From Pseudoxanthomonas koreensis (GTDB taxonomy: Bacteria; Pseudomonadota; Gammaproteobacteria; Xanthomonadales; Xanthomonadaceae), in contig NZ_PDWM01000013.1 in the NCBI RefSeq assembly GCF_010093225.1, forward strand, positions 1 through 64,000: DNA of 64,000 bases. The letters run 5' to 3'. The notes below the pieces were generated by a model. It was not told the DNA's origin, did no database searches, and worked only from the letters and a program-made list of their open reading frames with translations. Each line of letters begins with the position of its first letter. Position 1 is the first letter of the stretch. Below are positions 1 to 64,000 of this stretch, piece after piece. The position numbers were made by a program, and so were the translations under genes.

Positions 1-795
1 ATCCGGGTCGGGGCGGGCGGGATCATGCTGCCCAACCATTCGCCGCTGCAGGTGGCCGAGCAGTTCGGCACCCTGGCCGCGCTGCATCCGGGCCGGATCG
101 ACCTGGGCGTGGGCCGCGCACCGGGCACCGACCAGGCCACCGCGCGGGCGCTGCGGCGCACGTTCGAAGGGGCCGACCGCTTTCCGCAGGACGTGCAGGA
201 GCTGCTGGGCTGGTTCGAGCCGGCCCAGCCCGCGCAGGCGGTGCGTGCGGTGCCGGGCGCGGGCCTGGAGGTGCCGGTATGGATCCTCGGCTCCAGCCTG
301 TTCGGCGCGCAGCTGGCCGCGGCGCTGGGCCTGCCATACGCCTTCGCTTCGCATTTCGCCCCGGATGCGCTGGATCAGGCGCTGCTGCTCTACCACCGCG
401 ACTTCCGGCCTTCGCCGCGGCTGCGGCAGCCGTACGCGATGCTGGCGGTCAATGTCATCGCGGCCGCCAGCGATGCCGAAGCGCGGCGGCTGTTCACCAC
501 CGCGCAGCAGTCCTTCGTCCAGCTGCGCCGCGGCCGGCCCGGCCTGATCCCGCCGCCGGTCGACGACATCGAGGCCTGGTGGACCCCGGAGGAGAAGGCC
601 GGCGTGGAACGGGCGCTGGCCTGCAGCGTGGTCGGCGGGCCGGAGACGGTGGCGCGCGGCCTGTCGGATTTCGTCGCCCGGCACCGGCCGGACGAGCTGA
701 TCGTGGTCGCCAACATCCACGACCACCAGGCGCGCCGGGAGTCCTACCGGATCGCCGCGGAAGCCTGGGGAATGGCCTCCGCGGAGCCCGGCTGA
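1..795 (+). CDS. LLM-class flavin-dependent oxidoreductase, 5'-truncated by window edge
   Basis: The reading frame is open from base 1, so the N-terminus lies outside the window. The visible 264 residues carry features of the bacterial luciferase-like monooxygenase superfamily: a segment reading [16 protein letters not shown], then [12 protein letters not shown], typical of the YhbW/MsnO8-type single-domain proteins that bind reduced FMN in a TIM barrel. The end ([11 protein letters not shown]) also fits. The family oxidises small organic substrates with FMNH2 and O2; the substrate here cannot be told. The gene ends before the cold-shock leader and shows no operon partner in view. The superfamily assignment is firm; the subfamily is inference. 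Confidence 0.85.
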
Positions 796-896
796 GGGCC
801 GCGCCATACCCGTCCGTCCGGAGCGGCTGAACGCCCGATGCCGGCGGGCTCGCTATTCAGACGGAATAGGGGTATGGTGCGCGCACTGTGTTTGCC

Positions 897-1042
897 TGGG
901 GTCACCGTGAATCGTGGCCAGATGCGGTCGACTTTGACGGTCGAGCTACATCGTTCCGCTTTGCCTAACGCCTGCAACCCAGTACGGCCCGGAAGAACCG
1001 GTGCCGGTGTCTTTTTCATTACTCAGTTGAGGAGTTAGCAAA
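897..1042 (+). promoter_or_regulatory. Long 5' leader of the cold-shock gene
   Basis: About 150-200 non-coding bases precede the cold-shock ATG. The tail contains a strong Shine-Dalgarno (TTGAGGAG, about 1028-1035) and GC-rich stretches able to pair (for example around GGCCCGGAAGAACCGGTGCC, 986-1005). Long structured leaders that change fold with temperature are established for cspA-type mRNAs. That this one is a thermosensor is inference; no promoter boxes are clear enough to place the transcription start. Confidence 0.45.
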
Positions 1043-1252
1043 ATGTCCGATCGTCAGACCGGTACCGTCAAGTGGTTCAACGACGCCAAGGGCTTCGGCT
1101 TCATCACCCCGGAGAGCGGCGCCGACCTGTTCGTGCACTTCCGCTCGATCCAGGGCAATGGCTTCAAGTCGCTGCAGGAAGGCCAGAAGGTCTCCTTCAT
1201 CGTCGTGCAGGGCCAGAAGGGCCTGCAGGCCGACCAGGTGCAGGCGCTGTAA
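1043..1252 (+). CDS. CspA-family cold-shock protein
   Basis: The 69-residue protein is one cold-shock domain, an OB-fold that binds single-stranded RNA or DNA and melts secondary structure in mRNA. RNP1 (KGFGFI) and RNP2 (DLFVHF) are both present, as is the starting TGTVKWFN strand. Length matches the family (66-70). The ATG follows GAGGAG by a proper spacing. A clear rho-independent terminator follows, so it is probably monocistronic. Which paralogue it is (cold-induced or constitutive) cannot be told from sequence alone. Confidence 0.96.
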
Positions 1253-1286
1253 TCGCGCCGGCCCGCCGCAAGGCAGGCCACCACGA

Positions 1287-1318
1287 AACGCCGGGGGCGC
1301 AAGCCTCCGGCGTTTTTC
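1287..1318 (+). terminator. Rho-independent terminator of the cold-shock gene
   Basis: An 11-bp stem (AACGCCGGGGG with CCTCCGGCGTT, one G-U pair) closes a 6-base loop and is followed by TTTTT. It lies 34 bases after the cold-shock stop codon and ends only a few bases before the selO start. Confidence 0.85.
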
Positions 1319-1323
1319 GTTTC

Positions 1324-2895
1324 ATGGACATCGAATTCGACAACACCTTCCTGCGCGAGCTGCCGGGCGATCCGGAAAGCGGGCCGCGCGTGCGCGAGGT
1401 GCAGGGCGCGGCATGGTCGCGGGTCGACCCGGCCCCGGTCGCCGCGCCGCGCCTGCTGGCCTGGTCGCCGGAGGCGGCGGCTCTGGTCGGCTTGGACGCG
1501 GCCGATGCGGCCGATCCGGAGTTCGCCTGCGTGCTCGCCGGCAACGCGCTGCTGCCGGGGATGCAGCCGTGGGCGGCGAACTACGGTGGCCACCAGTTCG
1601 GCAGCTGGGCCGGCCAGCTCGGCGACGGCCGCGCGATCTCGCTGGGCGAAGCGCTGGGCGCCGATGGCGGGCGCTGGGAACTGCAGCTGAAAGGCGCCGG
1701 CAGGACCCCGTACTCGCGCTTCGCCGATGGCCGCGCGGTGCTGCGCTCGTCGATTCGCGAATTCCTGTGCAGCGAAGCGATGCACCACCTCGGCGTGCCA
1801 ACCACGCGGGCGCTGTCGCTGGCCGCCACCGGCGAGGAGGTGGTGCGCGACATGTTCTACGACGGCCACCCGCGGCCGGAGCCGGGCGCGGTGGTGTGCC
1901 GGATGGCGCCGAGCTTTCTGCGCTTCGGCAGCTGGGAGCTGCCCGCCTCGCGCGGCGATACCGCGCTGCTGCGGCAACTGGCCGACCATGTGCAGCGCCA
2001 CCATTTCCCCGCCTTGGCCGGGCAGGGCGAAGCGGGCGACGCGGAATGGTTTGCGCAGGTGTGCGAACGCACGGCGTGGATGGTCGCCGGCTGGATGCGG
2101 GTGGGCTTCGTCCATGGCGTGATGAACACCGACAACATGTCGATCCTAGGCATGACCCTCGACTACGGGCCGTACGGCTGGATCGAGGACTACGACCCGG
2201 ACTGGACCCCGAACACCACCGACGCGCAGGGCCGCCGCTACCGCTTCGGCACCCAGCCGCAGGTGGCCTACTGGAACGTGGTCCGGCTGGCGCAGGCGCT
2301 GTCGCCGCTGTTCGCCACCGCCGCGTCGCTGGAGGCCGGGCTGGAACGCTTTGGCAGCGCCTGGGACGCGGCCGGGCGCGACATGGTTGCGCGCAAGCTG
2401 GGCCTGGCCGCGTGCACGGACGACGACCTGCGTTCGTTTGCCGCGCTGCAGGAACTGCTGCAGGCCGGGCAGGTGGACATGACCCTGTTCTTCCACGGAC
2501 TGGCGGAACTGGATCCGGCGGCGGCCGAGCCGGTGGCCGTGGCGATGGACGCGCTGGGCGAAGCCTTCTACGACGCCGATGCACGCGCCGCGGTGGAACC
2601 GGCGCTGCGCGACTGGCTGTCGCGCCATGCCGCGCGGCTGGCGGGCGATCCGCTGGACGAGGACCAGCGCCGCGAGCGCATGCGCCTGGCCAACCCGCGC
2701 TACGTGCTGCGCAACTGGCTGGCGCAGGAGGCGATCGACCGCGCGGAGCAGGGCGACCTGGGCGGCGTGCGCGAGTTGCAGGAGGTCCTGCGCCGGCCGT
2801 ACGAAGCGCAGCCGGGTCGCGACCACTTCGCGCGCAGGCGGCCTGAGTGGGCGCGCGACCGCGCCGGCTGCTCGATGCTGTCCTGCAGCTCCTGA
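1324..2895 (+). CDS. selO: SelO/YdiU-family protein AMPylase
   Basis: The 523-residue product matches the SelO (YdiU/UPF0061) pseudokinase family, which transfers AMP from ATP to protein Ser/Thr/Tyr residues and affects redox proteins. Family signatures are FDNTFLRELPGDP at the N-terminus, WAANYGGHQFGSWAGQLGDGRA, LKGAGRTPYSRFADGRAVLRSSIREFL, GFVHGVMNTDNMSILG and the C-terminal SCSS, where animal orthologues carry selenocysteine. The start is fixed by the FDNTF motif; an in-frame upstream extension over the cold-shock gene is an overlap artefact. The ATG sits directly after a terminator and has no visible Shine-Dalgarno, which is odd for an intact gene. Identity is firm. Confidence 0.95.
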   Translation: MDIEFDNTFLRELPGDPESGPRVREVQGAAWSRVDPAPVAAPRLLAWSPEAAALVGLDAADAADPEFACVLAGNALLPGMQPWAANYGGHQFGSWAGQLGDGRAISLGEALGADGGRWELQLKGAGRTPYSRFADGRAVLRSSIREFLCSEAMHHLGVPTTRALSLAATGEEVVRDMFYDGHPRPEPGAVVCRMAPSFLRFGSWELPASRGDTALLRQLADHVQRHHFPALAGQGEAGDAEWFAQVCERTAWMVAGWMRVGFVHGVMNTDNMSILGMTLDYGPYGWIEDYDPDWTPNTTDAQGRRYRFGTQPQVAYWNVVRLAQALSPLFATAASLEAGLERFGSAWDAAGRDMVARKLGLAACTDDDLRSFAALQELLQAGQVDMTLFFHGLAELDPAAAEPVAVAMDALGEAFYDADARAAVEPALRDWLSRHAARLAGDPLDEDQRRERMRLANPRYVLRNWLAQEAIDRAEQGDLGGVRELQEVLRRPYEAQPGRDHFARRRPEWARDRAGCSMLSCSS

Positions 2896-2929
2896 AGCCA
2901 AGCCGGCGCCGGCATTCGCCGTTGCCGGT

Positions 2930-3985
2930 TCAGGACGCGCGCGCCCGCATCGCGCGCGGCGCCAGTCCGGTCCAGCGCTTGAACGCGCGGCGGAACTCGC
3001 GCGGATCGTGGAATCCGATCGCAGCGCCGACTTCGGCGATGTTCGATCCGGCGCCGGTCAGCAGGCTCTCGGCGGTGTCGCGGCGCAGGCGGTCATGGAT
3101 CGTCTTGTAGCTGGTCCCGGCGTCGCGCAGGTGGCGGCGCAGGGTGCGCTCGTTGAGGTGCAGCTCGGCGGCGATGTCGACCAGGCGCGGCCCGTCGGCC
3201 AGCTGCAGCCGCACCAGCCGCTCGACCGCGGCGACGATCTCGCTTGAAGGCCGCGCCGCCGGCAGCTGCTGTCGGCACAGTTCCACGACCTGGCGCGCCG
3301 TATCCGGGTTGTGCGCCGGCATCGGCGCATCGAGCCAGGATCCGTCGATGACCACGCGGTTGCAGGCCGCGCCGAAGTGCAGTTCGCAGCCGAACAGGCG
3401 CCGGTACTGCTCGACGTAGGCCGGGGCCGGATAGGCCAGTTCGACCAGGGCTGGCCCGAACTTCGGGCCGAGCAGCCCGCGGCAGAGCATCAGGCAGCTG
3501 GAGAACAGTTCCTCGCACAGGAACGGTTCGATCTCCGGTTCGGCCGTGCCCATGCGCGCGACCATCGCCATACCCGCGCTGCCGTCGCCGAGCAACTGCC
3601 GTTCCAGCTGCAGGTCCATCATCGCGCCGGTGATCGGTGCGAACTGCACCCCGATCCGCAGCGCCTCGCCGAAGTTGGCGGCGGTCATCATCGCCAGCCC
3701 GACCATACCGAAATGGCCCACGTCCTGGGAGCGGCCGACTGCCAGCCCGTGCCCCTCGCCGGGGAGCGTGCGCAGGGCCCGCGAGACGATCCGGCAGGCG
3801 TGGCGGTAGGAGAGGTACACCGGGGTTTCGGCACGGAACTGCCTGGGCTCCAGGCGCAGGCCTTCGAACCAGCCGTCGCAGGGCACGCCCAGGCGCTCGG
3901 CCATGGTGACCAGGCCGGCCACGATCCCACTCTTGATGTTGGCGTCGTGGAGCGGCAGGGCGTCCATCGGGCTGTTTGTCGGCAT
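2930..3985 (-). CDS. AraC-family transcriptional regulator with arabinose-binding-type N domain
   Basis: The 351-residue protein has an N-terminal sensing region of the type annotated as AraC-binding-like domain (about 25-210) and a C-terminal pair of AraC helix-turn-helices (about 250-345; LVDIAAELHLNERTLRRHLRD, then NIAEVGAAIGFHDPREFRRAFKRWTG). It is divergent from the beta-helix/cytochrome/TonB-receptor row with a 118-bp shared spacer, so it probably controls that row. Ligand unknown. A relationship to OruR/ArgR-like or lipid-responsive regulators of the same architecture is possible but not provable from sequence alone. Confidence 0.9.
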   Translation of the reverse strand: MPTNSPMDALPLHDANIKSGIVAGLVTMAERLGVPCDGWFEGLRLEPRQFRAETPVYLSYRHACRIVSRALRTLPGEGHGLAVGRSQDVGHFGMVGLAMMTAANFGEALRIGVQFAPITGAMMDLQLERQLLGDGSAGMAMVARMGTAEPEIEPFLCEELFSSCLMLCRGLLGPKFGPALVELAYPAPAYVEQYRRLFGCELHFGAACNRVVIDGSWLDAPMPAHNPDTARQVVELCRQQLPAARPSSEIVAAVERLVRLQLADGPRLVDIAAELHLNERTLRRHLRDAGTSYKTIHDRLRRDTAESLLTGAGSNIAEVGAAIGFHDPREFRRAFKRWTGLAPRAMRARAS

Positions 3986-4103
3986 CGATCACAACTTGTC
4001 CGTTTTGCCCCCCAATTCTATGCCGGGTTTGCCCTCGCGCGGATACCCGCGCCCGATGGAGACTGGATGACAGGCAAATGACCGTGGACAGCGGGGGATA
4101 CAG

Positions 4104-5378
4104 ATGGGTGAGCGGGGCAGGGACAGGGGGGCGCGAGGCGCCCGCGGATGGCAGGGAGGTGCCCGTCCGCTGGCGCTGGCGGCGCTGGTCGTGGCGCTGG
4201 CCGGATGCGGCGACGGCGGCAGCGGCCACGTCGCGACCGCGCCGGTGGCCGAGGGCGATGCCGCCTTCGCCGACATCCTGCGCCAGCGCCTGCTCGACGC
4301 CCGGCCGGGCGACGTCATCGAGGTCCCGGCCGGCCGCTACAGCTTCGACCGTGGCCTGAGCCTGCGCGTGGACAACGTGACCCTGCGCGGCGCCGGCCAG
4401 GACAAGTCGGTGCTCAGCTTCAAGGGGCAGAAGGCCGGTGCCGAGGGCCTGCTGGTCAACGCCGACCACTTCACCATCGAGAACCTCGCGATCGAAGATG
4501 CGAAGGGCGACGGCCTGAAGATCAACGAGGCCGAGCACATCACCATCCGCGGCGTGCGGGTCGAGTGGACCGGTGGCCCCAGCACGTCCAACGGCGGCTA
4601 CGGCCTGTACCCGGTGCGCACGCGCAACGTGCTGATCGAGGATTCGATCGCGATCGGCGCCTCGGACGCGGGCATCTACGTGGGCCAGTCGCGCGACGTG
4701 ATCGTCCGCAACAACCGCGCCGAGTACAACGTCGCCGGGATCGAGGTCGAGAACACGGTCAACGCCGACGTGCACGACAACATCGCCACCAGCAATACCG
4801 GCGGCATCCTGGTGTTCAACATGCCGGCACTGCAGCAGCCCGGCGGCAACGTGCGCGTGTTCCGCAACCAGGTATACGCCAACAACACCGGCAACTTCGG
4901 CGCCAAGGGCACCCCGGTGGCGAGCGTGCCGGCCGGCAGCGGCGTGGTGGTCAACTCCAACGACGACGTCGAGATCTTCGACAACGAGATCAGGGACAAC
5001 AAGACCGCCAACATCATCGTCTCCAGCGTCTACTCGACCGGCTACAGCGACGACAGCCGTTCGGAGAGCTTCGATCCCTATCCGGAGCGGATCTCGGTCC
5101 ACGGCAACCGGCTCTCCGGTGGCGGCGACGCGCCGGACGGCTTCGACCTCAAGGCGCTGAAGCTGGCCCTGTTCGGCCTGAACGGCCGCCTGCCCGACGT
5201 GCTCTGGGACGGCTACGCCAACCCGGACCTGTCCGGCGGCCCGCAGATCTGCCTGCACGATGTCTCCGGCGTGGTGAACGCCGACGGCCCCAACGGCTAC
5301 AGGAACCCGGGCCACGACGCCTCGTCGTTCGGCTGCACCCTGCCGCCGCTCCCGCCGGTGGACCTCAAGCGTGGCTGA
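4104..5378 (+). CDS. Parallel beta-helix repeat lipoprotein
   Basis: The 424-residue protein has an N-terminal basic stretch, a hydrophobic segment and a lipobox (ALAGC, Cys near residue 34), so it is probably a lipoprotein. The body is a right-handed parallel beta-helix: repeated ladders such as NVTLRGAG, HFTIENLAIEDAKGDGLKI, HITIRGVRVEW, NVLIEDSIAIGASDAGIYVGQS, DVIVRNNRAEYNVAGIEVEN. It resembles the TIGR03805-type beta-helix protein that occurs beside SO2930-type cytochromes. Its stop overlaps the cytochrome start by 8 bases, implying translational coupling. The substrate is unknown. An upstream TTG/GTG start is possible, but the ATG gives a good signal peptide. Confidence 0.85.
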   Translation: MGERGRDRGARGARGWQGGARPLALAALVVALAGCGDGGSGHVATAPVAEGDAAFADILRQRLLDARPGDVIEVPAGRYSFDRGLSLRVDNVTLRGAGQDKSVLSFKGQKAGAEGLLVNADHFTIENLAIEDAKGDGLKINEAEHITIRGVRVEWTGGPSTSNGGYGLYPVRTRNVLIEDSIAIGASDAGIYVGQSRDVIVRNNRAEYNVAGIEVENTVNADVHDNIATSNTGGILVFNMPALQQPGGNVRVFRNQVYANNTGNFGAKGTPVASVPAGSGVVVNSNDDVEIFDNEIRDNKTANIIVSSVYSTGYSDDSRSESFDPYPERISVHGNRLSGGGDAPDGFDLKALKLALFGLNGRLPDVLWDGYANPDLSGGPQICLHDVSGVVNADGPNGYRNPGHDASSFGCTLPPLPPVDLKRG

Positions 5379-6576
5379 GCGGGCATCGCGCGGGCGCGGC
5401 CCGCTGGGAAAACTGGTGTTGCTGGGCGGCGTGGCCGCGCTGGTCGCGGCGCTGGTCGCCGGGTGCCGGCCGGCGGCCGGTGGCCAGGTCGTGTTCCATG
5501 CCCAGGGCCAGCCGGAACTGCTTTCGGAGTGGCAGCTGTTCGACCTGTCCGGTGGCCAGCTGCAGCTGAACGAGCGGGTGCTGCCGTACGACCTCAATTC
5601 GCCGCTGTTCACCGACTACGCGCACAAGCTGCGCACGGTGTGGATGCCCGAGGGGAAAGCGGCGCGCTACGACGCGGAACAGAGCTTCGACTTCCCGGTT
5701 GGCACCATCATCAGCAAGACCTTCTACTACCCGCGCATCGAGGGCGAGCCGCGCGAAAGCAGCGCGGTGCTGCGCAGCGAAGGACACGAGGGCGCACTGC
5801 CGGGCGGTCGCCTGGACATGGAAAAGGTGCGCCTGGTCGAAACCCGCCTGCTGGTCCGGCGCGAGGACGGCTGGATCGCCCTGCCGTACGTCTGGAACGC
5901 GGCGCAGACCGAGGCCAGGCTCATGCGCGCCGGCGAGTTGGTGCCGCTGACCCTGGTGGATGCGGCCGGTGGGCGCGAGGAGGCCGCCTACCAGGTGCCC
6001 GACGCGAACCAGTGCGCCGGCTGCCATGGCAGCGACCTGAGCACGCGCGAGGTGCATCCGATCGGGCCCAAGGCGCGCCACCTGAACCGCGATTTCGCCT
6101 ACCCGGGCACGGATGGCGTCGAAGTCACGCCCAACCAGTTGGAGCAGTGGCAGCGCCTGGGCTACCTCGAGGGCCTGCCTGAAGCGGCGGCGGTGCCGCG
6201 CATCGCCGACTGGAAGGACGCGGCGGAGTCCGTGGACGCGCGCGCGCGCGCCTACCTGGATATCAATTGCTCGCATTGCCACAGCGCGACCGGGCCGGGC
6301 AACACTTCCGGCTTGTGGCTGGCCAGCGACGTCGGCGACCCGCTGCGCCTGGGGCGCTGCAAGCTGCCGATCGCCGCCGGCCACGGCACCGGCAACCACC
6401 GTTTCGACATCGTTCCCGGCAAGCCCGACGAATCGATCCTGACCTACCGCATGGTCAGCAACGATCCCGGAGTGATGATGCCGGAGCTGGGCCGCAGCGT
6501 GACCCACGTGGAGGGCGTGGAGCTCATCCGCGCGTGGATCGCGGCCCAGCAGGGCGAATGCGGCGACAGCGGGTAG
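5371..6576 (+). CDS. SO2930-family diheme c-type cytochrome (lipoprotein)
   Basis: GTG start overlapping the upstream stop by 8 bases. The 401-residue product has an N-terminal hydrophobic stretch with lipobox (LVAGC), then two heme c sites, CAGCH at residues 215-219 and CSHCH at 300-304, the second inside DINCSHCHSATGPGN. A long N-terminal region (FDLSGGQLQLNERVLPYDLNSPLF) precedes the hemes, as in the TIGR03806/SO2930 family. It should sit in the periplasm or outer membrane and pass electrons, but its partner and substrate are not known for the family. Coupling to the beta-helix gene and the receptor downstream suggests one function for the three. Confidence 0.9.
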   Translation: MAERASRGRGPLGKLVLLGGVAALVAALVAGCRPAAGGQVVFHAQGQPELLSEWQLFDLSGGQLQLNERVLPYDLNSPLFTDYAHKLRTVWMPEGKAARYDAEQSFDFPVGTIISKTFYYPRIEGEPRESSAVLRSEGHEGALPGGRLDMEKVRLVETRLLVRREDGWIALPYVWNAAQTEARLMRAGELVPLTLVDAAGGREEAAYQVPDANQCAGCHGSDLSTREVHPIGPKARHLNRDFAYPGTDGVEVTPNQLEQWQRLGYLEGLPEAAAVPRIADWKDAAESVDARARAYLDINCSHCHSATGPGNTSGLWLASDVGDPLRLGRCKLPIAAGHGTGNHRFDIVPGKPDESILTYRMVSNDPGVMMPELGRSVTHVEGVELIRAWIAAQQGECGDSG

Positions 6577-6626
6577 TCGCACCCATTCCCCGCGGCCGGG
6601 CTTGGGGGAGTACCGGCCGCGGGGTG

Positions 6627-6669
6627 CGCGTGGGTGCCGTCGGATACCGGCGGCACCCACGCGATCTTT
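6627..6669 (+). terminator. Hairpin with short U-run between cytochrome and TonB-receptor genes
   Basis: A perfect 13-bp stem (CGCGTGGGTGCCG with CGGCACCCACGCG) with an 11-base loop is followed by ATCTTTTCC. It lies between the cytochrome stop and the receptor start and could attenuate transcription into the receptor or end the upstream transcript. The U-tract is short. Confidence 0.55.
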
Positions 6670-6724
6670 TCCTCCGCAACCACAACAAGACCAGCCGGCG
6701 AAAGCACGGGCAGGGGAGAATCCG

Positions 6725-9154
6725 ATGAAGGTTCGCAAGCATCTATTGGGCCTGCGCGTGCGCCAGGCGTTGTTCGGCGGCATCGTGGCAGGCGCCGCAT
6801 CGCTGGCGTTGGCCGCACCGCAGGAAGGCGCGTCCGCGGCCGACGTGGTCGCGCTCGACCGGATCACGGTGACCGCGCAGAGCCGCGAGCAGGAACTGCA
6901 GGACGTCCCGATCGCGCTGCAGGTCGTCGGCGCGCAGATGCTCGACGACGTCGTCGCCGAGGACCTGAGCGGCGTCGACATGTTCGTGCCCGGCCTGGTC
7001 GTCAACGGCCAGCAGCCGACCCAGCCGAGCTTCCAGCTGCGCGGCATCAGCACCGACGACTTCGGCATCGGCACCGATCCGGCGGTCGGCGTCTACGTGG
7101 ACGGCGTCTACGCCGGGCGCGGCGGCGGCGTGCTGCTGCCGTTCACCGACGTGGAACGCATCGAAGTGCTGAAGGGGCCGCAGGGCACCCTGTTCGGCCG
7201 CAACACCGCCGCCGGCGCGGTGTCGATCATCACCAACCGCCCCGGCGCCGAGGCCGAGGGCCGCGCGCGTGTGCGCTTCGCCGAACACGGCAAGCAGTAC
7301 CTCGACGCGATGGCCAACATCCCGGTCGGCGAGGAATCGGCGTTCCGCCTCAACGGCGTGTTCAACCAGGCCGACGGCTGGATCCAGGACGCCAACACCG
7401 GCGAGGACCTGGCGCCGGAGGACAACTGGGCGACCCGCGCCGCCTTCAGTACCCGCTTCGGCGACAACACCACCGCCTGGATCACCTGGGACCACGAGGA
7501 CCTGGACCAGCTCGGCCAGGCCACCATCGGCGTGGTGCCGCTGCCGGCCGCGCCCGGCGTGCCGGCGCTGCCGCTCGACGAAACCACCTACCTGGATCCG
7601 CGCCGGACGCCTGCCGCGGTCGACGTGGACGGCAACGAGGAGGCGCGCCGCTTCGACGGCGTCACCCTGATCGTCGACCATGCCTTCGAGTGGGGCAACC
7701 TGACCTCGACCACGGCCTGGCACGACTACGACGCCATCAACCGCGTGGAAGAGGACGGCACCGATCGCCGCAACCTGTACGTCGACTCGGTCAACACCGA
7801 GAGCAACAGCAACTTCTACCAGGAGTTCAAGTTTGCCGGCAGCGGCGAGCGCTTCGACTGGGTGGCCGGCGCCAGCTATTTCCACGAGAAGGCCGACCAG
7901 ACCAGCCAGGTCAACGCCCATACCGACTCCGTCGACACGATCGTGCGCAACATGGGCCTGGCGCCGACGCCGGACGGCACGCTGTTCGGCTTCACCAGCC
8001 AGGTGATGCAGATGTACGGCATCCCGTTGACGCTGATGGGCGAGCCCTGGAACGAGCAGTTCGTCAACACGCTGGACACCACCGCCTACGCGCTCTACGG
8101 CGACGTGATCTGGCGGGTCAACGAGCGCTTCAACCTGACCTTCGGCCTGCGCTACACCCGCGACGAGAAGGACTTCACCTGGTTCAACGACCAGCGCTAC
8201 GCGCCGGGGCTGGACGCGACCCTGGACCAGATGGAGGCCATGGGCATCTTCGACATGCTGGGGATCCCGAAGGAGGCGTACATCTTCGACATCGCCTTCA
8301 TCGATCCGCCGGCGATGATGAACAAGGGCGTGAAGAACGGCGACTCGAACAGCTGGGACGACATCAGCCCGCGCTTCGTCGCCGACTACCACTTCACCGA
8401 CGACCTCATGGGCTTCGCCTCGGCGGCCAAGGGCTACAAGGCCGGCGGCTTCAACGCGTTGCAGATCGGCAGCCAGTTCGACAACGAGGACGTGTGGAAC
8501 TACGAGGCCGGCATCAAGCACGTGCTGCCCGCGTACCGGCTGCGCTACGACGCCTCGGCGTACTACTACACCTACGACAACCGCCAGGCGATCCGCCTGG
8601 ACACCACCCCCGCGATCCCGCGCTACGTGGTCGACACCTCGGACCTGGAGGCCTGGGGCGTGGACTTCAACGCGGCCTGGCAAGCCACCGCGGCGCTGGC
8701 GCTGGACTTCAACGCGGCCTACATCGACTCGACCTACAGGCAGTACGTGACGCCCGAGGGCATCGACGTCAGCGGCCAGGCGACCGGCATCCCGTACTGG
8801 TCGTTCGCCGCCGGCGCGGCCTACGTGTGGGACCTGCAGGAGCGCGGCAGCGTGCGCGCCGCGCTGCGCTACGGCTACCGCGGCGAAACCCGCTGCAGCG
8901 ACGAGTCGCAGACCCAGGGCACCTGCGGGGTGAGCCCGGCGTTGCGCCTGGGCGAGTCGCGCGAACTGGCCAACCTGCGCGTGGGCTGGACCTCCGCCGA
9001 CAACCGCTATGGCGTGGCCGTGTACGGCGAGAACCTGCTCGACAACCAGTACGTCACCGGCCTGGGCACCTACGGCAAGACCGTGCTGGGCACGGTCGGC
9101 GCGCGTGTGAGCCCGCCGCGGGTCTGGGGCGTGGAGTTCAGCGCCGGCTTCTGA
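6725..9154 (+). CDS. TonB-dependent outer-membrane receptor
   Basis: The 809-residue protein begins with a signal peptide (cleavage likely after ASLALA), then a TonB-box-like stretch (LDRITVTAQSREQELQDVP), a plug domain with LRGISTDDFGIGTDPAVGVYVDGVY and VERIEVLKGPQGTLFGRNTAAGAV, and a 22-strand-type barrel ending in aromatic Phe (WGVEFSAGF). It uses proton-motive energy through TonB-ExbBD to import a scarce ligand. The ATG at 6725 is preceded by CAGGGGAGAA and by no better signal peptide. Position behind the beta-helix and cytochrome genes suggests the ligand feeds that system; its chemistry is unknown. Confidence 0.95.
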   Translation: MKVRKHLLGLRVRQALFGGIVAGAASLALAAPQEGASAADVVALDRITVTAQSREQELQDVPIALQVVGAQMLDDVVAEDLSGVDMFVPGLVVNGQQPTQPSFQLRGISTDDFGIGTDPAVGVYVDGVYAGRGGGVLLPFTDVERIEVLKGPQGTLFGRNTAAGAVSIITNRPGAEAEGRARVRFAEHGKQYLDAMANIPVGEESAFRLNGVFNQADGWIQDANTGEDLAPEDNWATRAAFSTRFGDNTTAWITWDHEDLDQLGQATIGVVPLPAAPGVPALPLDETTYLDPRRTPAAVDVDGNEEARRFDGVTLIVDHAFEWGNLTSTTAWHDYDAINRVEEDGTDRRNLYVDSVNTESNSNFYQEFKFAGSGERFDWVAGASYFHEKADQTSQVNAHTDSVDTIVRNMGLAPTPDGTLFGFTSQVMQMYGIPLTLMGEPWNEQFVNTLDTTAYALYGDVIWRVNERFNLTFGLRYTRDEKDFTWFNDQRYAPGLDATLDQMEAMGIFDMLGIPKEAYIFDIAFIDPPAMMNKGVKNGDSNSWDDISPRFVADYHFTDDLMGFASAAKGYKAGGFNALQIGSQFDNEDVWNYEAGIKHVLPAYRLRYDASAYYYTYDNRQAIRLDTTPAIPRYVVDTSDLEAWGVDFNAAWQATAALALDFNAAYIDSTYRQYVTPEGIDVSGQATGIPYWSFAAGAAYVWDLQERGSVRAALRYGYRGETRCSDESQTQGTCGVSPALRLGESRELANLRVGWTSADNRYGVAVYGENLLDNQYVTGLGTYGKTVLGTVGARVSPPRVWGVEFSAGF

Positions 9155-9179
9155 CCGGCGCCGCAACAGGCGCACGCGG

Positions 9180-9226
9180 GGAAACGATGGCGGCGGTGCC
9201 CGTGCACCGCCGCCATCGCCGTTTCC
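9180..9226. repeat. Long perfect hairpin between convergent genes
   Basis: A perfect 15-bp stem (9185-9199 with 9204-9218, 4-base loop) is extended by an outer GGAAA/TTTCC pair. It lies between the convergent TonB-receptor and dbpA genes. No U-tract follows on either strand, so it is better called an mRNA 3'-end-stabilising or transcription-pausing hairpin than a classical terminator. Confidence 0.6.
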
Positions 9227-9255
9227 GGGGACCCCCGCGTTCGCGCAGGCCCCGC

Positions 9256-9275
9256 AGAGCGGGGCTTGCCCCGCT
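9256..9275 (+). repeat. REP-like palindrome, copy 1
   Basis: AGAGCGGGGCTTGCCCCGCT, an 8-bp inverted repeat around TT, occurs here and again at 14470-14489. The dbpA stop codon falls at its right edge. It resembles the GTAG-headed REP family of xanthomonads, although this copy reads GCAG rather than GTAG. Confidence 0.65.
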
Positions 9276-10650
9276 AGAGCGGACGCACCCGGAACCGCCG
9301 GCCCTTGATCCTGCCGGCCTCCAGCCGCGCCAGCGCGCGCGGCGCCTGTTCGCGGACGATCGCCACGTACGAACGGGTGGCGTGGATGGCGATCCTTCCG
9401 ATCGCCTTGGCAGGCAGGCCGGCCTCGCCGGTGAGCGCGCCGAGGATGTCGCCGGCGCGCACCTTGTCGGTCTTGCCGCCGTCGATGCGCAGGGTCGTCA
9501 TCGGCGCCTGCGCCGGTTGCGACGGCCGGCCGGTGGCCAGCGGTGCGTTCTCGCGCGAGGGCGGCGTGTCCTGCGCGGCGGCGATCATCTCCGCGCGCGG
9601 GTTCTCGCGCGGCGCCACCAGGCTCAGCGCCAGGCCGCGGCGGCCGGCGCGGCCGGTGCGGCCGATGCGGTGGCGGTAGGCATCCACGTCGGTCGGCAGC
9701 TCGTGATTCACCACCGCGGCCAGGTCCTCGACGTCCAGGCCGCGCGCGGCCACGTCGCTGGCGACCAGGACATTGCAGCTGCGGTTGGCCAGCTGCAGCA
9801 GCACCTCGTCGCGGTCGCGCTGCTCCATCTCGCCGTGCAGGGCCAGCGCCGAGAAGCCGAACTGGCGCAGCGAGCCGGCGACCTCGTCCACGTCCTTGCG
9901 CGTATTGCAGAACACCACCGCCGACTCCGGGCGATGGCGCAGCAGCAGCCCGGCCACCGCCTTCTGCCGGTGCGCCGGATCGACGTCGAAGAAGCGCTGT
10001 TCGATATCCGGCGCGCTGATGCCGTCTTCGTCGGCCACTTCGACGGGTTCGCGCAGCAGCTGCCGCGCCAGCTCGCGGATGCTGTCCGGGAACGTGGCGG
10101 AGAACAGCAGGGTCTGCCGGTGCCTGTCGCAGCGCCCGGCGATCTCGCGCACCGGTTCCTCGAAGCCCATGTCGAGCATGCGGTCGGCCTCGTCCAGCAC
10201 CAGCGTGCGCACGCCGCCCAGGTGGAGGACGCGCTTGCGGGCCAGTTCCTGGATCCGGCCGGGGGTGCCGACCACCACCTGCGGGTCGTGCGCCTGCAGC
10301 GAGGCGACCTGCGGATCCAGCGCGACGCCGCCGGTGAGGATGCTCAGCTTGAGGTTGGGGATGCCGGTGGCCAGCTTCCGCAGCTGCCTGCCGACCTGGT
10401 CGGCCAGTTCGCGGGTCGGGCACAGCACCAGCGCCTGCGCGCGGGTCGAGGCCGGATCCAGCCGCTGCAGCAGGCCCAGGCCGAAGGCGGCGGTCTTGCC
10501 GCTGCCGGTCGGCGCCTGTGCGATCAGGTCGCGGCCCTCCAGGATCGGCGGCAGCGACGCGGCCTGGATCGGCGTGGCGGTGGTGTAGCCCAGCGCGTCC
10601 AGGCCGGGACGCAGGGCAGGGGACAGCGGCAGCGAGGCGAATTCGGTCAT
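9274..10650 (-). CDS. dbpA: DbpA-type DEAD-box ATP-dependent RNA helicase
   Basis: The 458-residue product carries all DEAD-box motifs: Q-motif TPIQ, APTGSGKT, PTREL, TPGR, DEAD, SAT, ASDVAARGLD and HRIGRTGR. The last ~75 residues (from MTTLRIDGGKTDKVRAGDI) form the DbpA RNA-binding domain, which recognises hairpin 92 of 23S rRNA, so it acts in 50S ribosome assembly. ATG at 10650 is chosen because the DEAD family N-terminus starts there (FASLPLSPALRPGLDALGY). It is divergent from uup with 55 bp between starts. Confidence 0.95.
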   Translation of the reverse strand: MTEFASLPLSPALRPGLDALGYTTATPIQAASLPPILEGRDLIAQAPTGSGKTAAFGLGLLQRLDPASTRAQALVLCPTRELADQVGRQLRKLATGIPNLKLSILTGGVALDPQVASLQAHDPQVVVGTPGRIQELARKRVLHLGGVRTLVLDEADRMLDMGFEEPVREIAGRCDRHRQTLLFSATFPDSIRELARQLLREPVEVADEDGISAPDIEQRFFDVDPAHRQKAVAGLLLRHRPESAVVFCNTRKDVDEVAGSLRQFGFSALALHGEMEQRDRDEVLLQLANRSCNVLVASDVAARGLDVEDLAAVVNHELPTDVDAYRHRIGRTGRAGRRGLALSLVAPRENPRAEMIAAAQDTPPSRENAPLATGRPSQPAQAPMTTLRIDGGKTDKVRAGDILGALTGEAGLPAKAIGRIAIHATRSYVAIVREQAPRALARLEAGRIKGRRFRVRPL

Positions 10651-10705
10651 GCGCCATTTTCGCAGGTTGCGGGTCCGCGCGTGGCATCGCCCGTACAATG
10701 CGCGC

Positions 10706-12601
10706 ATGCCCCTGATCACCCTGCAAGACGTCGACTACAGCGTCGGCGGCCCCCTGTTGCTGGACCACGCCAGCCTGTCGATCGAGCCGGGGGAGCGCAT
10801 CGCCCTGATCGGGCGCAACGGCGCCGGCAAGTCGACCCTGCTCAAGCTCATCGCGGGTGAACTGCAGCCCGATGACGGCCAGGTCCGGGTGCAGTCCGGC
10901 GGGCGCATCGCCCGGCTGGAGCAGGAAGTGCCGGGCGGCACCGCCGGCAGCGTGTTCGACGTGGTCGCCGCAGGCCTGGGCGAACTGGGCGCCTGGCTGG
11001 CCGAGTTCCACCACCTGGGCCACGCCGCCGAGTACGACGCGGCCGCGGTGGCGCGGGTGCAGGCCAGGATCGACGCTGCCGACGGCTGGGCCCTGGACCG
11101 CCGCGTCGGCGAGGTGCTCAGCCGCCTGGAGCTCGATGGAGAGGCGGTGTTCGCGCAGCTGTCCGGCGGCATGAAGCGGCGGGTGCTGCTGGCGCGTGCA
11201 CTGGTGTCGGCGCCGGACCTGCTGCTGCTGGACGAGCCGACCAACCACCTGGACATCGAGGCGATCGACTGGCTGGAGGCTTTCCTGCAGGAATGGAACG
11301 GCAGCGTGGTGTTCGTCACCCATGATCGCCGCTTCCTGCGCGCCCTGGCCACCCGCATCGTCGAGATCGACCGCGGCCAGGTGACCAGCTGGCCGGGCGA
11401 CTGGGCCAACTACGAGCGGCGCCGCGAGGAGCGGCTCAATGCCGAGGCGCAGGAGAACGCGCGCTTCGACAAGCTGCTGGCCCAGGAGGAAGCCTGGATC
11501 CGCCAGGGCATCAAGGCCCGACGCACCCGCGACGAGGGTCGCGTGCGCCGGCTAAAGGCCATGCGCAGCGAGCGCGCGCAGCGGCGCGGGCTGTCCGGCA
11601 ACGTGCGCATGGAGGCCGCACAGGGCGATTCTTCCGGCAAGAAGGTGATCGAGGCCAGGGCGGTGTCGTTCGCCTTCGGCGAGCGCGTGCTCGTGCGCGA
11701 TTTCTCCAGCACGATCCTGCGCGGCGACCGCATCGGCCTGGTCGGCCCGAACGGCAGCGGCAAGACCACGCTGCTCAAGCTGCTGCTGGGCGAACTGCAG
11801 CCGCAGCAGGGCGAAGTGCGGCTGGGCACCAACCTGCAGGTCGCCTATTTCGACCAGTACCGCGCCACCCTGCGCGAGGACTGGAATGCGATGGAGAACG
11901 TGGCCGGAGGCCAAGACTTCATCGAGCTCAACGGCAGCCGCAAGCACGTGCTGGCCTACCTGCAGGACTTCCTGTTCACCCCGGAGCGCGCGCGTGCGCC
12001 GATCACCCGCCTGTCCGGCGGCGAGCGCAACCGCCTGCTGCTGGCGCGGCTGTTCGCGCAGCCGTCCAACCTGCTGGTGCTGGACGAGCCGACCAACGAC
12101 CTGGACGTGGAAACCCTGGAGCTGCTGGAGGACCTGCTGGCCGACTATGCCGGCACCCTGCTGCTGGTCAGCCATGACCGCGACTTCCTCGACAACGTCG
12201 TCACCTCGACCCTGGTGATGGAAGGCGAGGGGCGGGTGGGCGAGTATGTCGGCGGCTACAGCGACTGGCTGCGGCAGCGGCCGCAGCCGGCGACCGGTTC
12301 TCCTGCGAACAGGGCTGCCGGCAGGCCTGCTGCTGCGGCTCCCGTCGCCGCGCCAGTGCCGGCGACGGGAGCGCCCACGGCAAAGCGCAAGCTCAGCTAC
12401 AAGGATGCGCGCGAACTGGAGCAGTTGCCGGCGCGGATCGAGGCACTGGAAGGCGAACTTGCCACGCTTGCGGCGGCGCTGTCCGATGCCGCGTTCTACC
12501 AGCAGGATGCGGGCGTGGTGGCCGCGCACACGCAGCGCATGGCCGCCGTGCAGGCCGAACTGGACACCGCGTACGCCCGCTGGGCGGAACTGGACGGCTG
12601 A
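10706..12601 (+). CDS. uup: ABC-F ATPase, Uup-type
   Basis: The 631-residue protein has two soluble ABC domains: first Walker A GRNGAGKST, signature LSGGMKRR, Walker B LLLLDEPTNHLD; second GPNGSGKTT, LSGGERNR, LLVLDEPTNDLD. The inter-domain linker and a C-terminal coiled coil (about 560-631, KLSYKDARELEQLPARIEALE) separated by an Ala/Pro-rich linker match Uup. ABC-F proteins act on the ribosome E site; Uup also affects branched DNA and precise transposon excision in E. coli. No membrane segment is present. Confidence 0.93.
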   Translation: MPLITLQDVDYSVGGPLLLDHASLSIEPGERIALIGRNGAGKSTLLKLIAGELQPDDGQVRVQSGGRIARLEQEVPGGTAGSVFDVVAAGLGELGAWLAEFHHLGHAAEYDAAAVARVQARIDAADGWALDRRVGEVLSRLELDGEAVFAQLSGGMKRRVLLARALVSAPDLLLLDEPTNHLDIEAIDWLEAFLQEWNGSVVFVTHDRRFLRALATRIVEIDRGQVTSWPGDWANYERRREERLNAEAQENARFDKLLAQEEAWIRQGIKARRTRDEGRVRRLKAMRSERAQRRGLSGNVRMEAAQGDSSGKKVIEARAVSFAFGERVLVRDFSSTILRGDRIGLVGPNGSGKTTLLKLLLGELQPQQGEVRLGTNLQVAYFDQYRATLREDWNAMENVAGGQDFIELNGSRKHVLAYLQDFLFTPERARAPITRLSGGERNRLLLARLFAQPSNLLVLDEPTNDLDVETLELLEDLLADYAGTLLLVSHDRDFLDNVVTSTLVMEGEGRVGEYVGGYSDWLRQRPQPATGSPANRAAGRPAAAAPVAAPVPATGAPTAKRKLSYKDARELEQLPARIEALEGELATLAAALSDAAFYQQDAGVVAAHTQRMAAVQAELDTAYARWAELDG

Positions 12602-12638
12602 AGGATCGCCGGCGCCCGGGCGTCCCGGAACGCAACGC

Positions 12639-13103
12639 TCAGGAACGCCGGGGAACCTGGCCGCGGTCGTCCTGCGCCTGCCCGGTGCCGGCAGCGCCAA
12701 GCGCCAGGAACGCCCAGAACGGCACTCCCGCGTCGGCCCACCAGTGCGAGGCTTCCTGCAGGATGCCGACCAGCGTCTCCAGTTCGTGCGGGCGGTTCGC
12801 CTGCAGTTGTCCGGCGGCCTCGAACAACAGTGCATAGCCCGGCGCCGGCAGCCATTCCAGGTCGCGCAGCGCGTCCATCAAGGCATCCCAGTTGCGGCCG
12901 CGGCCGCCCGGCAGGTCGAGCACGGTACCGATGCGCAGCAGCAGCGCCTGCTTGTCGCCGCAGCCGTCCAGGTCGATGCGCCGCAGCAGCAACCCCGCAT
13001 CGCGCGCGGCGGCGGCCAGCGCGGGCAGGTCGCCGACCTCGACCTCGAACACGCCGGCCTGGCTGGCGTCATCCAGGCCGATGTCGAATCCGGACTGGCT
13101 CAT
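12639..13103 (-). CDS. Barstar-family RNase inhibitor
   Basis: The 154-residue protein contains a barstar-like fold: an IDLDGCGDKQALLLRIGTVLDLP segment followed by RNWDALMDALRDLEWLP, the acidic helix region that plugs the barnase active site. About 25 residues longer than Bacillus barstar at each end. Its ATG overlaps the stop codon of the RNase gene (ATGA), so toxin and inhibitor are translated from one message. It should stay in the cytoplasm and protect the cell from unexported enzyme. Confidence 0.9.
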   Translation of the reverse strand: MSQSGFDIGLDDASQAGVFEVEVGDLPALAAAARDAGLLLRRIDLDGCGDKQALLLRIGTVLDLPGGRGRNWDALMDALRDLEWLPAPGYALLFEAAGQLQANRPHELETLVGILQEASHWWADAGVPFWAFLALGAAGTGQAQDDRGQVPRRS

Positions 13104-13570
13104 CGCAGCACTCCTGTCGCCGGCGGCTCGAAGGCGCGGAAGGTTTCGTAGTGGTCGGCGGTGTAGTACCACTCGCTGGGCGGATCGCCACCGGTGACGA
13201 TCCGGCGTGCGCCGCGGTGGCCCAGGCCTGGCGTGGGCACGGTGTACTCGCGGTACCAGCCATGCGCGCGCGTGGGCAGGCGGCGCTCGCGGTTGCCGAA
13301 CACGCTGCCGTCCTGTGCATGCGGGAGGCGCGTGCCGGTCTGGATCGCGCTGATGACCGCGGCGGCTTCCGCCGGGAGGAAGCCGGGCAGGGCCGCGGCT
13401 CGCGCGGGCACGCTGGCCTGTTGCGTTCCGTTGGCGGTCGGCGCAGGCGTTTGCGGCGCTGGTGCGCTCGGCAGCAGCAGCCAGGCGACCAGCAGCACCG
13501 CAACGATGGCGAGCAGCAGGCGCGGCAGCGCCCGGGAGCGGGGCTTCTGGTGGCGGGAGGGGCGCGACAT
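13100..13570 (-). CDS. Barnase-type guanyl-specific ribonuclease with N-terminal membrane anchor
   Basis: The 156-residue protein starts with a basic stretch and one hydrophobic segment (about 17-33), a signal peptide or anchor, then a Pro/Ala/Thr linker and a barnase/N1-T1 RNase domain: [49 protein letters not shown]. Catalytic residues of barnase map to Glu108, Arg122 or Arg123 and His140. It cuts RNA after G. First gene of a two-gene operon with barstar. Export suggests a role in nucleic-acid scavenging or killing competitors; which one cannot be told here. Confidence 0.92.
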
Positions 13571-13803
13571 GGCCCGAGTATGCGCGAGCGGGCAGGGACA
13601 TGCTTGAACACGCGCCGACGGCAGGCCGCTTCACGCAATGGCAACCGTGGCGCCGGCATGCTCGCTGCCTGCCGCCCCGACCGTGGGACGCAGCATTCCT
13701 TCCGGCGGCGCCCCCGCGGCTTGGTCCGGCGCGCCGGCGTCCCTACACTGTGGAGTGCCGCCCGCGTCCGCCGGGCACGATTCCAATCCACAAGGAGACC
13801 AAC

Positions 13804-14415
13804 GTGGCCTATACCCTCCCCGAGCTGCCGTATGCCTACGATGCGCTGGAACCGCACATCGACGCGGAGACGATGAAGATCCACCATACGAAGCACCACC
13901 AGACCTACATCAACAACGTCAACGCCGCGCTCGAAGGCAGCAGCCATGCCGACCTGCCGGTGGAGGAACTGGTCGCGAAGCTGAAGACGCTGCCGGAGAA
14001 CCTGCAGGGCCCGGTGCGCAACAACGGCGGCGGCCACGCCAACCACAGCCTGTTCTGGACGGTGATGTCGCCCAAGGGCGGCGGCGAGCCGAAGGGCGAG
14101 GTGGCCAAGGCGATCGACAGGGACCTGGGCGGCTTCGAGAAGTTCAAGGAAGCCTTCACCAAGGCCGCGCTGACCCGCTTCGGCAGCGGCTGGGCCTGGC
14201 TGAGCGTGACCCCGGACCGCAAGGTCGTGGTCGAGAGCAGCGCCAACCAGGACAGCCCGCTGAGCGAAGGCAACACCCCGATCCTGGGCCTGGACGTCTG
14301 GGAACACGCCTACTACCTGAAGTACCAGAACCGCCGCCCGGACTACATCGGCGCGTTCTACAACGTGGTCGACTGGGACGAGGTCGAGCGCCGCTACCAG
14401 GCCGCCACGAAGTAA
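13804..14415 (+). CDS. sodA: Superoxide dismutase, Mn-type
   Basis: The 203-residue enzyme converts superoxide to O2 and H2O2. Metal ligands of the Fe/Mn family are visible: His in [11 protein letters not shown], His in [10 protein letters not shown], Asp and His in [16 protein letters not shown] and the Gln in ANQDSP point to Mn rather than Fe. GTG start after a strong AAGGAG; the [14 protein letters not shown]-terminus fixes it. No signal peptide, so cytoplasmic. A bidirectional terminator follows. Confidence 0.96.
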
Positions 14416-14436
14416 TCCCCGCACCACCGCCACAGA

Positions 14437-14465
14437 AAAACGCCCCGGCAAAACCGGGGCGTTTT
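14437..14465. terminator. Bidirectional rho-independent terminator
   Basis: AAAACGCCCCGG and CCGGGGCGTTTT form a perfect 12-bp stem around CAAAA. A-run on one side and T-run on the other let it stop sodA and, on the opposite strand, the RND operon. Confidence 0.88.
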
Positions 14466-14467
14466 CC

Positions 14468-14489
14468 GTAGAGCGGGGCTTGCCCCGCT
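14468..14489 (+). repeat. REP-like palindrome, copy 2, with GTAG head
   Basis: GTAG at 14468-14471 followed by an AGCGGGGC/GCCCCGCT inverted repeat around TT. Shares 20 identical bases with 9256-9275. GTAG-headed palindromes are the hallmark of REP elements mobilised by RAYT-type transposases in Stenotrophomonas and relatives. Confidence 0.7.
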
Positions 14490-14514
14490 GCCTCCGTCGA
14501 AGGCCCGGCCCGGC

Positions 14515-17500
14515 TCACCGCATCGCCGAGCCGCCCTCGCGCTCCTGCTTCTCCAGCCATTCCTTCGACGGCTCGTCGAGCCTGTCGCCGAGCATGCGCC
14601 GGACCACGATGAAGAACACCGGGATCATCAGCAGGCCGAGGAAAGTGGCGAACAGCATGCCGCCGACCACGCCGGTGCCGATCGCGTGCCGCGAGTTGGC
14701 GCCGGCGCCGGTGGAGATGGCCATCGGCATCACGCCCATGATGAACGCGAACGAAGTCATCAGGATCGGGCGGAAGCGCAGCCGCGCCGCCTCGATCGTG
14801 GCCTCGCGCAGGGTCTTGCCGTGCAGCCGCTGTTCCACCGCGAACTCCACGATCAGGATCGCGTTCTTCGCCGCCAGGCCAATAATGGTGATCAGGCCGA
14901 TCTTGAAGAAGATGTCGTTCGGCAGGCCGCGCACCAGGCTGAACACGATCGCGCCCAGCATGCCCAGCGGCACCACCAGCAGAACCGCCACCGGGATCGA
15001 CCAGCTCTCGTACAGCGCCGCCAGGCACAGGAACACGACCACGATCGACAGCACCAGCAGCAGGGTGGCGGTGTTGCCGGCCAGGATCTCCTGGTAGGAC
15101 ATGCCCGACCAGTCGTAGCCGAAGCCGGCCGGCAGGTCGTTCTCGACGATGCCCTCCATCAGCGCCATCGCCTCGCCCGAGCTGTGGCCCGGGGCGGGGG
15201 AGCCGACGATGTTGACCGCGGCATAGCCCTGGTAGCGGCTGAGCGACGGCGGGCTGGTGATCCAGTCGGTGTCCACGACCGTGGACAGCGGGATCATCGA
15301 GCCGGTGGCCGGGCTGGGCGTGTAGAAGTTGGCCAGCGATTCGGCGCCGGTGCGGAACGGTGCGTCGGCGCGCAGGTTCACGCGCTTGATCCGGCCTTCG
15401 AAGAAGAAGTCGTTGGCGTACACCGGCGCCAGCATCAGGCTGACCGCGTTGTAGATGTCGCCCACGTCCAGGCCCATCGACTGCGCCTGCACCCGATCCA
15501 CGTTCAACTTCAGCTGCGGCGAGTCCTCGAGCCCGTTGGGACGCACGCCGACCAGGGCGGGGTTCTGCGCGGCCGCGCCGAGCAGCTGGTTGCGCGCGGC
15601 GGTCAGCGCCGCCTGGCCCTGGCCGCTGCGGTCCTGCAGCCACATGTCGAAGCCGCCGAACTGGCCCAGGCCCTGCACGGTCGGCAGGTTGACCACGAAG
15701 ATCGAGGCGTCCTTGATCCCGAACAGCGCGCCGTTGGCCTGCTGGATGAACTCCGGTGCGGTCAGCTCGCGCTCGTCCCACTGCTTGAGCCGGATGAAGG
15801 CCATGCCGACGTTCTCGCCGGAGCCGACGAAGCTGAAGCCGGCCACCTGCATCATGCTTTCGTAGCCTTCGATCTGCTCCAGCCGGCCGCGGACCTCGTC
15901 GAACACGTGCTGGGTGCGCTGCAGGGTCGCGCCCGGCGGCAGCTGCACGATGGCCATGGCGTAGCCCTGGTCCTCCTCGGGCAGGAAGCTGCCGGGCATG
16001 CGCGTGAACAGGAAGCCGCACAGCAGCGCCAGCACCGCGAACAGGATCATCCAGCGCGGCGCATGCCGCACGGCGCTGCCGATGTGGCCGACATAGGTAT
16101 GGCTCACCTTGTCGTAGTACTTGTTGAAGGTGCGGAACACCCGGTTGGAATTGGCGTGGTGGCTGGGCTTGAGGAAGGTCGCGCACAGCGCCGGGGTGAA
16201 GCCCAGCGCCAGGAACGCCGAGAAGGCCATGGCAATGGCAATCGTCAGCGCGAACTGCTTGTAGATCTCGCCGGCCGCGCCGCCCTGCAGCGCCGAGGGG
16301 ATGAACACCGCCGCCAGCACCACGGTGATCGCGACCACCGCGCCGGTGATCTGGCCCATCGCCTTGATCGTGGCATCGCGCGGCGCCAGGCCCTCCTCGG
16401 TCATGATCCGCTCGACGTTCTCGATCACCACGATCGCGTCGTCGACCACGATGCCGATCGACAGCACCATCGCGAACAGGGTCAGCTGGTTGATGGTGAA
16501 GCCGATGATGGACAGGCCCAGGAAGGTGCCCAGCAGCGCCACCGGGATGACCAGCGTCGGGATGATGGTGGCGCGCAGGTTCTGCAGGAAGATCAGCATC
16601 ACCAGGAACACCAGCACCACCGCCTCGAGCAGGGTCTTGACCACTTCCTGGATCGAGATCCTGACGAAGGTGGTGCTGTCGAACGGCGACATCCAGGTCA
16701 CGCCCTGCGGGAAGGTGGCCTGCAGCTCGTCCATCTTGGCGCGCACCGCCTCGGCCACGTTCAGCGCGTTGGCGCCCGGCAGCAGCTGCACGGCGAAGCC
16801 GCCGACCGGCTTGCCGTTGAACTTGGTGTCGAAGCCGAACGCACCCGGGCCGATACTGACCCGGGCCACGTCGCGCAGGCGCACCGTGGTGCCGTCGCTG
16901 TCGGCGCGCAGGATGATGTCCTCGAACTGCTGCGGCGTGGTGAAGCGGCCCTCGGCCGAGACCGTGGCGGTGAACACCTGGCCCTCGGGCGCGGGGTCCG
17001 CACCGACCGAGCCGGCCGCGAACTGCACGTTCTGCCCGCGCACCGCCGCCAGCACCTGGCTGGCCGACAGGCCGAAGCCCTGCAGCTTGCCCGGGTCCAG
17101 CCAGATGTTCATGGCGTACTCGGCGCCGAACTGCTGCACGCTGCCCACGCCCGGGATGCGCGAGATCTGGTCGATCACGCGCGAGCCGTTGATGTCGTTG
17201 AGCTGGTTGCGGTCCACCGCCGGGTTGTCCGAGACCAGGCCGACCACCATCAGGAAGCCGGAATTGGCCTTGGCCACCACCACGCCCTGCTGGGTCACTT
17301 CAGTGGGCAGTCGCGGCGTGGCCAGTGCGACCTTGTTCTGCACCTGCACCTGGGCGATGTCCGCGTCGGTGCCGGTCTCGAAGGTCAGGGTGATGCTGGC
17401 ACGGCCGCTGGCGCTGGACGAGGAGCTGAAATACAGCAGGTGGTCGATGCCGGTGAGCTGCTGCTCGATGACCTGGGTGACCGCGCGCTCCACCGTCGAC

Positions 17501-17661
17501 GCGCTGGCGCCGGGGTAGGTGGCGCTGACGGTGACCTGGGGCGGGGCGATGTTCGGGTAGGACTCCACGCCCAGGCCGAGGATCGCGATCACGCCGGAAA
17601 GCGAGATCAGGATCGCCACGACCCAGGCGAAGACCGGGTGGTTGATGAAGAACTTGGGCAT
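14515..17661 (-). CDS. RND efflux pump permease, HAE1 family
   Basis: The 1048-residue inner-membrane protein is the proton-driven pump subunit of an AcrB/MexB-type drug efflux system. Visible features: first TM (FFINHPVFAWVVAILISLSGVIAIL), large periplasmic loops, the conserved GIVVDDAIVVIENVERIM proton-relay stretch in TM4 with DD, and the TM10-12 region (FKIGLITIIGLAAKNAILIVEFA, FAFIMGVMPMAIS). Length matches HAE1. It follows the adaptor gene by 12 bases; no outer-membrane channel gene is nearby, so it probably uses a TolC-like protein encoded elsewhere. Confidence 0.95.
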   Translation of the reverse strand: MPKFFINHPVFAWVVAILISLSGVIAILGLGVESYPNIAPPQVTVSATYPGASASTVERAVTQVIEQQLTGIDHLLYFSSSSSASGRASITLTFETGTDADIAQVQVQNKVALATPRLPTEVTQQGVVVAKANSGFLMVVGLVSDNPAVDRNQLNDINGSRVIDQISRIPGVGSVQQFGAEYAMNIWLDPGKLQGFGLSASQVLAAVRGQNVQFAAGSVGADPAPEGQVFTATVSAEGRFTTPQQFEDIILRADSDGTTVRLRDVARVSIGPGAFGFDTKFNGKPVGGFAVQLLPGANALNVAEAVRAKMDELQATFPQGVTWMSPFDSTTFVRISIQEVVKTLLEAVVLVFLVMLIFLQNLRATIIPTLVIPVALLGTFLGLSIIGFTINQLTLFAMVLSIGIVVDDAIVVIENVERIMTEEGLAPRDATIKAMGQITGAVVAITVVLAAVFIPSALQGGAAGEIYKQFALTIAIAMAFSAFLALGFTPALCATFLKPSHHANSNRVFRTFNKYYDKVSHTYVGHIGSAVRHAPRWMILFAVLALLCGFLFTRMPGSFLPEEDQGYAMAIVQLPPGATLQRTQHVFDEVRGRLEQIEGYESMMQVAGFSFVGSGENVGMAFIRLKQWDERELTAPEFIQQANGALFGIKDASIFVVNLPTVQGLGQFGGFDMWLQDRSGQGQAALTAARNQLLGAAAQNPALVGVRPNGLEDSPQLKLNVDRVQAQSMGLDVGDIYNAVSLMLAPVYANDFFFEGRIKRVNLRADAPFRTGAESLANFYTPSPATGSMIPLSTVVDTDWITSPPSLSRYQGYAAVNIVGSPAPGHSSGEAMALMEGIVENDLPAGFGYDWSGMSYQEILAGNTATLLLVLSIVVVFLCLAALYESWSIPVAVLLVVPLGMLGAIVFSLVRGLPNDIFFKIGLITIIGLAAKNAILIVEFAVEQRLHGKTLREATIEAARLRFRPILMTSFAFIMGVMPMAISTGAGANSRHAIGTGVVGGMLFATFLGLLMIPVFFIVVRRMLGDRLDEPSKEWLEKQEREGGSAMR

Positions 17662-17673
17662 GGGAAGCGATCC

Positions 17674-18876
17674 TTACTTGGCCGGCTCGGTCTTGGCGGT
17701 GTCGGCCGGTGCCTGGGCCGGCACCTTGCCCGGCGCTGCGCCCGCGGGCGGCGTACCGGCTCCGGCCGGCTGCCACGGCGTCGCCTTGGCCGGCGCGCCC
17801 TCCTTGACCTTCTGCACGCCGGAGACGATGACCTTGTCGCCGCTGGCAATGCCGCTGGTGACGATCCACTGGCCGTCCTGTTCCGCGCCGGTGGCCACGT
17901 CCCTGCGCTCGACGTTGCCGTCGGCACCGACCACGCGCACGTAGGCGCCGTTGGCATCGCGCTGCACTGCTTCCTGCGGCACCAGGAACACGTCGTGCAG
18001 TTCGCCCAGCCTGGCCTTGAGGGTGACGAAGCTGCCCGGGAACAGGGTGATGCCCGGGTTGGGGACCAGCGCGCGCAGCGACACCGCGCCGGTGGCCGGG
18101 TCGACGGTGGTGTCGGAGAAGTCGAGCACGCCGGCCTCGGAGTGGACCTTGCCGCCGGGCAGGACCACCTGCACGGGGGTGTCGCCGGTGCCGGCGAGGG
18201 ACACGTTGGCCGCCGAGCGCAGCTTGGCCAGTTCGGTGGAGTTGATCGAGAAGTTGGCATACAGCGGGTCGAGCTGGTCGACCGTGGTCAGCAGGGTGGC
18301 GTCGCCCTGGCCGACCAGCGCGCCTTCGGTCACCCGCTGCTTGCCGGCGCGGCCGGCGATCGGCGCGGTGACCTTGGCGTAGCCCAGGTTGATCTGCGCG
18401 GTCTGCACGCTGGCGCGCGCCGCTTCCACCGCGGCGGCGGCGCTGCGCTCGGCGGCCACCGCATTGTCCAGGTCGTTCTGCGAGACGAACTTCTGCGGAG
18501 CCAGCTGGCGGGCGCGCTCGGCGGTGGCGCGGGCGTTGGCGTAGCTGGCCTCGGCCTGGGCCAGCTGGCCGCGGGCCACGCCCAGCGAGGCCTGCAGCGG
18601 GGCCGGGTCGATCTCGAACAGGACTTCGCCCTCGCGCACGTCGCTGCCCTCCTGGTAGGCGCGGCGCTGCAGCACCCCGGCCACCCGCGCGCGCACGTCG
18701 GCGCTGCGGTACGGCGACAGGCGGCCGACCAGGTCGCGGGTCAGCGGCACGGTCTGCGGCCTGGCCTCGATGACCCCGACCTCGGGCGGGGGCGGCGCGG
18801 CGGCCTGGTCGTTGCCGCCGCAGGCGGTCAGGGCGAGCAGTCCGCAGGCCAGGAGGAGGGGACGGTGGAGGTGCAT
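17674..18876 (-). CDS. RND efflux periplasmic adaptor (membrane fusion lipoprotein)
   Basis: The 400-residue protein begins with a lipoprotein signal (LLALTACGG) and has the MFP order: beta-barrel start (VEVGVIEARPQTVPLTRDLVGRLSPY type), lipoyl half (ADVRARVAGVLQRRAYQEGSDV), long coiled-coil hairpin, second lipoyl half (LGYAKVTAPIAGRAG), barrel and membrane-proximal domain. It bridges the pump to the outer-membrane channel. Upstream start extensions lack a signal peptide, so ATG 18876 is preferred. The C-terminal tail is Ala/Pro-rich. Confidence 0.94.
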   Translation of the reverse strand: MHLHRPLLLACGLLALTACGGNDQAAAPPPPEVGVIEARPQTVPLTRDLVGRLSPYRSADVRARVAGVLQRRAYQEGSDVREGEVLFEIDPAPLQASLGVARGQLAQAEASYANARATAERARQLAPQKFVSQNDLDNAVAAERSAAAAVEAARASVQTAQINLGYAKVTAPIAGRAGKQRVTEGALVGQGDATLLTTVDQLDPLYANFSINSTELAKLRSAANVSLAGTGDTPVQVVLPGGKVHSEAGVLDFSDTTVDPATGAVSLRALVPNPGITLFPGSFVTLKARLGELHDVFLVPQEAVQRDANGAYVRVVGADGNVERRDVATGAEQDGQWIVTSGIASGDKVIVSGVQKVKEGAPAKATPWQPAGAGTPPAGAAPGKVPAQAPADTAKTEPAK

Positions 18877-18896
18877 GGGAGCTCCGGGGGATAGGT

Positions 18897-19529
18897 TCAG
18901 GAACGGGAGACGGGGGGCGCGAAGGCGCGCAGGAAGCTGTCGACCGCGAACTCCGCCCACCTTGCCTGCCGGGGGGTGTCGTCGCGGTGAGGAACCAGGA
19001 AGCGCTGCCGGTCGAAATCCAGGCCGGTGATCATGCCTAGCAGCAGCTCGGCCGCGGAGTGCGGATCGTCATGGCGCAGCAGGCCGCGACGCATGGCCTG
19101 CTGCAGCCACGCGGCGAGCCGTTCCTGCAGGCCGGCGACCCAGATCGCGTACAGGCCGCGCACCTCGTCCGGGAACTGGCAGGCCTGCGCGGTGACCAGC
19201 CGCGCGGTGCCGATCGTGCCGGGCGCGGACAACCGCTCCAGGTGTTCGCTGGCGAACGCCACCAGGGTGGAACGCAGCGTTGCGGCGTCGGGCTGGCCTG
19301 CCAGCGGCGTGGAATTGCTGGCTTCCTCGCTCATCACCTGCAGCAGCAGCGCCGGCTTGGATCCGTAGCGGGCGTACAGGGTCTGTTTCGAGCAGCCGGC
19401 GCGCGCGGCGACGGCGTCCATGCTGATCTGCACGCCCTGCTCGCGCACCAGTTCACGCACGGCCCGGCGCACCCGCTGGTGGCGGGCGTCGACGGCCGGT
19501 CGCGGAGCGGGCGCGGTATGGGATTCCAT
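18897..19529 (-). CDS. TetR-family repressor of the RND operon
   Basis: The 210-residue protein has an N-terminal TetR helix-turn-helix (RHQRVRRAVRELVREQGVQISMDAVAARAGCSKQTLYARYGSK; spread over about 15-60) and an all-helical ligand-binding C domain. It is the first gene of a minus-strand operon, 20 bases before the adaptor gene, and a clear inverted repeat overlaps its promoter, so it probably represses itself and the pump. ATG 19529 is chosen because the upstream frame crosses the operator. Confidence 0.9.
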   Translation of the reverse strand: MESHTAPAPRPAVDARHQRVRRAVRELVREQGVQISMDAVAARAGCSKQTLYARYGSKPALLLQVMSEEASNSTPLAGQPDAATLRSTLVAFASEHLERLSAPGTIGTARLVTAQACQFPDEVRGLYAIWVAGLQERLAAWLQQAMRRGLLRHDDPHSAAELLLGMITGLDFDRQRFLVPHRDDTPRQARWAEFAVDSFLRAFAPPVSRS

Positions 19530-19534
19530 GAGGA

Positions 19535-19583
19535 AATGGACTATACCGTCCAGTTTACTAATTTGGAAGAGGCTGTTTCTGCC
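19535..19583 (-). promoter_or_regulatory. TetR operator and promoter of the RND operon
   Basis: On the + strand TGGAC (19538-19542) and GTCCA (19549-19553) form an inverted repeat with 6 bases between, flanked by AAA/GTTT. Read on the minus strand, TATAGT (-10) lies inside it, 17 bases after TTCCAA (weak -35). Repressor binding would cover the -10. The start site would fall a few bases before the ATG, giving a very short leader. Placement of the boxes is inference. Confidence 0.6.
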
Positions 19584-19654
19584 GTGCCGCAGCAAGGAAG
19601 TGCTTGCGTACGCGGCTACAATCTGCGCACCTACTTCCGCGGAGTTCCCGTTCC

Positions 19655-22600
19655 ATGAAATCCACGTCACCAGGCGGCAAACGCACGGCCAAGACCGCTC
19701 CCGCCAGCAGCGTCGCCAGGCAGAAGAAGGCGGTCGCCGCCGAGGCTGTCGAGTCCGCCGCGCGCACCACGCTCGAAGCGGTGTACGCCGCCGCGCGCCC
19801 GCGGGTGCCAGCGGCGCGCCAAGCCGAGCTGCAGGAGTTCCTGGCCGATTTCTACCGCCGCCTGGAAGACGACGAGTTCCCGCAGCATCCGGCCCAGGCC
19901 TGGGCGGCGATCGGCGTGGACATGCTCGAGTTCGCGCGCCGGCGCAAGCCCGGCAGCGCCAACGTGCGCGTGTTCAATCCCACGCTGAAGGACAACGGCT
20001 GGGAGTCGGCCTACACGGTGCTGCAGATCGTCAACGACGACATGCCGTTCCTGGTCGATTCGGTGAGCATGGCCCTGGCCGAGATGGGCGTGGGCGTGCA
20101 CGTGCTCGGCCATCCGCTGGTGCGCATCGCCCGTGATGCCTCCGGCAAGCTGCTGTCGGTCGGTGACGGCAAGGCCGAATCGCTGATGCTGCTGGAACTG
20201 GACCGACAGCCGCCGGAAGCGATGCGCCGGATCGAACAGCGCATCGCCGAAGTGCTGGCCGAGGTCCGCGGCGTGGTCGGCGACTGGGCGCAGATGCGCG
20301 AGCGCATGCAGGTGCTGGCCGACGACCTGGCCACCCGGCGCATGCCGGTCGACGACACCGGCCGGCGCGAGGCGCAGGAGTTCCTGCGCTGGGCGGCCAA
20401 CGACCATTTCATCCTCTACGGCTACCGCGAGTACAAGGTGGTCAGGCAGGGCGGCGAATCGGTGCTGGCGCCGGTCGAGGGTTCGGGCCTGGGCCTGATG
20501 CGCCACGGCGACGGCGCGCCGCCGCGTCCGGTGAAGACCCTGGCCGCGCACGGCCTGAACGAGTCCGGCGCCAGCGACGTGCTGGTCCTGACCAAGACCA
20601 CCGGCCGCTCGCGGATCCACCGCAAGGGCTACATGGACTACATCGGCGTGCTCGAGTTCGACGCCAGCGGCAGCATCACCGGCGAGCAGCGCTTCCTCGG
20701 CATGTACACCTCCAGCGCCTACAACCGCCGGCCCTGGGAGATCCCGCTGGTGCGCGAGCGCTACGAGCACGTCATGCGCCGCAGCGGCCTGTCGCCGAAC
20801 AGCCACAGCGGCAAGGCGCTGCGCCACATCCTGGAAACGCTGCCGCGCGAGGAGCTGTTCCAGGCCAGTGAGGACGAGCTGTACCGCACCGCCACCGGCG
20901 TGCTGGGCCTGCAGGAGCGGGTGCGCAGCCGCCTGTTCCTGCGCCGCGACCGCTATGGCCGCTTCTTCTCGGCGCTGGTCTACATCCCGCGCGAGCGTTT
21001 CAACACCGACGTGCGCCTGCGCATCGAGACGCTGCTCAAGGACGCGCTGCAGGGCGAGCAGGTCGATTCCAGCGTGGTCCTGGGGCAGTCGCCGCTGGCC
21101 CAGCTGCACCTGATCGTGCGCCCGCGCGGCAGTGCCGCCGCCGAACTGGACACCACCGGGCTCGAGCGGCGCCTGGCGCACCTGCTGCGCAACTGGCAGG
21201 ACGACCTGCGCGAACTGCTGATCGCCCGCCACGGCGAAGCCGAGGGCCTGCGCCTGGCCAGCGTGTTCGGGCGCGCGCTCCCGGCCGGCTACATCGAGGA
21301 CATCTCGCCGGAACTGGCCGCCAACGACGTCGAGCAGCTCGCCGCGCTCACCGGCCCGGACGACCTGCGCCTGAGCCTGCACGCGGTCGCGCGCGAGGGC
21401 ACCGCCGGCCTGCGCCTGAAGCTGTACCGCCAGCACGACGACATCCCGCTGTCGGACGTGCTGCCGCTGATGGAGAACATGGGCCTGCGGGTCATCTCCG
21501 AGCATCCGTACCGGCTGCAGGCCAGCCTGCCTGACGGCGGCAGCCAGCCGATCTACATCCAGGACTTCGAGGTCGAGCCCGCCACCGGCGGCAACGTCGA
21601 CGTGGCCCGCCTGGCGCCGCTGTTCGAACAGGCCTTCGCCGCGGCCTGGTCCGGCCGGGCCGAGAACGACGGCCTCAACCGCCTGGTCCTGGCCGCCGGC
21701 CTGGACTGGCGCCAGGTCTCGCTGCTTCGCGGCTACTGGAAGTACCTGCTGCAGACCGGCGTGCCGTTCTCGCAGAACTACGTCGAGGAAACCCTGGGCC
21801 GCTACCCGCTGCTGGCGCGGCTGCTGGTGGAGCTGTTCGAGGCGCGCTTCCACCCGGCCACCGGCAAGGAGTCGCGTGCCGAGGTGCTGGCCGGGCAGCA
21901 GCGCCTGGTCGAGCAGCTGCGCGTGCTGGCTGCCGGCGACGAGAACGTGGTCAAGGTCCTGCAGGACGTCGTCGACGCGCGCAGCGCGGACCGCGGCGTG
22001 CAGGAAGGCGCCGCCCGCGGCGCCCTGCTGAAGCTGCTCGACCGGGTCGGCAACCTGGACGACGACCGCATCCTGCGCGGCTTCATCGGCGCGATCGATG
22101 CGACCCTGCGCACCAGCTATTTCCAGGTCGGCGCCGGCGGCGAGCCGGGCCACTGCATCAGCTTCAAGTTCGACCCGGCCCAGGTGCCGGACATGCCCAA
22201 GCCGCGCCCGTACCGCGAGATCTTCGTCTACGGCCCGCGCGTTGAAGGCGTGCACCTGCGCTTCGGCCCGGTCGCCCGCGGCGGCCTGCGCTGGTCCGAC
22301 CGTCGCGAGGATTTCCGCACCGAGGTGCTGGGCCTGGTCAAGGCGCAGATGGTGAAGAACACGGTGATCGTGCCGGTCGGCGCCAAGGGCGGCTTCATCG
22401 TCAAGCAGCCGCCGGCAGGCGGCGATCGCGATGCGATCCAGGCCGAGGGCGTGGCCTGCTACAAGCTGTTCATCCAGGGCCTGCTGGACATCACCGACAA
22501 CATCGTCGGCGGCAAGATGGTGCCACCGGACGATGTCGTCCGCCATGACCAGGACGATCCGTACCTGGTGGTCGCCGCCGACAAGGGCACGGCCACGTTC

Positions 22601-24673
22601 TCCGACATCGCCAACGGCCTGGCGCTCGCGCATGGCTTCTGGATGGGCGACGCCTTCGCTTCGGGCGGCTCGGTGGGCTACGACCACAAGGGCATGGGCA
22701 TCACCGCCCGCGGTGCGTGGGAGTCGGTGAAGCGCCACTTCCGCGCCCTGGGCCGCGACTGCCAGAGCGAGGACTTCACCTGCGCCGGTATCGGCGACAT
22801 GTCCGGCGATGTGTTCGGCAACGGCATGCTGCTGTCCAGGCACATCCGCCTGGTGGCCGCGTTCGACCACCGCCACATCTTCCTCGACCCGGATCCGGAC
22901 GCGGCGCGTTCGTTCGCCGAGCGCGAGCGCCTGTTCAAGCTGCCGCGCTCGAGCTGGGCCGACTACGACGTGAAATTGATCAGCAAGGGCGGCGGCGTGC
23001 ATCCGCGCAGCGCCAAGGCGATCGAGATCACTCCGCAGGTGCGCGCGGTGCTGGGCCTGGACGAGGCGGTGAAGTCGCTGCCGCCCAACGAGCTGATGTC
23101 GGCGATCCTGAAGGCGCCGGTGGACCTGATCTGGAACGGCGGCATCGGCACCTACGTCAAGGCCGCCAGCGAGCAGCATTCCGACGTCGGCGACCGCGCC
23201 AACAACGGCCTGCGCGTCAACGGTGGCCAGATGCGCTGCCGGATCGTGGGCGAGGGCGGCAACCTGGGCATGACCCAGCTGGGCCGGATCGAGGCCGCGC
23301 ACGCCGGCGTCCTGCTCAACACCGACTTCATCGACAACTCCGCCGGCGTGGACACCTCCGACCACGAGGTGAACATCAAGATCCTGCTCAACGGCGTGGT
23401 CGCGCAGAAGAAGCTGGCCCTGCCGGCGCGCAACAAGCTGCTGGCCTCGATGACCGACGAGGTCGCGCGGCTGGTGCTGCTGGACAACTACCGGCAGAAC
23501 CAGGCCATCAGCCTGATGGAGCGGATGAGCGCCAAGCGGCTGGGTTCCAAGCAGCACTTCATCCGCACCCTGGAAGGGCAGGGCCTGCTCGACCGGCAGA
23601 TCGAGTTCCTGCCGTCGGACGCCGAGCTGTCGGCGCGCAAGGCCCGCGGCCAGGGCATGACCCGGCCGGAGCTGGCGGTGCTGCTGTCGTACTCCAAGCT
23701 GGTCGCGTTCCAGCAGCTGCTGGATTCGGACATCCCCGAGGACCCGTACCTGTCCAAGGAACTGCAGCGTTACTTCCCGGTGCCGCTGCAGAAGAAGTAC
23801 GCCGACGAGATGGAGCGGCACCGCCTGAAGCGCGAGATCATCGCCACCGCGGTGACCAACGCCACCATCAACCGGATGGGCGCGACCTTCCTGCTGCGCA
23901 TGCAGGAGGACACCGGCCGCAGCCCGGCCGAGGTGGCCAAGGCCTACACGATCAGCCGCGAGACCCTGGACGCGCGGATGCTGTGGGCGCAGATCGACGC
24001 GCTCGACGGCAAGCTGCCGGAGGCCGCGCAGATCGACGCCCTGCAGGTGATCTGGGACCTGCAGCGCTCGTTCGTGCGCTGGCTGCTCAACCGGCCCGGG
24101 GCGATGCCGAGCATCACCAATGCGGTGGAGCGCTACCGCGAGCCGTTCCACGGCATCCGCGAAGCCTCGGGCGTGCTGCCCGATTCGCAGCGGCCGGCCT
24201 ACGAGGCGGCGCTGCGCGAGTGGCGCGACAAGGGCATGCCGCCGAAGCTGGCCCAGCAGCTCTCCGAGCTGCCGTACCTGGCGCCGGCATTCGACATCAT
24301 CGAACTGGCGCGCTCGCGCAAGCTCAAGCCGGTGGACGTCTCGCGCGTGCACTTCCGCCTGGGCGACGCGCTGGGGCTGCCGTGGCTGTTCGAGCAGATC
24401 GACGCGCTGGCGGTGGAAGGCCGCTGGCACGCCGTCGCCCGCGGGGTGATGCGCGACGAACTGGCCGCGCACCACCGGGTGCTGGCCGGCCACGCGATGT
24501 CGCAGCCGGGCGCCGACCCCGATGCGAAGGTGCAGCACTGGCTGCAGCGCGACGATGCGGCGCTGCGCTTCACCCTGGGCATGCTGGCCGAACTGTCGAC
24601 CCAGCGGACCCTGGACTATCCGACGCTGTCGGTGGCGGTGCAGAAGCTGGGCCAGCTGGCCGCGCGCGGCTGA
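19655..24673 (+). CDS. gdhB: NAD-specific glutamate dehydrogenase, large (180-kDa) type
   Basis: The 1672-residue product matches the L_180 class of NAD-dependent glutamate dehydrogenases (Bac_GDH family, about 1600 residues), which deaminate glutamate to 2-oxoglutarate and ammonia for catabolism. Features: long N-terminal region with ACT-like folds, catalytic core with RGGLRWSDRREDFRTEVLGLVKAQ and PVGAKGGFIVK (about 880-915), nucleotide-binding region with GNGMLLS and GGIGTYVKA, and a helical C-terminal extension. The first ~35 residues are Lys/Ala-rich. ATG at 19655 follows the divergent TetR promoter region. Identity is firm; the symbol follows common usage for this class. Confidence 0.95.
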   Translation: MKSTSPGGKRTAKTAPASSVARQKKAVAAEAVESAARTTLEAVYAAARPRVPAARQAELQEFLADFYRRLEDDEFPQHPAQAWAAIGVDMLEFARRRKPGSANVRVFNPTLKDNGWESAYTVLQIVNDDMPFLVDSVSMALAEMGVGVHVLGHPLVRIARDASGKLLSVGDGKAESLMLLELDRQPPEAMRRIEQRIAEVLAEVRGVVGDWAQMRERMQVLADDLATRRMPVDDTGRREAQEFLRWAANDHFILYGYREYKVVRQGGESVLAPVEGSGLGLMRHGDGAPPRPVKTLAAHGLNESGASDVLVLTKTTGRSRIHRKGYMDYIGVLEFDASGSITGEQRFLGMYTSSAYNRRPWEIPLVRERYEHVMRRSGLSPNSHSGKALRHILETLPREELFQASEDELYRTATGVLGLQERVRSRLFLRRDRYGRFFSALVYIPRERFNTDVRLRIETLLKDALQGEQVDSSVVLGQSPLAQLHLIVRPRGSAAAELDTTGLERRLAHLLRNWQDDLRELLIARHGEAEGLRLASVFGRALPAGYIEDISPELAANDVEQLAALTGPDDLRLSLHAVAREGTAGLRLKLYRQHDDIPLSDVLPLMENMGLRVISEHPYRLQASLPDGGSQPIYIQDFEVEPATGGNVDVARLAPLFEQAFAAAWSGRAENDGLNRLVLAAGLDWRQVSLLRGYWKYLLQTGVPFSQNYVEETLGRYPLLARLLVELFEARFHPATGKESRAEVLAGQQRLVEQLRVLAAGDENVVKVLQDVVDARSADRGVQEGAARGALLKLLDRVGNLDDDRILRGFIGAIDATLRTSYFQVGAGGEPGHCISFKFDPAQVPDMPKPRPYREIFVYGPRVEGVHLRFGPVARGGLRWSDRREDFRTEVLGLVKAQMVKNTVIVPVGAKGGFIVKQPPAGGDRDAIQAEGVACYKLFIQGLLDITDNIVGGKMVPPDDVVRHDQDDPYLVVAADKGTATFSDIANGLALAHGFWMGDAFASGGSVGYDHKGMGITARGAWESVKRHFRALGRDCQSEDFTCAGIGDMSGDVFGNGMLLSRHIRLVAAFDHRHIFLDPDPDAARSFAERERLFKLPRSSWADYDVKLISKGGGVHPRSAKAIEITPQVRAVLGLDEAVKSLPPNELMSAILKAPVDLIWNGGIGTYVKAASEQHSDVGDRANNGLRVNGGQMRCRIVGEGGNLGMTQLGRIEAAHAGVLLNTDFIDNSAGVDTSDHEVNIKILLNGVVAQKKLALPARNKLLASMTDEVARLVLLDNYRQNQAISLMERMSAKRLGSKQHFIRTLEGQGLLDRQIEFLPSDAELSARKARGQGMTRPELAVLLSYSKLVAFQQLLDSDIPEDPYLSKELQRYFPVPLQKKYADEMERHRLKREIIATAVTNATINRMGATFLLRMQEDTGRSPAEVAKAYTISRETLDARMLWAQIDALDGKLPEAAQIDALQVIWDLQRSFVRWLLNRPGAMPSITNAVERYREPFHGIREASGVLPDSQRPAYEAALREWRDKGMPPKLAQQLSELPYLAPAFDIIELARSRKLKPVDVSRVHFRLGDALGLPWLFEQIDALAVEGRWHAVARGVMRDELAAHHRVLAGHAMSQPGADPDAKVQHWLQRDDAALRFTLGMLAELSTQRTLDYPTLSVAVQKLGQLAARG

Positions 24674-24769
24674 CGTGGAAAGGGATGCCGGCCAACCGCC
24701 GGCATCCCTCCGTCCGCACATCGTGAACCCGGGGGCGGTATCCTCGCGGGCGTCCGCATGGAGACCCCG

Positions 24770-25540
24770 ATGAGCGCCAGCCCACGCATCGCCTTCCTGG
24801 CCAGTGCCGCGCCCAACGCCCAGCAGGCGCTGGAGACCATGGTCGCGCGCCACGGCCAGCACCCGCCGGAAGAGGCGGACGTGATCTGCTCCCTGGGTGG
24901 CGACGGCTTCATGCTGCAGACCCTCCACCGGCATGGCGGCCTGGGCAAGCCGGTATACGGGATGAAGCTGGGTACGGTCGGCTTCCTGATGAACCACTAC
25001 AACGCCGAACAGCTGCTCGAGCGCATCGCCGGCGCCGAGCCGGCCAAGCTGCGGCCGCTGGAAATGGTCGCGCAGACCGAGTCGGGCGGCAGCACCGGTT
25101 CGCTGGCCTACAACGAGGTGTCGCTACTGCGACAGACGCGGCAGGCCGCGCACATCCGCATCGGCCTGAACGGCCAGACCCGGCTGGACGAACTGATCTG
25201 CGACGGGGTGATGGTGGCCACGCCGGCCGGCAGCACCGCCTACAACTTCTCCGCGCACGGGCCGATCCTGCCGCTGGGCTCGCACACCATCGCGCTGACC
25301 CCGATTGCCGCGTTCCGCCCGCGCCGCTGGCGTGGCGCGACCCTCAAGGCCGACCCCGAGATCCGCTTCGAGGGGCTGGATCCCTACAAGCGCCCGGTCA
25401 GCGTCACCGCCGATTCGCACGAGACCCGCGACGTGGTGGAGGTGGTGATCCGCGAGTCCACCGACCGTACCGTCACCCTGCTGTTCGACCCCGAGCACAA
25501 CCTCGAGGAACGTATCCTCAGCGAGCAATTCGTGGTATGA
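24770..25540 (+). CDS. nadK: NAD kinase
   Basis: The 256-residue protein phosphorylates NAD+ to NADP+. The family motif [11 protein letters not shown], the YNEVSL segment and the glycine-rich [17 protein letters not shown] stretch are all present. Slightly short for the family (about 290) but typical of the short gammaproteobacterial/xanthomonad form lacking an N-terminal extension. ATG 24770 is favoured by GGAG six bases upstream; an in-frame ATG at 24758 would add four residues. Confidence 0.95.
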
Positions 25541-25654
25541 CGAAACCGCCATCCCGCCCGCATGCGGGGCGGCGGGCCGGGTGAAGTGGGCAGTCCTTCC
25601 CGGCCTTTCCAACAATCCCGTGTCGGACGACTACAACGGAAGGGGAGGGGTCCC

Positions 25655-26128
25655 GTGAAGTTGCGGTTTCTGCTGCTTCTGTGCGCCTTGCCGGCGCAGG
25701 CGGAAGCGTCGTGTGGTTTCGCCGGAAACATGACGCCGTTCCAGGCCGACACCTCGGTGCTGGTCGACAACGTGCTCGTCCCTGCACCGGAGGTCGAATC
25801 GGCCAGCGTGGTCCGCGGTGCCGGCGGTGGCGCCAGCTGCGATGCGCTGGGCTTCCTCTCGGTCGAGATCAGGTGGCCGCGCGGCAGCGACTACGACCTG
25901 GACGAGGTCGGCTTCGAATACCGGGGGGTGTCCGGCGAGCCGCCGGACGGACTGCTGCCGGCGGGCGTGCTGGTGTCGCCGTCGAACGGCCGACGGGCCG
26001 AGCACCAGTTCCCCTGGCAGGCCCTGCCGCCGGAACAGCAGCAGCCGATCCACCTGGTGCTGGAAGTGCGCGCGGTGACCCGCGACCGCCAGCGCGGCGT
26101 GCCGGCCAGGATCGCGGTCGACCAGTAG
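25655..26128 (+). CDS. Secreted protein of unknown function
   Basis: GTG start after AAGGGGAGGGG. The 157-residue product has a signal peptide (VKLRFLLLLCALPAQAEA) and two cysteines (near residues 20 and 53 of the precursor) that could form a disulfide. I do not recognise the family. The mature part is rich in short beta-prone segments and could be a small immunoglobulin-like or C2-like domain, but that is a guess from pattern alone. It stands between nadK and the 5'-nucleotidase gene with its own spacer. Confidence 0.7.
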   Translation: MKLRFLLLLCALPAQAEASCGFAGNMTPFQADTSVLVDNVLVPAPEVESASVVRGAGGGASCDALGFLSVEIRWPRGSDYDLDEVGFEYRGVSGEPPDGLLPAGVLVSPSNGRRAEHQFPWQALPPEQQQPIHLVLEVRAVTRDRQRGVPARIAVDQ

Positions 26129-26188
26129 CCACCGGCCGGAAGACGCGCGCCGCGCCCGCCACGGCCGTCGTTGCCGGATAATGGCCGC

Positions 26189-27106
26189 ATGACCCGGACC
26201 GACGACACCACCACACGCCTGCTCACCGTCGCGGTGACTTCGCGTGCGCTGTTCGACCTCGAGGAAAGCCATGCGCTCTACGAGAGCGAGGGCGTGGAGG
26301 CGTATGCCGGGTACCAGCGCCGGCTCGAGGACGAAGTGCTCGAGCCGGGCGTCGCCTTCCCGGTCGTGCGCAAGCTGCTGGCGCTGAACCGGCGGCTGCC
26401 CGCGGGCGCGCCGCAGGTCGAGGTGATCCTGCTGTCGCGCAACTCCGCCGATACCGGCCTGCGCATCTTCAATTCGATCCAGCACCACGGCCTGGGCATC
26501 GTCCGCGCGGTGTTCACCGCCGGTGAGCCGACCTGGCCCTACGTGGCGCCGTTCGGTACCGACCTGTTCCTCTCGGCCAATCCCGAGTCGGTGCGGCGCT
26601 CGCTGCAGCACGGAGTGGCAGCGGCGACCATCCTGCCGGCGCGCGCGGCCGACGCGGCGCGCGACCAGCTGCGGATCGCCTTCGACGGCGACGCGGTGAT
26701 CTTCGGCGACGAGAGCGAGCGGATCTCGCGCGAGCAGGGCGTGGGGGCGTTCGGGCTGCACGAGCACGAGCGTGCGCACGAGCCGCTGTCGGGCGGGCCG
26801 TTCCGCGGCTTCCTCTCGGTGCTGCACGAGATGCAGGCGCTGTTCCCACCCGGCGAGGACGCGCCGATCCGCACCGCGCTGGTCACCGCGCGCTCGGCGC
26901 CGGCGCACGAGCGGGTGATCCGCACCCTGCGCGAATGGGGCGTGCGCCTGGACGAGGCGCTGTTCCTCGGCGGCCGCGCCAAGGGGCCGTTCCTGGCCGC
27001 ATTCGGCGCGGACATCTTCTTCGACGATTCGGCGCACAACATCGACAGCGCCCGCCTGCACGTGGCCGCCGGCCATGTGCCGCACGGCGTGGCCAATCCG
27101 GACTGA
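26189..27106 (+). CDS. Cytosolic 5'-nucleotidase (PF06189 type)
   Basis: The 305-residue protein resembles the bacterial 5'-nucleotidase family that hydrolyses nucleoside monophosphates. Segments typical of it are LLTVAVTSRALFDLEESHALYE, VEVILLSRNSADTGLRIFNSI, the IAFDGDAVIFGDESE acidic block (HAD-like phosphatase core) and FLGGRAKGPFLAAFGADIFFDD. No signal peptide. ATG at 26189; a TTG 18 bases earlier is less likely. Confidence 0.88.
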   Translation: MTRTDDTTTRLLTVAVTSRALFDLEESHALYESEGVEAYAGYQRRLEDEVLEPGVAFPVVRKLLALNRRLPAGAPQVEVILLSRNSADTGLRIFNSIQHHGLGIVRAVFTAGEPTWPYVAPFGTDLFLSANPESVRRSLQHGVAAATILPARAADAARDQLRIAFDGDAVIFGDESERISREQGVGAFGLHEHERAHEPLSGGPFRGFLSVLHEMQALFPPGEDAPIRTALVTARSAPAHERVIRTLREWGVRLDEALFLGGRAKGPFLAAFGADIFFDDSAHNIDSARLHVAAGHVPHGVANPD

Positions 27107-27121
27107 CGCCAGCCCGCTGTT

Positions 27122-28387
27122 CTAGCCCGCGTTCCGGTGCAGCCAGTCCGCGGCCGCGCGCCCGGCGCGGCGCCCGCTGGCGAAGCAGGCGGTGAGCAGG
27201 TAGCCGCCGGTAGGTGCCTCCCAATCCAGCATCTCGCCGGCGCAGAAGGTGCCGGGCACGGCGCTGGCCATGAGCGTGGCGTCGTCGAGCGCTTCCAGGC
27301 GCACGCCACCGCCGCTGCTGATCGCCTCGGCCAGCGGGCGCGGACGCAGCAGCCGCAGCGGCAGGCGCTTGAGCGTGGCGGCGACACGATCCATGTCGGC
27401 CAGCGCGGGCGCGTCGAGCACTTCGCGCAGCAGCGCCGCCTTGACGCCTTCCACGCCCGCGTGGCGGCGCAGGTGCTCGGCCAGGCTGCGGCCGTTGCGC
27501 GGCCGTGCCAGGTCGCGCTGCAGCCGGGGCAGGTCGCGGCCCGGCATCAGGTCCAGCCACAGCGTGGTCGTGCCGTCGCGGGCGATCGCATCGCGCAGCG
27601 GCACCGACAGCGCATACACCAGGCTGCCCTCGATGCCGGTGGCGGTGGCCACGCATTCACCCTGCAGCGCATGTTCGCGGCCATCGGCATCGCGCCAGTG
27701 CGCGACCACCGGCTTGAGCGGGGCGCCGGCATGGCGTTCGGCGAAGTGCGCGCTCCAGCCTATGTCGAAGCCGCAGTTGGATGGCTGCAGGTCCGCGACG
27801 TCGATTCCGCGCGCCTGCAGCGCCGCGACCCATGTTCCGTCGGACCCCAGTTGCGGCCAGCTGCCGCCGCCCAGCGCGAGCACGGTCGCGCCTGCGTGCA
27901 GCCGGCGCTCGCCCTCAGGCGTGTCGAAGCGCAGCGCGCCGGCGTCGTCCCAGCCGAGCCAGCGGTGTTGCACATGGAAGCGCACGCCCTGTTCCTTCAG
28001 CCGCCTGACCCAGCCGCGCAGCAGCGGCGCGGCCTTGCGGTCCAGCGGGAACACGCGGTCCGAACTGCCGATGTAGGTGTCCACGCCGAGGCCGCGCGCC
28101 CATTGGCGCAGCGCCTCGGGGCCGAAGTCGTGCAGCCATCCGCCGACCTCCGCCTCGCGCGTGCCATAGCGGCGGGCGAAGCCGGGCATCGGTTCGGCAT
28201 GGGTCAGGTTCAATCCGCCCTTGCCGGCGATCAGGAATTTGCGCCCGCCCGACCCCGTGGCCTCAAACAGGCCCACCTCCACGCCGGCCGCGCGAGCCAC
28301 TTCGGCGGCCATCAGCGCGGCGGGGCCGCCGCCGACGACGGCCAGCCCGGGCAGGTGCGCCGGCGGTGGAGTGGATGCGTTCGCCAT
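27122..28387 (-). CDS. TIGR03862-type FAD-dependent flavoprotein
   Basis: The 421-residue protein has an N-terminal FAD-binding Rossmann motif (LAVVGGGPAALMAAEVARAAG) and GGRKFLIAGKGGLNLTH, the signature of the HI0933-like flavoprotein family. VLALGGGSWPQLGSDG and the C-terminal FCAGEMLDWEAPTGGYLLTA return to the dinucleotide fold. Members are predicted NAD(P)/FAD oxidoreductases without a settled substrate. Convergent with the nucleotidase gene and followed on the same strand by the FKBP gene upstream. Confidence 0.9.
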   Translation of the reverse strand: MANASTPPPAHLPGLAVVGGGPAALMAAEVARAAGVEVGLFEATGSGGRKFLIAGKGGLNLTHAEPMPGFARRYGTREAEVGGWLHDFGPEALRQWARGLGVDTYIGSSDRVFPLDRKAAPLLRGWVRRLKEQGVRFHVQHRWLGWDDAGALRFDTPEGERRLHAGATVLALGGGSWPQLGSDGTWVAALQARGIDVADLQPSNCGFDIGWSAHFAERHAGAPLKPVVAHWRDADGREHALQGECVATATGIEGSLVYALSVPLRDAIARDGTTTLWLDLMPGRDLPRLQRDLARPRNGRSLAEHLRRHAGVEGVKAALLREVLDAPALADMDRVAATLKRLPLRLLRPRPLAEAISSGGGVRLEALDDATLMASAVPGTFCAGEMLDWEAPTGGYLLTACFASGRRAGRAAADWLHRNAG

Positions 28388-28394
28388 GTCCGGC

Positions 28395-28841
28395 TCAGTG
28401 CGGTTTCACGTCCAGCAGCTCGACCTCGAACACCAGCGAGGCGCCGGGCGGGATCACGCCGCCGGCGCCCTTGCGTCCGTAGGCCTGGTCGGCCGGAATC
28501 AGCAGGGTGCGCTGGCCGCCGACCTTCATCCCGGCCACGCCCTCGTCCCAGCCGCGGATCACGCGGCCGGCACCGAGCAGGAAGGTGAACGGTTCGCCGC
28601 GGTCGCGCGAGCTGTCGAACTTCATCCCGCGCTGGTCCGGCGCGCGTTCGTCGTAGATCCAGCCGGTGTAGTGCACGGTCACGTCGCTGCCGCTGGTGGC
28701 GATGGCGCCGCTGCCGGCGCGGGTGTCGATCCGCTCGAGCGCGGCCACGCTGCCGCCGGGCGGCGGGCCGTGGTCGGCCCGGCAGGCGCCGAGCAGGACG
28801 ACGAAGCAGATCAGGCTCAGCAGTGCGGGCAGGCGGCGCAT
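28395..28841 (-). CDS. FKBP-type peptidyl-prolyl isomerase lipoprotein
   Basis: The 148-residue protein has a lipoprotein signal (CFVVLLGAC, Cys20) followed by one complete FKBP domain: VTVHYTGWIYDE, GMKFDSSRDRGEPFTFLLGAGRVIRGWDEGVAGMKVGG, LLIPADQAYG and IPPGASLVFEVELLDV. It should catalyse cis-trans isomerisation of prolyl bonds in periplasmic proteins. Seven bases separate it from the flavoprotein gene downstream, so they are likely cotranscribed. Confidence 0.93.
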   Translation of the reverse strand: MRRLPALLSLICFVVLLGACRADHGPPPGGSVAALERIDTRAGSGAIATSGSDVTVHYTGWIYDERAPDQRGMKFDSSRDRGEPFTFLLGAGRVIRGWDEGVAGMKVGGQRTLLIPADQAYGRKGAGGVIPPGASLVFEVELLDVKPH

Positions 28842-28916
28842 GGCGGCGGGTCCATCGAGGGGCGGCAAGGGTAACCGATGGCGGGCTGCGGCCGGCCGGC
28901 GGCTATCATGCGTGCC

Positions 28917-29270
28917 ATGGCCAAGCTGCTGTTCAACCTGCGCAACGTGCCCGAGGACGAGGCCGACGAGGTCCGCGCCCTGCTCACTGAGCACGGGGTG
29001 GACTGGTACGAGACCCGGCCTGGGCCGTGGGGCGTTTCCCATGGCGGGCTGTGGCTGCGCGATGCCGAAGCCTGGCCGGAAGCGCGGCGCCTGCTGGACG
29101 GCTACCAGCAGGCGCGCCGCGAACAGGCCAGGGAACAGGCCGGGTTGCACCAGGGCGAGACCTTCATCGAACTGCTGCGCGCCCGGCCAGGCTACGTGCT
29201 GCCGCGGCTGTTCGCGATCGTGGCGATCGTCGCCCTGGTCCTGGCCTTGCCCTGGCTGCTGCTGCGCTGA
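28917..29270 (+). CDS. DUF6164-family small membrane protein
   Basis: The 117-residue protein starts MAKLLFNLRNVPEDEADEVR and ends in one C-terminal transmembrane segment (about 98-115). The soluble N domain (WYETRPGPWGVSHGGLWLRD) matches the DUF6164 family of gammaproteobacteria, whose function is unknown. Divergent from the FKBP gene with 75 bp between. Confidence 0.8.
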   Translation: MAKLLFNLRNVPEDEADEVRALLTEHGVDWYETRPGPWGVSHGGLWLRDAEAWPEARRLLDGYQQARREQAREQAGLHQGETFIELLRARPGYVLPRLFAIVAIVALVLALPWLLLR

Positions 29271-29334
29271 ACGGCCGCGTTGCGGCCCGCCGCGCGGCCG
29301 CGGCCGGCGAGGGCGGGGCGCCTACAATGGGCGC

Positions 29335-30072
29335 ATGCTCAATGTCGCCGCCTACCACTTCACCGCGGTCGCCGCTCCCGGCGACCTGGCCGACCACCTG
29401 CGCGAAGCCGCTGCCGACGCCGAACTGAAGGGCACGATCCTGGTCGCGGGCGAGGGTATCAACCTGTTCCTCGCCGGCGAGGACGCGGCGGTGCGCGGCT
29501 TCATCGAAGCCCTGCGCCAGCTGCCGGGCATGGACGGTCTGCAGGCCAAGTACAGCCACAGCGACGCGGTCCCTTTCGCCCGGCTCAAGGTCAAGGTGAA
29601 GGCCGAGATCATCAGCTTCCGGCACCCGGCGGCCACGCCGCTGGCCGCGGGCGGACGCGCGCCGGCGGTCGATCCGGAAACCCTGGCGCGCTGGCTGGGG
29701 CAGGGCGGCCGCGACGACGCGGGGCGGCCGGTGGTGCTGCTGGACACGCGCAACCGGGAAGAGGTCGCGCACGGCACCTTCGCCGGCGCCCTGGCCCTGC
29801 CGATCACGCGCTTCACCGAACTGCCCGATGCGCTGGCGCCGCACCGCGAGGCGCTGCGCGACGCCACCGTGGTCAGCTTCTGCACCGGCGGCATCCGCTG
29901 CGAGAAGGCCGCGCTGTGGATGCGCCAGGACGGCATGGACAACGTGCTGCAGCTGGAAGGCGGGATCCTCGGCTACTTCGAGCGGGTCGGTGGGCTGGGC
30001 TACGAGGGTGGCTGCTTCGTGTTCGACGAACGCGTGGCGCTGGATCCGCAGCTGCGGCCGCTGGCCGGATAG
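29335..30072 (+). CDS. trhO: tRNA uridine(34) hydroxylase, rhodanese-fold
   Basis: The 245-residue protein matches TrhO/YceA (UPF0176), which uses prephenate-independent O2 chemistry to make 5-hydroxyuridine at tRNA position 34. N-terminal acylphosphatase-like domain with GTILVAGEGINLFLAG, then a rhodanese domain with LLDTRN and the active loop FCTGGIRCEKAA carrying Cys183. Slightly shorter than the E. coli enzyme because the C-terminal zinc-type tail is missing, as is usual in the 240-260-residue branch. Confidence 0.9.
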   Translation: MLNVAAYHFTAVAAPGDLADHLREAAADAELKGTILVAGEGINLFLAGEDAAVRGFIEALRQLPGMDGLQAKYSHSDAVPFARLKVKVKAEIISFRHPAATPLAAGGRAPAVDPETLARWLGQGGRDDAGRPVVLLDTRNREEVAHGTFAGALALPITRFTELPDALAPHREALRDATVVSFCTGGIRCEKAALWMRQDGMDNVLQLEGGILGYFERVGGLGYEGGCFVFDERVALDPQLRPLAG

Positions 30073-30188
30073 GCCGTCAAGCCGTCGCGGGCCGCATCGC
30101 CCCGGCGCGGATCGCCAACCTGAAGAATTTCGCGCCGGAGGCTTGCGCGCTCCGCCGGGCCTCTCTACAATTCCGCTCCTCAGCTCGT

Positions 30189-30264
<76 letters not shown>

Positions 30265-30304
30265 ACTCCTCGCCGCGTGCGGCAGGAGGGGCAACAGGTT
30301 CCAA

Positions 30305-30380
30305 GTCCCCATCGTCTAGAGGCCTAGGACATTACCCTTTCACGGTAGCGACCGGGGTTCGAATCCCCGTGGGGACGCCA
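30305..30380 (+). tRNA. tRNA-Glu (anticodon TTC), integration target
   Basis: A 76-base cloverleaf: GTCCCCA/TGGGGAC acceptor, anticodon loop CTTTCAC (TTC), T-arm GGGTTCGAATCC, encoded CCA. Its last 47 bases plus one more are duplicated at 41636-41683, so this copy is the intact gene restored by element integration at its 3' end. Confidence 0.97.
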
Positions 30381-30381
30381 A
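30334..30381. repeat. attL core (48 bp)
   Basis: Bases from the tRNA-Glu anticodon stem to one base past CCA are identical to 41636-41683. They begin ACCCTTTCACGG and end GGGGACGCCAA. Integration into tRNA 3' ends restoring the gene is standard for tyrosine-integrase elements. Confidence 0.93.
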
Positions 30382-30408
30382 CTAAAACCTGAGTTAAATC
30401 AGGAAGTT

Positions 30409-30444
30409 ACGACGAGGGCCGCGCAAGCGGCCTTCTTCGTTTTT
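30409..30444 (+). terminator. Terminator just inside attL
   Basis: A stem built from ACGACGAGGGCCGC and GCGGCCTTCTTCGT around GCAA (interrupted by mismatches) and followed by TTTTT. It is element DNA and would end the tRNA transcript, replacing the original terminator now at 41702. Confidence 0.7.
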
Positions 30445-30450
30445 GGAACT

Positions 30451-30469
30451 TCGGTAACGGATCGGTAAC
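30451..30469. promoter_or_regulatory. Candidate integrase arm-type sites beside attL
   Basis: TCGGTAAC occurs at 30451-30458 and 30462-30469, spaced 11 bp start to start. The same word or one-base variants occur three times beside attR (41468-41516). Paired short repeats flanking both att ends are what arm-binding sites of tyrosine integrases look like; binding is inference. Confidence 0.55.
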
Positions 30470-30637
30470 TTTCCCCGGCTCCCGCGCGCGGCGGCTCCGG
30501 GAAGCGCGCCGGGGCGACCGGCGAGGCCGAGGCGCGCGCTAGTGATGACCTTCCAGCGCCGCCCCTAGTCGCGCTGTCTGCGACAACAGGCGGTCAGGAT
30601 GTGTCGCGATCAATGCCGTGACACTTAAACTAGCCGC

Positions 30638-31663
30638 ATGTCTACTGAACTCGCTAAGCCAACACGCAAGTACAAGCCCCGACCGAACGCACGGAAGGCG
30701 GTGACGACAGACTCTGTCGTGCATTTGCCCCTTGAGCCATTCGGGGCGGATGAGCTTCCATACGATCAAATTCTGGTTGGCGATTGTCTTGCTCAACTTC
30801 GTCGGCTACCTGATCGCTGCGTAGACTTGGTCATCCTTGATCCACCTTATTGGAAAGTGGTCGGAGAAGTCTGGGACTACAAGTGGCGGACTGAAGACGA
30901 CTACCGCCGATGGTGTCAAACGTGGTTTTCCGAGATCGCCCGTGTGTGCAAGCGGTCCGCATCCGTTTACCTCTTCGGCTACCTTCGGAACCTTGTGCAT
31001 CTTTTCCATGACATCACTGATCTCGGCTTCGAGTTCCGGCAAGAGATCATCGTGGATAAGGGCATGAAGAGTATGGCCGGTCGAAAGACCAGCACTTACA
31101 AGCAATTCCCTAACACAACTGAGACGATCTTCTTCTTTGTCTACGATGCCAAGCCTGCTATTCGTCAATGTCTGCTGCAACGAGCCAAAGAGCTTGGGCT
31201 TAGCTCAAAAGAGATCAATGTTCGCCTTGGCGTAAAGAGCAACGGCGGTGGTGTGTGGTCTCTCTATACCGGCGACAACATACTGGCGCAGGTGCCTACG
31301 CTTGAGATGTGGGAGCGGCTGGAGGAGGTTTTGGATTTCAAAGCCCCCGACGACCTCAAGGGCTTTGTCTTCGAGCCGCAGATGGGCCTGACCAATGTTT
31401 GGCAGGATATCGACTTCTATGCTGAAGACCGCATCCACAGAACGCAGAAGCCGGTGCGTTTGATTGAGCGCCTTATTCGCGCAAGTAGTCGCCCCGGTCA
31501 AGTCGTGCTCGACCCATTCGCCGGTTCCGGTAGCACCGCTGTTGCGGCCAAGGCGCTTGGTCGACGTTCGCTCTCCATCGAGTTGGACCCGGAAATGGCG
31601 GCAAAGGCCAACGCGCGTCTAGCCGAACAGGTGCAGCACCAAACTCCTATGTTTGGAAGCTGA
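30638..31663 (+). CDS. Type II DNA methyltransferase (beta-type N6-adenine/N4-cytosine)
   Basis: The 341-residue enzyme has catalytic motif IV DPPY at 68-71 near the N-terminus and SAM-binding motif I (DPFAGSGST, from residue 292) near the C-terminus, the beta-class order. DPPY favours N6-adenine. It is convergent with the restriction endonuclease gene (one base between stops) and forms the protective half of a type II system. G+C is clearly below the host genes, supporting transfer. The target sequence is not known; if the partner is MamI-like, the site may be of the GATNNNNATC type. Confidence 0.9.
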   Translation: MSTELAKPTRKYKPRPNARKAVTTDSVVHLPLEPFGADELPYDQILVGDCLAQLRRLPDRCVDLVILDPPYWKVVGEVWDYKWRTEDDYRRWCQTWFSEIARVCKRSASVYLFGYLRNLVHLFHDITDLGFEFRQEIIVDKGMKSMAGRKTSTYKQFPNTTETIFFFVYDAKPAIRQCLLQRAKELGLSSKEINVRLGVKSNGGGVWSLYTGDNILAQVPTLEMWERLEEVLDFKAPDDLKGFVFEPQMGLTNVWQDIDFYAEDRIHRTQKPVRLIERLIRASSRPGQVVLDPFAGSGSTAVAAKALGRRSLSIELDPEMAAKANARLAEQVQHQTPMFGS

Positions 31664-31664
31664 C

Positions 31665-32660
31665 TTAGAGCGTAGGAGCAAACTCGTCAGTCCATTGCGT
31701 ATAGGCTGCGAGTTTGCCGCGGTAGACAGCCCGGGCAAAATCATCCGCAAGCTCATCATCGGACCAGTTTTGCCGAGTGCGCTCGATCTGAAGCAACTCA
31801 AGCTTCCTTCGGCGACGCTGAGCATTAGCACGTGGAAACGCAACGGTCGAGAAATCTACCCCGCGAGCAGCAGCTACAGCATCAATTGCCGCCTCAGTAA
31901 ATGTGCTGGTGCTGGCGTATGTCGCGAGGTCGCCTAGCGCTTGCAACTGCGGCTCATCTCGACCGGGAAAGACGTTGGTGACAATGGTGTCGTCCGGCTT
32001 GATCACTGACCAATAGATCAAGCGCGGTTTCATCATGTACAGCTTAGGGCTGTCGGGCCACAGATTGAACGGAGCATTTGATGCTGAGTTCTGACGGATG
32101 TTGAAGTAGTAATCGATCATGCACAGGGAAAAGCCAAGGCAACGTGGGTCTACCTCGTAGATGCAGACGTCGATGTCATCAGCTTGCGCGATGTCCGCAA
32201 ACTCAAACAGGACGAGGTAGTAGCTGGCTGGAATGAATAGTTCCCTTACCTCCTGTTCGCTCCTGGGCGAGAGTAGCCACTTCGAGTCATCCATCCGCTC
32301 TAGATCATCACTTCCGCAATCGGCATTCGGACATATCTTTTCGATGGCGGCTACGGCAGTTCCGCATCGGCGGCACTTGCCTAGCTGGTCGACGCGATAG
32401 CAGCACTTGATCTCAGCAACTTTGCCATCGGGTAGCTTGAGGTCATCCCCTCGGGCCCCAGAGCGGCCGCCAGGATGGCCGGTTACTACGCTGACCAAGT
32501 GCTGGCCGACGTAGCCCATCCGGGGCTGCGGCGTTTGCTGCGTCACCATTGCCCAGCGTTGGAGATCACGCCGGAGACGAACATACAAGTCAGTTAACAG
32601 TTGGGCGGCAAACTCGGGAGTGCCGGAACCGATCACCTTGGCATCTTCAGTGGAGGTCAC
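31665..32660 (-). CDS. Type II restriction endonuclease, probably MamI-like
   Basis: The 331-residue protein contains a PD-(D/E)XK-type centre: Asp72/Asp73, then Glu83 and Lys85 in KVAEIK, within GARGDDLKLPDGKVAEIK. A four-Cys zinc-knuckle-like group (Cys96, 99, 110, 115) follows, then DSKWLLSPRSE. The GYVGQHLVSVVTG and SGARGDDL pattern reminds me of the MamI family, which cuts GATNNNNATC; this is recalled family resemblance, not a search result. Its start overlaps the controller gene stop by 4 bases and its stop faces the methylase stop, a standard C.R-M layout. Confidence 0.75.
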   Translation of the reverse strand: MTSTEDAKVIGSGTPEFAAQLLTDLYVRLRRDLQRWAMVTQQTPQPRMGYVGQHLVSVVTGHPGGRSGARGDDLKLPDGKVAEIKCCYRVDQLGKCRRCGTAVAAIEKICPNADCGSDDLERMDDSKWLLSPRSEQEVRELFIPASYYLVLFEFADIAQADDIDVCIYEVDPRCLGFSLCMIDYYFNIRQNSASNAPFNLWPDSPKLYMMKPRLIYWSVIKPDDTIVTNVFPGRDEPQLQALGDLATYASTSTFTEAAIDAVAAARGVDFSTVAFPRANAQRRRRKLELLQIERTRQNWSDDELADDFARAVYRGKLAAYTQWTDEFAPTL

Positions 32661-32872
32661 AGCCCCTCCAGCATCGATGACATCGTCGTTTTGAGGGCTT
32701 TGGCGAACTTGGACAGGGCCGCAACCGAAATGCTCTTCTCAGCCCTTTCAACCATCCCGACGTAAGTGCGATGGCATTTACAGCGAGCGGCTAGCTCCTC
32801 TTGGGACAGCCCTTGCTCTAAGCGCAGTTTTCGGATGCGTTGGCCAATGGCCTTCTGGAGTGCGTTCTGCAT
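32657..32872 (-). CDS. XRE-type controller (C) protein of the R-M system
   Basis: The 71-residue protein is a single XRE helix-turn-helix (IGQRIRKLRLEQGLSQEELAARCKCHRTYVGMVERAEKSISVAALSKFAKAL split over 8-60), the size of C proteins that time restriction-modification expression. It is upstream of, and overlaps by 4 bases, the endonuclease gene. Two palindromes 40-60 bases upstream are candidate C-boxes. It would first allow methylation, then raise endonuclease levels. Confidence 0.88.
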   Translation of the reverse strand: MQNALQKAIGQRIRKLRLEQGLSQEELAARCKCHRTYVGMVERAEKSISVAALSKFAKALKTTMSSMLEGL

Positions 32873-32910
32873 GCCGCGAGTTTCTGTGGATGCGAACGTC
32901 TCTGCGACAT

Positions 32911-32936
32911 ACTATAGTTAGCATCTACTAGAGTAG
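32911..32936 (-). promoter_or_regulatory. Candidate C-boxes upstream of the controller gene
   Basis: ACTATAGT at 32911-32918 is a perfect palindrome and CTACTAGAGTAG at 32925-32936 is a near-perfect one, 14 bases start to start. Paired operators upstream of the C gene are the normal control site of C-regulated R-M systems. Confidence 0.65.
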
Positions 32937-32940
32937 GCAC

Positions 32941-32966
32941 AAAAAAGCCTGCCAGTCGGCAGGCTT
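32941..32966 (-). terminator. Rho-independent terminator of the capsid/terminase operon
   Basis: AAGCCTGCC and GGCAGGCTT form a perfect 9-bp stem around AGTC; on the minus strand six T follow. It lies 42 bases after the large-terminase stop. Confidence 0.9.
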
Positions 32967-33007
32967 GGCGCTCTCATGGCACGGTCAAGGGACAGCAAGC
33001 GGCCCCA

Positions 33008-34378
33008 TCACCCCTCCCAGACGAACTTGAGTTCGGTCGCCCATTCCTGCCGCAGGCACCCGTAGCGGATCGCGTCCGCCCCGTGGTCCGGGCCGGTCGT
33101 GTCCACGTCCTCGATACGCTTGGCGTCGCGGGCCAGCATCGGCACTGTGTCCCAGAAGTAGCGGCAGCGGCGCGCGATGTACAGGCCGGGGCGGTCCGGC
33201 TTCCCGGCATGGGACAGGAGGCGGCGCATCCGGTTCCACCCGCTCACGCGATCGGCCTTCCGGGCAGGCTCAAAGTAGATGCCCTGTAGCCGGAACTCGT
33301 CAGCGATGGAGCCAGCCGCGTGCCCGCCGCGCGCAAAGATCGCGTCATCCGCGACGCCATAGGGCGAGACACCCCAGCGGCGGCACATGCCATGAATCGC
33401 GTCAGCGAGCTGCGGCACCGTCCAGCCCGTCCCCATGTTGAGGTTGCCGGGGCGATGCGTCGCCAGCTCGTCCAGCACCAGCAGCGAGCCGGGAGGATAG
33501 TAGCGGTCATCAATAGTGTCGCCGGGGCTGCACGCCATGAGGTACGTCACGGACGGGGCCGACGATCCGAAGTCATGGGCGAGGTACGCATGCCAGCCCC
33601 ACGGCACCTCGTCCACGCCGTCCAGCACGTTCCGGTTTTCATCGAGGCAGCCCGCGAAGTACGCGCCCCGGTTGACCGCCCAATCGCCGTCCAGCCACGC
33701 CCGTAGCAGCTCCGGGTCATCCGGGCAGGCCGACTGAAGCTGCGCGCGGTACTGCTCGCGGTCAATGAAGCTATTTCCGGCGAACGTGCTGGGGCCATAC
33801 ACCCACTCGCGCCCGCTCTTCGGCTCATCGAACACTGTCCACGGCTTCCCACGGAAGACGTAGCGATGGGAGAGCCAGTGATGACCTGGCCCACCCGGAT
33901 TCGCCGCAACAACCATCCGGATCGGAACATCGCGCGGCCCGCGCAGGTTGCTTCGCAGCAGGTCCAGCAGCGACGGATCAGGGAACTGGCCCGCCTCATC
34001 GATCAGCAGCAGTGTGAATGACCGGCCTTGATACTTGGCATAGTCGGATTGCGACTCCAACTGCCCCAGCTCCAAGTAACCGCCATTCGGAAAGCGCCAG
34101 ATATGCTCCGCAGCGTTGAAGCGGGCGTCTGTCCCGTACACCATGCCGAACAGCGAGCGCATGATTAGCTCCGCGTCAGCAAGTCCCTTGTAGGTACGGC
34201 GGACGTAGAGGATGCGTGCAGCCGCGCCGTATTGCTCCACATGGCGCAACGCCAACAGCGCCAGCAAATAGGACTTGCCGCCGCCGCGCCCGCCGCCGAG
34301 AAACAGATCCAGCTCTTCGGGAACAGCAAGCGCACGTTGCTGGAAGTCGTTGAACTCAAGCGTCGGCGTCGCGCTCAT
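33008..34378 (-). CDS. Phage terminase large subunit
   Basis: The 456-residue motor protein has Walker A GGGRGGGKS (28-36), Walker B LLLIDEAG (123-130), a coupling-motif-like AANPGGPGHHW, and a C-terminal RNase-H-like nuclease with acidic positions in HDFGSS, LVLDEL and DHGADAIRYG. It looks intact and full length. It packs DNA into a procapsid through a portal, yet no portal gene is seen in the element. It overlaps the small terminase gene by 23 bases and is the last gene before the terminator. Confidence 0.93.
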   Translation of the reverse strand: MSATPTLEFNDFQQRALAVPEELDLFLGGGRGGGKSYLLALLALRHVEQYGAAARILYVRRTYKGLADAELIMRSLFGMVYGTDARFNAAEHIWRFPNGGYLELGQLESQSDYAKYQGRSFTLLLIDEAGQFPDPSLLDLLRSNLRGPRDVPIRMVVAANPGGPGHHWLSHRYVFRGKPWTVFDEPKSGREWVYGPSTFAGNSFIDREQYRAQLQSACPDDPELLRAWLDGDWAVNRGAYFAGCLDENRNVLDGVDEVPWGWHAYLAHDFGSSAPSVTYLMACSPGDTIDDRYYPPGSLLVLDELATHRPGNLNMGTGWTVPQLADAIHGMCRRWGVSPYGVADDAIFARGGHAAGSIADEFRLQGIYFEPARKADRVSGWNRMRRLLSHAGKPDRPGLYIARRCRYFWDTVPMLARDAKRIEDVDTTGPDHGADAIRYGCLRQEWATELKFVWEG

Positions 34379-34838
34379 CGCCGCCTCCGCTCGCGTTGTG
34401 CTCGATCACAGTGCCGCGGCGAAACGCATCCAACGGTTGCGCACCGGGTAGGTTGAAGGTCACGGAAACGCGGTTGCCTTGCTCGGACTGATCGCCTTCG
34501 CGGTAGCCGTGCCGGGTCTTGAGCAGGAAGATTGCCGGGACGGGACTTTTGTCGAGCTGGCGCTTCAACGCGGACACCAGCATTTGATGCTCGGCCTCAA
34601 CGCCCTCGTCATACGCGGCGCGAAGCTCCGGGTTCTGTTCCATCAAAACCCGGAACGTCTTGTGATCCATGCCCAACCTTCGGGCAATGGCTCCCTTGGA
34701 AGCTGACTCGCTCGCCCAACGCTGGACCTTCGCAATGTCGGCCTTCGTGACCTTGGTCCGGCATGGCGTGATTTCACGTTGCTTCGCCCGTTCGCGGCGT
34801 CGTCGTTCCTTCTCGGCGTCGGTCAGCTTTTTCGTCAT
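34356..34838 (-). CDS. Phage terminase small subunit-like protein
   Basis: The 160-residue protein has a charged N-terminus (KKLTDAEKERRRRERAKQRE), a helix-turn-helix (ASKGAIARRLGMDHKTFRVLMEQ) and FLLKTRHGYREGDQ, followed by a beta-type tail SVTFNLPGAQPL, all typical of TerS. TerS recognises the packaging site (pac or cos). It lies between the capsid and TerL genes, the reverse of the usual order in tailed phages. Confidence 0.85.
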   Translation of the reverse strand: MTKKLTDAEKERRRRERAKQREITPCRTKVTKADIAKVQRWASESASKGAIARRLGMDHKTFRVLMEQNPELRAAYDEGVEAEHQMLVSALKRQLDKSPVPAIFLLKTRHGYREGDQSEQGNRVSVTFNLPGAQPLDAFRRGTVIEHNASGGGDERDADA

Positions 34839-34841
34839 GGC

Positions 34842-35819
34842 TTACACCGTGTGCTGGAGGAAGGCGAGCGGGATGGCCTTGCGCTCAAACACGCGATCCC
34901 AATTCGCCGCAGTCGCCAGCTCCGCGATGGAGGGAGATGCGGCAGCCGGGTTGCCCACGTAGCTGAAGCCTGCCGGGTGGACAGCGAGGTTCACGCGGCT
35001 GTGGAGGATTTGCTGGCCGCCGCCGTTGCCGGAGCTGGGCTTGTTCTCCACTTCCGTTCCCTCGGCAATCCGAGGCTTCGTCACGCCATAGCCCACCGCG
35101 CGCGCACCGAACAGCGCTGTGACGTAGCTGGTGCCGGTGCCGACGATCTTGGGCATCCCGTCATCCACGACCACCGCGAGGCCACGGAAGGTCTGGATGA
35201 AGCCGCCGTCCGACTGCCGCTCGGTTGCGATCAGGTCATTGCGCAACGCCTCCGCGTAAACATCGCTATGCATCGCCACTGCCGACAGGTCGCGCATCGA
35301 GTCGCCCAGCGTTGCCGCCGCGTTGATGATCGCTACTGCGTCGAAGGCGGTAGCTTCCGTGCCATAGACCATATCGCCCGCATCGTTCGCCAAGTTGTCG
35401 GCGAGGATGCCGTTGAGGCTGGCGACCAATCGGCGCTGAAGCTGACGGGTCCAGTAGGCTGCCGCGCGCTCCCTGATGCGTGCGATCGCGTCATCGCCCG
35501 CCAGCTCACTCGCAAGATTCATCGCGCTCCACGAGTTGTGGAGGAACGACTTGCGAATGACCTGCCGACCCGCAACCAGCTTGCGCGGGGTGGAATCAAC
35601 AGCCGGGTCGTCAGAGACGATGTCTGCTTCTTCGTTGCCGAGGTCGAACCAGTTGGGGACGGTGAACGAATCAGCGCCAGCAGTGAGCTGGGCCTCAATT
35701 TCACCGTTGCGAACCGCCACGCCTGCCTCGACAAGCGCGGTCTTTTCCATTGTGTTTTGAACGATGTAGCTGGTGAACTCTTCCGGCACCACCACATCAG
35801 TGAGTCGAGTCGTAGCCAT
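34842..35819 (-). CDS. Major capsid protein (HK97-like fold)
   Basis: The 325-residue protein resembles phage major capsid proteins of the gp13-like group: MATTRLTDVVVPEEFTSYIV start, an IEAQLTAGADSFTVPNWF strand, FLHNSWSAMNLASELAGDDAI spine-helix region, HSDVYAEALRNDL and a C-terminal SRVNLAVHPAGFSYVG. ATG 35819 follows CGGAGAG; an upstream start would add 13 residues without a ribosome site. Family naming is from recall; capsid identity fits its place between the scaffold-like gene and terminase. Confidence 0.8.
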   Translation of the reverse strand: MATTRLTDVVVPEEFTSYIVQNTMEKTALVEAGVAVRNGEIEAQLTAGADSFTVPNWFDLGNEEADIVSDDPAVDSTPRKLVAGRQVIRKSFLHNSWSAMNLASELAGDDAIARIRERAAAYWTRQLQRRLVASLNGILADNLANDAGDMVYGTEATAFDAVAIINAAATLGDSMRDLSAVAMHSDVYAEALRNDLIATERQSDGGFIQTFRGLAVVVDDGMPKIVGTGTSYVTALFGARAVGYGVTKPRIAEGTEVENKPSSGNGGGQQILHSRVNLAVHPAGFSYVGNPAAASPSIAELATAANWDRVFERKAIPLAFLQHTV

Positions 35820-35964
35820 GAATTGGCTCTCCGAATCAGTCGCGCACGGGGTGTGCACGAGGGGAATGGGATTCGGGGAAGCGACCTGCTTACCTGAGTT
35901 GCCGGATGCCGGCTGGGAGATGCGAACCGCAGTGCATGGACGCCACGCCTGCGGTTGCTGGGGC

Positions 35965-36543
35965 TTAGCTTAGGCCAAACGACTGCCGGGCAGGTACAGG
36001 CGTTGCGGGCTTAGCCGGGGCGGCTGGGGCGGTCGTGCCCGAGCCTCCTGCTGCGCCGCCGCCGCTTGCCTTGCTGCCGACGATGAAGCGCGCGAAGGTC
36101 TGCGCGAGCGGGTGGCGTTCTGACTCGGGTTTGCCTTCCTCCGTCATCAGCAGTGTCAGGTCTGCGGCATCAAGCTTTGCCGCGCGCGCCTTCTGCGACT
36201 TCGGATCAATGACGGTAGCCGGGTTGCCCTCGGCATCGCGCACGACGATCTCATCCCCCTCCAGGTCAAAGGTGTAGCCGCGCTGTTCCAGCATCTTCGC
36301 CACAATGTCCGCTGTGCCCGGAAGCGCGACGTGCTCAAGGAGGGTGCGCGCCGGAGCAAGGCGGAGCGTGCGAACTTCCTGCCGCGCGGCGTCCCGCTCT
36401 TCTGTTGCTGTGGCGAGCTGGGCTTGAAGGCTGGTCACCTTCGCTTTCGCCGCTTTCAGCTCGCCGAGAAGCTGCGTGCTGTGCGCCCGGAGGCGGTCGA
36501 TTTCTGCCGGGTCGGCGGGGGTGTTCTCAGTGGGATTCGTCAT
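35965..36543 (-). CDS. Putative capsid scaffolding protein
   Basis: The 192-residue protein has an N-terminal coiled coil (about 12-65, Leu/Ala/Glu heptads with LRAHSTQLLGELKAAKAKV), a middle segment with VVRDAEGNPATVIDPKSQ, and a flexible Gly/Ala/Pro/Thr tail (about 155-192). Sequence does not name a family. The place immediately before the major capsid gene, size and coiled coil fit a scaffold or decoration protein. ATG 36543 is the first start with protein-like composition. Confidence 0.6.
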   Translation of the reverse strand: MTNPTENTPADPAEIDRLRAHSTQLLGELKAAKAKVTSLQAQLATATEERDAARQEVRTLRLAPARTLLEHVALPGTADIVAKMLEQRGYTFDLEGDEIVVRDAEGNPATVIDPKSQKARAAKLDAADLTLLMTEEGKPESERHPLAQTFARFIVGSKASGGGAAGGSGTTAPAAPAKPATPVPARQSFGLS

Positions 36544-37213
36544 GGTGATTTCCGAAGTTCTTACCGAAGTTGATGGGATGGTCTTTGCTTTCAGTTGCTT
36601 ACGCTTGCGGACGCAACCGCGCTCGGGTTGCGATTGGCTGATCCTTTTTAGGTAGGAGGCTTTGACAGGTGGACGGCTCGGGAGCATCTGGATAGGAGCC
36701 AAGAGGAAACTCCTTTGACCGACAGGAATGGCACACAAACCTGCCGACCCAGACACTCGCCGAGCCGTCCGAAACTGATCCTTCGCGCCGGTGCGCGCCG
36801 CTGCCGCGCCGGTATCGCGCCGGTCCTACACCGGAGGGGAGCGCCGGTGCGCGCTGGTCCTTCGGGGGAAAACCCCGTAGGGGTTTCCCCAAGACCGGCG
36901 CGCGCTCCTCCTCCCGGCAAACTCACCCCTCTGTCTCGGCAACCCGAAATCACCCCTCCGGCAAGCCGATTCCGCTCCCTCGGGATCGACACCCCACCGA
37001 GAACACGCCTAGACGTGTGCAGGACGCCCGTCCGCCGTTGGGTATGGGGGACGGTAGCGCTCAGGGGGTCGCCGCCGCTCTCCGCAGCGCCCCGGAGGTT
37101 GCCGCTGTTCTCGCGTAGCAGGACCGTCCGGGCGTCCCGCGCCGGTGCGAATCCGGCCCCTCCGACGCACCGCACCGGCGCGCTACTGGCGCGCTTTGGG
37201 GAAGAAGTCGAGT
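36544..37213. other. Non-coding iteron-rich region, candidate replication origin
   Basis: About 670 bases without a convincing gene, between the capsid and replication modules. The 8-base word GCGCCGGT (or its complement) occurs exactly at 36785, 36806, 36817, 36841, 36894, 37139 and 37174, with near copies at 36851 and 37185. A GGGGAAAACCCC/GGGGTTTCCCC hairpin lies at 36865-36890. Short repeats next to a helicase gene suggest an origin or, alternatively, a packaging site. Reading frames here are Arg/Pro/Gly-rich and lack protein character. Confidence 0.55.
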
Positions 37214-38578
37214 TCATGGCGCGAGCCTCCCAGCGGCAGCCTCACCCAGCGCCGTCATCTCCCACGCTTCGCGCCGCTTGCGTTGCTCGTTGCGATACTC
37301 GCGCCGCACCAGCAGGTTGTCCGCTTGAAGCGCCACCAGCGCGGAGTGAAACCGGCGCTTCCCATCACCTGCGCGGAACGCCTCCATTTCTGGCAGGTGT
37401 TCAAGGGCGTGCCAGCTTGTCGAGTTGCCGGAGGCCGCAGCCGGGACTTGAATCCCATGCCCAAGCGCCGCGCGCATTGCTAGCAGCGCCGCGTTCATGT
37501 CTTCCTTCTCCCGCTCAGCGCGCTCAGCAGCAGCCGTCGAGGATCGCCCTGGCACCAGCACGCCGTCTTCCGTCCACATCAGCGGGATCGGCTCAGCTCG
37601 TTGCGAGTGATTGTGCTTTTCGTGTTGAAGCTGCAATTGCCCCTCAACGTCCAACAGCGCCAGCCGCGAGCGGGTCGAGTTGTGCCATGCGGTGGACCCC
37701 GAATAGCTGTTGCCATTCGCACCGTTGCGCGCAGCGGCCTTGTCGATATGAGCGAGCAGGACAACCGCCGCATCATTCGCACGGGCAATCCCTGCGAGGT
37801 GACGGATGAAGGCGCGAACGTCGCGGCGCGTGTTCTCGTTGCCGCCGAAGGCGTCTGATGCGTTGTCGATGATGATGAGCCGCGCGCCAATCTCGCCAAC
37901 CGCCGCCTCAAGCTCATTCATCGTCTGGGTCGGCAACAGGTTATGGGTTCCGTGGTCGTTGACCTCCACCATCAGTTCAGGGCTGAGGGTTCCGTCGATG
38001 ACTTGGAGGTTGCGCTCAACCTTTGCCGCGTCCAGCAGGTATTCCTTGATGACTCGCTGAAGTCGGTTCATGACCTGGCCGGCTTGGTCTTCAAGAGACA
38101 CAAACAGCACCGGGCATTGCTCAACGTCGAAACGATCCCAGCCCATGCCGCTCGCTACGTGCGCCGCTATCGCAAGGAAGAGGATGGACTTGCCGGAACC
38201 GCCGTGGCCGCCGCCGAGCGTGACTTCATTGCGCGGAATGAGTTGGTCCACGATGAAGCGCGGCGGGGGATAGGTCTTCCCCATGAACCCGCCCATTGGA
38301 ACCTTCGTCAGCCGAGGCGCGTAGCCTTTGCTGTAGTTGTCGATGCACTGAGCGATCAGCGCGTCCAGCCGTTCCTCCGGCAGCGGCACAGGGAAGCGGT
38401 TGTTTTCGTCCCACAGCGCTCCGGTGATGGCGTCAGGTGCGCGACCTTCGCGTTGCATCTTCTGCGCGAGCGCGGCCAGCTCTTCCTCTTGCGCAAGCAT
38501 GCGGGCTGCCGCAGGGTCAACGCCGGAGGCCGGGGCTTTCTTCGGTGGGGAACCGCCGCCAATGCCGAACTTACTCAT
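37214..38578 (-). CDS. RepA-like AAA-family replication ATPase/helicase
   Basis: The 454-residue protein has Walker A GGGHGGSGKS (122-131), a LFVSLEDQ segment, and Walker B LIIIDNASDAFGGNENTRRDVRAFI (split about 232-256), as in the RepA/AAA_25 hexameric helicases of plasmids and prophages. HLAGIARANDAAVVLLAHIDKAA fits motif H3/H4 of that group. The C-terminal ~90 residues look like a winged helix. It probably drives element replication from the adjacent iteron region. ATG overlaps the stop of the upstream ORF (ATGA). Confidence 0.85.
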   Translation of the reverse strand: MSKFGIGGGSPPKKAPASGVDPAAARMLAQEEELAALAQKMQREGRAPDAITGALWDENNRFPVPLPEERLDALIAQCIDNYSKGYAPRLTKVPMGGFMGKTYPPPRFIVDQLIPRNEVTLGGGHGGSGKSILFLAIAAHVASGMGWDRFDVEQCPVLFVSLEDQAGQVMNRLQRVIKEYLLDAAKVERNLQVIDGTLSPELMVEVNDHGTHNLLPTQTMNELEAAVGEIGARLIIIDNASDAFGGNENTRRDVRAFIRHLAGIARANDAAVVLLAHIDKAAARNGANGNSYSGSTAWHNSTRSRLALLDVEGQLQLQHEKHNHSQRAEPIPLMWTEDGVLVPGRSSTAAAERAEREKEDMNAALLAMRAALGHGIQVPAAASGNSTSWHALEHLPEMEAFRAGDGKRRFHSALVALQADNLLVRREYRNEQRKRREAWEMTALGEAAAGRLAP

Positions 38579-38847
38579 TGAAGCGTCCCCTGATATTTGA
38601 ATGTGGCGGCCATGCTCGCGTCATAGATCGCCAGCGCTTGCTCGTGGCCGTGGTCTGCGACCAGTGCTTCAATCCGTTCCAACATTGCTTGGAAGTTCCT
38701 TGCGGACTCCGGCGTCATGTACAGGTCAAGCACGCCATTGCGCATCATCATCAAGCGCTGCTCACCGGGCTTCGGGCGCAGTTGCTCCAAGATCGCTGTC
38801 AGCTCTTCGTCCGGCAGCGCGTTGGCCGTTTCGGTGTGCTTGTTCAT
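38575..38847 (-). CDS. Element hypothetical protein (90 aa)
   Basis: A 90-residue acidic helical protein (DEELTAILEQLRPKPGEQRLM; FQAMLERIEALVADHGHEQAL). I do not recognise a family. It is coupled at both ends by ATGA overlaps with the RepA-like gene and the preceding ORF, so it is expressed with the replication module. Confidence 0.7.
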   Translation of the reverse strand: MNKHTETANALPDEELTAILEQLRPKPGEQRLMMMRNGVLDLYMTPESARNFQAMLERIEALVADHGHEQALAIYDASMAATFKYQGTLQ

Positions 38848-39107
38848 GGCGCAGCCTCTTCAAGCATCAACGCAGCCTCAGTTGCCGCGAGAATTGCCCA
38901 TGCGCGATCCGATCCCCACTCGCGGATCAGCGTCATCACCCGCTGTTGAACTGAGATGCGGGTCGCCTCGATCAGTGCCGCGTTGGTAGGCGCGCCGCCC
39001 GCGATCATTAGCAGAATCGCGTCGATCAGCAGCGTCCGTTGCTGGCGCATAAGCTTTAACAGCGCCGCATCCGGTTTCGGATCGCCTGGGTAGAGCTGCG
39101 GCGTCAT
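38844..39107 (-). CDS. Element hypothetical protein (87 aa)
   Basis: An 87-residue helical protein with a hydrophobic central stretch (LLIDAILLMIAGGAP) and a possible helix-turn-helix (NAALIEATRISVQQRVMTLIREWG). No family recognised. Four-base overlaps at both ends with its neighbours support translation. Confidence 0.7.
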   Translation of the reverse strand: MTPQLYPGDPKPDAALLKLMRQQRTLLIDAILLMIAGGAPTNAALIEATRISVQQRVMTLIREWGSDRAWAILAATEAALMLEEAAP

Positions 39108-39556
39108 TGCGCATCTCCTCTGCGCAGCTTTCCCTCGATCATTCGAAGCAGCTCACTGATGGTGTTGAGTTGCGCGCGCGTATCGGCGCAAAGCTCCGGT
39201 GTCGGGTTGTTCGCGATCTTGAGCATTGGCGGCACCAGCTCCCCCGTCGCATCCATCATCAAGACCTGAAGCCTTTCCAGCGCCAACGACTCCGGTGCTC
39301 CCCGTTCGCCCGCGCGGCTTTCTTTCGCCCCGTAAAAGACGTCCAGCAGGTAGAGCAAGTCCGCGTGCATACGCACTCCCGGCGGAGGCGTGGGGTGGCC
39401 GGCGAGACGGCGCGCGTTGAGCGAGGTGAGCGTGCGCAAAAGCTGCTCGACACCCTTGTAGATGGGGTGGTCAGGGTCTTCGTTGCGCACAGCGCAGCGT
39501 TGGCGCTCTAGCAGCTTGTTGACGGCTTTCGCTGCGGCCTTGCTGCGGGCGTTCAT
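39104..39556 (-). CDS. Element hypothetical protein (150 aa)
   Basis: A 150-residue, mostly helical protein, Lys/Arg-rich at the start (NARSKAAAKAVNKLLERQRC) and Leu-rich through the middle. No family recognised; it may be a DNA-associated or regulatory protein of the early operon. Overlaps neighbours by 4 bases at both ends. Confidence 0.7.
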   Translation of the reverse strand: MNARSKAAAKAVNKLLERQRCAVRNEDPDHPIYKGVEQLLRTLTSLNARRLAGHPTPPPGVRMHADLLYLLDVFYGAKESRAGERGAPESLALERLQVLMMDATGELVPPMLKIANNPTPELCADTRAQLNTISELLRMIEGKLRRGDAQ

Positions 39557-39774
39557 GCGGTCGCGCCGCTGCGGCTTCGCGGAAGCTCGTTGTAGGCTTC
39601 CACCTTGTCCGCGATGGTCAGCAGACTGTCGAGATAGACGTAGCGCCTGCGCCCGATCTTGAACGTGTCGAGGAAGCCGCCGTTGAGCAGGTCATACGCG
39701 ACCGTCTTACCGATGCCCCGGTCAATGCACGCAGCGGGAAAGGGAGCGAAGTCCCGCAGCTCTTTGGTCTTCAT
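39553..39774 (-). CDS. AlpA-like excisionase/activator
   Basis: The 73-residue protein resembles the AlpA/MerR-type winged helix family of prophage and satellite regulators: GIGKTVAYDLLNGGFLDTFKIGRRRYVYLDSLLTI, spread over about 20-54. Such proteins act as excisionases or activate integrase in P4-type satellites. A 13-base word 16 bases upstream of its start recurs beside attR, the pattern expected of its binding site. Confidence 0.8.
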   Translation of the reverse strand: MKTKELRDFAPFPAACIDRGIGKTVAYDLLNGGFLDTFKIGRRRYVYLDSLLTIADKVEAYNELPRSRSGATA

Positions 39775-39789
39775 CGTTCCGACTCCGCC

Positions 39790-39802
39790 GCGAACTATCG
39801 CG
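39790..39802. promoter_or_regulatory. 13-bp word upstream of the AlpA-like gene, repeated at attR
   Basis: GCGAACTATCGCG here is identical to 41600-41612, 24 bases inside attR. The downstream bases differ (GTTCGG against AACCGG). One copy sits in the AlpA-like promoter region and one at the recombination end, which fits an excisionase/autoregulator site. Confidence 0.55.
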
Positions 39803-39844
39803 GTTCGGAGCGGAGTTTCCGGGCCTAAGCCGGGACGGAGGGAG

Positions 39845-40177
39845 CTACAGTCCCGGCTTTCTCAGCACGCGGCGAACATAGGACGCATCAACTGCCATTC
39901 CTTGTCGCGTCAACGTCCGGACGATTGTGGCAATCCGGGCGCCTTCCGGGCCTTTGTATTCCGTAGCTGCCGCGAGGATGGCCGCGCGCTTCGAGTCTGG
40001 GCCTCTGCGGGTCGCTTTGCTTGCTGCTGCCCCTTTACTGCCGCCTGCCGCGACGCTGGCCCCTGTAGCCATGTGCTTCGCTGCGGCGTCTAGCTCCGCA
40101 CGGTATGCGTCGGTAGGAGGGCCATTGAGCGAATCAAGGAGTTCATCGAGCAGGGGTGGAAGCTGCTTCTTGCTCAC
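39845..40177 (-). CDS. Element hypothetical protein (110 aa), possible DNA-binding
   Basis: A 110-residue protein with an Ala/Gly/Ser/Thr-rich low-complexity middle (about 37-60) and a C-terminal segment ARIATIVRTLTRQGMAVDASYVRRVLRKPG that could be a winged helix. No family recognised. Its ATG overlaps the integrase stop by 4 bases, so it is cotranscribed with integrase. Confidence 0.7.
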   Translation of the reverse strand: MSKKQLPPLLDELLDSLNGPPTDAYRAELDAAAKHMATGASVAAGGSKGAAASKATRRGPDSKRAAILAAATEYKGPEGARIATIVRTLTRQGMAVDASYVRRVLRKPGL

Positions 40178-41451
40178 GACTTACCCCCGGCAATCCGCGT
40201 CACCTTCTTGTCCACCTTGATCCCGAGTGAGGGCATCATCGCAATGCCGCGCGCAAGGTCATCAGTGAGGTAGCGGGCATAGTGCTTGCGCGTGATCCGG
40301 CTGTCACTGTGGCCGAGTGCCTTGGCGACCAGCTCAATGTCTTTTGTCGCCACCAGCAGCAGCTTCCCGTAGGTGGCGCGCATCGTCTTGAACGAAACGT
40401 CATCAAGCTTCGCCGCCGCGACCGCTGCGGCCATTGGCTTCGTCACATCGCCAGGTGCCCACTGCCGGCCATCCTCACGGGTGAAGATCGGCTCATCCAT
40501 CTCCCGTCCAGCCGTCAACGAATCGAATAGGTCCGCGCCGTCAGGCGTAAGCGGCTGGGTTAGGGTCTTGCCGGTCTTGGACTGGTAGATGCGGAGGGTC
40601 TTTGTCTCGGGGTCATAGGAGCGGCAGCGCAGCGTGACCAGCTCGCCCCGGCGTGCACCGGTCATCAGCGCTCCTTGAAGCAGCGTGCGAAGGTCTGTCG
40701 GGGCGGCATTGAGGAGCCGCTTGACCTCGCTGGTGTCGAGCATGCGCGGCTCCGGCTCTTCGCCGAGCGCGAACGGCTTAACGTCCCGCCACCATTGCGG
40801 CGCGTCTGCGGCAATCAGCTTGCCTTCGCCCCGGCCCCAATTGAGCGCGGCCTTGACCATTGTCAGCGAGCGGTTCGCAGTTGCCTTGCGCTGCCGGAGC
40901 TGGTCGGGGTCGTTGGGGTTGTACTCCTGCGCCTTGCCGCGAATCGTCGGCGGCTTCGCGATCATCGCCTTGAGCCACTTCTTCAGCTCCCCATCGTCCA
41001 GCGCCGTCACCATCTTCCGCCCGATTCCGTTCTCAATGTGGCGCTTCCATTGCTGGCGGGTGATGAGTTGGGAGCCGCGACCGTCCAGATGCTCGTCAAT
41101 GTATCGCTCCATGACGGCATTCAGCGTCAGGCCGTCCCCGTAGTGACGCGGCGCAGGGGTGCGCTGATCGACTTGGACGGTCAGTGCCTTGTTCAGGGCT
41201 TGGGTATGGGACAGCACGACCACGCCATCAGCAACAGCGTGATCGTCCGGCGTGCCGATCCGGGTCTTGACGTAGCGGCCACCGGAGCGCTGCCGGACGA
41301 ACCAGCTACGGTCCCGCTCGCCCTTGTAGTAGCCGAGCGAGGTTCCGGGGGTGATCTGTGCCCAATAGGGTTCGGCTTGGATGCGGAGCTTGGCGCGCGA
41401 TTCGGCGGTGCCGAGGCGGGCGGGGGCTGGCTTGCGGCGGAGTTGCTTCAT
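40174..41451 (-). CDS. Tyrosine-type site-specific integrase
   Basis: The 425-residue recombinase has an arm-binding N-terminus, a core-binding domain (about 115-240) and a catalytic domain with ARRGEL (first Arg), FKTMRATYGKLL (the second Arg box, with Lys where His is usual), LGHSDSRITRKHYARYL (His and the Tyr nucleophile). It should integrate the element at the tRNA-Glu 3' end. ATG 41451 is preferred because GAGGAAG lies 7-13 bases upstream; ATG 41499 has none and overlaps the arm-site repeats. Adjacent to attR, as usual. Confidence 0.94.
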   Translation of the reverse strand: MKQLRRKPAPARLGTAESRAKLRIQAEPYWAQITPGTSLGYYKGERDRSWFVRQRSGGRYVKTRIGTPDDHAVADGVVVLSHTQALNKALTVQVDQRTPAPRHYGDGLTLNAVMERYIDEHLDGRGSQLITRQQWKRHIENGIGRKMVTALDDGELKKWLKAMIAKPPTIRGKAQEYNPNDPDQLRQRKATANRSLTMVKAALNWGRGEGKLIAADAPQWWRDVKPFALGEEPEPRMLDTSEVKRLLNAAPTDLRTLLQGALMTGARRGELVTLRCRSYDPETKTLRIYQSKTGKTLTQPLTPDGADLFDSLTAGREMDEPIFTREDGRQWAPGDVTKPMAAAVAAAKLDDVSFKTMRATYGKLLLVATKDIELVAKALGHSDSRITRKHYARYLTDDLARGIAMMPSLGIKVDKKVTRIAGGKS

Positions 41452-41467
41452 GGGACGCTTCCTCTGG

Positions 41468-41516
41468 ACGGTAACGACACGGTTGCGACCGGGAAACATC
41501 GGTAAACTTCGGTAAC
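41468..41516. promoter_or_regulatory. Candidate integrase arm-type sites beside attR
   Basis: ACGGTAAC (41468-41475), TCGGTAAA (41499-41506) and TCGGTAAC (41509-41516) lie in the spacer before the integrase start. The last matches the two copies near attL exactly. They could let integrase bind both ends and repress its own promoter. Confidence 0.5.
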
Positions 41517-41599
41517 TTACCGGCCCGGACCCCGGCGGGCTCTATCGTCCTCCAGCGGAACGAAAAAGGAAAGCAATCAGTAGGTTATGAGGAACTAAG

Positions 41600-41612
41600 G
41601 CGAACTATCGCG
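41600..41612. promoter_or_regulatory. Second copy of the AlpA-region 13-bp word
   Basis: GCGAACTATCGCG identical to 39790-39802, 24 bases from the attR core on its element side. See the entry at 39790 for the reasoning. Confidence 0.5.
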
Positions 41613-41635
41613 AACCGGCGCGGACCGGAAATCCA

Positions 41636-41683
41636 ACCCTTTCACGGTAGCGACCGGGGTTCGAATCCCCGTGGGGACGCCAA
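41636..41683. repeat. attR core (48 bp)
   Basis: Identical to 30334-30381. It is the displaced 3' end of the original tRNA-Glu; without the 5' half it is not a functional tRNA. Confidence 0.93.
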
Positions 41684-41701
41684 TACGAGCAACACCAGGA
41701 T

Positions 41702-41729
41702 GGGCCCGCAATGCGGGCCCGTTTTTTTG
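41702..41729 (+). terminator. Rho-independent terminator, probably the original tRNA terminator
   Basis: GGGCCCGC and GCGGGCCC form a perfect 8-bp stem around AAT, followed by G and seven T. It lies 19 bases past attR, where the tRNA-Glu transcript would have ended before integration. Confidence 0.88.
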
Positions 41730-41738
41730 TTCCGGCGC

Positions 41739-44116
<2,378 letters not shown>

Positions 44117-44120
<4 letters not shown>

Positions 44121-44524
44121 GCCGCCTCTCCGGCGAGCGCCGCCATGATCGGGCAGCCGGTCAGTGCCCCATGCCCGGGGCAGGCTTCGACCAGGTCGCG
44201 CAGCGCATCGCGCACGCGCGCCAGTTCGGCGATGCGTGCTTCCACCAGGGCGAGTTTCTCCCGCGCCGCGCTGCGCACGGCGGCCATGTCCGCGCCGCCG
44301 GCGTCACCCTTCTCGCCCAGGTCGAGCAGGCCGCGGATCTCCTCCAGCGCGAAGCCGAGTTCCTTGGCGCGGCGGATGAAGCGCAACCGCCGCGCGTCTT
44401 CGGCGGCGTAGTCGCGGTAGCCGTTGGGCCGTCGCCGCGCGGGCGGCAGCACCTGCTCGCGTTCGTAGTAGCGGATGGTGTCGACGGGGACGCCCGTGGC
44501 CCGGGCCAGCTGTCCGATGTTCAT
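44117..44524 (-). CDS. MerR-family metal-responsive regulator (CueR-like)
   Basis: The 135-residue protein starts [20 protein letters not shown], the MerR winged helix, followed by a dimerisation helix and Cys residues in [13 protein letters not shown], the place where CueR/PbrR-type proteins bind metal. It overlaps the P-type ATPase gene by ATGA. Its promoter has the long spacer that MerR proteins untwist. Copper is the likely signal from context. Confidence 0.9.
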
Positions 44525-44549
44525 CGCGGACTCCAGTGGAGACAGGGCC

Positions 44550-44581
44550 ATTGTCGCCCCTGGAGTCGGGTCCAAGGTCAA
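44550..44581 (-). promoter_or_regulatory. MerR-type promoter/operator
   Basis: On the minus strand TTGACC (-35) and GACAAT (-10) are separated by 20 bases, the overlong spacer of MerR-activated promoters. CCTTGGA and TCCAGGG form an imperfect dyad within it. Confidence 0.7.
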
Positions 44582-44602
44582 GGCTTGGTCCAGTGTCCAG
44601 CA

Positions 44603-44638
44603 ATACATGATGAATATCATGTATCTAATTGATATATC
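44603..44638. promoter_or_regulatory. AT-rich palindrome upstream of the antiporter gene
   Basis: ATACATGAT (44603-44611) and ATCATGTAT (44616-44624) are a perfect 9-bp inverted repeat with 4 bases between, followed by the palindrome GATATATC (44631-44638). The AT-rich patch stands out in this GC-rich chromosome and lies between the divergent MerR and antiporter genes, so it is a likely operator or promoter. Confidence 0.55.
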
Positions 44639-44813
44639 TATGTCATTTATTTCTCCGCCGCAGGGTTGCTCACCGCAGAGATTCATTGCCGGCCGCCGAT
44701 GGAGCGCCAATCCGGCTCCGGGCCCTCATTCCCCTCCGGTTGCCTTTGACGAGCCGGCCCCACAGCATGGGCCGACCTGTCGCCCGCATCGGGCGGCCTC
44801 CGAGGGGAAGCCC

Positions 44814-46238
44814 ATGGCTGCAGCGGGGAAGATGTCACGGATACAGCTGACCGCGATGGTGATCGGCAGCATGGTCGGAGCGGGCATCTTCTCGCTGCCG
44901 CGCACCTTCGCCGGCGCGACCGGTCCGCTGGGCGCGGTCATCGCCTGGATCATCGCCGGCACCGGCATGTACATGCTGGCGCGGGTGTTCCAGTTCCTGG
45001 CCGAACGCAAGCCGCACCTGGACGCCGGCGTGTTCGCCTACGCGAAGGAAGGCTATGGCGACTACCCGGGCTTCCTGTCCGCCTTCGGCTACTGGATCGG
45101 CAGCTGCATCGGCAACGTCTCCTACTGGGTGCTGATCAAGTCGACCCTGGGCGCGTTCTTCCCGGTGTTCGGCGACGGCAACACCGTGGTCGCGATCCTG
45201 GTCGCCTCGACCGGCATCTGGCTGTTCCACTTCATGATCCTGCGCGGCATCCAGCAGGCGGCGGCGATCAACCTGGTGGTCACCTTCGCCAAGATCGTGC
45301 CGATCCTGGCGTTCATCCTGATCCTGTTCTTCGCCTTCAAGCTGGACATGTTCCGGTTCAACTTCTACGGCGCGGGCCTGGAGGGCGGGATCCTGGAGCA
45401 GGTGAAGGCGACGATGTTCGTCACCGTGTTCGTGTTCCTGGGCATCGAGGGCGCGAGCGTCTATTCGCGCTATGCGAAGGAGCGCAAGGACGTCGGCTTC
45501 GCCACCATCGTCGGCTTCCTCTCGGTGACCGCGCTGATGGTGCTGGTGACCCTGCTGCCGTACGCGGTGCTGGAGCGCGGGGAGATCGCTGCGATCCGCC
45601 AGCCGTCGATGGCCGGCGTGCTGGAAGCGGTGGTCGGGCCGTGGGGCGCGGTGTTCGTGAGCCTGGGCCTGATGGTCTCGGTGCTGGGCGCGTACCTGGC
45701 CTGGTCGCTGATCTGCGCCGAGGTGATGTCCGCCGCCGCGCGCACCCGCGACATGCCGGCGGTCTTCGCCCGCGAGAACAAGGCCAAGGTGCCCGCCGCG
45801 GCGCTGTGGGCGTCCAACATAGTGGTGCAGCTGATCGTGATCAGCACCTACTGGTCCAACGACGCCTTCGCGCTGATGCTGAACCTGACCAGCGCCATGG
45901 CGCTGATCCCGTTCCTGCTGGTGGCCGGCTACGCGATGAAGCTCACCACGCGCGGGGACACCTACGAGAGCGGGCCGGACTCGGCGCGCTCGCGCGACAT
46001 CTTCATCGCCGCGGTGGCGGTGGTGTATACCGGCTTCCTGCTCTATGCCGGCGGGTTCAAGTTCATCGTGCTGTCGGCGATCCTGTATGCGCCGGGCAGC
46101 GCCCTGTATTTCTGGGCGCGGCGCGAGCAGGGCAAGAAGCTCTTCGACCGCACCGCGGACCTGGTGGTGTTCGTGCTTGCCAGCATCGCCGCGATCATCG
46201 GCGTGTACTGGATCGCGACCGGCTACATCGTATTGTGA
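44814..46238 (+). CDS. APC-family basic amino-acid antiporter (ArcD-like arginine/ornithine type)
   Basis: The 474-residue protein has about 12 TM segments. The first carries the family's IGSMVGAGIFSLPRTFA motif. It resembles the basic amino acid/polyamine antiporter group (ArcD of Pseudomonas, LysP/CadB relatives). Arginine deiminase is encoded 870 bp further on, so arginine-ornithine exchange is the likely job, although no ornithine carbamoyltransferase or carbamate kinase gene lies in the window. ATG 44814 follows GAGGGGAAG. Confidence 0.88.
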   Translation: MAAAGKMSRIQLTAMVIGSMVGAGIFSLPRTFAGATGPLGAVIAWIIAGTGMYMLARVFQFLAERKPHLDAGVFAYAKEGYGDYPGFLSAFGYWIGSCIGNVSYWVLIKSTLGAFFPVFGDGNTVVAILVASTGIWLFHFMILRGIQQAAAINLVVTFAKIVPILAFILILFFAFKLDMFRFNFYGAGLEGGILEQVKATMFVTVFVFLGIEGASVYSRYAKERKDVGFATIVGFLSVTALMVLVTLLPYAVLERGEIAAIRQPSMAGVLEAVVGPWGAVFVSLGLMVSVLGAYLAWSLICAEVMSAAARTRDMPAVFARENKAKVPAAALWASNIVVQLIVISTYWSNDAFALMLNLTSAMALIPFLLVAGYAMKLTTRGDTYESGPDSARSRDIFIAAVAVVYTGFLLYAGGFKFIVLSAILYAPGSALYFWARREQGKKLFDRTADLVVFVLASIAAIIGVYWIATGYIVL

Positions 46239-46278
46239 CGACCCGGCGGTCATCGGGCATCGCCGCCGCCTGAAAAAG

Positions 46279-46305
46279 GAAACGCCCCGCGGAGCGGGGC
46301 GTTTC
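46279..46305. terminator. Terminator after the antiporter gene
   Basis: GAAACGCCCCG and GCGGGGCGTTTC (11-bp stem region) around CGGA, with TTTCGCTTT after it and an A-rich run before it, so it may serve both convergent genes. Confidence 0.75.
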
Positions 46306-46349
46306 GCTTTCGCCGGCAGCCACGCGGCTGCGCGCAGGTGCCGCAGGAC

Positions 46350-46808
46350 TCAGCGGGTGACCCGAGTGGTGACGCCGTCGGACGCCACGTTGACCCGGTC
46401 GCCGACGCGGAACGCATTGGGGTCGCCTTCCTGGACCACCGCGATCGTGCGCCCGGAATCCAGTTGCACGGTGACCTCCATGCCCGGTCGGGTACTGCTG
46501 GCCGCCGCCTGGCCCGCCGCGCCACCGGCGACCGCGCCGCCGACCGTGGCGGCGGTCTGGCCGCGGCCGCCACCAATCGTGCTGCCGGCCAGGCCACCCA
46601 GGACCGCGCCGGTCGCGGTGGCGACGGTGCCGCCCTGCTGCTGGATCGTCACCGGGCGCACGCCGGTGACCGTGCCGGCCTCCACCGTCTGCTGGCGCCC
46701 GACCTCGGAGCGGTTGAAGGTGTTGGGACTCGTGTGGCTGGCGCAGCCGGACGCGGCCAGTACGCCCAACACCAGGATTGCGCTGCCTGCGATGACTTGA
46801 TGCTTCAT
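46350..46808 (-). CDS. Glycine-zipper 2TM-domain outer-membrane lipoprotein
   Basis: The 152-residue protein has a lipoprotein signal (LAASGC) and a central Gly-zipper hairpin (ATGAVLGGLAGSTIGGG, then TVGGAVAGGAAGQAAA), as in SlyB/Rickettsia 17-kDa antigen-like proteins, followed by a short beta domain VTVQLDSGRTIAVVQEGDP. It sits in the outer membrane and is thought to steady the envelope. ATG 46808 begins the signal peptide. Confidence 0.88.
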   Translation of the reverse strand: MKHQVIAGSAILVLGVLAASGCASHTSPNTFNRSEVGRQQTVEAGTVTGVRPVTIQQQGGTVATATGAVLGGLAGSTIGGGRGQTAATVGGAVAGGAAGQAAASSTRPGMEVTVQLDSGRTIAVVQEGDPNAFRVGDRVNVASDGVTTRVTR

Positions 46809-47108
46809 TCGATGCTCCGTCTGGGGAAAACTCGATAGGGACTCATGGAGAGAGGGTCGGGTGCCTGCGCTTCCCTTCAAGAGCGCGTGAAGCGTCGTGG
46901 ACAGGGTATGGAGGCCGGAGGTTAAATCCGCGTGAGCAAAGCGGCACGGCGACGCTCAAGCGGATGCCCGTCCGCAATCGACAGCTGGCCGGCCCCGGTG
47001 ACAAGATGACCGCCACGCACGGGCGAAGCACTGCGGCTGGCGGTACGCGGCGCAAGGCCGACTCGGCCTGCACGGAATGATCGCCACCACACCCCAGGGA
47101 GGATCTGC
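46809..47108. other. 300-bp spacer before arginine deiminase
   Basis: Holds the promoters of the divergent lipoprotein and arginine deiminase genes. GGGAGGA at about 47095-47101 is the Shine-Dalgarno of the deiminase gene. I see no terminator, repeat or small gene in it. Confidence 0.5.
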
Positions 47109-48359
47109 ATGGCTACTGGACCTGTCTACGGCGTCCATTCGGAAGTCGGCATGCTGCGCAAGGTGCTGGTCTGTTCGCCGGGTACCGCGCACATGCGCCT
47201 CACCCCGCGCAACAAGGACGACCTGCTGTTCGACGACGTGATGTGGGTGGACAACGCCCGCCGCGACCACTTCGACTTCGTCTCCAAGATGCGCGACCGC
47301 GGCGTGGACGTGGTCGAGATGCACCAGATGCTGGCCGAGACCGTGGCGCTGCCCGAGGCGCGCAAGTGGATCCTCGACCACCAGGTCAACGCCAACGAGG
47401 TCGGCTTGGACGTCATGGCCGATGTGCGCGCCTACCTGGACAGCCTGCCGCCGCAGGACCTGGCCAACGCGCTGATCGGCGGCTTGAGCGTGCTCGAGAT
47501 GCCGGACGATTTCGCCGGGCCGATCCTGCGCGCGGTGCGCACGGTACCCGACATGTTCGGCTACCTGCTGCCGCCGCTGCCGAACATGCTCTACACCCGC
47601 GACACCACCTGCTGGATCTACGGCGGGGTGACCCTCAACCCGCTGTACTGGCCGGCACGGCACGAGGAGACCATCCTCACAGCCGCGATCTACCGCTTCC
47701 ACCCCGATTTCGCCAACGCCGGCTTCCCGGTGTGGTACGGCGACCCCACCGTGGACCACGGCAACGCCACCCTGGAAGGCGGCGACGTGCTGGTGCCGGG
47801 CAACGGCGTGGTCCTGATCGGCATGAGCGAGCGCAGCTCGCGCACCGCGATCACCCAGGTGGCCAAGTCGCTGTTCGACAACAAGGCGGTGGAGCGGGTG
47901 ATCGTGGCCTCCATGCCCAAGCTGCGTTCGGCGATGCACCTGGACACGGTGTTCACCTTCGCCGACCGCGACGTGGCGACCTATTTCCCCGGCATCGTCG
48001 ACCAGATCACCCCGATCACGCTGCGGCCGAGCGACAAGGCGCCCGGGTTCGAGGCGACGGTGGAGAAGAAGCACTTCAACGACGTGGTCGCCGAGGCGCT
48101 GGGGCTGAAGAAGCTGCGCATGGTGCCGGCCGGCGGCGACCACTACGCGGCCGAGCGCTCGCAGTGGGACAGCGGCAACAACCTGGTGGCGCTGTCGCCG
48201 GGCGTAGTCATGGCCTACGACCGCAACGTGACCACCAACACCGCGCTGCGCAAGGAAGGCATCGAAGTGGTCACCATCGTTGGCGCCGAGCTCGGCCGCG
48301 GCCGCGGCGGCGGGCACTGCATGACCTGCCCGCTGATCCGCGATCCGGTGGAGTCCTGA
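47109..48359 (+). CDS. arcA: Arginine deiminase
   Basis: The 416-residue enzyme converts L-arginine to citrulline and ammonia, the first step of the ADI pathway that yields ATP and raises pH. Family features: [18 protein letters not shown] start, [39 protein letters not shown] and the catalytic GGGHCMTCP with Cys404. Length matches the family. It follows the antiporter and lipoprotein genes and is not linked here to arcB or arcC. Confidence 0.96.
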
Positions 48360-48444
48360 GGTCCACCGCAATACCGGCCAGGGCACGCCAGGAATCCACT
48401 TTCCGCGCGTACCCGGCCTTCCCCCCACGCACCGGATCCAGCCG

Positions 48445-49887
48445 ATGACCCCACCGACCCGGCAGCGCACCCTCCCTGCACATCCGGTGCGCAAGCCGGC
48501 GCCGGGCTCCCTGCTGGCATTGGCCCTGGCCGCCGTGCTGGCCAGCCCCGCCGCACGGGCCCAGGTCGACACCGATGCGATCGCCGACCTGCTGGACGAA
48601 CCGGGGAGCGCGGGCCTGGGCTTCATCTACCACCTGGAGGAATCGCCGTACCTCGACGCCGGCGCGCGCATGGACCTGCTGCCGCTGTACCTGTACGAAG
48701 GCGAGCGCATGTTCGTCAACGCCGATCGTGCCGGCATCAAGCTGGTGGACGACGATGGCCAGCGCCTGGACCTGTTCCTGTCGCGGCGCCTGGAAGGCTT
48801 CCCGCTGGACGACGTCCCCGACGTGCTCGAAGGGATGACCCCGCGCGAGGCCGGCGGCGACCTGGGCGTGCGTTACCGCTACGACGCCCCCTGGGGCACG
48901 CTGCGCGGCACGGTCCTGCACGACGTGACCGGCGCTTCCGGCGGCGACGAGCTGCGGCTGGGCTATTCGCACACCTGGCGCGGCGAGCGCTGGGTGCTGC
49001 GCCCCGATGCGACGGTTTCCTTTCGCAGCGCCGACCTCAACAACTACTACTACGGCGTCGAGCCGGACGAAGCCACCCCGGAGCGCCCAGCCTATGCGCC
49101 GGGCAGCGGCATCGACTTCACCGTCGGCCTGTACGGCACCTGGAGCTTCCTGGAGAACTGGCGCCTGCTCGGCGGCGTGGCGGTGACCGTGCACGACAGC
49201 GTGGTCCGCGACAGCCCGATCATCCGCGACGACACCCTGCATCCGTCGCTGTTCGTCGGCACGGTGTACGACTTCGGCACGCCGATCGCGCGCTGGGACG
49301 ACGACGGCGTGCCGACCCTGCTGAAGGTGTTCTACGGCCGGGCGTCGGGCGAGGGCTGCCACATGGCCAAGATCATGACCCTCAGCTGCACCTCGCTGGA
49401 CCACGAGAACCCCAGCAGCGTCACCGGCGTGCACTGGGGCAAGCCGTTCGTGGAGCGGGTCAACGGCTGGCCGGTGGATTTCCACGGCTACCTCGGCTTC
49501 CTGTACCGCAACGAGATGAACGACATCCAGCCCGATGGCTGGCAGTTCGACGCGTACATGAAGGGCTTCTTCTACGGCTTCCCGTGGAGCCACCGGGTCA
49601 ATACCCGGATCGGCATGGGCTTCGGCATTTCCTATGCCAACCACGTGCCGTCGCCGGAAGTGATCAGCCAGGACCGGCGGGAACGGCCCACGTCCAAGCT
49701 GCTCAACTACCTGGATCCCAGCATCGACATCAGCCTGGGCGACCTGTTCCGTTCCGAGCGGCTCAAGCAGACCTACTTCGGCCTGGGCATCTCGCACCGC
49801 TCCGGCATCTTCGCCAGCTCGCGGCTGCTGGGCAGCGTCAACGGCGGCTCGAACTACATCATCGCCTACGTGGAAACGTCGCTGTAG
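48445..49887 (+). CDS. MipA/OmpV-family outer-membrane protein
   Basis: The 480-residue protein has a signal peptide (LALALAAVLASPAARAQ) and beta-barrel alternation ending in YVETSL. GVRYRYDAPWGTLRGTVLHDVTGASGGDELRLGYSH and WRLLGGVAVTVHDS resemble MltA-interacting MipA/OmpV barrels. It is longer than usual (about 250-280) because of extra N-terminal and loop sequence (residues 30-120). The stop codon lies in the first of three 20-bp repeats. Confidence 0.8.
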   Translation: MTPPTRQRTLPAHPVRKPAPGSLLALALAAVLASPAARAQVDTDAIADLLDEPGSAGLGFIYHLEESPYLDAGARMDLLPLYLYEGERMFVNADRAGIKLVDDDGQRLDLFLSRRLEGFPLDDVPDVLEGMTPREAGGDLGVRYRYDAPWGTLRGTVLHDVTGASGGDELRLGYSHTWRGERWVLRPDATVSFRSADLNNYYYGVEPDEATPERPAYAPGSGIDFTVGLYGTWSFLENWRLLGGVAVTVHDSVVRDSPIIRDDTLHPSLFVGTVYDFGTPIARWDDDGVPTLLKVFYGRASGEGCHMAKIMTLSCTSLDHENPSSVTGVHWGKPFVERVNGWPVDFHGYLGFLYRNEMNDIQPDGWQFDAYMKGFFYGFPWSHRVNTRIGMGFGISYANHVPSPEVISQDRRERPTSKLLNYLDPSIDISLGDLFRSERLKQTYFGLGISHRSGIFASSRLLGSVNGGSNYIIAYVETSL

Positions 49888-49972
49888 GTAGCGCAACGTC
49901 GCTGTAGGTAGCGCAACGTCGCTGTAGGCAGCGCCGCACACGCGCTGCGATGACCGCGCGGCGGATTCCTAC
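49875..49972 (+). repeat. Three tandem 20-bp repeats leading into a GTAGG-headed palindromic element
   Basis: The unit AACGTCGCTGTAGGTAGCGC occurs at 49875-49894 and 49895-49914, and with one change at 49915-49934. The first copy contains the last codons and TAG stop of the MipA-like gene. The third runs into GTAGG...CCTAC (49924-49972) with internal inverted repeats, resembling REP elements of xanthomonads and pseudomonads. Confidence 0.65.
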
Positions 49973-50055
49973 ACGCGCGAAGGTGCGCGGCCAATGCCCT
50001 TCGCCGGCGCCACGCGGCAGGCTGCACGCAGGACGGGTGGAACGGAGGGCAGGGA

Positions 50056-50466
50056 ATGCCCGCATCGAAGTGGCTGCCGGCGCTGCTGCTGCTGGCGTTG
50101 CCAGCCGCGGCCGCGGCCCAGGTCTACAAGTGCATGGACGGCGGCGGCACCAGCTACCAGTCCAGCCCCTGCGCGGTCGGCCAGGTCACCGCGCAGGCCT
50201 GGCCTGCCATCGAGTACACGCCTCCCGCGGCGGCCGATCTCGAGCGCCTGCGCATGATCCAGCAGGCCGCGGCCAGGCGCGCTGCGAAGCCGCGCGCGAC
50301 AACCCGGCGGGGCACCGCGAGCCGGGCCGTGGCTGCGTCCTCGATCGGAGCCTGCGCTGCGGCGCGCGACAAGCGCGACCGCGAGCTGGACGCGATGGGC
50401 AAGGCCGGCCGGAAGATCGAGGTCCGGCGCGCCGCCGACCGGCAGGTGGCCGCGGCCTGCCGTTGA
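50056..50466 (+). CDS. DUF4124-domain secreted protein
   Basis: The 136-residue protein has a signal peptide (LLLLALPAAAAAQ) and then VYKCMDGGGTSYQSSPC, the DUF4124 signature with two Cys, followed by a charged helical tail. Function of the family is unknown; members are periplasmic and common in xanthomonads. Convergent with the MscS gene. Confidence 0.85.
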   Translation: MPASKWLPALLLLALPAAAAAQVYKCMDGGGTSYQSSPCAVGQVTAQAWPAIEYTPPAAADLERLRMIQQAAARRAAKPRATTRRGTASRAVAASSIGACAAARDKRDRELDAMGKAGRKIEVRRAADRQVAAACR

Positions 50467-50487
50467 ACAGGCCGCGCGTCCAGGACA

Positions 50488-52224
50488 TCACTCCCGCGGC
50501 GGCGGCGCATCCGCGGCGACCGGTGCCGGCAACCGCTCCCAGTGCTCGCGCGGCACCAGCTTCGGCGAATCCGGGTCGGCCTCGTAGTTCGGCGACATGA
50601 TCTGCACGCCCTCGGCGTTGAAGGCATCCTGGATCTGCGCGTGCAGTTCGCTGAGGATCTTCATCCGCAGCAGGGTCTGCGCCACGCGCACGCGCAGCCG
50701 GTAGTCGACGTAGAAATCCGACAGCGCCGTCTGCAGCACGAACGGCTGCGGGTCGGCGGAAATCCCGGAAGTCCTCGACGCCGCTTCCAGCAGCAGCCGG
50801 TGCACCTGCCGCCATGGCGTGTCGTAGCCGATGGTGACGCCGGTCTCCAGCCACATGCCCGGCCCGTCGGGGTGGCGCGAATAGTTGTGCAGTTGGCCGC
50901 CCAGCACGACGTTGTTCGGGATGCTGACCTCGACCCCGGCCAGGGTGCGCAGGTGCGTGGTGAAGATGCCGATCTGCAGCACCGTGCCTTCGACATCGCC
51001 GCACCTGACGTAGTCGCCCACGGTCATGGTCCGCGAGTAGAGGATGGTCAGGCCGCCGGCCGCCTGGCCGACGATGCTCGACGCGCCCAGCGAGATCATC
51101 AGGCCGACCAGCACGCTCAGGCCCTTGAACGCATCGGTATCGGAGCCGGGCAGGTAGGGATAGGCCATCACCAGCGCGAACAGCCAGACCACCACGTTGA
51201 TGATCTTGCGGGTCGGTTCGGCCAGCACCTGGTCGATGCCGAACAGCTTGAAGCGCCCCTCGGCCACGCCGCGGAAAGTGAGGGCGACGCTGCGGGTGAG
51301 CAGCCGCGCCAGCAGGAAGATCAGCAGCGCGGCGAACAGGCCGGGCATGGCCGCGGCGATGGCCTGGCCCCAGCCCCGCAGCAGGCCGAGCATCCAGCCG
51401 GTCATCGCATCGGCCCAGGGCCGGGTGAAGCCGAACTGGTCGAGGACGAAGCGCACCCACTCCTCGGCGATCACGAACAGGCCGACCGCGACCAGGATCT
51501 TCAGCAGCCAGTCGCCGACGATGCGCACGCCGGTGAGCACGTGGTGCAGCGAACCCTCCGGGGTGGAATCGATGCGTCGCTGCAGCCGCGTGCGCGCGAC
51601 GGTGCGGATGCGGCGGCCCAGCCAGAGTGCGGCCACCGCCAGGGCGATGGCGACGGCGGTGGCCAGCAGCGACCACAGCACGCCCTGCGCCAGGCGCATC
51701 GGTGCCTGCTCGTGATAGGCCACGGCCAACGCATCGCCCAGGCGGCGCTCGATGCCGGCGCGCGCCTGCTCCATCGTCTCGCCGTTGAGGACGTCCAGGT
51801 CGCCGGGGGCCAGGAGCATGACCAGCTCACCGGACAGCAGCACCAGCGTCCCTTCCGAGGATTCCCTGAACTCGAGCTTGGCCGCGCCGAAACGCTCGAA
51901 GGCGCGGGCGATCGCCGCCTCCGCGGTGCGTGCGCGCAACTGCGGGTCGCGGCCCATGAACTCGGTGCGCAGGGTGGCGATGTCGCGGTTGTAGAAGCGG
52001 ACCGTGGCTTCGTTGAAGGCGAGGGCCGGCGCGGCCGCCGCAGGCGCGGCCGCCGCAGGCGCGGCCGCCGCAGGCGCGGCCCCGCCGTCCGGCGTTGCCT
52101 TCGGCGCGGCCGTGGCAGCCGGCGATGCGGCCAGCGTGAATGCCGTGGCCAGCAGCAGCGCCGCCAGGCCCAGTCCGGAACACAGGCGGCGCCAGCCGCC
52201 GGGTGATTGCGCAATCCGATCCAT
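50488..52224 (-). CDS. Mechanosensitive ion channel, MscS family, with long periplasmic N domain
   Basis: The 578-residue protein has a signal sequence, an Ala/Pro-rich tandem linker (about residues 48-65), a periplasmic helical domain, four or five TM segments and the MscS pore/beta domain: LVGLMISLGASSIVGQAAGGLTILYSRTMTVGDYVRCGDVEGTVLQIG (parts), then IPNNVVLGGQLHNYSRHP. It should open under membrane tension. ATG 52224 follows AGGGA; a GTG 15 bases upstream is possible. Confidence 0.93.
   Translation of the reverse strand: MDRIAQSPGGWRRLCSGLGLAALLLATAFTLAASPAATAAPKATPDGGAAPAAAAPAAAAPAAAAPALAFNEATVRFYNRDIATLRTEFMGRDPQLRARTAEAAIARAFERFGAAKLEFRESSEGTLVLLSGELVMLLAPGDLDVLNGETMEQARAGIERRLGDALAVAYHEQAPMRLAQGVLWSLLATAVAIALAVAALWLGRRIRTVARTRLQRRIDSTPEGSLHHVLTGVRIVGDWLLKILVAVGLFVIAEEWVRFVLDQFGFTRPWADAMTGWMLGLLRGWGQAIAAAMPGLFAALLIFLLARLLTRSVALTFRGVAEGRFKLFGIDQVLAEPTRKIINVVVWLFALVMAYPYLPGSDTDAFKGLSVLVGLMISLGASSIVGQAAGGLTILYSRTMTVGDYVRCGDVEGTVLQIGIFTTHLRTLAGVEVSIPNNVVLGGQLHNYSRHPDGPGMWLETGVTIGYDTPWRQVHRLLLEAASRTSGISADPQPFVLQTALSDFYVDYRLRVRVAQTLLRMKILSELHAQIQDAFNAEGVQIMSPNYEADPDSPKLVPREHWERLPAPVAADAPPPRE
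52031..52081 (-). repeat. 15-bp tandem repeat encoding Ala/Pro linker
   Basis: GCGGCCGCCGCAGGC repeats exactly three times from 52031 to 52075 with a partial fourth. It encodes the PAAAA repeats in the MscS-family N-terminal linker. Copy number may vary between strains by slippage. Confidence 0.85.
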
Positions 52225-52430
52225 GCTCGGTCCCTGCACACGCGGGCGGGGGCATGCGTTGCCGACGACCTTGCCATGGCCCCGTTTCCATGGCGACGAC
52301 AGGTTTACCGCACAAAGGCCGCGAACCGCTATTGGGCCTTGGCCTGCCGTCGCAGGCTAACGCCGGGCCGCCGGACCGGGGCAACCGCAACCGGCCACTG
52401 TGCGGCGGCCGTGCTTGCCCCGCGGGCCGG

Positions 52431-52766
52431 CTATCCGCCTGCAGGCTCCGGCCGTGGCACTGCGGCAGCGGCGCCGTCATGCGCCAGGCACCGGGCCAGG
52501 CTTTCGAGCTCGGCCGCGGGCAGGGGCGGTGCGACGACCGGCCCCGCCACGGGCAGGTTGCCGCCGACCGCTGCGCGGAGCCGCCCGATCGCCTCGCCGA
52601 CCTGCGCCCGGCCGCCTTCGCCGAACATGGCCGCGGCCGGGACGCGCGCTTGGTCCTCGCCCTGGCGCTCCAGCATCCAGCAGGCGGACAGCACGCGGTA
52701 GGCGAGACCGGCAATGCCTTCACGGCCTTCGTGGGCTTGGCCGACCGATCCGATGTAGCTGGCCAC
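52431..52766 (-). CDS. Possible small protein of unknown function
   Basis: Between the MscS gene and the pirin gene is a 620-bp stretch. The best frame in it encodes 111 residues with helical, protein-like composition (GREGIAGLAYRVLSACWMLERQG). The start is a GTG without a clear Shine-Dalgarno, no family is recognised, and codon bias alone is weak evidence at this G+C. It may be a real cytoplasmic protein or chance. Nothing else is seen in 52225-52848. Confidence 0.35.
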   Translation of the reverse strand: MASYIGSVGQAHEGREGIAGLAYRVLSACWMLERQGEDQARVPAAAMFGEGGRAQVGEAIGRLRAAVGGNLPVAGPVVAPPLPAAELESLARCLAHDGAAAAVPRPEPAGG

Positions 52767-52848
52767 GGCTTCGCCCGCGGCGGCACACGGCCGCTGGATC
52801 CGGCGAAACCCGGCGGGAAGCGCCTCCCGCCGCGGCGCGCTTGCGGCG

Positions 52849-53748
52849 TCAGGACATCGGTTCCGGTTCGACCAGCTTGCCGATCCTGGGCGGCAGCGGG
52901 ATGAACTCGCCGTTGTCCAGGTCCGGCAGCTTCATCCGCCCGGCCGCCCAGTCGGCGCGTGCCTGCTCGATCCGTTCCTTCGACGAGGACACGAAGTTCC
53001 AGTCGATGTAGCGCGGCCCCACCGGCTCGCCACCCAGGGCCATGACGACCGCGTCGCCCAGCGCCACCACCGTGGCCGCCTTGCCCGCGACGAGCACCGC
53101 CATGCTGCCGGGCTCCATCCGTTGTCCGGCGACCTCGACCTCGCCGCTGACGACGTAGACCGCGCGCTCGCTGTACTCCGGCGGCAGCGACGCGCGTGCG
53201 CCGGCGCGCAACTGCCAGTGCACGTAGAACTGCGGCGAATCGACCTTCACCGGCGACTCCACGCCGGCCAGCCGCCCGGCGATCAGGCGGCCGACGATGC
53301 CATCGCCATCGAACACCGGCAGCATCTCGCTGCCGTAGTGCCAGAAGCCCGGCTCCATCTCCTCGCGCTCGTCGGGCAGCGCCGCCCAGAGCTGGACGCC
53401 GTCCAGCGGCCCGCCCTCGCGGCGCAGGCGCTCGAAGCGTTCGGAATGGGTGATGCCGCGCCCGGAAGTCATCCAGTTCACCTCGCCCGGGCGCACCGGC
53501 TGCTCGGAGCCGACGCTGTCGCGATGCATGATCTCGCCGTCGAACAGGTAGGTGATCGTCGACAGGCCGATGTGCGGGTGCGGCCGCACGTCCGCCTCCC
53601 GGGGCAGGCCCGGCTCCAGGACCTTCGGGCCCATGCGGTCGAAGAAGATGTAGGGCCCGACCATGCGCCGCTTCGCGAACGGCAGCACGCGCCCGACCTC
53701 GAACGCGCCCAGGTCGCGGCGCCGCTGCTGGATGACGAGTTCGATCAT
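52849..53748 (-). CDS. Pirin-family cupin protein
   Basis: The 299-residue protein has the pirin N-terminal metal-binding cupin: RPHPHIGLSTITYLFDGEI with three His and a Glu, and GEVNWMTSGRGITHSER. The second cupin is in the C half (VSGEVEVAGQRMEPGSMAVL). Bacterial pirins bind Fe/Zn and some are quercetin 2,3-dioxygenases. It is 20 bases downstream of an FMN reductase gene, a common pair. ATG at 53748; the frame upstream belongs to the reductase gene. Confidence 0.93.
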   Translation of the reverse strand: MIELVIQQRRRDLGAFEVGRVLPFAKRRMVGPYIFFDRMGPKVLEPGLPREADVRPHPHIGLSTITYLFDGEIMHRDSVGSEQPVRPGEVNWMTSGRGITHSERFERLRREGGPLDGVQLWAALPDEREEMEPGFWHYGSEMLPVFDGDGIVGRLIAGRLAGVESPVKVDSPQFYVHWQLRAGARASLPPEYSERAVYVVSGEVEVAGQRMEPGSMAVLVAGKAATVVALGDAVVMALGGEPVGPRYIDWNFVSSSKERIEQARADWAAGRMKLPDLDNGEFIPLPPRIGKLVEPEPMS

Positions 53749-53768
53749 GGGATCTCCGGATCTCCCGC

Positions 53769-54341
53769 TTACGCGCCGCGCGGCAGCACCGTGAGCACGC
53801 GGGCGATGAACTGGTGGAACTCCTCCAGGTAGCCGGACAGGAACTTCGCGGTGCCGGGATCGGCGACCTCGCCAGCGTCGTTGAGGAAGCCGTCCTTGAA
53901 CTGGATATAGGCCTCCGGTGAGTTCATCTGCGGCGAATTGAGGAATCCGAGGATGCTGCGCAGGTGCTGCTGGCCCACCGCGGTGCCGATCGCGCCGGGC
54001 GAAGTGCCGATCACGCCGGAGGGGATGTTCTTGAAGGAGTTCGTGCCCCAGGGGCGGCTGGCCCAGTCGATGGCGTTCTTCAGGCCGCCGGGGATGGAGC
54101 GGTTGTATTCGGGGGTGATGATCAGGATCGCGTCGGAGGCTTCGATCGCCTTCTTGAAGTCGCGTCCGGCCTGCGGGTAGTCGGCATCGTAGTCGTAGCT
54201 GTAGAGCGGCAGGTCGGCGTAGGAAATTTCCTTGAACTTCAACTGCGCGGGCGCGAGCTTGAACAGCGCGTGGGCGAGCTTGCGGTTGATCGATTCCTTG
54301 GCAAGGCTGCCGACCAGGTAGCCGACGTCGTAGGTCTTCAT
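53769..54341 (-). CDS. NADPH-dependent FMN reductase-type flavoprotein
   Basis: The 190-residue protein has a flavodoxin-like fold: VGYLVGSLAKESINRKLA phosphate loop, LPLYSYDYD, and ILIITPEYNRSIPGGLKNAIDWASRP, the PEYN motif of NAD(P)H-dependent FMN reductases and azoreductases. GVIGTSPGAIGTAVGQQHLR is also typical. It probably reduces quinones or azo compounds; with pirin it may form a redox-stress operon. Confidence 0.92.
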   Translation of the reverse strand: MKTYDVGYLVGSLAKESINRKLAHALFKLAPAQLKFKEISYADLPLYSYDYDADYPQAGRDFKKAIEASDAILIITPEYNRSIPGGLKNAIDWASRPWGTNSFKNIPSGVIGTSPGAIGTAVGQQHLRSILGFLNSPQMNSPEAYIQFKDGFLNDAGEVADPGTAKFLSGYLEEFHQFIARVLTVLPRGA

Positions 54342-54364
54342 GCTCAATCTCCAGGCATGGGTAA

Positions 54365-54385
54365 CGGCATTCCGGCGGAATGCCG
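54365..54385. promoter_or_regulatory. Perfect inverted repeat upstream of the FMN reductase/pirin operon
   Basis: CGGCATTCC and GGAATGCCG, 9-bp arms around GGC, 24 bases before the reductase ATG. Its place fits an operator or a leader hairpin. The rest of the 350-bp spacer (54342-54693) holds a possible -10 (TTAAAAT, about 54615) for the GNAT-Rnk gene and no small gene. Confidence 0.5.
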
Positions 54386-54693
54386 CGGGCCTTCGGGTGA
54401 GCCGCCGGCCCCCGGATGGCGCGGTCCATGGTACGTCCGGCCGGGGATTGTGCGGCGTGACGGTGCGTCCCCGTTCCGCAACGCCGGATCGCCCGCGCAG
54501 GCGTATGCTGCGGGCGCCCACCCACGCCTTGGATATGGGCGTGCGGGACGCGGCAGAGCAGGGCGCCGGGACGCCGCCGACCGCCCGTACTCATGCCCGC
54601 GCCAGCGTCCTCGGTTAAAATGGCCGTTTATCGAAAGAACCGTCATGGCCGGGCCATGAAGGGCTTTCATTCTTGCTTCCGCATGGAGTGAAG

Positions 54694-55605
54694 ATGAAAC
54701 AGCCTTTCATTTCGCTGTGCCCGGAGATCACCCGGGCGGACGCGCTGACGCTGATGGACTGGCTGGAAGACGAGAGCGTCACCCGCCACCTGAGCGATTC
54801 GCGCGATGTCTCGCGATTCATCGGGCAGGCCATCAGCCGGGTGCAGTTGCCGATCCTGACCCCGCTTTTCAACCAGGGCGGCCGCTTCTTCATGGCCTAC
54901 GACCGGCATGACGCGCGGGTGGGTTTCGTGCGCCTGGTCAAGACCGGACCGGATTGCGAGATGGTCCTGGTGATCGGCGACCGCAACAACTGGGGCCGCC
55001 GGCTCGGCGCCGCCGCGATCCGCGAAGGCATGAAGCTCGCCTTCCTGGAGATGCGGGCCGAGAAGCTCATCGCCAGGATCCACCCGGACAACACGCGCTC
55101 GCTGAAGGCCTTCGAGCGCTGCGGGTTCCTGCCTGAAAGCCGGACGCCTGCGCTGGAGTCCTTCGCCATGACCTCCACGCGCTACCGCCGGTTCCTGCGC
55201 GAAAACCCCGCCGGCCATGCCACCGGCATCCACATCACCGAGATCGACAGGGACCGGCTCAGCAGCCTGCTCGCATTCGCCCAGGACCCGGGTGTTTTCG
55301 AGCTGGAGCACGAGATCGAGCGTGCCACCGTGGTCGACCCGGGGCAGGTGGCGGGCGATGTGGTCACGATGAATTCCAGGGCCCTGCTCAAGCTGGATGA
55401 CGAGGCCGTGGAAGTGACCCTGGTCTACCCGGAGGACGCGGACCGCAGTGCCGGGAAACTGTCGGTGTGCTCGGGCATCGGCACCGCGATCCTGGGCTAC
55501 AGGGAGGGCGATGCCCTCGACTGGCGGATGCCGGACCGGACCCGCCGTATCCGGATCGAGAAGGTGCTTTACCAGCCCGAAGCGGCCGGCAACTTCCACT
55601 TGTAG
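54694..55605 (+). CDS. GNAT acetyltransferase fused to a Rnk/GreA-C-type domain
   Basis: The 303-residue protein joins two folds. Residues 1-170 are GNAT: a RimJ/RimL-like N-terminus, NNWGRRLGAAAIREGMKLA (acetyl-CoA loop, 99-117) and NTRSLKAFERCGF (133-145). Residues 179-303 resemble Rnk and the GreA/GreB C domain: EIDRDRLSSLL, VVTMNSRALLKL, VEVTLVYPEDAD, ISVCSGIGTAILGYREGD-like text and the end YQPEAAGNFHL. Rnk-type proteins bind the RNA-polymerase secondary channel or affect nucleoside-diphosphate kinase. The fusion implies an acetyltransferase brought to RNA polymerase; that is inference. ATG 54694 follows GGAGTGAAG. Confidence 0.85.
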   Translation: MKQPFISLCPEITRADALTLMDWLEDESVTRHLSDSRDVSRFIGQAISRVQLPILTPLFNQGGRFFMAYDRHDARVGFVRLVKTGPDCEMVLVIGDRNNWGRRLGAAAIREGMKLAFLEMRAEKLIARIHPDNTRSLKAFERCGFLPESRTPALESFAMTSTRYRRFLRENPAGHATGIHITEIDRDRLSSLLAFAQDPGVFELEHEIERATVVDPGQVAGDVVTMNSRALLKLDDEAVEVTLVYPEDADRSAGKLSVCSGIGTAILGYREGDALDWRMPDRTRRIRIEKVLYQPEAAGNFHL

Positions 55606-55651
55606 CCTGGTTGAAGCAGGAGAATCCCGCCCCGCACCACGCGTATCGCCC

Positions 55652-56089
55652 TCAGAGGGAGCGTGACAACTTTCCCTTCAGGCGCAGTCCGTCCCTCATG
55701 TTCAGGCCGAGCAGGCAGATGTTTGCAGCTCCAGCGACGAGCTCCAGGCCTTGGACCGCGTAGAAGATGCTGTCCAGTTCACCGTTGGCAGCTTTCCATG
55801 CGAGGAACAGCGCCGACGGAACAAGGAGCAGAATGCCATTTGCGGCAATGAATGGCATACGTCTCGCCTTCTTTCCGACAAGTCCACCGCGTGCTTTTCC
55901 GGCCAGCTTGAACCCTGATCCACCTGCTGCGGCAAGTGCTGGAATCAGGAGCAGGAAACCCCAGGGGATGCTTGTCTTCACTACCGTTACCGCATGCTCG
56001 GAGAGAAACAGTTCGGATACTGCGGTCGATATCCAGAATGTCGCGATGGTGAGCAGGGCGATCGCGCCTGCAAGCGGGTGGATGATCAT
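55652..56089 (-). CDS. Small membrane protein divergent from a MarR regulator
   Basis: The 145-residue protein has four predicted TM segments (about 4-22, 36-56, 75-94, 107-127). MIIHPLAGAIALLTIATFW and the RMPFIAANGILLLVPSALFLAW block suggest a small integral membrane protein; I do not recognise the family. G+C is lower than the surroundings. It is divergent from the MarR gene across two strong operators, so it is the likely target. Confidence 0.75.
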   Translation of the reverse strand: MIIHPLAGAIALLTIATFWISTAVSELFLSEHAVTVVKTSIPWGFLLLIPALAAAGGSGFKLAGKARGGLVGKKARRMPFIAANGILLLVPSALFLAWKAANGELDSIFYAVQGLELVAGAANICLLGLNMRDGLRLKGKLSRSL

Positions 56090-56109
56090 GAGCACGACGC
56101 ACCTCACAT

Positions 56110-56168
56110 GACAACATGTTGTCGATGTGCCAATGTATAGCACGCCAGAATTGACAACACAATGTCAA
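56110..56168. promoter_or_regulatory. Two palindromic operators between membrane protein and MarR genes
   Basis: GACAACATGTTGTC (56110-56123) is a perfect palindrome; TTGACA and TGTCAA (56151-56168) are an inverted repeat with 6 bases between. Both half-sites share the core TTGNCA. The second overlaps a TTGACA -35 for the MarR gene with AATATG about 18 bases on. Autoregulation by the MarR protein is likely. Confidence 0.75.
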
Positions 56169-56188
56169 ACTGAAAATATGCTGACTAT

Positions 56189-56656
56189 ATGAGCGCCACC
56201 CGTGCAAGTCCTTCAGGCCAGGCACTGACCGACCTGATCCTCACCATGTTCCGGGTCAACAACCGCACCCTCAACTGGGGGGACCGGTTGGTGGCCCCGC
56301 TGGGGCTGACGAGCGCCCGCTGGCAGGTCCTGGGGGCTATCGCTTTCGCCGACCAGCCCCGGCCCGTAGCGTGGCTGGCGCGCGACCTTGGTGCCAGCCG
56401 CCAGAACGTGCAACGGATCGTCAATGACCTGTTGCGGGACGGGATGGTCGAGTTCCAACCCAATCCCCATCACCGGCGGGCACAGCTGGTGGTCATGACA
56501 AAAAAGGGGCGTCGGACCTACGAGACCGTGGTCGACATGTACTACTCGAAGGTCGATGACCTTGCGGAAGGTCTCTCCGGGAACGACATACGCATCGCCC
56601 ATCACGTGCTGAGGACGTTGCAGGGGCGGTTGGAGAAGTCTGAAGGGGAAGGATGA
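56189..56656 (+). CDS. MarR-family transcriptional regulator
   Basis: The 155-residue protein has a winged helix-turn-helix (LTSARWQVLGAIAFAD, WLARDLGASRQNVQRIVNDLLRDGMVEFQPNPHHRRAQLVVMTKKG across 40-112) and flanking dimerisation helices. DPH-type text (NPHHRRAQL) is the wing of MarR proteins. It probably binds the two palindromes in its own promoter and represses the divergent membrane protein gene. Ligand unknown. Confidence 0.9.
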   Translation: MSATRASPSGQALTDLILTMFRVNNRTLNWGDRLVAPLGLTSARWQVLGAIAFADQPRPVAWLARDLGASRQNVQRIVNDLLRDGMVEFQPNPHHRRAQLVVMTKKGRRTYETVVDMYYSKVDDLAEGLSGNDIRIAHHVLRTLQGRLEKSEGEG

Positions 56657-57180
56657 TCCGGAGGCTTGGATCCGCTTCACGCAGTCCACTTGCTACCGAG
56701 GCATCGATCAAGATTAGGGATGTTTATCGGGGCTAGGGAGCTATCTCTGGTACGCACTCCCTTCTCGTAAGGGAAAGAGCGCTCTCAGACCGTGCGACGC
56801 CTGATCTCTCGATGCCAACTAAGCTTCGCGGTTCATGGCGCCGTTGCCACTCCACTTCGGTTGGCGTTACGCGCTCGGCGAAGTCGCCTAACGAGCGGTG
56901 TTCTGGGTTCGTACCAATGATCGACAGTGCGTCGGGGTATGCCAAAAAGGTCAACGCCTCACTTATCAATGGAAACGCAGAACGGGCTTCATCCAGCGGT
57001 AGGGATTGGTGACGCGGGTGCTGTACTAGGTGTCGACGACCGGCGGTAGAGCGCGTCAGCCCACGAACGGCCAAGCTAGGTAGTTCTGCGGAGGTGGCCC
57101 TGCTGCTTACGCGGATACTGGTCGCACAGAGTCGGTGTCAAACTGATCAGGTCCTTGACAGGACTGATCCGGAGGGTGGC
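56657..57180. other. Low-G+C spacer with no convincing gene
   Basis: About 525 bases, visibly poorer in G+C than both flanks. A frame on the minus strand (56733 to about 57074) would encode roughly 110 residues, including SEALTFLAYPDALSIIGTNP, but it lacks a good start and I know no family for it. It could be a gene remnant or foreign DNA. Just before the next gene a Shine-Dalgarno (CGGAGGGTGGC) is present at about 57170. Confidence 0.4.
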
Positions 57181-57927
57181 ATGAATCAACGTTCAGCGAG
57201 TTCCACGGCGGCCTTGATCCTGCTTTTAACGTGCTTGGCAGCACCCGGAGTCGTACAGGCGGAGGCTTGGTCATGGGCCGTGGAGCCCTATGCTTGGGCG
57301 TCCAGCATCCGGGCCGACCTGCGGACTGAAGTGCCGCCGATAGAGGGCTCCTCTGAGCTCCGGTTCCGCGACATCCTGGACAAGCTCGACGGGTCGCTGC
57401 AGCTGCACGTAGAGGGCGGGCTGCAGCGACATGGCCTGTTCCTCGACTTCAGCTATCTCGGGATCTCAGACCGGGTGTCGCGCAACTTCGCCGACTACGA
57501 GGCCGACCTCGACACCCGCCTGTTCGAGGCCGCCTGGGTCTGGTCGCCATCGGGCAGGCGCCTGGAGGCGCTCGACCTGTTCGCGGGCGTGCGCTACCTC
57601 GACGCCGACATCAGCCTGCGCATCGATCCAGTCAATCCGGAGCTTGTCGGACGCACGCTCGACGTCGGCGACAGCTACCTCGACGCCATGCTGGGCGCAC
57701 GGTACACCTGGCCTCTGGGTCCGAAGTGGCGCGTGACCGCGCGCGGTGACGGTTCCTTCGGCGACACCGAGGGCGCGTGGAACGCTAGCCTCGGTGCCCG
57801 GTACCACACGTCGAATGGGGCCTGGGTGTTCGGCTACCGCCACCTGCGAATCGAGATCGAGAGCGGCGGCGCCGACGTCGACCTGACTATGAGCGGTCCG
57901 TTTGCCGGCTATGCCTTCGTGTTCTGA
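57181..57927 (+). CDS. Outer-membrane beta-barrel protein
   Basis: The 248-residue protein has a signal peptide (ALILLLTCLAAPGVVQAEA) and alternating beta-strands ending in Phe (GPFAGYAFVF), a barrel of about 8-10 strands. AWSWAVEPYAWASSIRADL and LFAGVRYLDADISL resemble small uncharacterised outer-membrane proteins. It is the first gene of the DUF1254/sulfatase row. Function unknown. Confidence 0.8.
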   Translation: MNQRSASSTAALILLLTCLAAPGVVQAEAWSWAVEPYAWASSIRADLRTEVPPIEGSSELRFRDILDKLDGSLQLHVEGGLQRHGLFLDFSYLGISDRVSRNFADYEADLDTRLFEAAWVWSPSGRRLEALDLFAGVRYLDADISLRIDPVNPELVGRTLDVGDSYLDAMLGARYTWPLGPKWRVTARGDGSFGDTEGAWNASLGARYHTSNGAWVFGYRHLRIEIESGGADVDLTMSGPFAGYAFVF

Positions 57928-57985
57928 GCGGGCGGGCGTCGTTGCGGGCGGGCTGGCAAACACGGAAGCAGGAGCGCAAACCCAT

Positions 57986-59476
57986 ATGGAAAAGAACATA
58001 TACCGGCGAGATTGCCGCAGCACCGTATCAGCCCCGCGCCGTCGCGGAGCCTTCGGCCGCGCATCGCTGTGCGTCCTCCTCGTCCTGGCCGGCGCGTTGG
58101 CCGGGTGCGGAAGTGGCACCGGCAGTGGCGGCGGCGACGCCGCACCGGCGGCCGCGGCGCAGCCGTCGCCCGAGGTGTTCAGGGACGCCTACGTGTACGG
58201 CTATCCCATGGTCGACAACTACCGGGTGATGCACTCGTACTTCGCCGACTCCGACAACCCCGAGTACAAGGGCCCGTGGAACCAGGTGCACAACATCGCG
58301 CGGGTCTACACGCCCGAGGACAAGGCCATCCAGACGCCGAACTCGGATACGCCGTACTCGTTCCTCGGCGCCGACCTGCGCCGTGAACCGCTGGTCATCA
58401 GCGTTCCGGGAGTGGCCGGTGGCCGCTACTACTCGCTGCAGTTCATCGATCTGTACACGCACAACTTTGCCTACGTCGGCAGCCGTGCGACGGGCAACGG
58501 CGCCGGCAGCTACCTGTTGGCCGGGCCGGGCTGGGACGGCGAGGCACCGGAGGGGATCCGCTCGGTGCTGCGCTCGGAGACCGACCTCGCCTTGGTGCTG
58601 TACCGCACCCAGCTCTTCAGCAACGACGACCTTCCCGAGGTCGAGAAGATCCAGGCCGGCTTCACGGTGCAGCCGCTCTCCGCCTTCACGGGGACCGCGC
58701 CGCCGCAGGCCTTGGGCACAGAGTTCATGCGGCCGCTGGGCGTGGATGCGCAGAAGTCGTCGGCCGAGTTCTTCGACGTGCTGGCGTACCTGTTCCAGTT
58801 CGCGCCCGTCCATCCCGGCGAGGTGGACGTGCGGAGCCGCTTCGAGGAAGCGGGCATCTCCCCCGGGCGCCCGTTCGCATCGGCGCTGGATGCGCAGGGC
58901 CGGGAGGCGGTCGAAGCCGGCATCGCGGATGCCTGGGACGACTTCAACGCCTACAAGGCCGAGATGGTCGACACCGGCAAGCGCAGCGCGGCGGACGGGT
59001 TCGGCACGCGCGAGTTCCTCGGCAACGACTACATGGCGCGGATGTCATCCGCCGTGCTCGGCATCTACGGCAACTCCAAGGAGGAGGCGCTGTACCCCGC
59101 CTACTTCGTGGACGCAGACGGCGCGCCGATGGACGGTTCGCGCAACCGCTACGCCGTCCGCTTCGGGCCGGACGGGCTGCCTCCGGTGAACGCCTTCTGG
59201 TCGCTCACCATGTACGAGCTCCCGGCCAGCCTGCTGACCGCGAACCCCATCGATCGCTACCTGATCAACTCCACGATGCTGGCCGACCTGGTCCGCGACC
59301 CGGACGGCGGCATCACCATCCACGTCCAGAAGGAATCACCGGGCGCGGCCAGGGAAGCGAACTGGCTGCCCGCGCCGGATGGCCCGTTCTTCATGATCCT
59401 GCGCGCCTACTGGCCGGACGGGGACATGCTCGATGGGACCTGGAAGCAGCCGGCCGCGGTGCGCGTCGAGGAATGA
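57986..59476 (+). CDS. DUF1254/DUF1214-domain lipoprotein, long form
   Basis: The 496-residue protein has a lipobox (LAGALAGCGS). The DUF1254 half begins FRDAYVYGYPMVDNYRVMH and includes QTPNSDTPYSFLGADLRREPLVISVPG; the DUF1214 half has NRYAVRFGPDGLPPVNAFWSLTMYEL and ends ILRAYWPDGDMLDGTWKQPAAVRV. Such proteins are exported and often sit with sulfatases or steroid/lipid genes, but no reaction is established. ATG 57986 gives the signal; RBS AGGAG about 12 bases upstream. Confidence 0.88.
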   Translation: MEKNIYRRDCRSTVSAPRRRGAFGRASLCVLLVLAGALAGCGSGTGSGGGDAAPAAAAQPSPEVFRDAYVYGYPMVDNYRVMHSYFADSDNPEYKGPWNQVHNIARVYTPEDKAIQTPNSDTPYSFLGADLRREPLVISVPGVAGGRYYSLQFIDLYTHNFAYVGSRATGNGAGSYLLAGPGWDGEAPEGIRSVLRSETDLALVLYRTQLFSNDDLPEVEKIQAGFTVQPLSAFTGTAPPQALGTEFMRPLGVDAQKSSAEFFDVLAYLFQFAPVHPGEVDVRSRFEEAGISPGRPFASALDAQGREAVEAGIADAWDDFNAYKAEMVDTGKRSAADGFGTREFLGNDYMARMSSAVLGIYGNSKEEALYPAYFVDADGAPMDGSRNRYAVRFGPDGLPPVNAFWSLTMYELPASLLTANPIDRYLINSTMLADLVRDPDGGITIHVQKESPGAAREANWLPAPDGPFFMILRAYWPDGDMLDGTWKQPAAVRVEE

Positions 59477-59541
59477 GTCCCGCACCCGGTACGGTCTGCC
59501 GCGCCGGGAAGCCAATGATCACTGACCAAGGAGCAACACTG

Positions 59542-60687
59542 ATGAGAGCGTCCACGTTGACCCGGGCATCGCTGGCGGTGACCGTGGCATTCGCCCTTGG
59601 CGCCTGCGCCGAGCAGGGGGCCACTCCCGCCACCACACCGGCCGAGGCTTCGCCGGCTGCCAGCACGCCGGCCGTCGCCACGGCCGTCCCGGACCTGACG
59701 GATGAAAGGTTCCGGGCCCACACCCCGGATGGAAAGATCCTGGTAACGCCGGACAACTTCATCCGTGCCGAATCCAACCTCTACATGGGGGGCCAGCTCA
59801 AGGACGGGGCCTTCGGCGGCTTCAAGCACACGCGCGTGCCCGTGGCGATAGACAACCAGAACATCATCCGGCTGAACCGGGACACGGTGTATTCGTCCGC
59901 CGTATTCGACCTGGACGCCGGCCCCGTCGAGATGACGCTTCCGGACGGGGAAGGCCGCTTCATCTCGGCGCTGCTGATCAACGAGGACCACTACAACCCG
60001 CAGGTCTTCTACGACCCCGGCACCTACACCCTGACCCGGGAGGACGTGGGCAGCCGCTACGTCATGGTCGGCGTGCGCATCCTCGCCGATCCAAACGATC
60101 CCGACGACCTGGCGCAGGCCAACGCGCTGCAGGACCGCGTCACCTCCAGCCAGCCGGGTGGTCCCGGTACGTTCGAGGTGCCGGCCTGGGACATGGCGAG
60201 CCAGGAAAAGGTGCGCAACGCCCTGCTGGTGCTCTCCAGCACCCTGCCGGACCTGCGTTACGCCGCCGGTCCCACGCCGGACTCGGTCGACCCGGTGCGC
60301 CGGCTGATCGCCGCGGCGTCCGGCTGGGGCCTGAATCCCGACAAGGACGCGATCTACCTGAACGTGTACCCGGAGAACAACGACGGCCGCACGGTCTACC
60401 AGCTCGATGTCGGCGAGGTGCCGGTGGATGCCTTCTGGTCGGTGAGCATCTACAACCGCGAGGGCTACTTCGAGGCGAACGACCTGGATGCCTACGTCGT
60501 CAACAGCGTGACCGCGGCGAAGGGCGAGGACGGCTCGACTCGGATCCAGTTCGGGGACTGCACGGTCGACACCCCCAACTGCCTGCCGGTCACCGACGGC
60601 TGGAACTATATGGTGAGGCTGTACCGCCCGCGCAGCGAGATCCTCGACGGTTCCTGGACCTTCCCGGTCGCGCAGCCGCGCGGCTGA
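59542..60687 (+). CDS. DUF1254/DUF1214-domain lipoprotein, short form
   Basis: The 381-residue protein has a lipobox (FALGACAEQ) and a Thr/Ala/Pro linker. TPDNFIRAESNLYMGGQLKDG, LNRDTVYSSAVFDLDAGPV and DAFWSVSIYNREGYFEAND belong to the DUF1254/DUF1214 family; it is a second, distinct copy of the preceding protein's family. Its last 17 residues (SEILDGSWTFPVAQPRG) recur, changed, in the chimeric remnant at 63242-63394. ATG 59542 follows AAGGAG. Confidence 0.87.
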   Translation: MRASTLTRASLAVTVAFALGACAEQGATPATTPAEASPAASTPAVATAVPDLTDERFRAHTPDGKILVTPDNFIRAESNLYMGGQLKDGAFGGFKHTRVPVAIDNQNIIRLNRDTVYSSAVFDLDAGPVEMTLPDGEGRFISALLINEDHYNPQVFYDPGTYTLTREDVGSRYVMVGVRILADPNDPDDLAQANALQDRVTSSQPGGPGTFEVPAWDMASQEKVRNALLVLSSTLPDLRYAAGPTPDSVDPVRRLIAAASGWGLNPDKDAIYLNVYPENNDGRTVYQLDVGEVPVDAFWSVSIYNREGYFEANDLDAYVVNSVTAAKGEDGSTRIQFGDCTVDTPNCLPVTDGWNYMVRLYRPRSEILDGSWTFPVAQPRG

Positions 60688-60910
60688 TCGGAGCGACCAG
60701 CCATCGCAACTTCTGCTGTGTGCTCCATGGACAGTTTTTACGAAGGAGAGTTACGCATGAATTTTCCGCTCAATCCCCCTGCGTCGCGGCGCAAGACACT
60801 CCCTTCCCTCGGGCGGTTGGCCCTGGCCTGTTCGATTGCGGCCGTGCTCGCGGCACCTCCGGCCACGGCGCAGCAGTCGCTGCCCTTTCCCGACAGCCCG
60901 CGCCCCAAGG
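60635..60910 (+). repeat. Duplicated segment, copy 1 (DUF1254 end, spacer, sulfatase start)
   Basis: From GCGAGATCCTCGACGG at 60635 through the spacer and the first ~45 codons of sulfatase 1 this segment matches 63342-63617 at a constant offset of 2,707 bases with scattered substitutions. The match begins sharply at a codon junction. Confidence 0.85.
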
Positions 60911-63192
60911 CGCAGATGACCATGGGCGAATCCGCCGCGGACTACAAACCCGTGGCCAGGCAGCGCCATCTTGCGGCCGACGCGCCGAATATCGTGATCA
61001 TCCTGCTGGACGATACCGGCCCTGCGCTGTCGTCGTCTTTCGGCGGGCCGATCAACACGCCGACAATGCAGCGGGTGGTGGACAGCGGTGTGACCTACAA
61101 CCGGTTCCACACCACCGCGATGTGCTCGCCCACGCGTGCCGCGCTGTTGACCGGGCGCAATCATCACCGCACCGGATTTGGCCAGATTGCCGAATTTGCC
61201 AATGACTGGGATGGATATACCGGGGTCTGGCCCGCGACCAGCGCGTCACTGCCCAAGGTGCTGGGCTATTACGGCTATGCCACGGCGGCCTTTGGAAAAT
61301 GGCACAACACACCCGCCACCGACACCTCGGCCGTGGGGCCTTTCAACCGCTGGCCCACCGGGCAGATCATCGGGTTCGACTACTTCTATGGCTTCCTTGC
61401 CGGGGAAACCTCGCAGTGGGAACCGGCGCTGGTCGAAAACACCACTCGCCTGCCCCCGCAACATGAACGCGACGGCTATCACCTGACCGAGGACATGACC
61501 GACAAGGCGGTCAAATGGATGAAGGATCAGCGTGCGCTGGCCCCCGACCGGCCGTTCCTGGTCTATTGGGCACCGGGCGCGGCACATGGTCCCCACCACA
61601 TCTTCAAGGAATGGGCCGACAAGTACGAAGGCCAGTTCGACGAGGGCTGGGACAGGATGCGCGAAGAGGTGTTCGCGCGGCAAAAGGAGATGGGCTGGAC
61701 CCCGCAGGACGCGATCCTCACTCCCCGTGATCCGACCATGCCCGGCTGGGACGATATCCCGCTGGACCAGCGGCCGTTCCAATCCCGTTTGATGGAGGTG
61801 TTCGCCGGCTTTACCGAACATGCCGACACCCAGGCCGGGCGCCTGCTGGACGCGCTTGATGAGATGGGCGTCCGCGACAATACCCTGGTCTTCTACATCT
61901 GGGGCGACAACGGATCCTCCTCCGAAGGGCAGGGCGGCACGATTTCGGAACTGATGGCGCAGAACGGCATCAGCAGCACAGCCGAAGACCACCTGCGCGT
62001 TCTTGACGAAATCGGCGGGCTGGACGCCATCGGTGGGCACAGGACCGACAATATGTATAACGCGGGCTGGGCCTGGGCCGGTTCCACACCATTCCAGGGC
62101 ACCAAACTGGTAGCCAGCCATCTGGGCGGAACCCGTACGCCGCTGGCGGTGTCCTGGCCTGCCAGGCTGCCGCACGACACCGTGCCGCGGTCGCAGTTCT
62201 ATCACGTGAACGACATCGTGCCGACGATCTACGACCTGTTGCAGATCCAGGCCCCGGAACTGGTCGACGGCGTCTCGCAGGATCCGATGGATGGCGTCAG
62301 CATGGCCGTCTCGCTCACGGATCCCAAGGCCCCCGAGAACAAGCACGACCAGTACTTCGAGGTGATGGGCAGCCGTGCCTACTACAAGGATGGCTGGATC
62401 GCTTCGGCCTTTGGCCCGCGCATTCCCTGGAAGCCCGGATTTGATCCGGCGATCTTCGAATGGACGCCGGACAAGGACACCTGGGAGCTCTACAACCTGG
62501 AGCACGATTTCTCACAGGGCAAGAACCTGGCCGACTCCGAGCCGGAGCGATTGGCAGCGATGATCGAGGGCTTCAACAGGACTGCCGAGAACAACAAGGC
62601 CTTCCCGATCGGTGGCGGCCTGTGGTCGACGGTCTTCCACCCCGAATACAGTCCCCGCAACCCCGCGACCGAGTTCTTCTATACCCGCGACGTGATCGAA
62701 CTGCCGGAATTCAATGCCCCCAAGCTTGGCTCGGCCAGCACGCTGGTCACGATGGATGTCGACCTGGCTGCGGATTCCGAGGGCGTTCTGTATGCGCTCG
62801 GTGCCTATGCAGGGGGGCTGGCGCTCTGGGTCGACGACGGGAAACTGTCGTTCGAGTTCAATACCTTCCAGATCGAACGCACGCGGATCGAAACGACCGA
62901 GCCGTTGCCGACCGGCCCCGTGTCGATCGAAGTGGAATCGCTTCGCCCAGACGGCCCGGCCATGCCCATGGACATCAAGATCCGCATCGACGGCAAGCAG
63001 GTTGCGAGCGGCCGCGCACCCCGTACGCCCAGCCTCTTCTTCACGACCAACGATACCTTCGACATCGGCCAGGACAGCTTCTCGCCGGTGGCCGAGGACT
63101 ACTTCGACCGCGCTCCGTTCAAGTACAACGGCCGGATCGGCCAGGTCCATATCAAGTACCTGCCTTCCCCGAAGGCGGAGAGCCAACAGTGA
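60757..63192 (+). CDS. Arylsulfatase, formylglycine type, secreted
   Basis: The 811-residue enzyme has a signal peptide (ALACSIAAVLAAPPATAQ), the alkaline-phosphatase-fold metal site NIVIILLDDTG, and the sulfatase signature CSPTRAALLTGR with Cys123, to be converted to formylglycine. GYYGYATAAFGKWHNTP and DNGSSSEGQ complete the site. A C-terminal beta domain (about 640-800) is extra. It hydrolyses sulfate esters. RBS GGAGAG precedes ATG 60757. A longer in-frame upstream start is not needed. Confidence 0.94.
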   Translation: MNFPLNPPASRRKTLPSLGRLALACSIAAVLAAPPATAQQSLPFPDSPRPKAQMTMGESAADYKPVARQRHLAADAPNIVIILLDDTGPALSSSFGGPINTPTMQRVVDSGVTYNRFHTTAMCSPTRAALLTGRNHHRTGFGQIAEFANDWDGYTGVWPATSASLPKVLGYYGYATAAFGKWHNTPATDTSAVGPFNRWPTGQIIGFDYFYGFLAGETSQWEPALVENTTRLPPQHERDGYHLTEDMTDKAVKWMKDQRALAPDRPFLVYWAPGAAHGPHHIFKEWADKYEGQFDEGWDRMREEVFARQKEMGWTPQDAILTPRDPTMPGWDDIPLDQRPFQSRLMEVFAGFTEHADTQAGRLLDALDEMGVRDNTLVFYIWGDNGSSSEGQGGTISELMAQNGISSTAEDHLRVLDEIGGLDAIGGHRTDNMYNAGWAWAGSTPFQGTKLVASHLGGTRTPLAVSWPARLPHDTVPRSQFYHVNDIVPTIYDLLQIQAPELVDGVSQDPMDGVSMAVSLTDPKAPENKHDQYFEVMGSRAYYKDGWIASAFGPRIPWKPGFDPAIFEWTPDKDTWELYNLEHDFSQGKNLADSEPERLAAMIEGFNRTAENNKAFPIGGGLWSTVFHPEYSPRNPATEFFYTRDVIELPEFNAPKLGSASTLVTMDVDLAADSEGVLYALGAYAGGLALWVDDGKLSFEFNTFQIERTRIETTEPLPTGPVSIEVESLRPDGPAMPMDIKIRIDGKQVASGRAPRTPSLFFTTNDTFDIGQDSFSPVAEDYFDRAPFKYNGRIGQVHIKYLPSPKAESQQ

Positions 63193-63241
63193 GGAAGGTG
63201 TGGCGCCGGCCCGCATCGGCCGTGTGGAGACGGGACAGGGG

Positions 63242-63394
63242 ATGAACTACGAAAGCGGCCAGCGCAGCGTAACGGCGGGCCCGGTGCCGACGGGGATGAT
63301 CGCGATTCCCGACGGCACCTTTCGTATGGGTTCGGATGGGCGCGAGATCCTCGACGGTTCCTGGACCTTCCCGGCAGCGCAGCCGCGCAGCTGA
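63242..63394 (+). pseudogene. Chimeric remnant: formylglycine-generating-enzyme start joined to DUF1254 end
   Basis: A 50-codon ORF. Residues 1-33 include GMIAIPDGTFRMGSDG, the hallmark N-terminal motif of SUMF1/FGE-type sulfatase-modifying enzymes (usually MVWIPGGTFRMGS). Residues 34-50 (REILDGSWTFPAAQPRS) match the end of the DUF1254 protein at 60687. FGE proteins are about 260-330 residues, so the catalytic part is gone. The joint is at 63342, the left edge of the repeated segment, as expected from a deletion or unequal exchange in a sulfatase-FGE-DUF1254-sulfatase array. It may be untranslated. Confidence 0.8.
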
Positions 63395-63617
63395 CCGAAG
63401 CGACCAGCTATGGCGGCTTCAGCCGTGTGCTTCATGAAGAGTTTTCACAAAGGAGAGTTACGCATGAATCTTCCGCTCAATCCCCCTGCGCCGCGACGCA
63501 AGACGTTCCCTTCCATCGGGCGGTTGGCCCTGGCCTGTTCGATTGCGGCCGCGCTCGCGGCGCCGCCGGCCACGGCGCAGCAGTCGTTGCCCTTCCCCGA
63601 CCAGCCAGGCCCCAAGG
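63342..63617 (+). repeat. Duplicated segment, copy 2
   Basis: Second copy of 60635-60910 at a constant 2,707-base offset: DUF1254 gene end, GGAGAG ribosome site and the start of sulfatase 2. Only substitutions, no gaps, separate the copies over the first ~120 bases. Confidence 0.85.
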
Positions 63618-64000
63618 CCGAGCGCACGATGCAGATGTCCACCCATGACAGGCCACCCGCGCAGAGCCATCTGCCGGCCGATGCGCCGAACATCCTGATC
63701 ATCATGCTCGATGATGTTGGCCCCGGCTTGCCGTCGACCTACGGCGGGGTCATCAACACGCCCACGTTCAGCCGCGTGGCCGATGCCGGGGTGTCGTACA
63801 ACCGGTTCCATAACGCGGCCATGTGTTCGCCGACGCGGGCGGCGCTGTTGACGGGCCGGAACCAGCATCGCAGCGGGTTCGGCCAGATCGCGGAATTCGC
63901 CAACAACTGGGATGGCTATACCGGTGCCTGGCCGGCCACGACGGCCTCGGTTGCCAAGGTGCTGGGGTATTACGGTTACGCCACCGCCGCCTTCGGCAAA
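63464..64000 (+). CDS. Second arylsulfatase, 3'-truncated by window edge
   Basis: 179 codons remain before the window ends. Signal peptide nearly identical to sulfatase 1, then PNILIIMLDDVGPG and CSPTRAALLTGR with Cys121 and FGQIAEFANNWDGYTGAW. Residues 46-70 differ from the first copy and are two shorter, so the paralogues have diverged. It should also need formylglycine maturation. RBS GGAGAG before ATG 63464. Confidence 0.93.
   Translation, partial: MNLPLNPPAPRRKTFPSIGRLALACSIAAALAAPPATAQQSLPFPDQPGPKAERTMQMSTHDRPPAQSHLPADAPNILIIMLDDVGPGLPSTYGGVINTPTFSRVADAGVSYNRFHNAAMCSPTRAALLTGRNQHRSGFGQIAEFANNWDGYTGAWPATTASVAKVLGYYGYATAAFGK

Follow-up and report, generated by a model that had tools for sequence, protein, structure and literature searches.

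The window analysed here, a stretch of 64,000 nucleotides from Pseudoxanthomonas koreensis (contig NZ_PDWM01000013.1), carries on its plus strand an uninterrupted frame of 303 codons that runs from the ATG at 54694 to the TAG at 55603-55605. The first-pass annotation had read this frame as a GNAT acetyltransferase fused within one gene to an Rnk/GreA-C-like domain, and the reading was borne out, as the frame is intact and all three Pfam domains score above their cut-offs. The gene and its two halves are as follows.

54694..55605, plus strand: GNAT-Rnk fusion gene, 303 amino acids (open frame and Pfam; 79 full-length relatives among the best 80 kept)
54694..55209, plus strand: GNAT half, residues 1-172 (Acetyltransf_3; predicted model with pLDDT 83)
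55228..55572, plus strand: Rnk half (Rnk_N plus GreA_GreB_C), residues 179-293 (Pfam; matches to 2pn0 and 3bmb)

The two halves of the fusion protein

A RimJ/RimL-like GNAT had been proposed for residues 1-170, and the GNAT assignment holds both by Acetyltransf_3, found at residues 12-145 (E 8e-15; 56.1 bits vs. a curated cut-off of 25.4), and by the fold matches of the predicted model. Sequence comparison of this half with solved GNATs gave weak matches (best E 0.004). The nearest solved folds to the model are tied: spermidine N-acetyltransferase SpeG (Z 17.9 over 155 residues) and AAC(6')-Ib (Z 17.8 over 153 residues), from which the GNAT half differs in that they share only 17-18% identity with it. 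No SpeG model was among the NCBIfam matches of the fusion protein, and the AAC(6') NCBIfam models reached at most 17.8 bits vs. cut-offs of 260-450. The acetyl-CoA loop motif of GNATs is R/Q-x-x-G-x-G/A; across 70 sequences W100, R102 and G105 are invariant, and position 107 is A in the window and S in the consensus. Structure prediction, which the first-pass annotation had named as a check, gave a model with GNATs as nearest folds for the GNAT half and, for the full-length protein, a poor model (pLDDT 60.5) that is not usable for domain arrangement.

The C-terminal half contains Rnk_N (residues 179-214, E 7e-8) followed by GreA_GreB (residues 222-293, E 1e-14), both above the curated cut-offs and in the order expected of Rnk. 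Its assignment as Rnk-type was upheld by the matches to 2pn0 (E 8e-24) and to E. coli Rnk, 3bmb (E 3e-18), which have the same Rnk_N and GreA_GreB_C domains and a QPEAAG-type ending; the YQPEAAG ending is also present in 3bmb. The fusion differs from Rnk in having a GNAT in front, in staying below the 109-bit cut-off of the NCBIfam Rnk equivalog NF004396 (103.6 bits for the whole protein and 106.6 for the half alone), and in a three-residue gap in the N-terminal coil region when aligned with the solved structures. With GreA, GreB and Gfh1 it shares the C-terminal domain (Gfh1 2eul, E 4e-4), but the GreA and GreB models score below cut-off and the fusion has only the short Rnk-type N-terminal part. 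Apart from the fusion, the genome of the window carries an Rnk-like gene on its own (G000:C52:2752-3261, 38% identity). Both halves are strongly constrained in the full-length relatives, with a mean column identity of 84% in 51 aligned sequences. Such proteins probably carry the NCBI pipeline name 'bifunctional GNAT family N-acetyltransferase/nucleoside diphosphate kinase regulator'.

Distribution and spread of the fusion gene

A species-wide scan with one genome per species yielded 221 candidate stretches, 189 of which were relatives, and the best 80 were kept. The encoded protein is full-length in 79 of these 80 loci (start at residue 1, end at 302 or 303), is 74-88% identical and has no stops in translation, which excludes a sequencing frameshift as the origin of the layout; the exception is L077, with a coverage of 34-303. 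Burkholderiales and Rhodocyclales-type betaproteobacteria make up most of the hosts, together with Pseudomonas, and a few are Lysobacteraceae. Within Pseudoxanthomonas the fusion was found in 2 of 17 genomes (a copy in G010, congeneric with the window genome, is 88% identical), and the Rnk half was matched in 16 of 17, one match being partial. The fusion was present in 2 of 99 genomes at the family level, in 3 of 369 in the class sample and, at 69% and 60% identity, in 2 of 349 genomes of the order of G320. The remaining matches to the Rnk half alone in the family, class and G320-order samples were at most 52% identical, and those to the GNAT half alone in the family sample were weak (about 30-42% over short stretches). 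The fusion family is therefore sporadic in its distribution. As to the earlier statement that no described protein of this layout was known, we found no paper describing a GNAT-Rnk layout in the open-licence literature, where searches on the leader and on acetylation gave nothing either; the layout itself is not unique, being common to many species. The parts are of known kinds, and their combination is a family for which no description was found in that literature.

In a tree of 82 sequences, all ten Pseudomonas copies included nest inside Achromobacter, and four Pigmentiphaga copies fall in two separate places; this placement argues for horizontal transfer of the fusion gene. The DNA that the window has in common with its Lysobacteraceae relatives (L020, L021, L024 and L077) consists of the gene and about 80-100 nt upstream of it; as an exception, L020 (P. 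daejeonensis) also has, close by, a frame related to 57902-59476 of the window (two stretches of 250-400 nt, 69-74%). The similarity ends at the stop codon or a few bases from it, and no recombination site 3' of the gene was recognised by eye at this point. Among the 154 matching records of the plasmid collection none covered 80% of the protein, and the phage collection gave no match beyond one partial GNAT match. Positions 12728-13222 of the human-faecal phage record MT836484.1 encode a protein related only to the GNAT half (residues 11-173; 33% identity, 102 bits), and this protein outscores every separate GNAT in the family search (<30 bits). L126 (IMGVR_UViG_3300002220_006786) has the leader described below and the fusion gene at 272-1215, at one end of a 12-kb contig, the frame being apparently interrupted near its start; this contig also has frames resembling, by eye, a phage integrase, a DnaB-type helicase and a tape-measure protein, and its bases 213-1269 alone match the Thiobacillus loci L026 and L035.

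A conserved operon or partner gene was considered and rejected, as the top neighbour cluster, with frames overlapping the fusion gene left out, occurred in at most 11 of 80 loci. Neighbouring frames were chosen mechanically by length from 63 loci (7 of the 126 listed frames were left out), and Pfam matches to these 119 frames comprised 121 families, none of them in more than three members. In the window, the fusion gene is followed by a 163-aa minus-strand frame (55652-56143) that looks, by eye, like a membrane protein, and then by a MarR-type-looking frame (56189-56656). In two copies without the leader, three consecutive tyrosine-recombinase-like frames (by eye) lie near the fusion gene (L089:900-4200), and transposase-like frames (by eye) flank it on an Aromatoleum plasmid (L060). 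In the leaderless L053, L060 and L090 the fusion gene has, some 50-70 nt before it, a neighbour gene that also occurs near L058 and L062 (5 of 80 loci in total). About 2.5 kb upstream of the leaderless fusion gene of L062 is a separate Rnk-like gene (2093-2515), followed by a universal-stress-protein-like gene (by eye).

A conserved leader RNA precedes the fusion gene

The conserved unit starts upstream of the coding sequence, about 80-100 nt before the ATG, a part of the locus that the first-pass annotation had overlooked. After the probable -10 box come CGAAAGAACCGTCATGGCC and GGCCATGAARGGCTTTCAT, with a short loop between them, and then, beyond a stretch that varies, GGTGAAG and the ATG. 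Its features in the window are listed here.

54616..54621, plus strand: TAAAAT, probable -10 box (by sequence)
54632..54693, plus strand: conserved leader RNA, beginning with CGAAAGAACCG and ending just before the ATG (model R1, 63 positions; in 75 of 81 full-length loci)
54633..54668, plus strand: 5' hairpin (pairing in 98.0% of cells; two-sided changes at 3 pairs of the upper stem and at none of the lower)
54633-54637 with 54664-54668, plus strand: lower stem of the hairpin, GAAAG/CTTTC (hardly varies)
54638-54642, plus strand: invariant AACCG within the 5' hairpin
54643-54649 with 54653-54659, plus strand: upper stem of the hairpin, TCATGGC/GCCATGA (carries all two-sided changes)
54656..54666, plus strand: leader strand of the duplex, ATGAAGGGCTT (in the window, 10 of its 11 positions pair with 54700-54710, one of these as G-U)
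54700..54710, plus strand: coding strand of the duplex, codons 3-6, CAG CCT TTC AT (all 75 leader-bearing genes have CCT for Pro4)

When the 81 full-length genes were aligned over their upstream DNA, 75 of them proved to share the leader. Six genes lack it: L044 and L062, which are sisters in the tree, and L053, L060, L089 and L090, which make up a single group there. In the leader-bearing genes a TAAAAT-like hexamer occupies positions -23 to -18 relative to AACCG, its columns being conserved at 64-88%, and no -35 hexamer is conserved. Comparison within 68 genes of 909 nt (2278 pairs) gave a mean pairwise identity of 88% for leader columns 2-50 vs. 62% at the fourfold-degenerate sites of the same genes. 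This indicates that the leader is held by selection and that recent descent alone is insufficient to account for its conservation. The leaders of L094, L096 and L099 (Pseudomonas protegens and P. karstica) change together, their lower stem being altered or partly lost, and have GTTAAG in place of GTGAAG before the ATG.

Rfam 15 contains no family matching the leader (the best hit was a Giardia snoRNA at 15.9 bits vs. a gathering score of 100), and an Rfam search of five loci with relatives detected tRNA elsewhere and nothing at the leader. As far as Rfam 15 goes, the leader is a conserved RNA without a description. The covariance model of the leader was run on sets of 369, 349, 29 and 200 whole genomes, which overlap, and weak copies may be missed in the runs on more than 40 genomes, for which stricter filters apply. 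All 35 strong matches fetched (E of at most 1.5e-8; a few places are represented twice) directly precede the fusion gene, which is not downstream of the five weak matches fetched (E 0.006 to 0.3). In the class sample the leader was detected in 3 of 369 genomes, exactly the three with the fusion. The 349 genomes of the G320 order gave two strong matches, both with the fusion, and two weak ones. One strong match each was present in 27 of the 29 fusion-bearing genomes searched, the other two being those of the leaderless L062 and L089, and the family of G844 had the leader in 9 of 200 genomes. No case of the leader before any other gene was found in the class, G320-order, fusion-bearing and G844-family genome sets; as far as searched, the motif is tied to the fusion gene.

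Two predicted pairings of one strand of the leader

The leader strand AUGAARGGCUU is able to pair with codons 3-6 of the fusion gene, thereby enclosing the ribosome-binding site and the start codon. Among 73 distinct sequences, 98.6% of the 803 cells of this duplex pair and 11 do not; no two-sided changes occur in them. Counting transitions only (transversions were not counted), and with sites uncorrected for shared ancestry, 9 of 12 wobble-tolerant sites vary vs. 1 of 10 pair-breaking ones (one-sided Fisher test, p 0.0035). In that test the tie case T98, a change of the divergent relative (G645) that faces A there, was taken as tolerant; when recounted as breaking, the figures are 8 of 11 vs. 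2 of 11 (p 0.015). Folding of the leader with 24 coding bases gave the duplex a mean probability of 0.65 (at least 0.5 in 66 of 75 sequences) and, at 37°C, an unpaired fraction of 17% for the ribosome site with the AUG. The ribosome site is thus predicted by folding to be hidden in most sequences.

Every leader-bearing gene uses CCT for Pro4, whereas at six other conserved prolines this codon occurs in 2-21 of 65-68 genes. Of the six genes that lack the leader, three have CCT and three have CCC as codon 4, and none has AAG as codon 3. The T of CCT faces a G in 39 of 75 leaders, where CCC would pair at least equally and yet is absent; pairing alone therefore does not explain the invariant CCT. 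In the most divergent relative (G645), CCC opposite A is a mismatch. Among synonymous shuffles the observed complementarity ranks only moderately high (median 13 of 100; 5 or better in 21 of 75).

The 5' hairpin is formed by the pairings GAAAG/CUUUC, CC/GG and UCAUGGC/GCCAUGA. Two-sided changes were observed at pairs 12-36, 15-33 and 16-32 (columns of A2), a number of pairs reached in 11 of 500 shuffles, and comprise 7 cells vs. 1.0 in shuffles (0 of 500 shuffles). By our own count on the tree they represent about five events (L028/L043; L059; L071/L080; L081; L049). These changes suggest modest covariation support for the hairpin. The lower stem never covaries and, since it hardly varies, is uninformative on pairing. 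The wobble-tolerance test revealed no bias in the hairpin (7 of 14 vs. 7 of 14). The mean predicted probability of its lower part is 0.03, which implies that the free state is not favoured without help.

As the hairpin and the duplex use one strand, they would compete. What bears on a bistable leader is, for the hairpin, the three two-sided pairs and, for the duplex, the wobble bias at either p value together with zero two-sided changes. An initial switch idea, in which the 3' stem strand pairs with the ribosome-binding site, was set aside, as invariance was found for it and no further support. The predicted arrangement of a ribosome site in a duplex with a competing hairpin upstream would resemble, in outline, that of riboswitches and ribosomal-protein leaders, from which this leader differs in having no Rfam match and in that its strong matches precede one gene family only.

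Proposed mechanism and alternative explanations

In PMC4598747, E. coli Rnk is described as an RNA-polymerase-binding factor of unknown function that competes with Gre factors and DksA, has a coil too short for the active centre, and can be deleted without a phenotype in normal growth. By analogy, docking of the Rnk half of the fusion at the secondary channel of RNA polymerase is a fair inference, and the short coil of E. coli Rnk together with the three-residue gap in the fusion would make docking, and not action at the active centre, the natural role. Acetylation coupled to the transcription machinery, as suggested by the first-pass annotation, may go with such docking. The frame, the domains, the conservation, the place of all fetched strong motif matches before this gene and the wobble pattern are observed, and docking, catalysis, substrate, switching and trigger are inferred. 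On our reading, to which we assign a probability of about 0.45, the locus would encode an acetyltransferase that docks on RNA polymerase and whose translation is held off by a bistable leader. The locus would be complete in itself, with a single promoter, a single leader RNA and a single gene. The short-coil Rnk module would tether the GNAT to the polymerase secondary channel, short of the active centre, and the GNAT, held outside the channel mouth, might acetylate the polymerase, a bound factor or a nearby small amine. Control would be exerted at translation: by default, the duplex of AUGAARGGCUU with codons 3-6 would trap the ribosome-binding site and the start codon, and both would be freed when the 5' hairpin takes the same strand. 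The trigger of the hairpin could be a protein or a ligand, perhaps the fusion protein itself, acting on the invariant AACCG core, which is likely to be the contact for the activator. No strong copy of the leader was found before another gene, which would make self-regulation, or a response to the substrate of the enzyme, likelier than a general signal.

The protein could also be seen as an ordinary small-amine acetyltransferase of polyamine- or aminoglycoside-like type, with an allosteric, oligomerising or anti-Gre Rnk half and no transcription target. We regard this as unlikely, though as the most serious of the alternatives: SpeG and AAC(6')-Ib as the tied nearest folds agree with it, as do the lack of widely shared partner genes and a spread like that of an accessory trait, but a common GNAT fold does not give the substrate, the AAC(6') models are far under their cut-offs, and both halves of the protein are under strong constraint. 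The leader, for its part, might be a DNA operator for a transcription factor and not an RNA element. The near-palindromes CATGGCC..GGCCATG and ATGAAAGGCTTTCAT fit an operator, and invariant blocks such as AACCG and GGCTT are equally expected of a binding site. This explanation is nevertheless improbable, as the element lies downstream of the likely -10 box, the invariant CCT sits within the coding sequence, and the changes in the duplex keep G-U pairs, which are meaningful in RNA and break the symmetry in DNA. Least credible, and very improbable, is a short regulatory peptide encoded by the leader (ATG AAR GGC TTT CAT ...): its ATG is in place in 69 of 76 sequences, but the start is GTG or CTG in the other seven, GGC, TTT and CAT are nearly fixed at synonymous positions, and the downstream frame is open in the Achromobacter group and meets an immediate stop in others.

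We thus prefer the polymerase-docked acetyltransferase under a bistable leader. A bolder version of it, which we consider doubtful, is that the leader represents a new bistable regulatory RNA class that senses a metabolite or the transcription state and releases a polymerase-docked acetyltransferase that modifies the polymerase or secondary-channel factors, the whole being a 1-kb unit carried between beta- and gammaproteobacteria. An Rnk welded to an enzyme and provided with a dedicated leader RNA would offer a possible purpose for Rnk-type docking, and the trigger of the leader would tell what the enzyme responds to.
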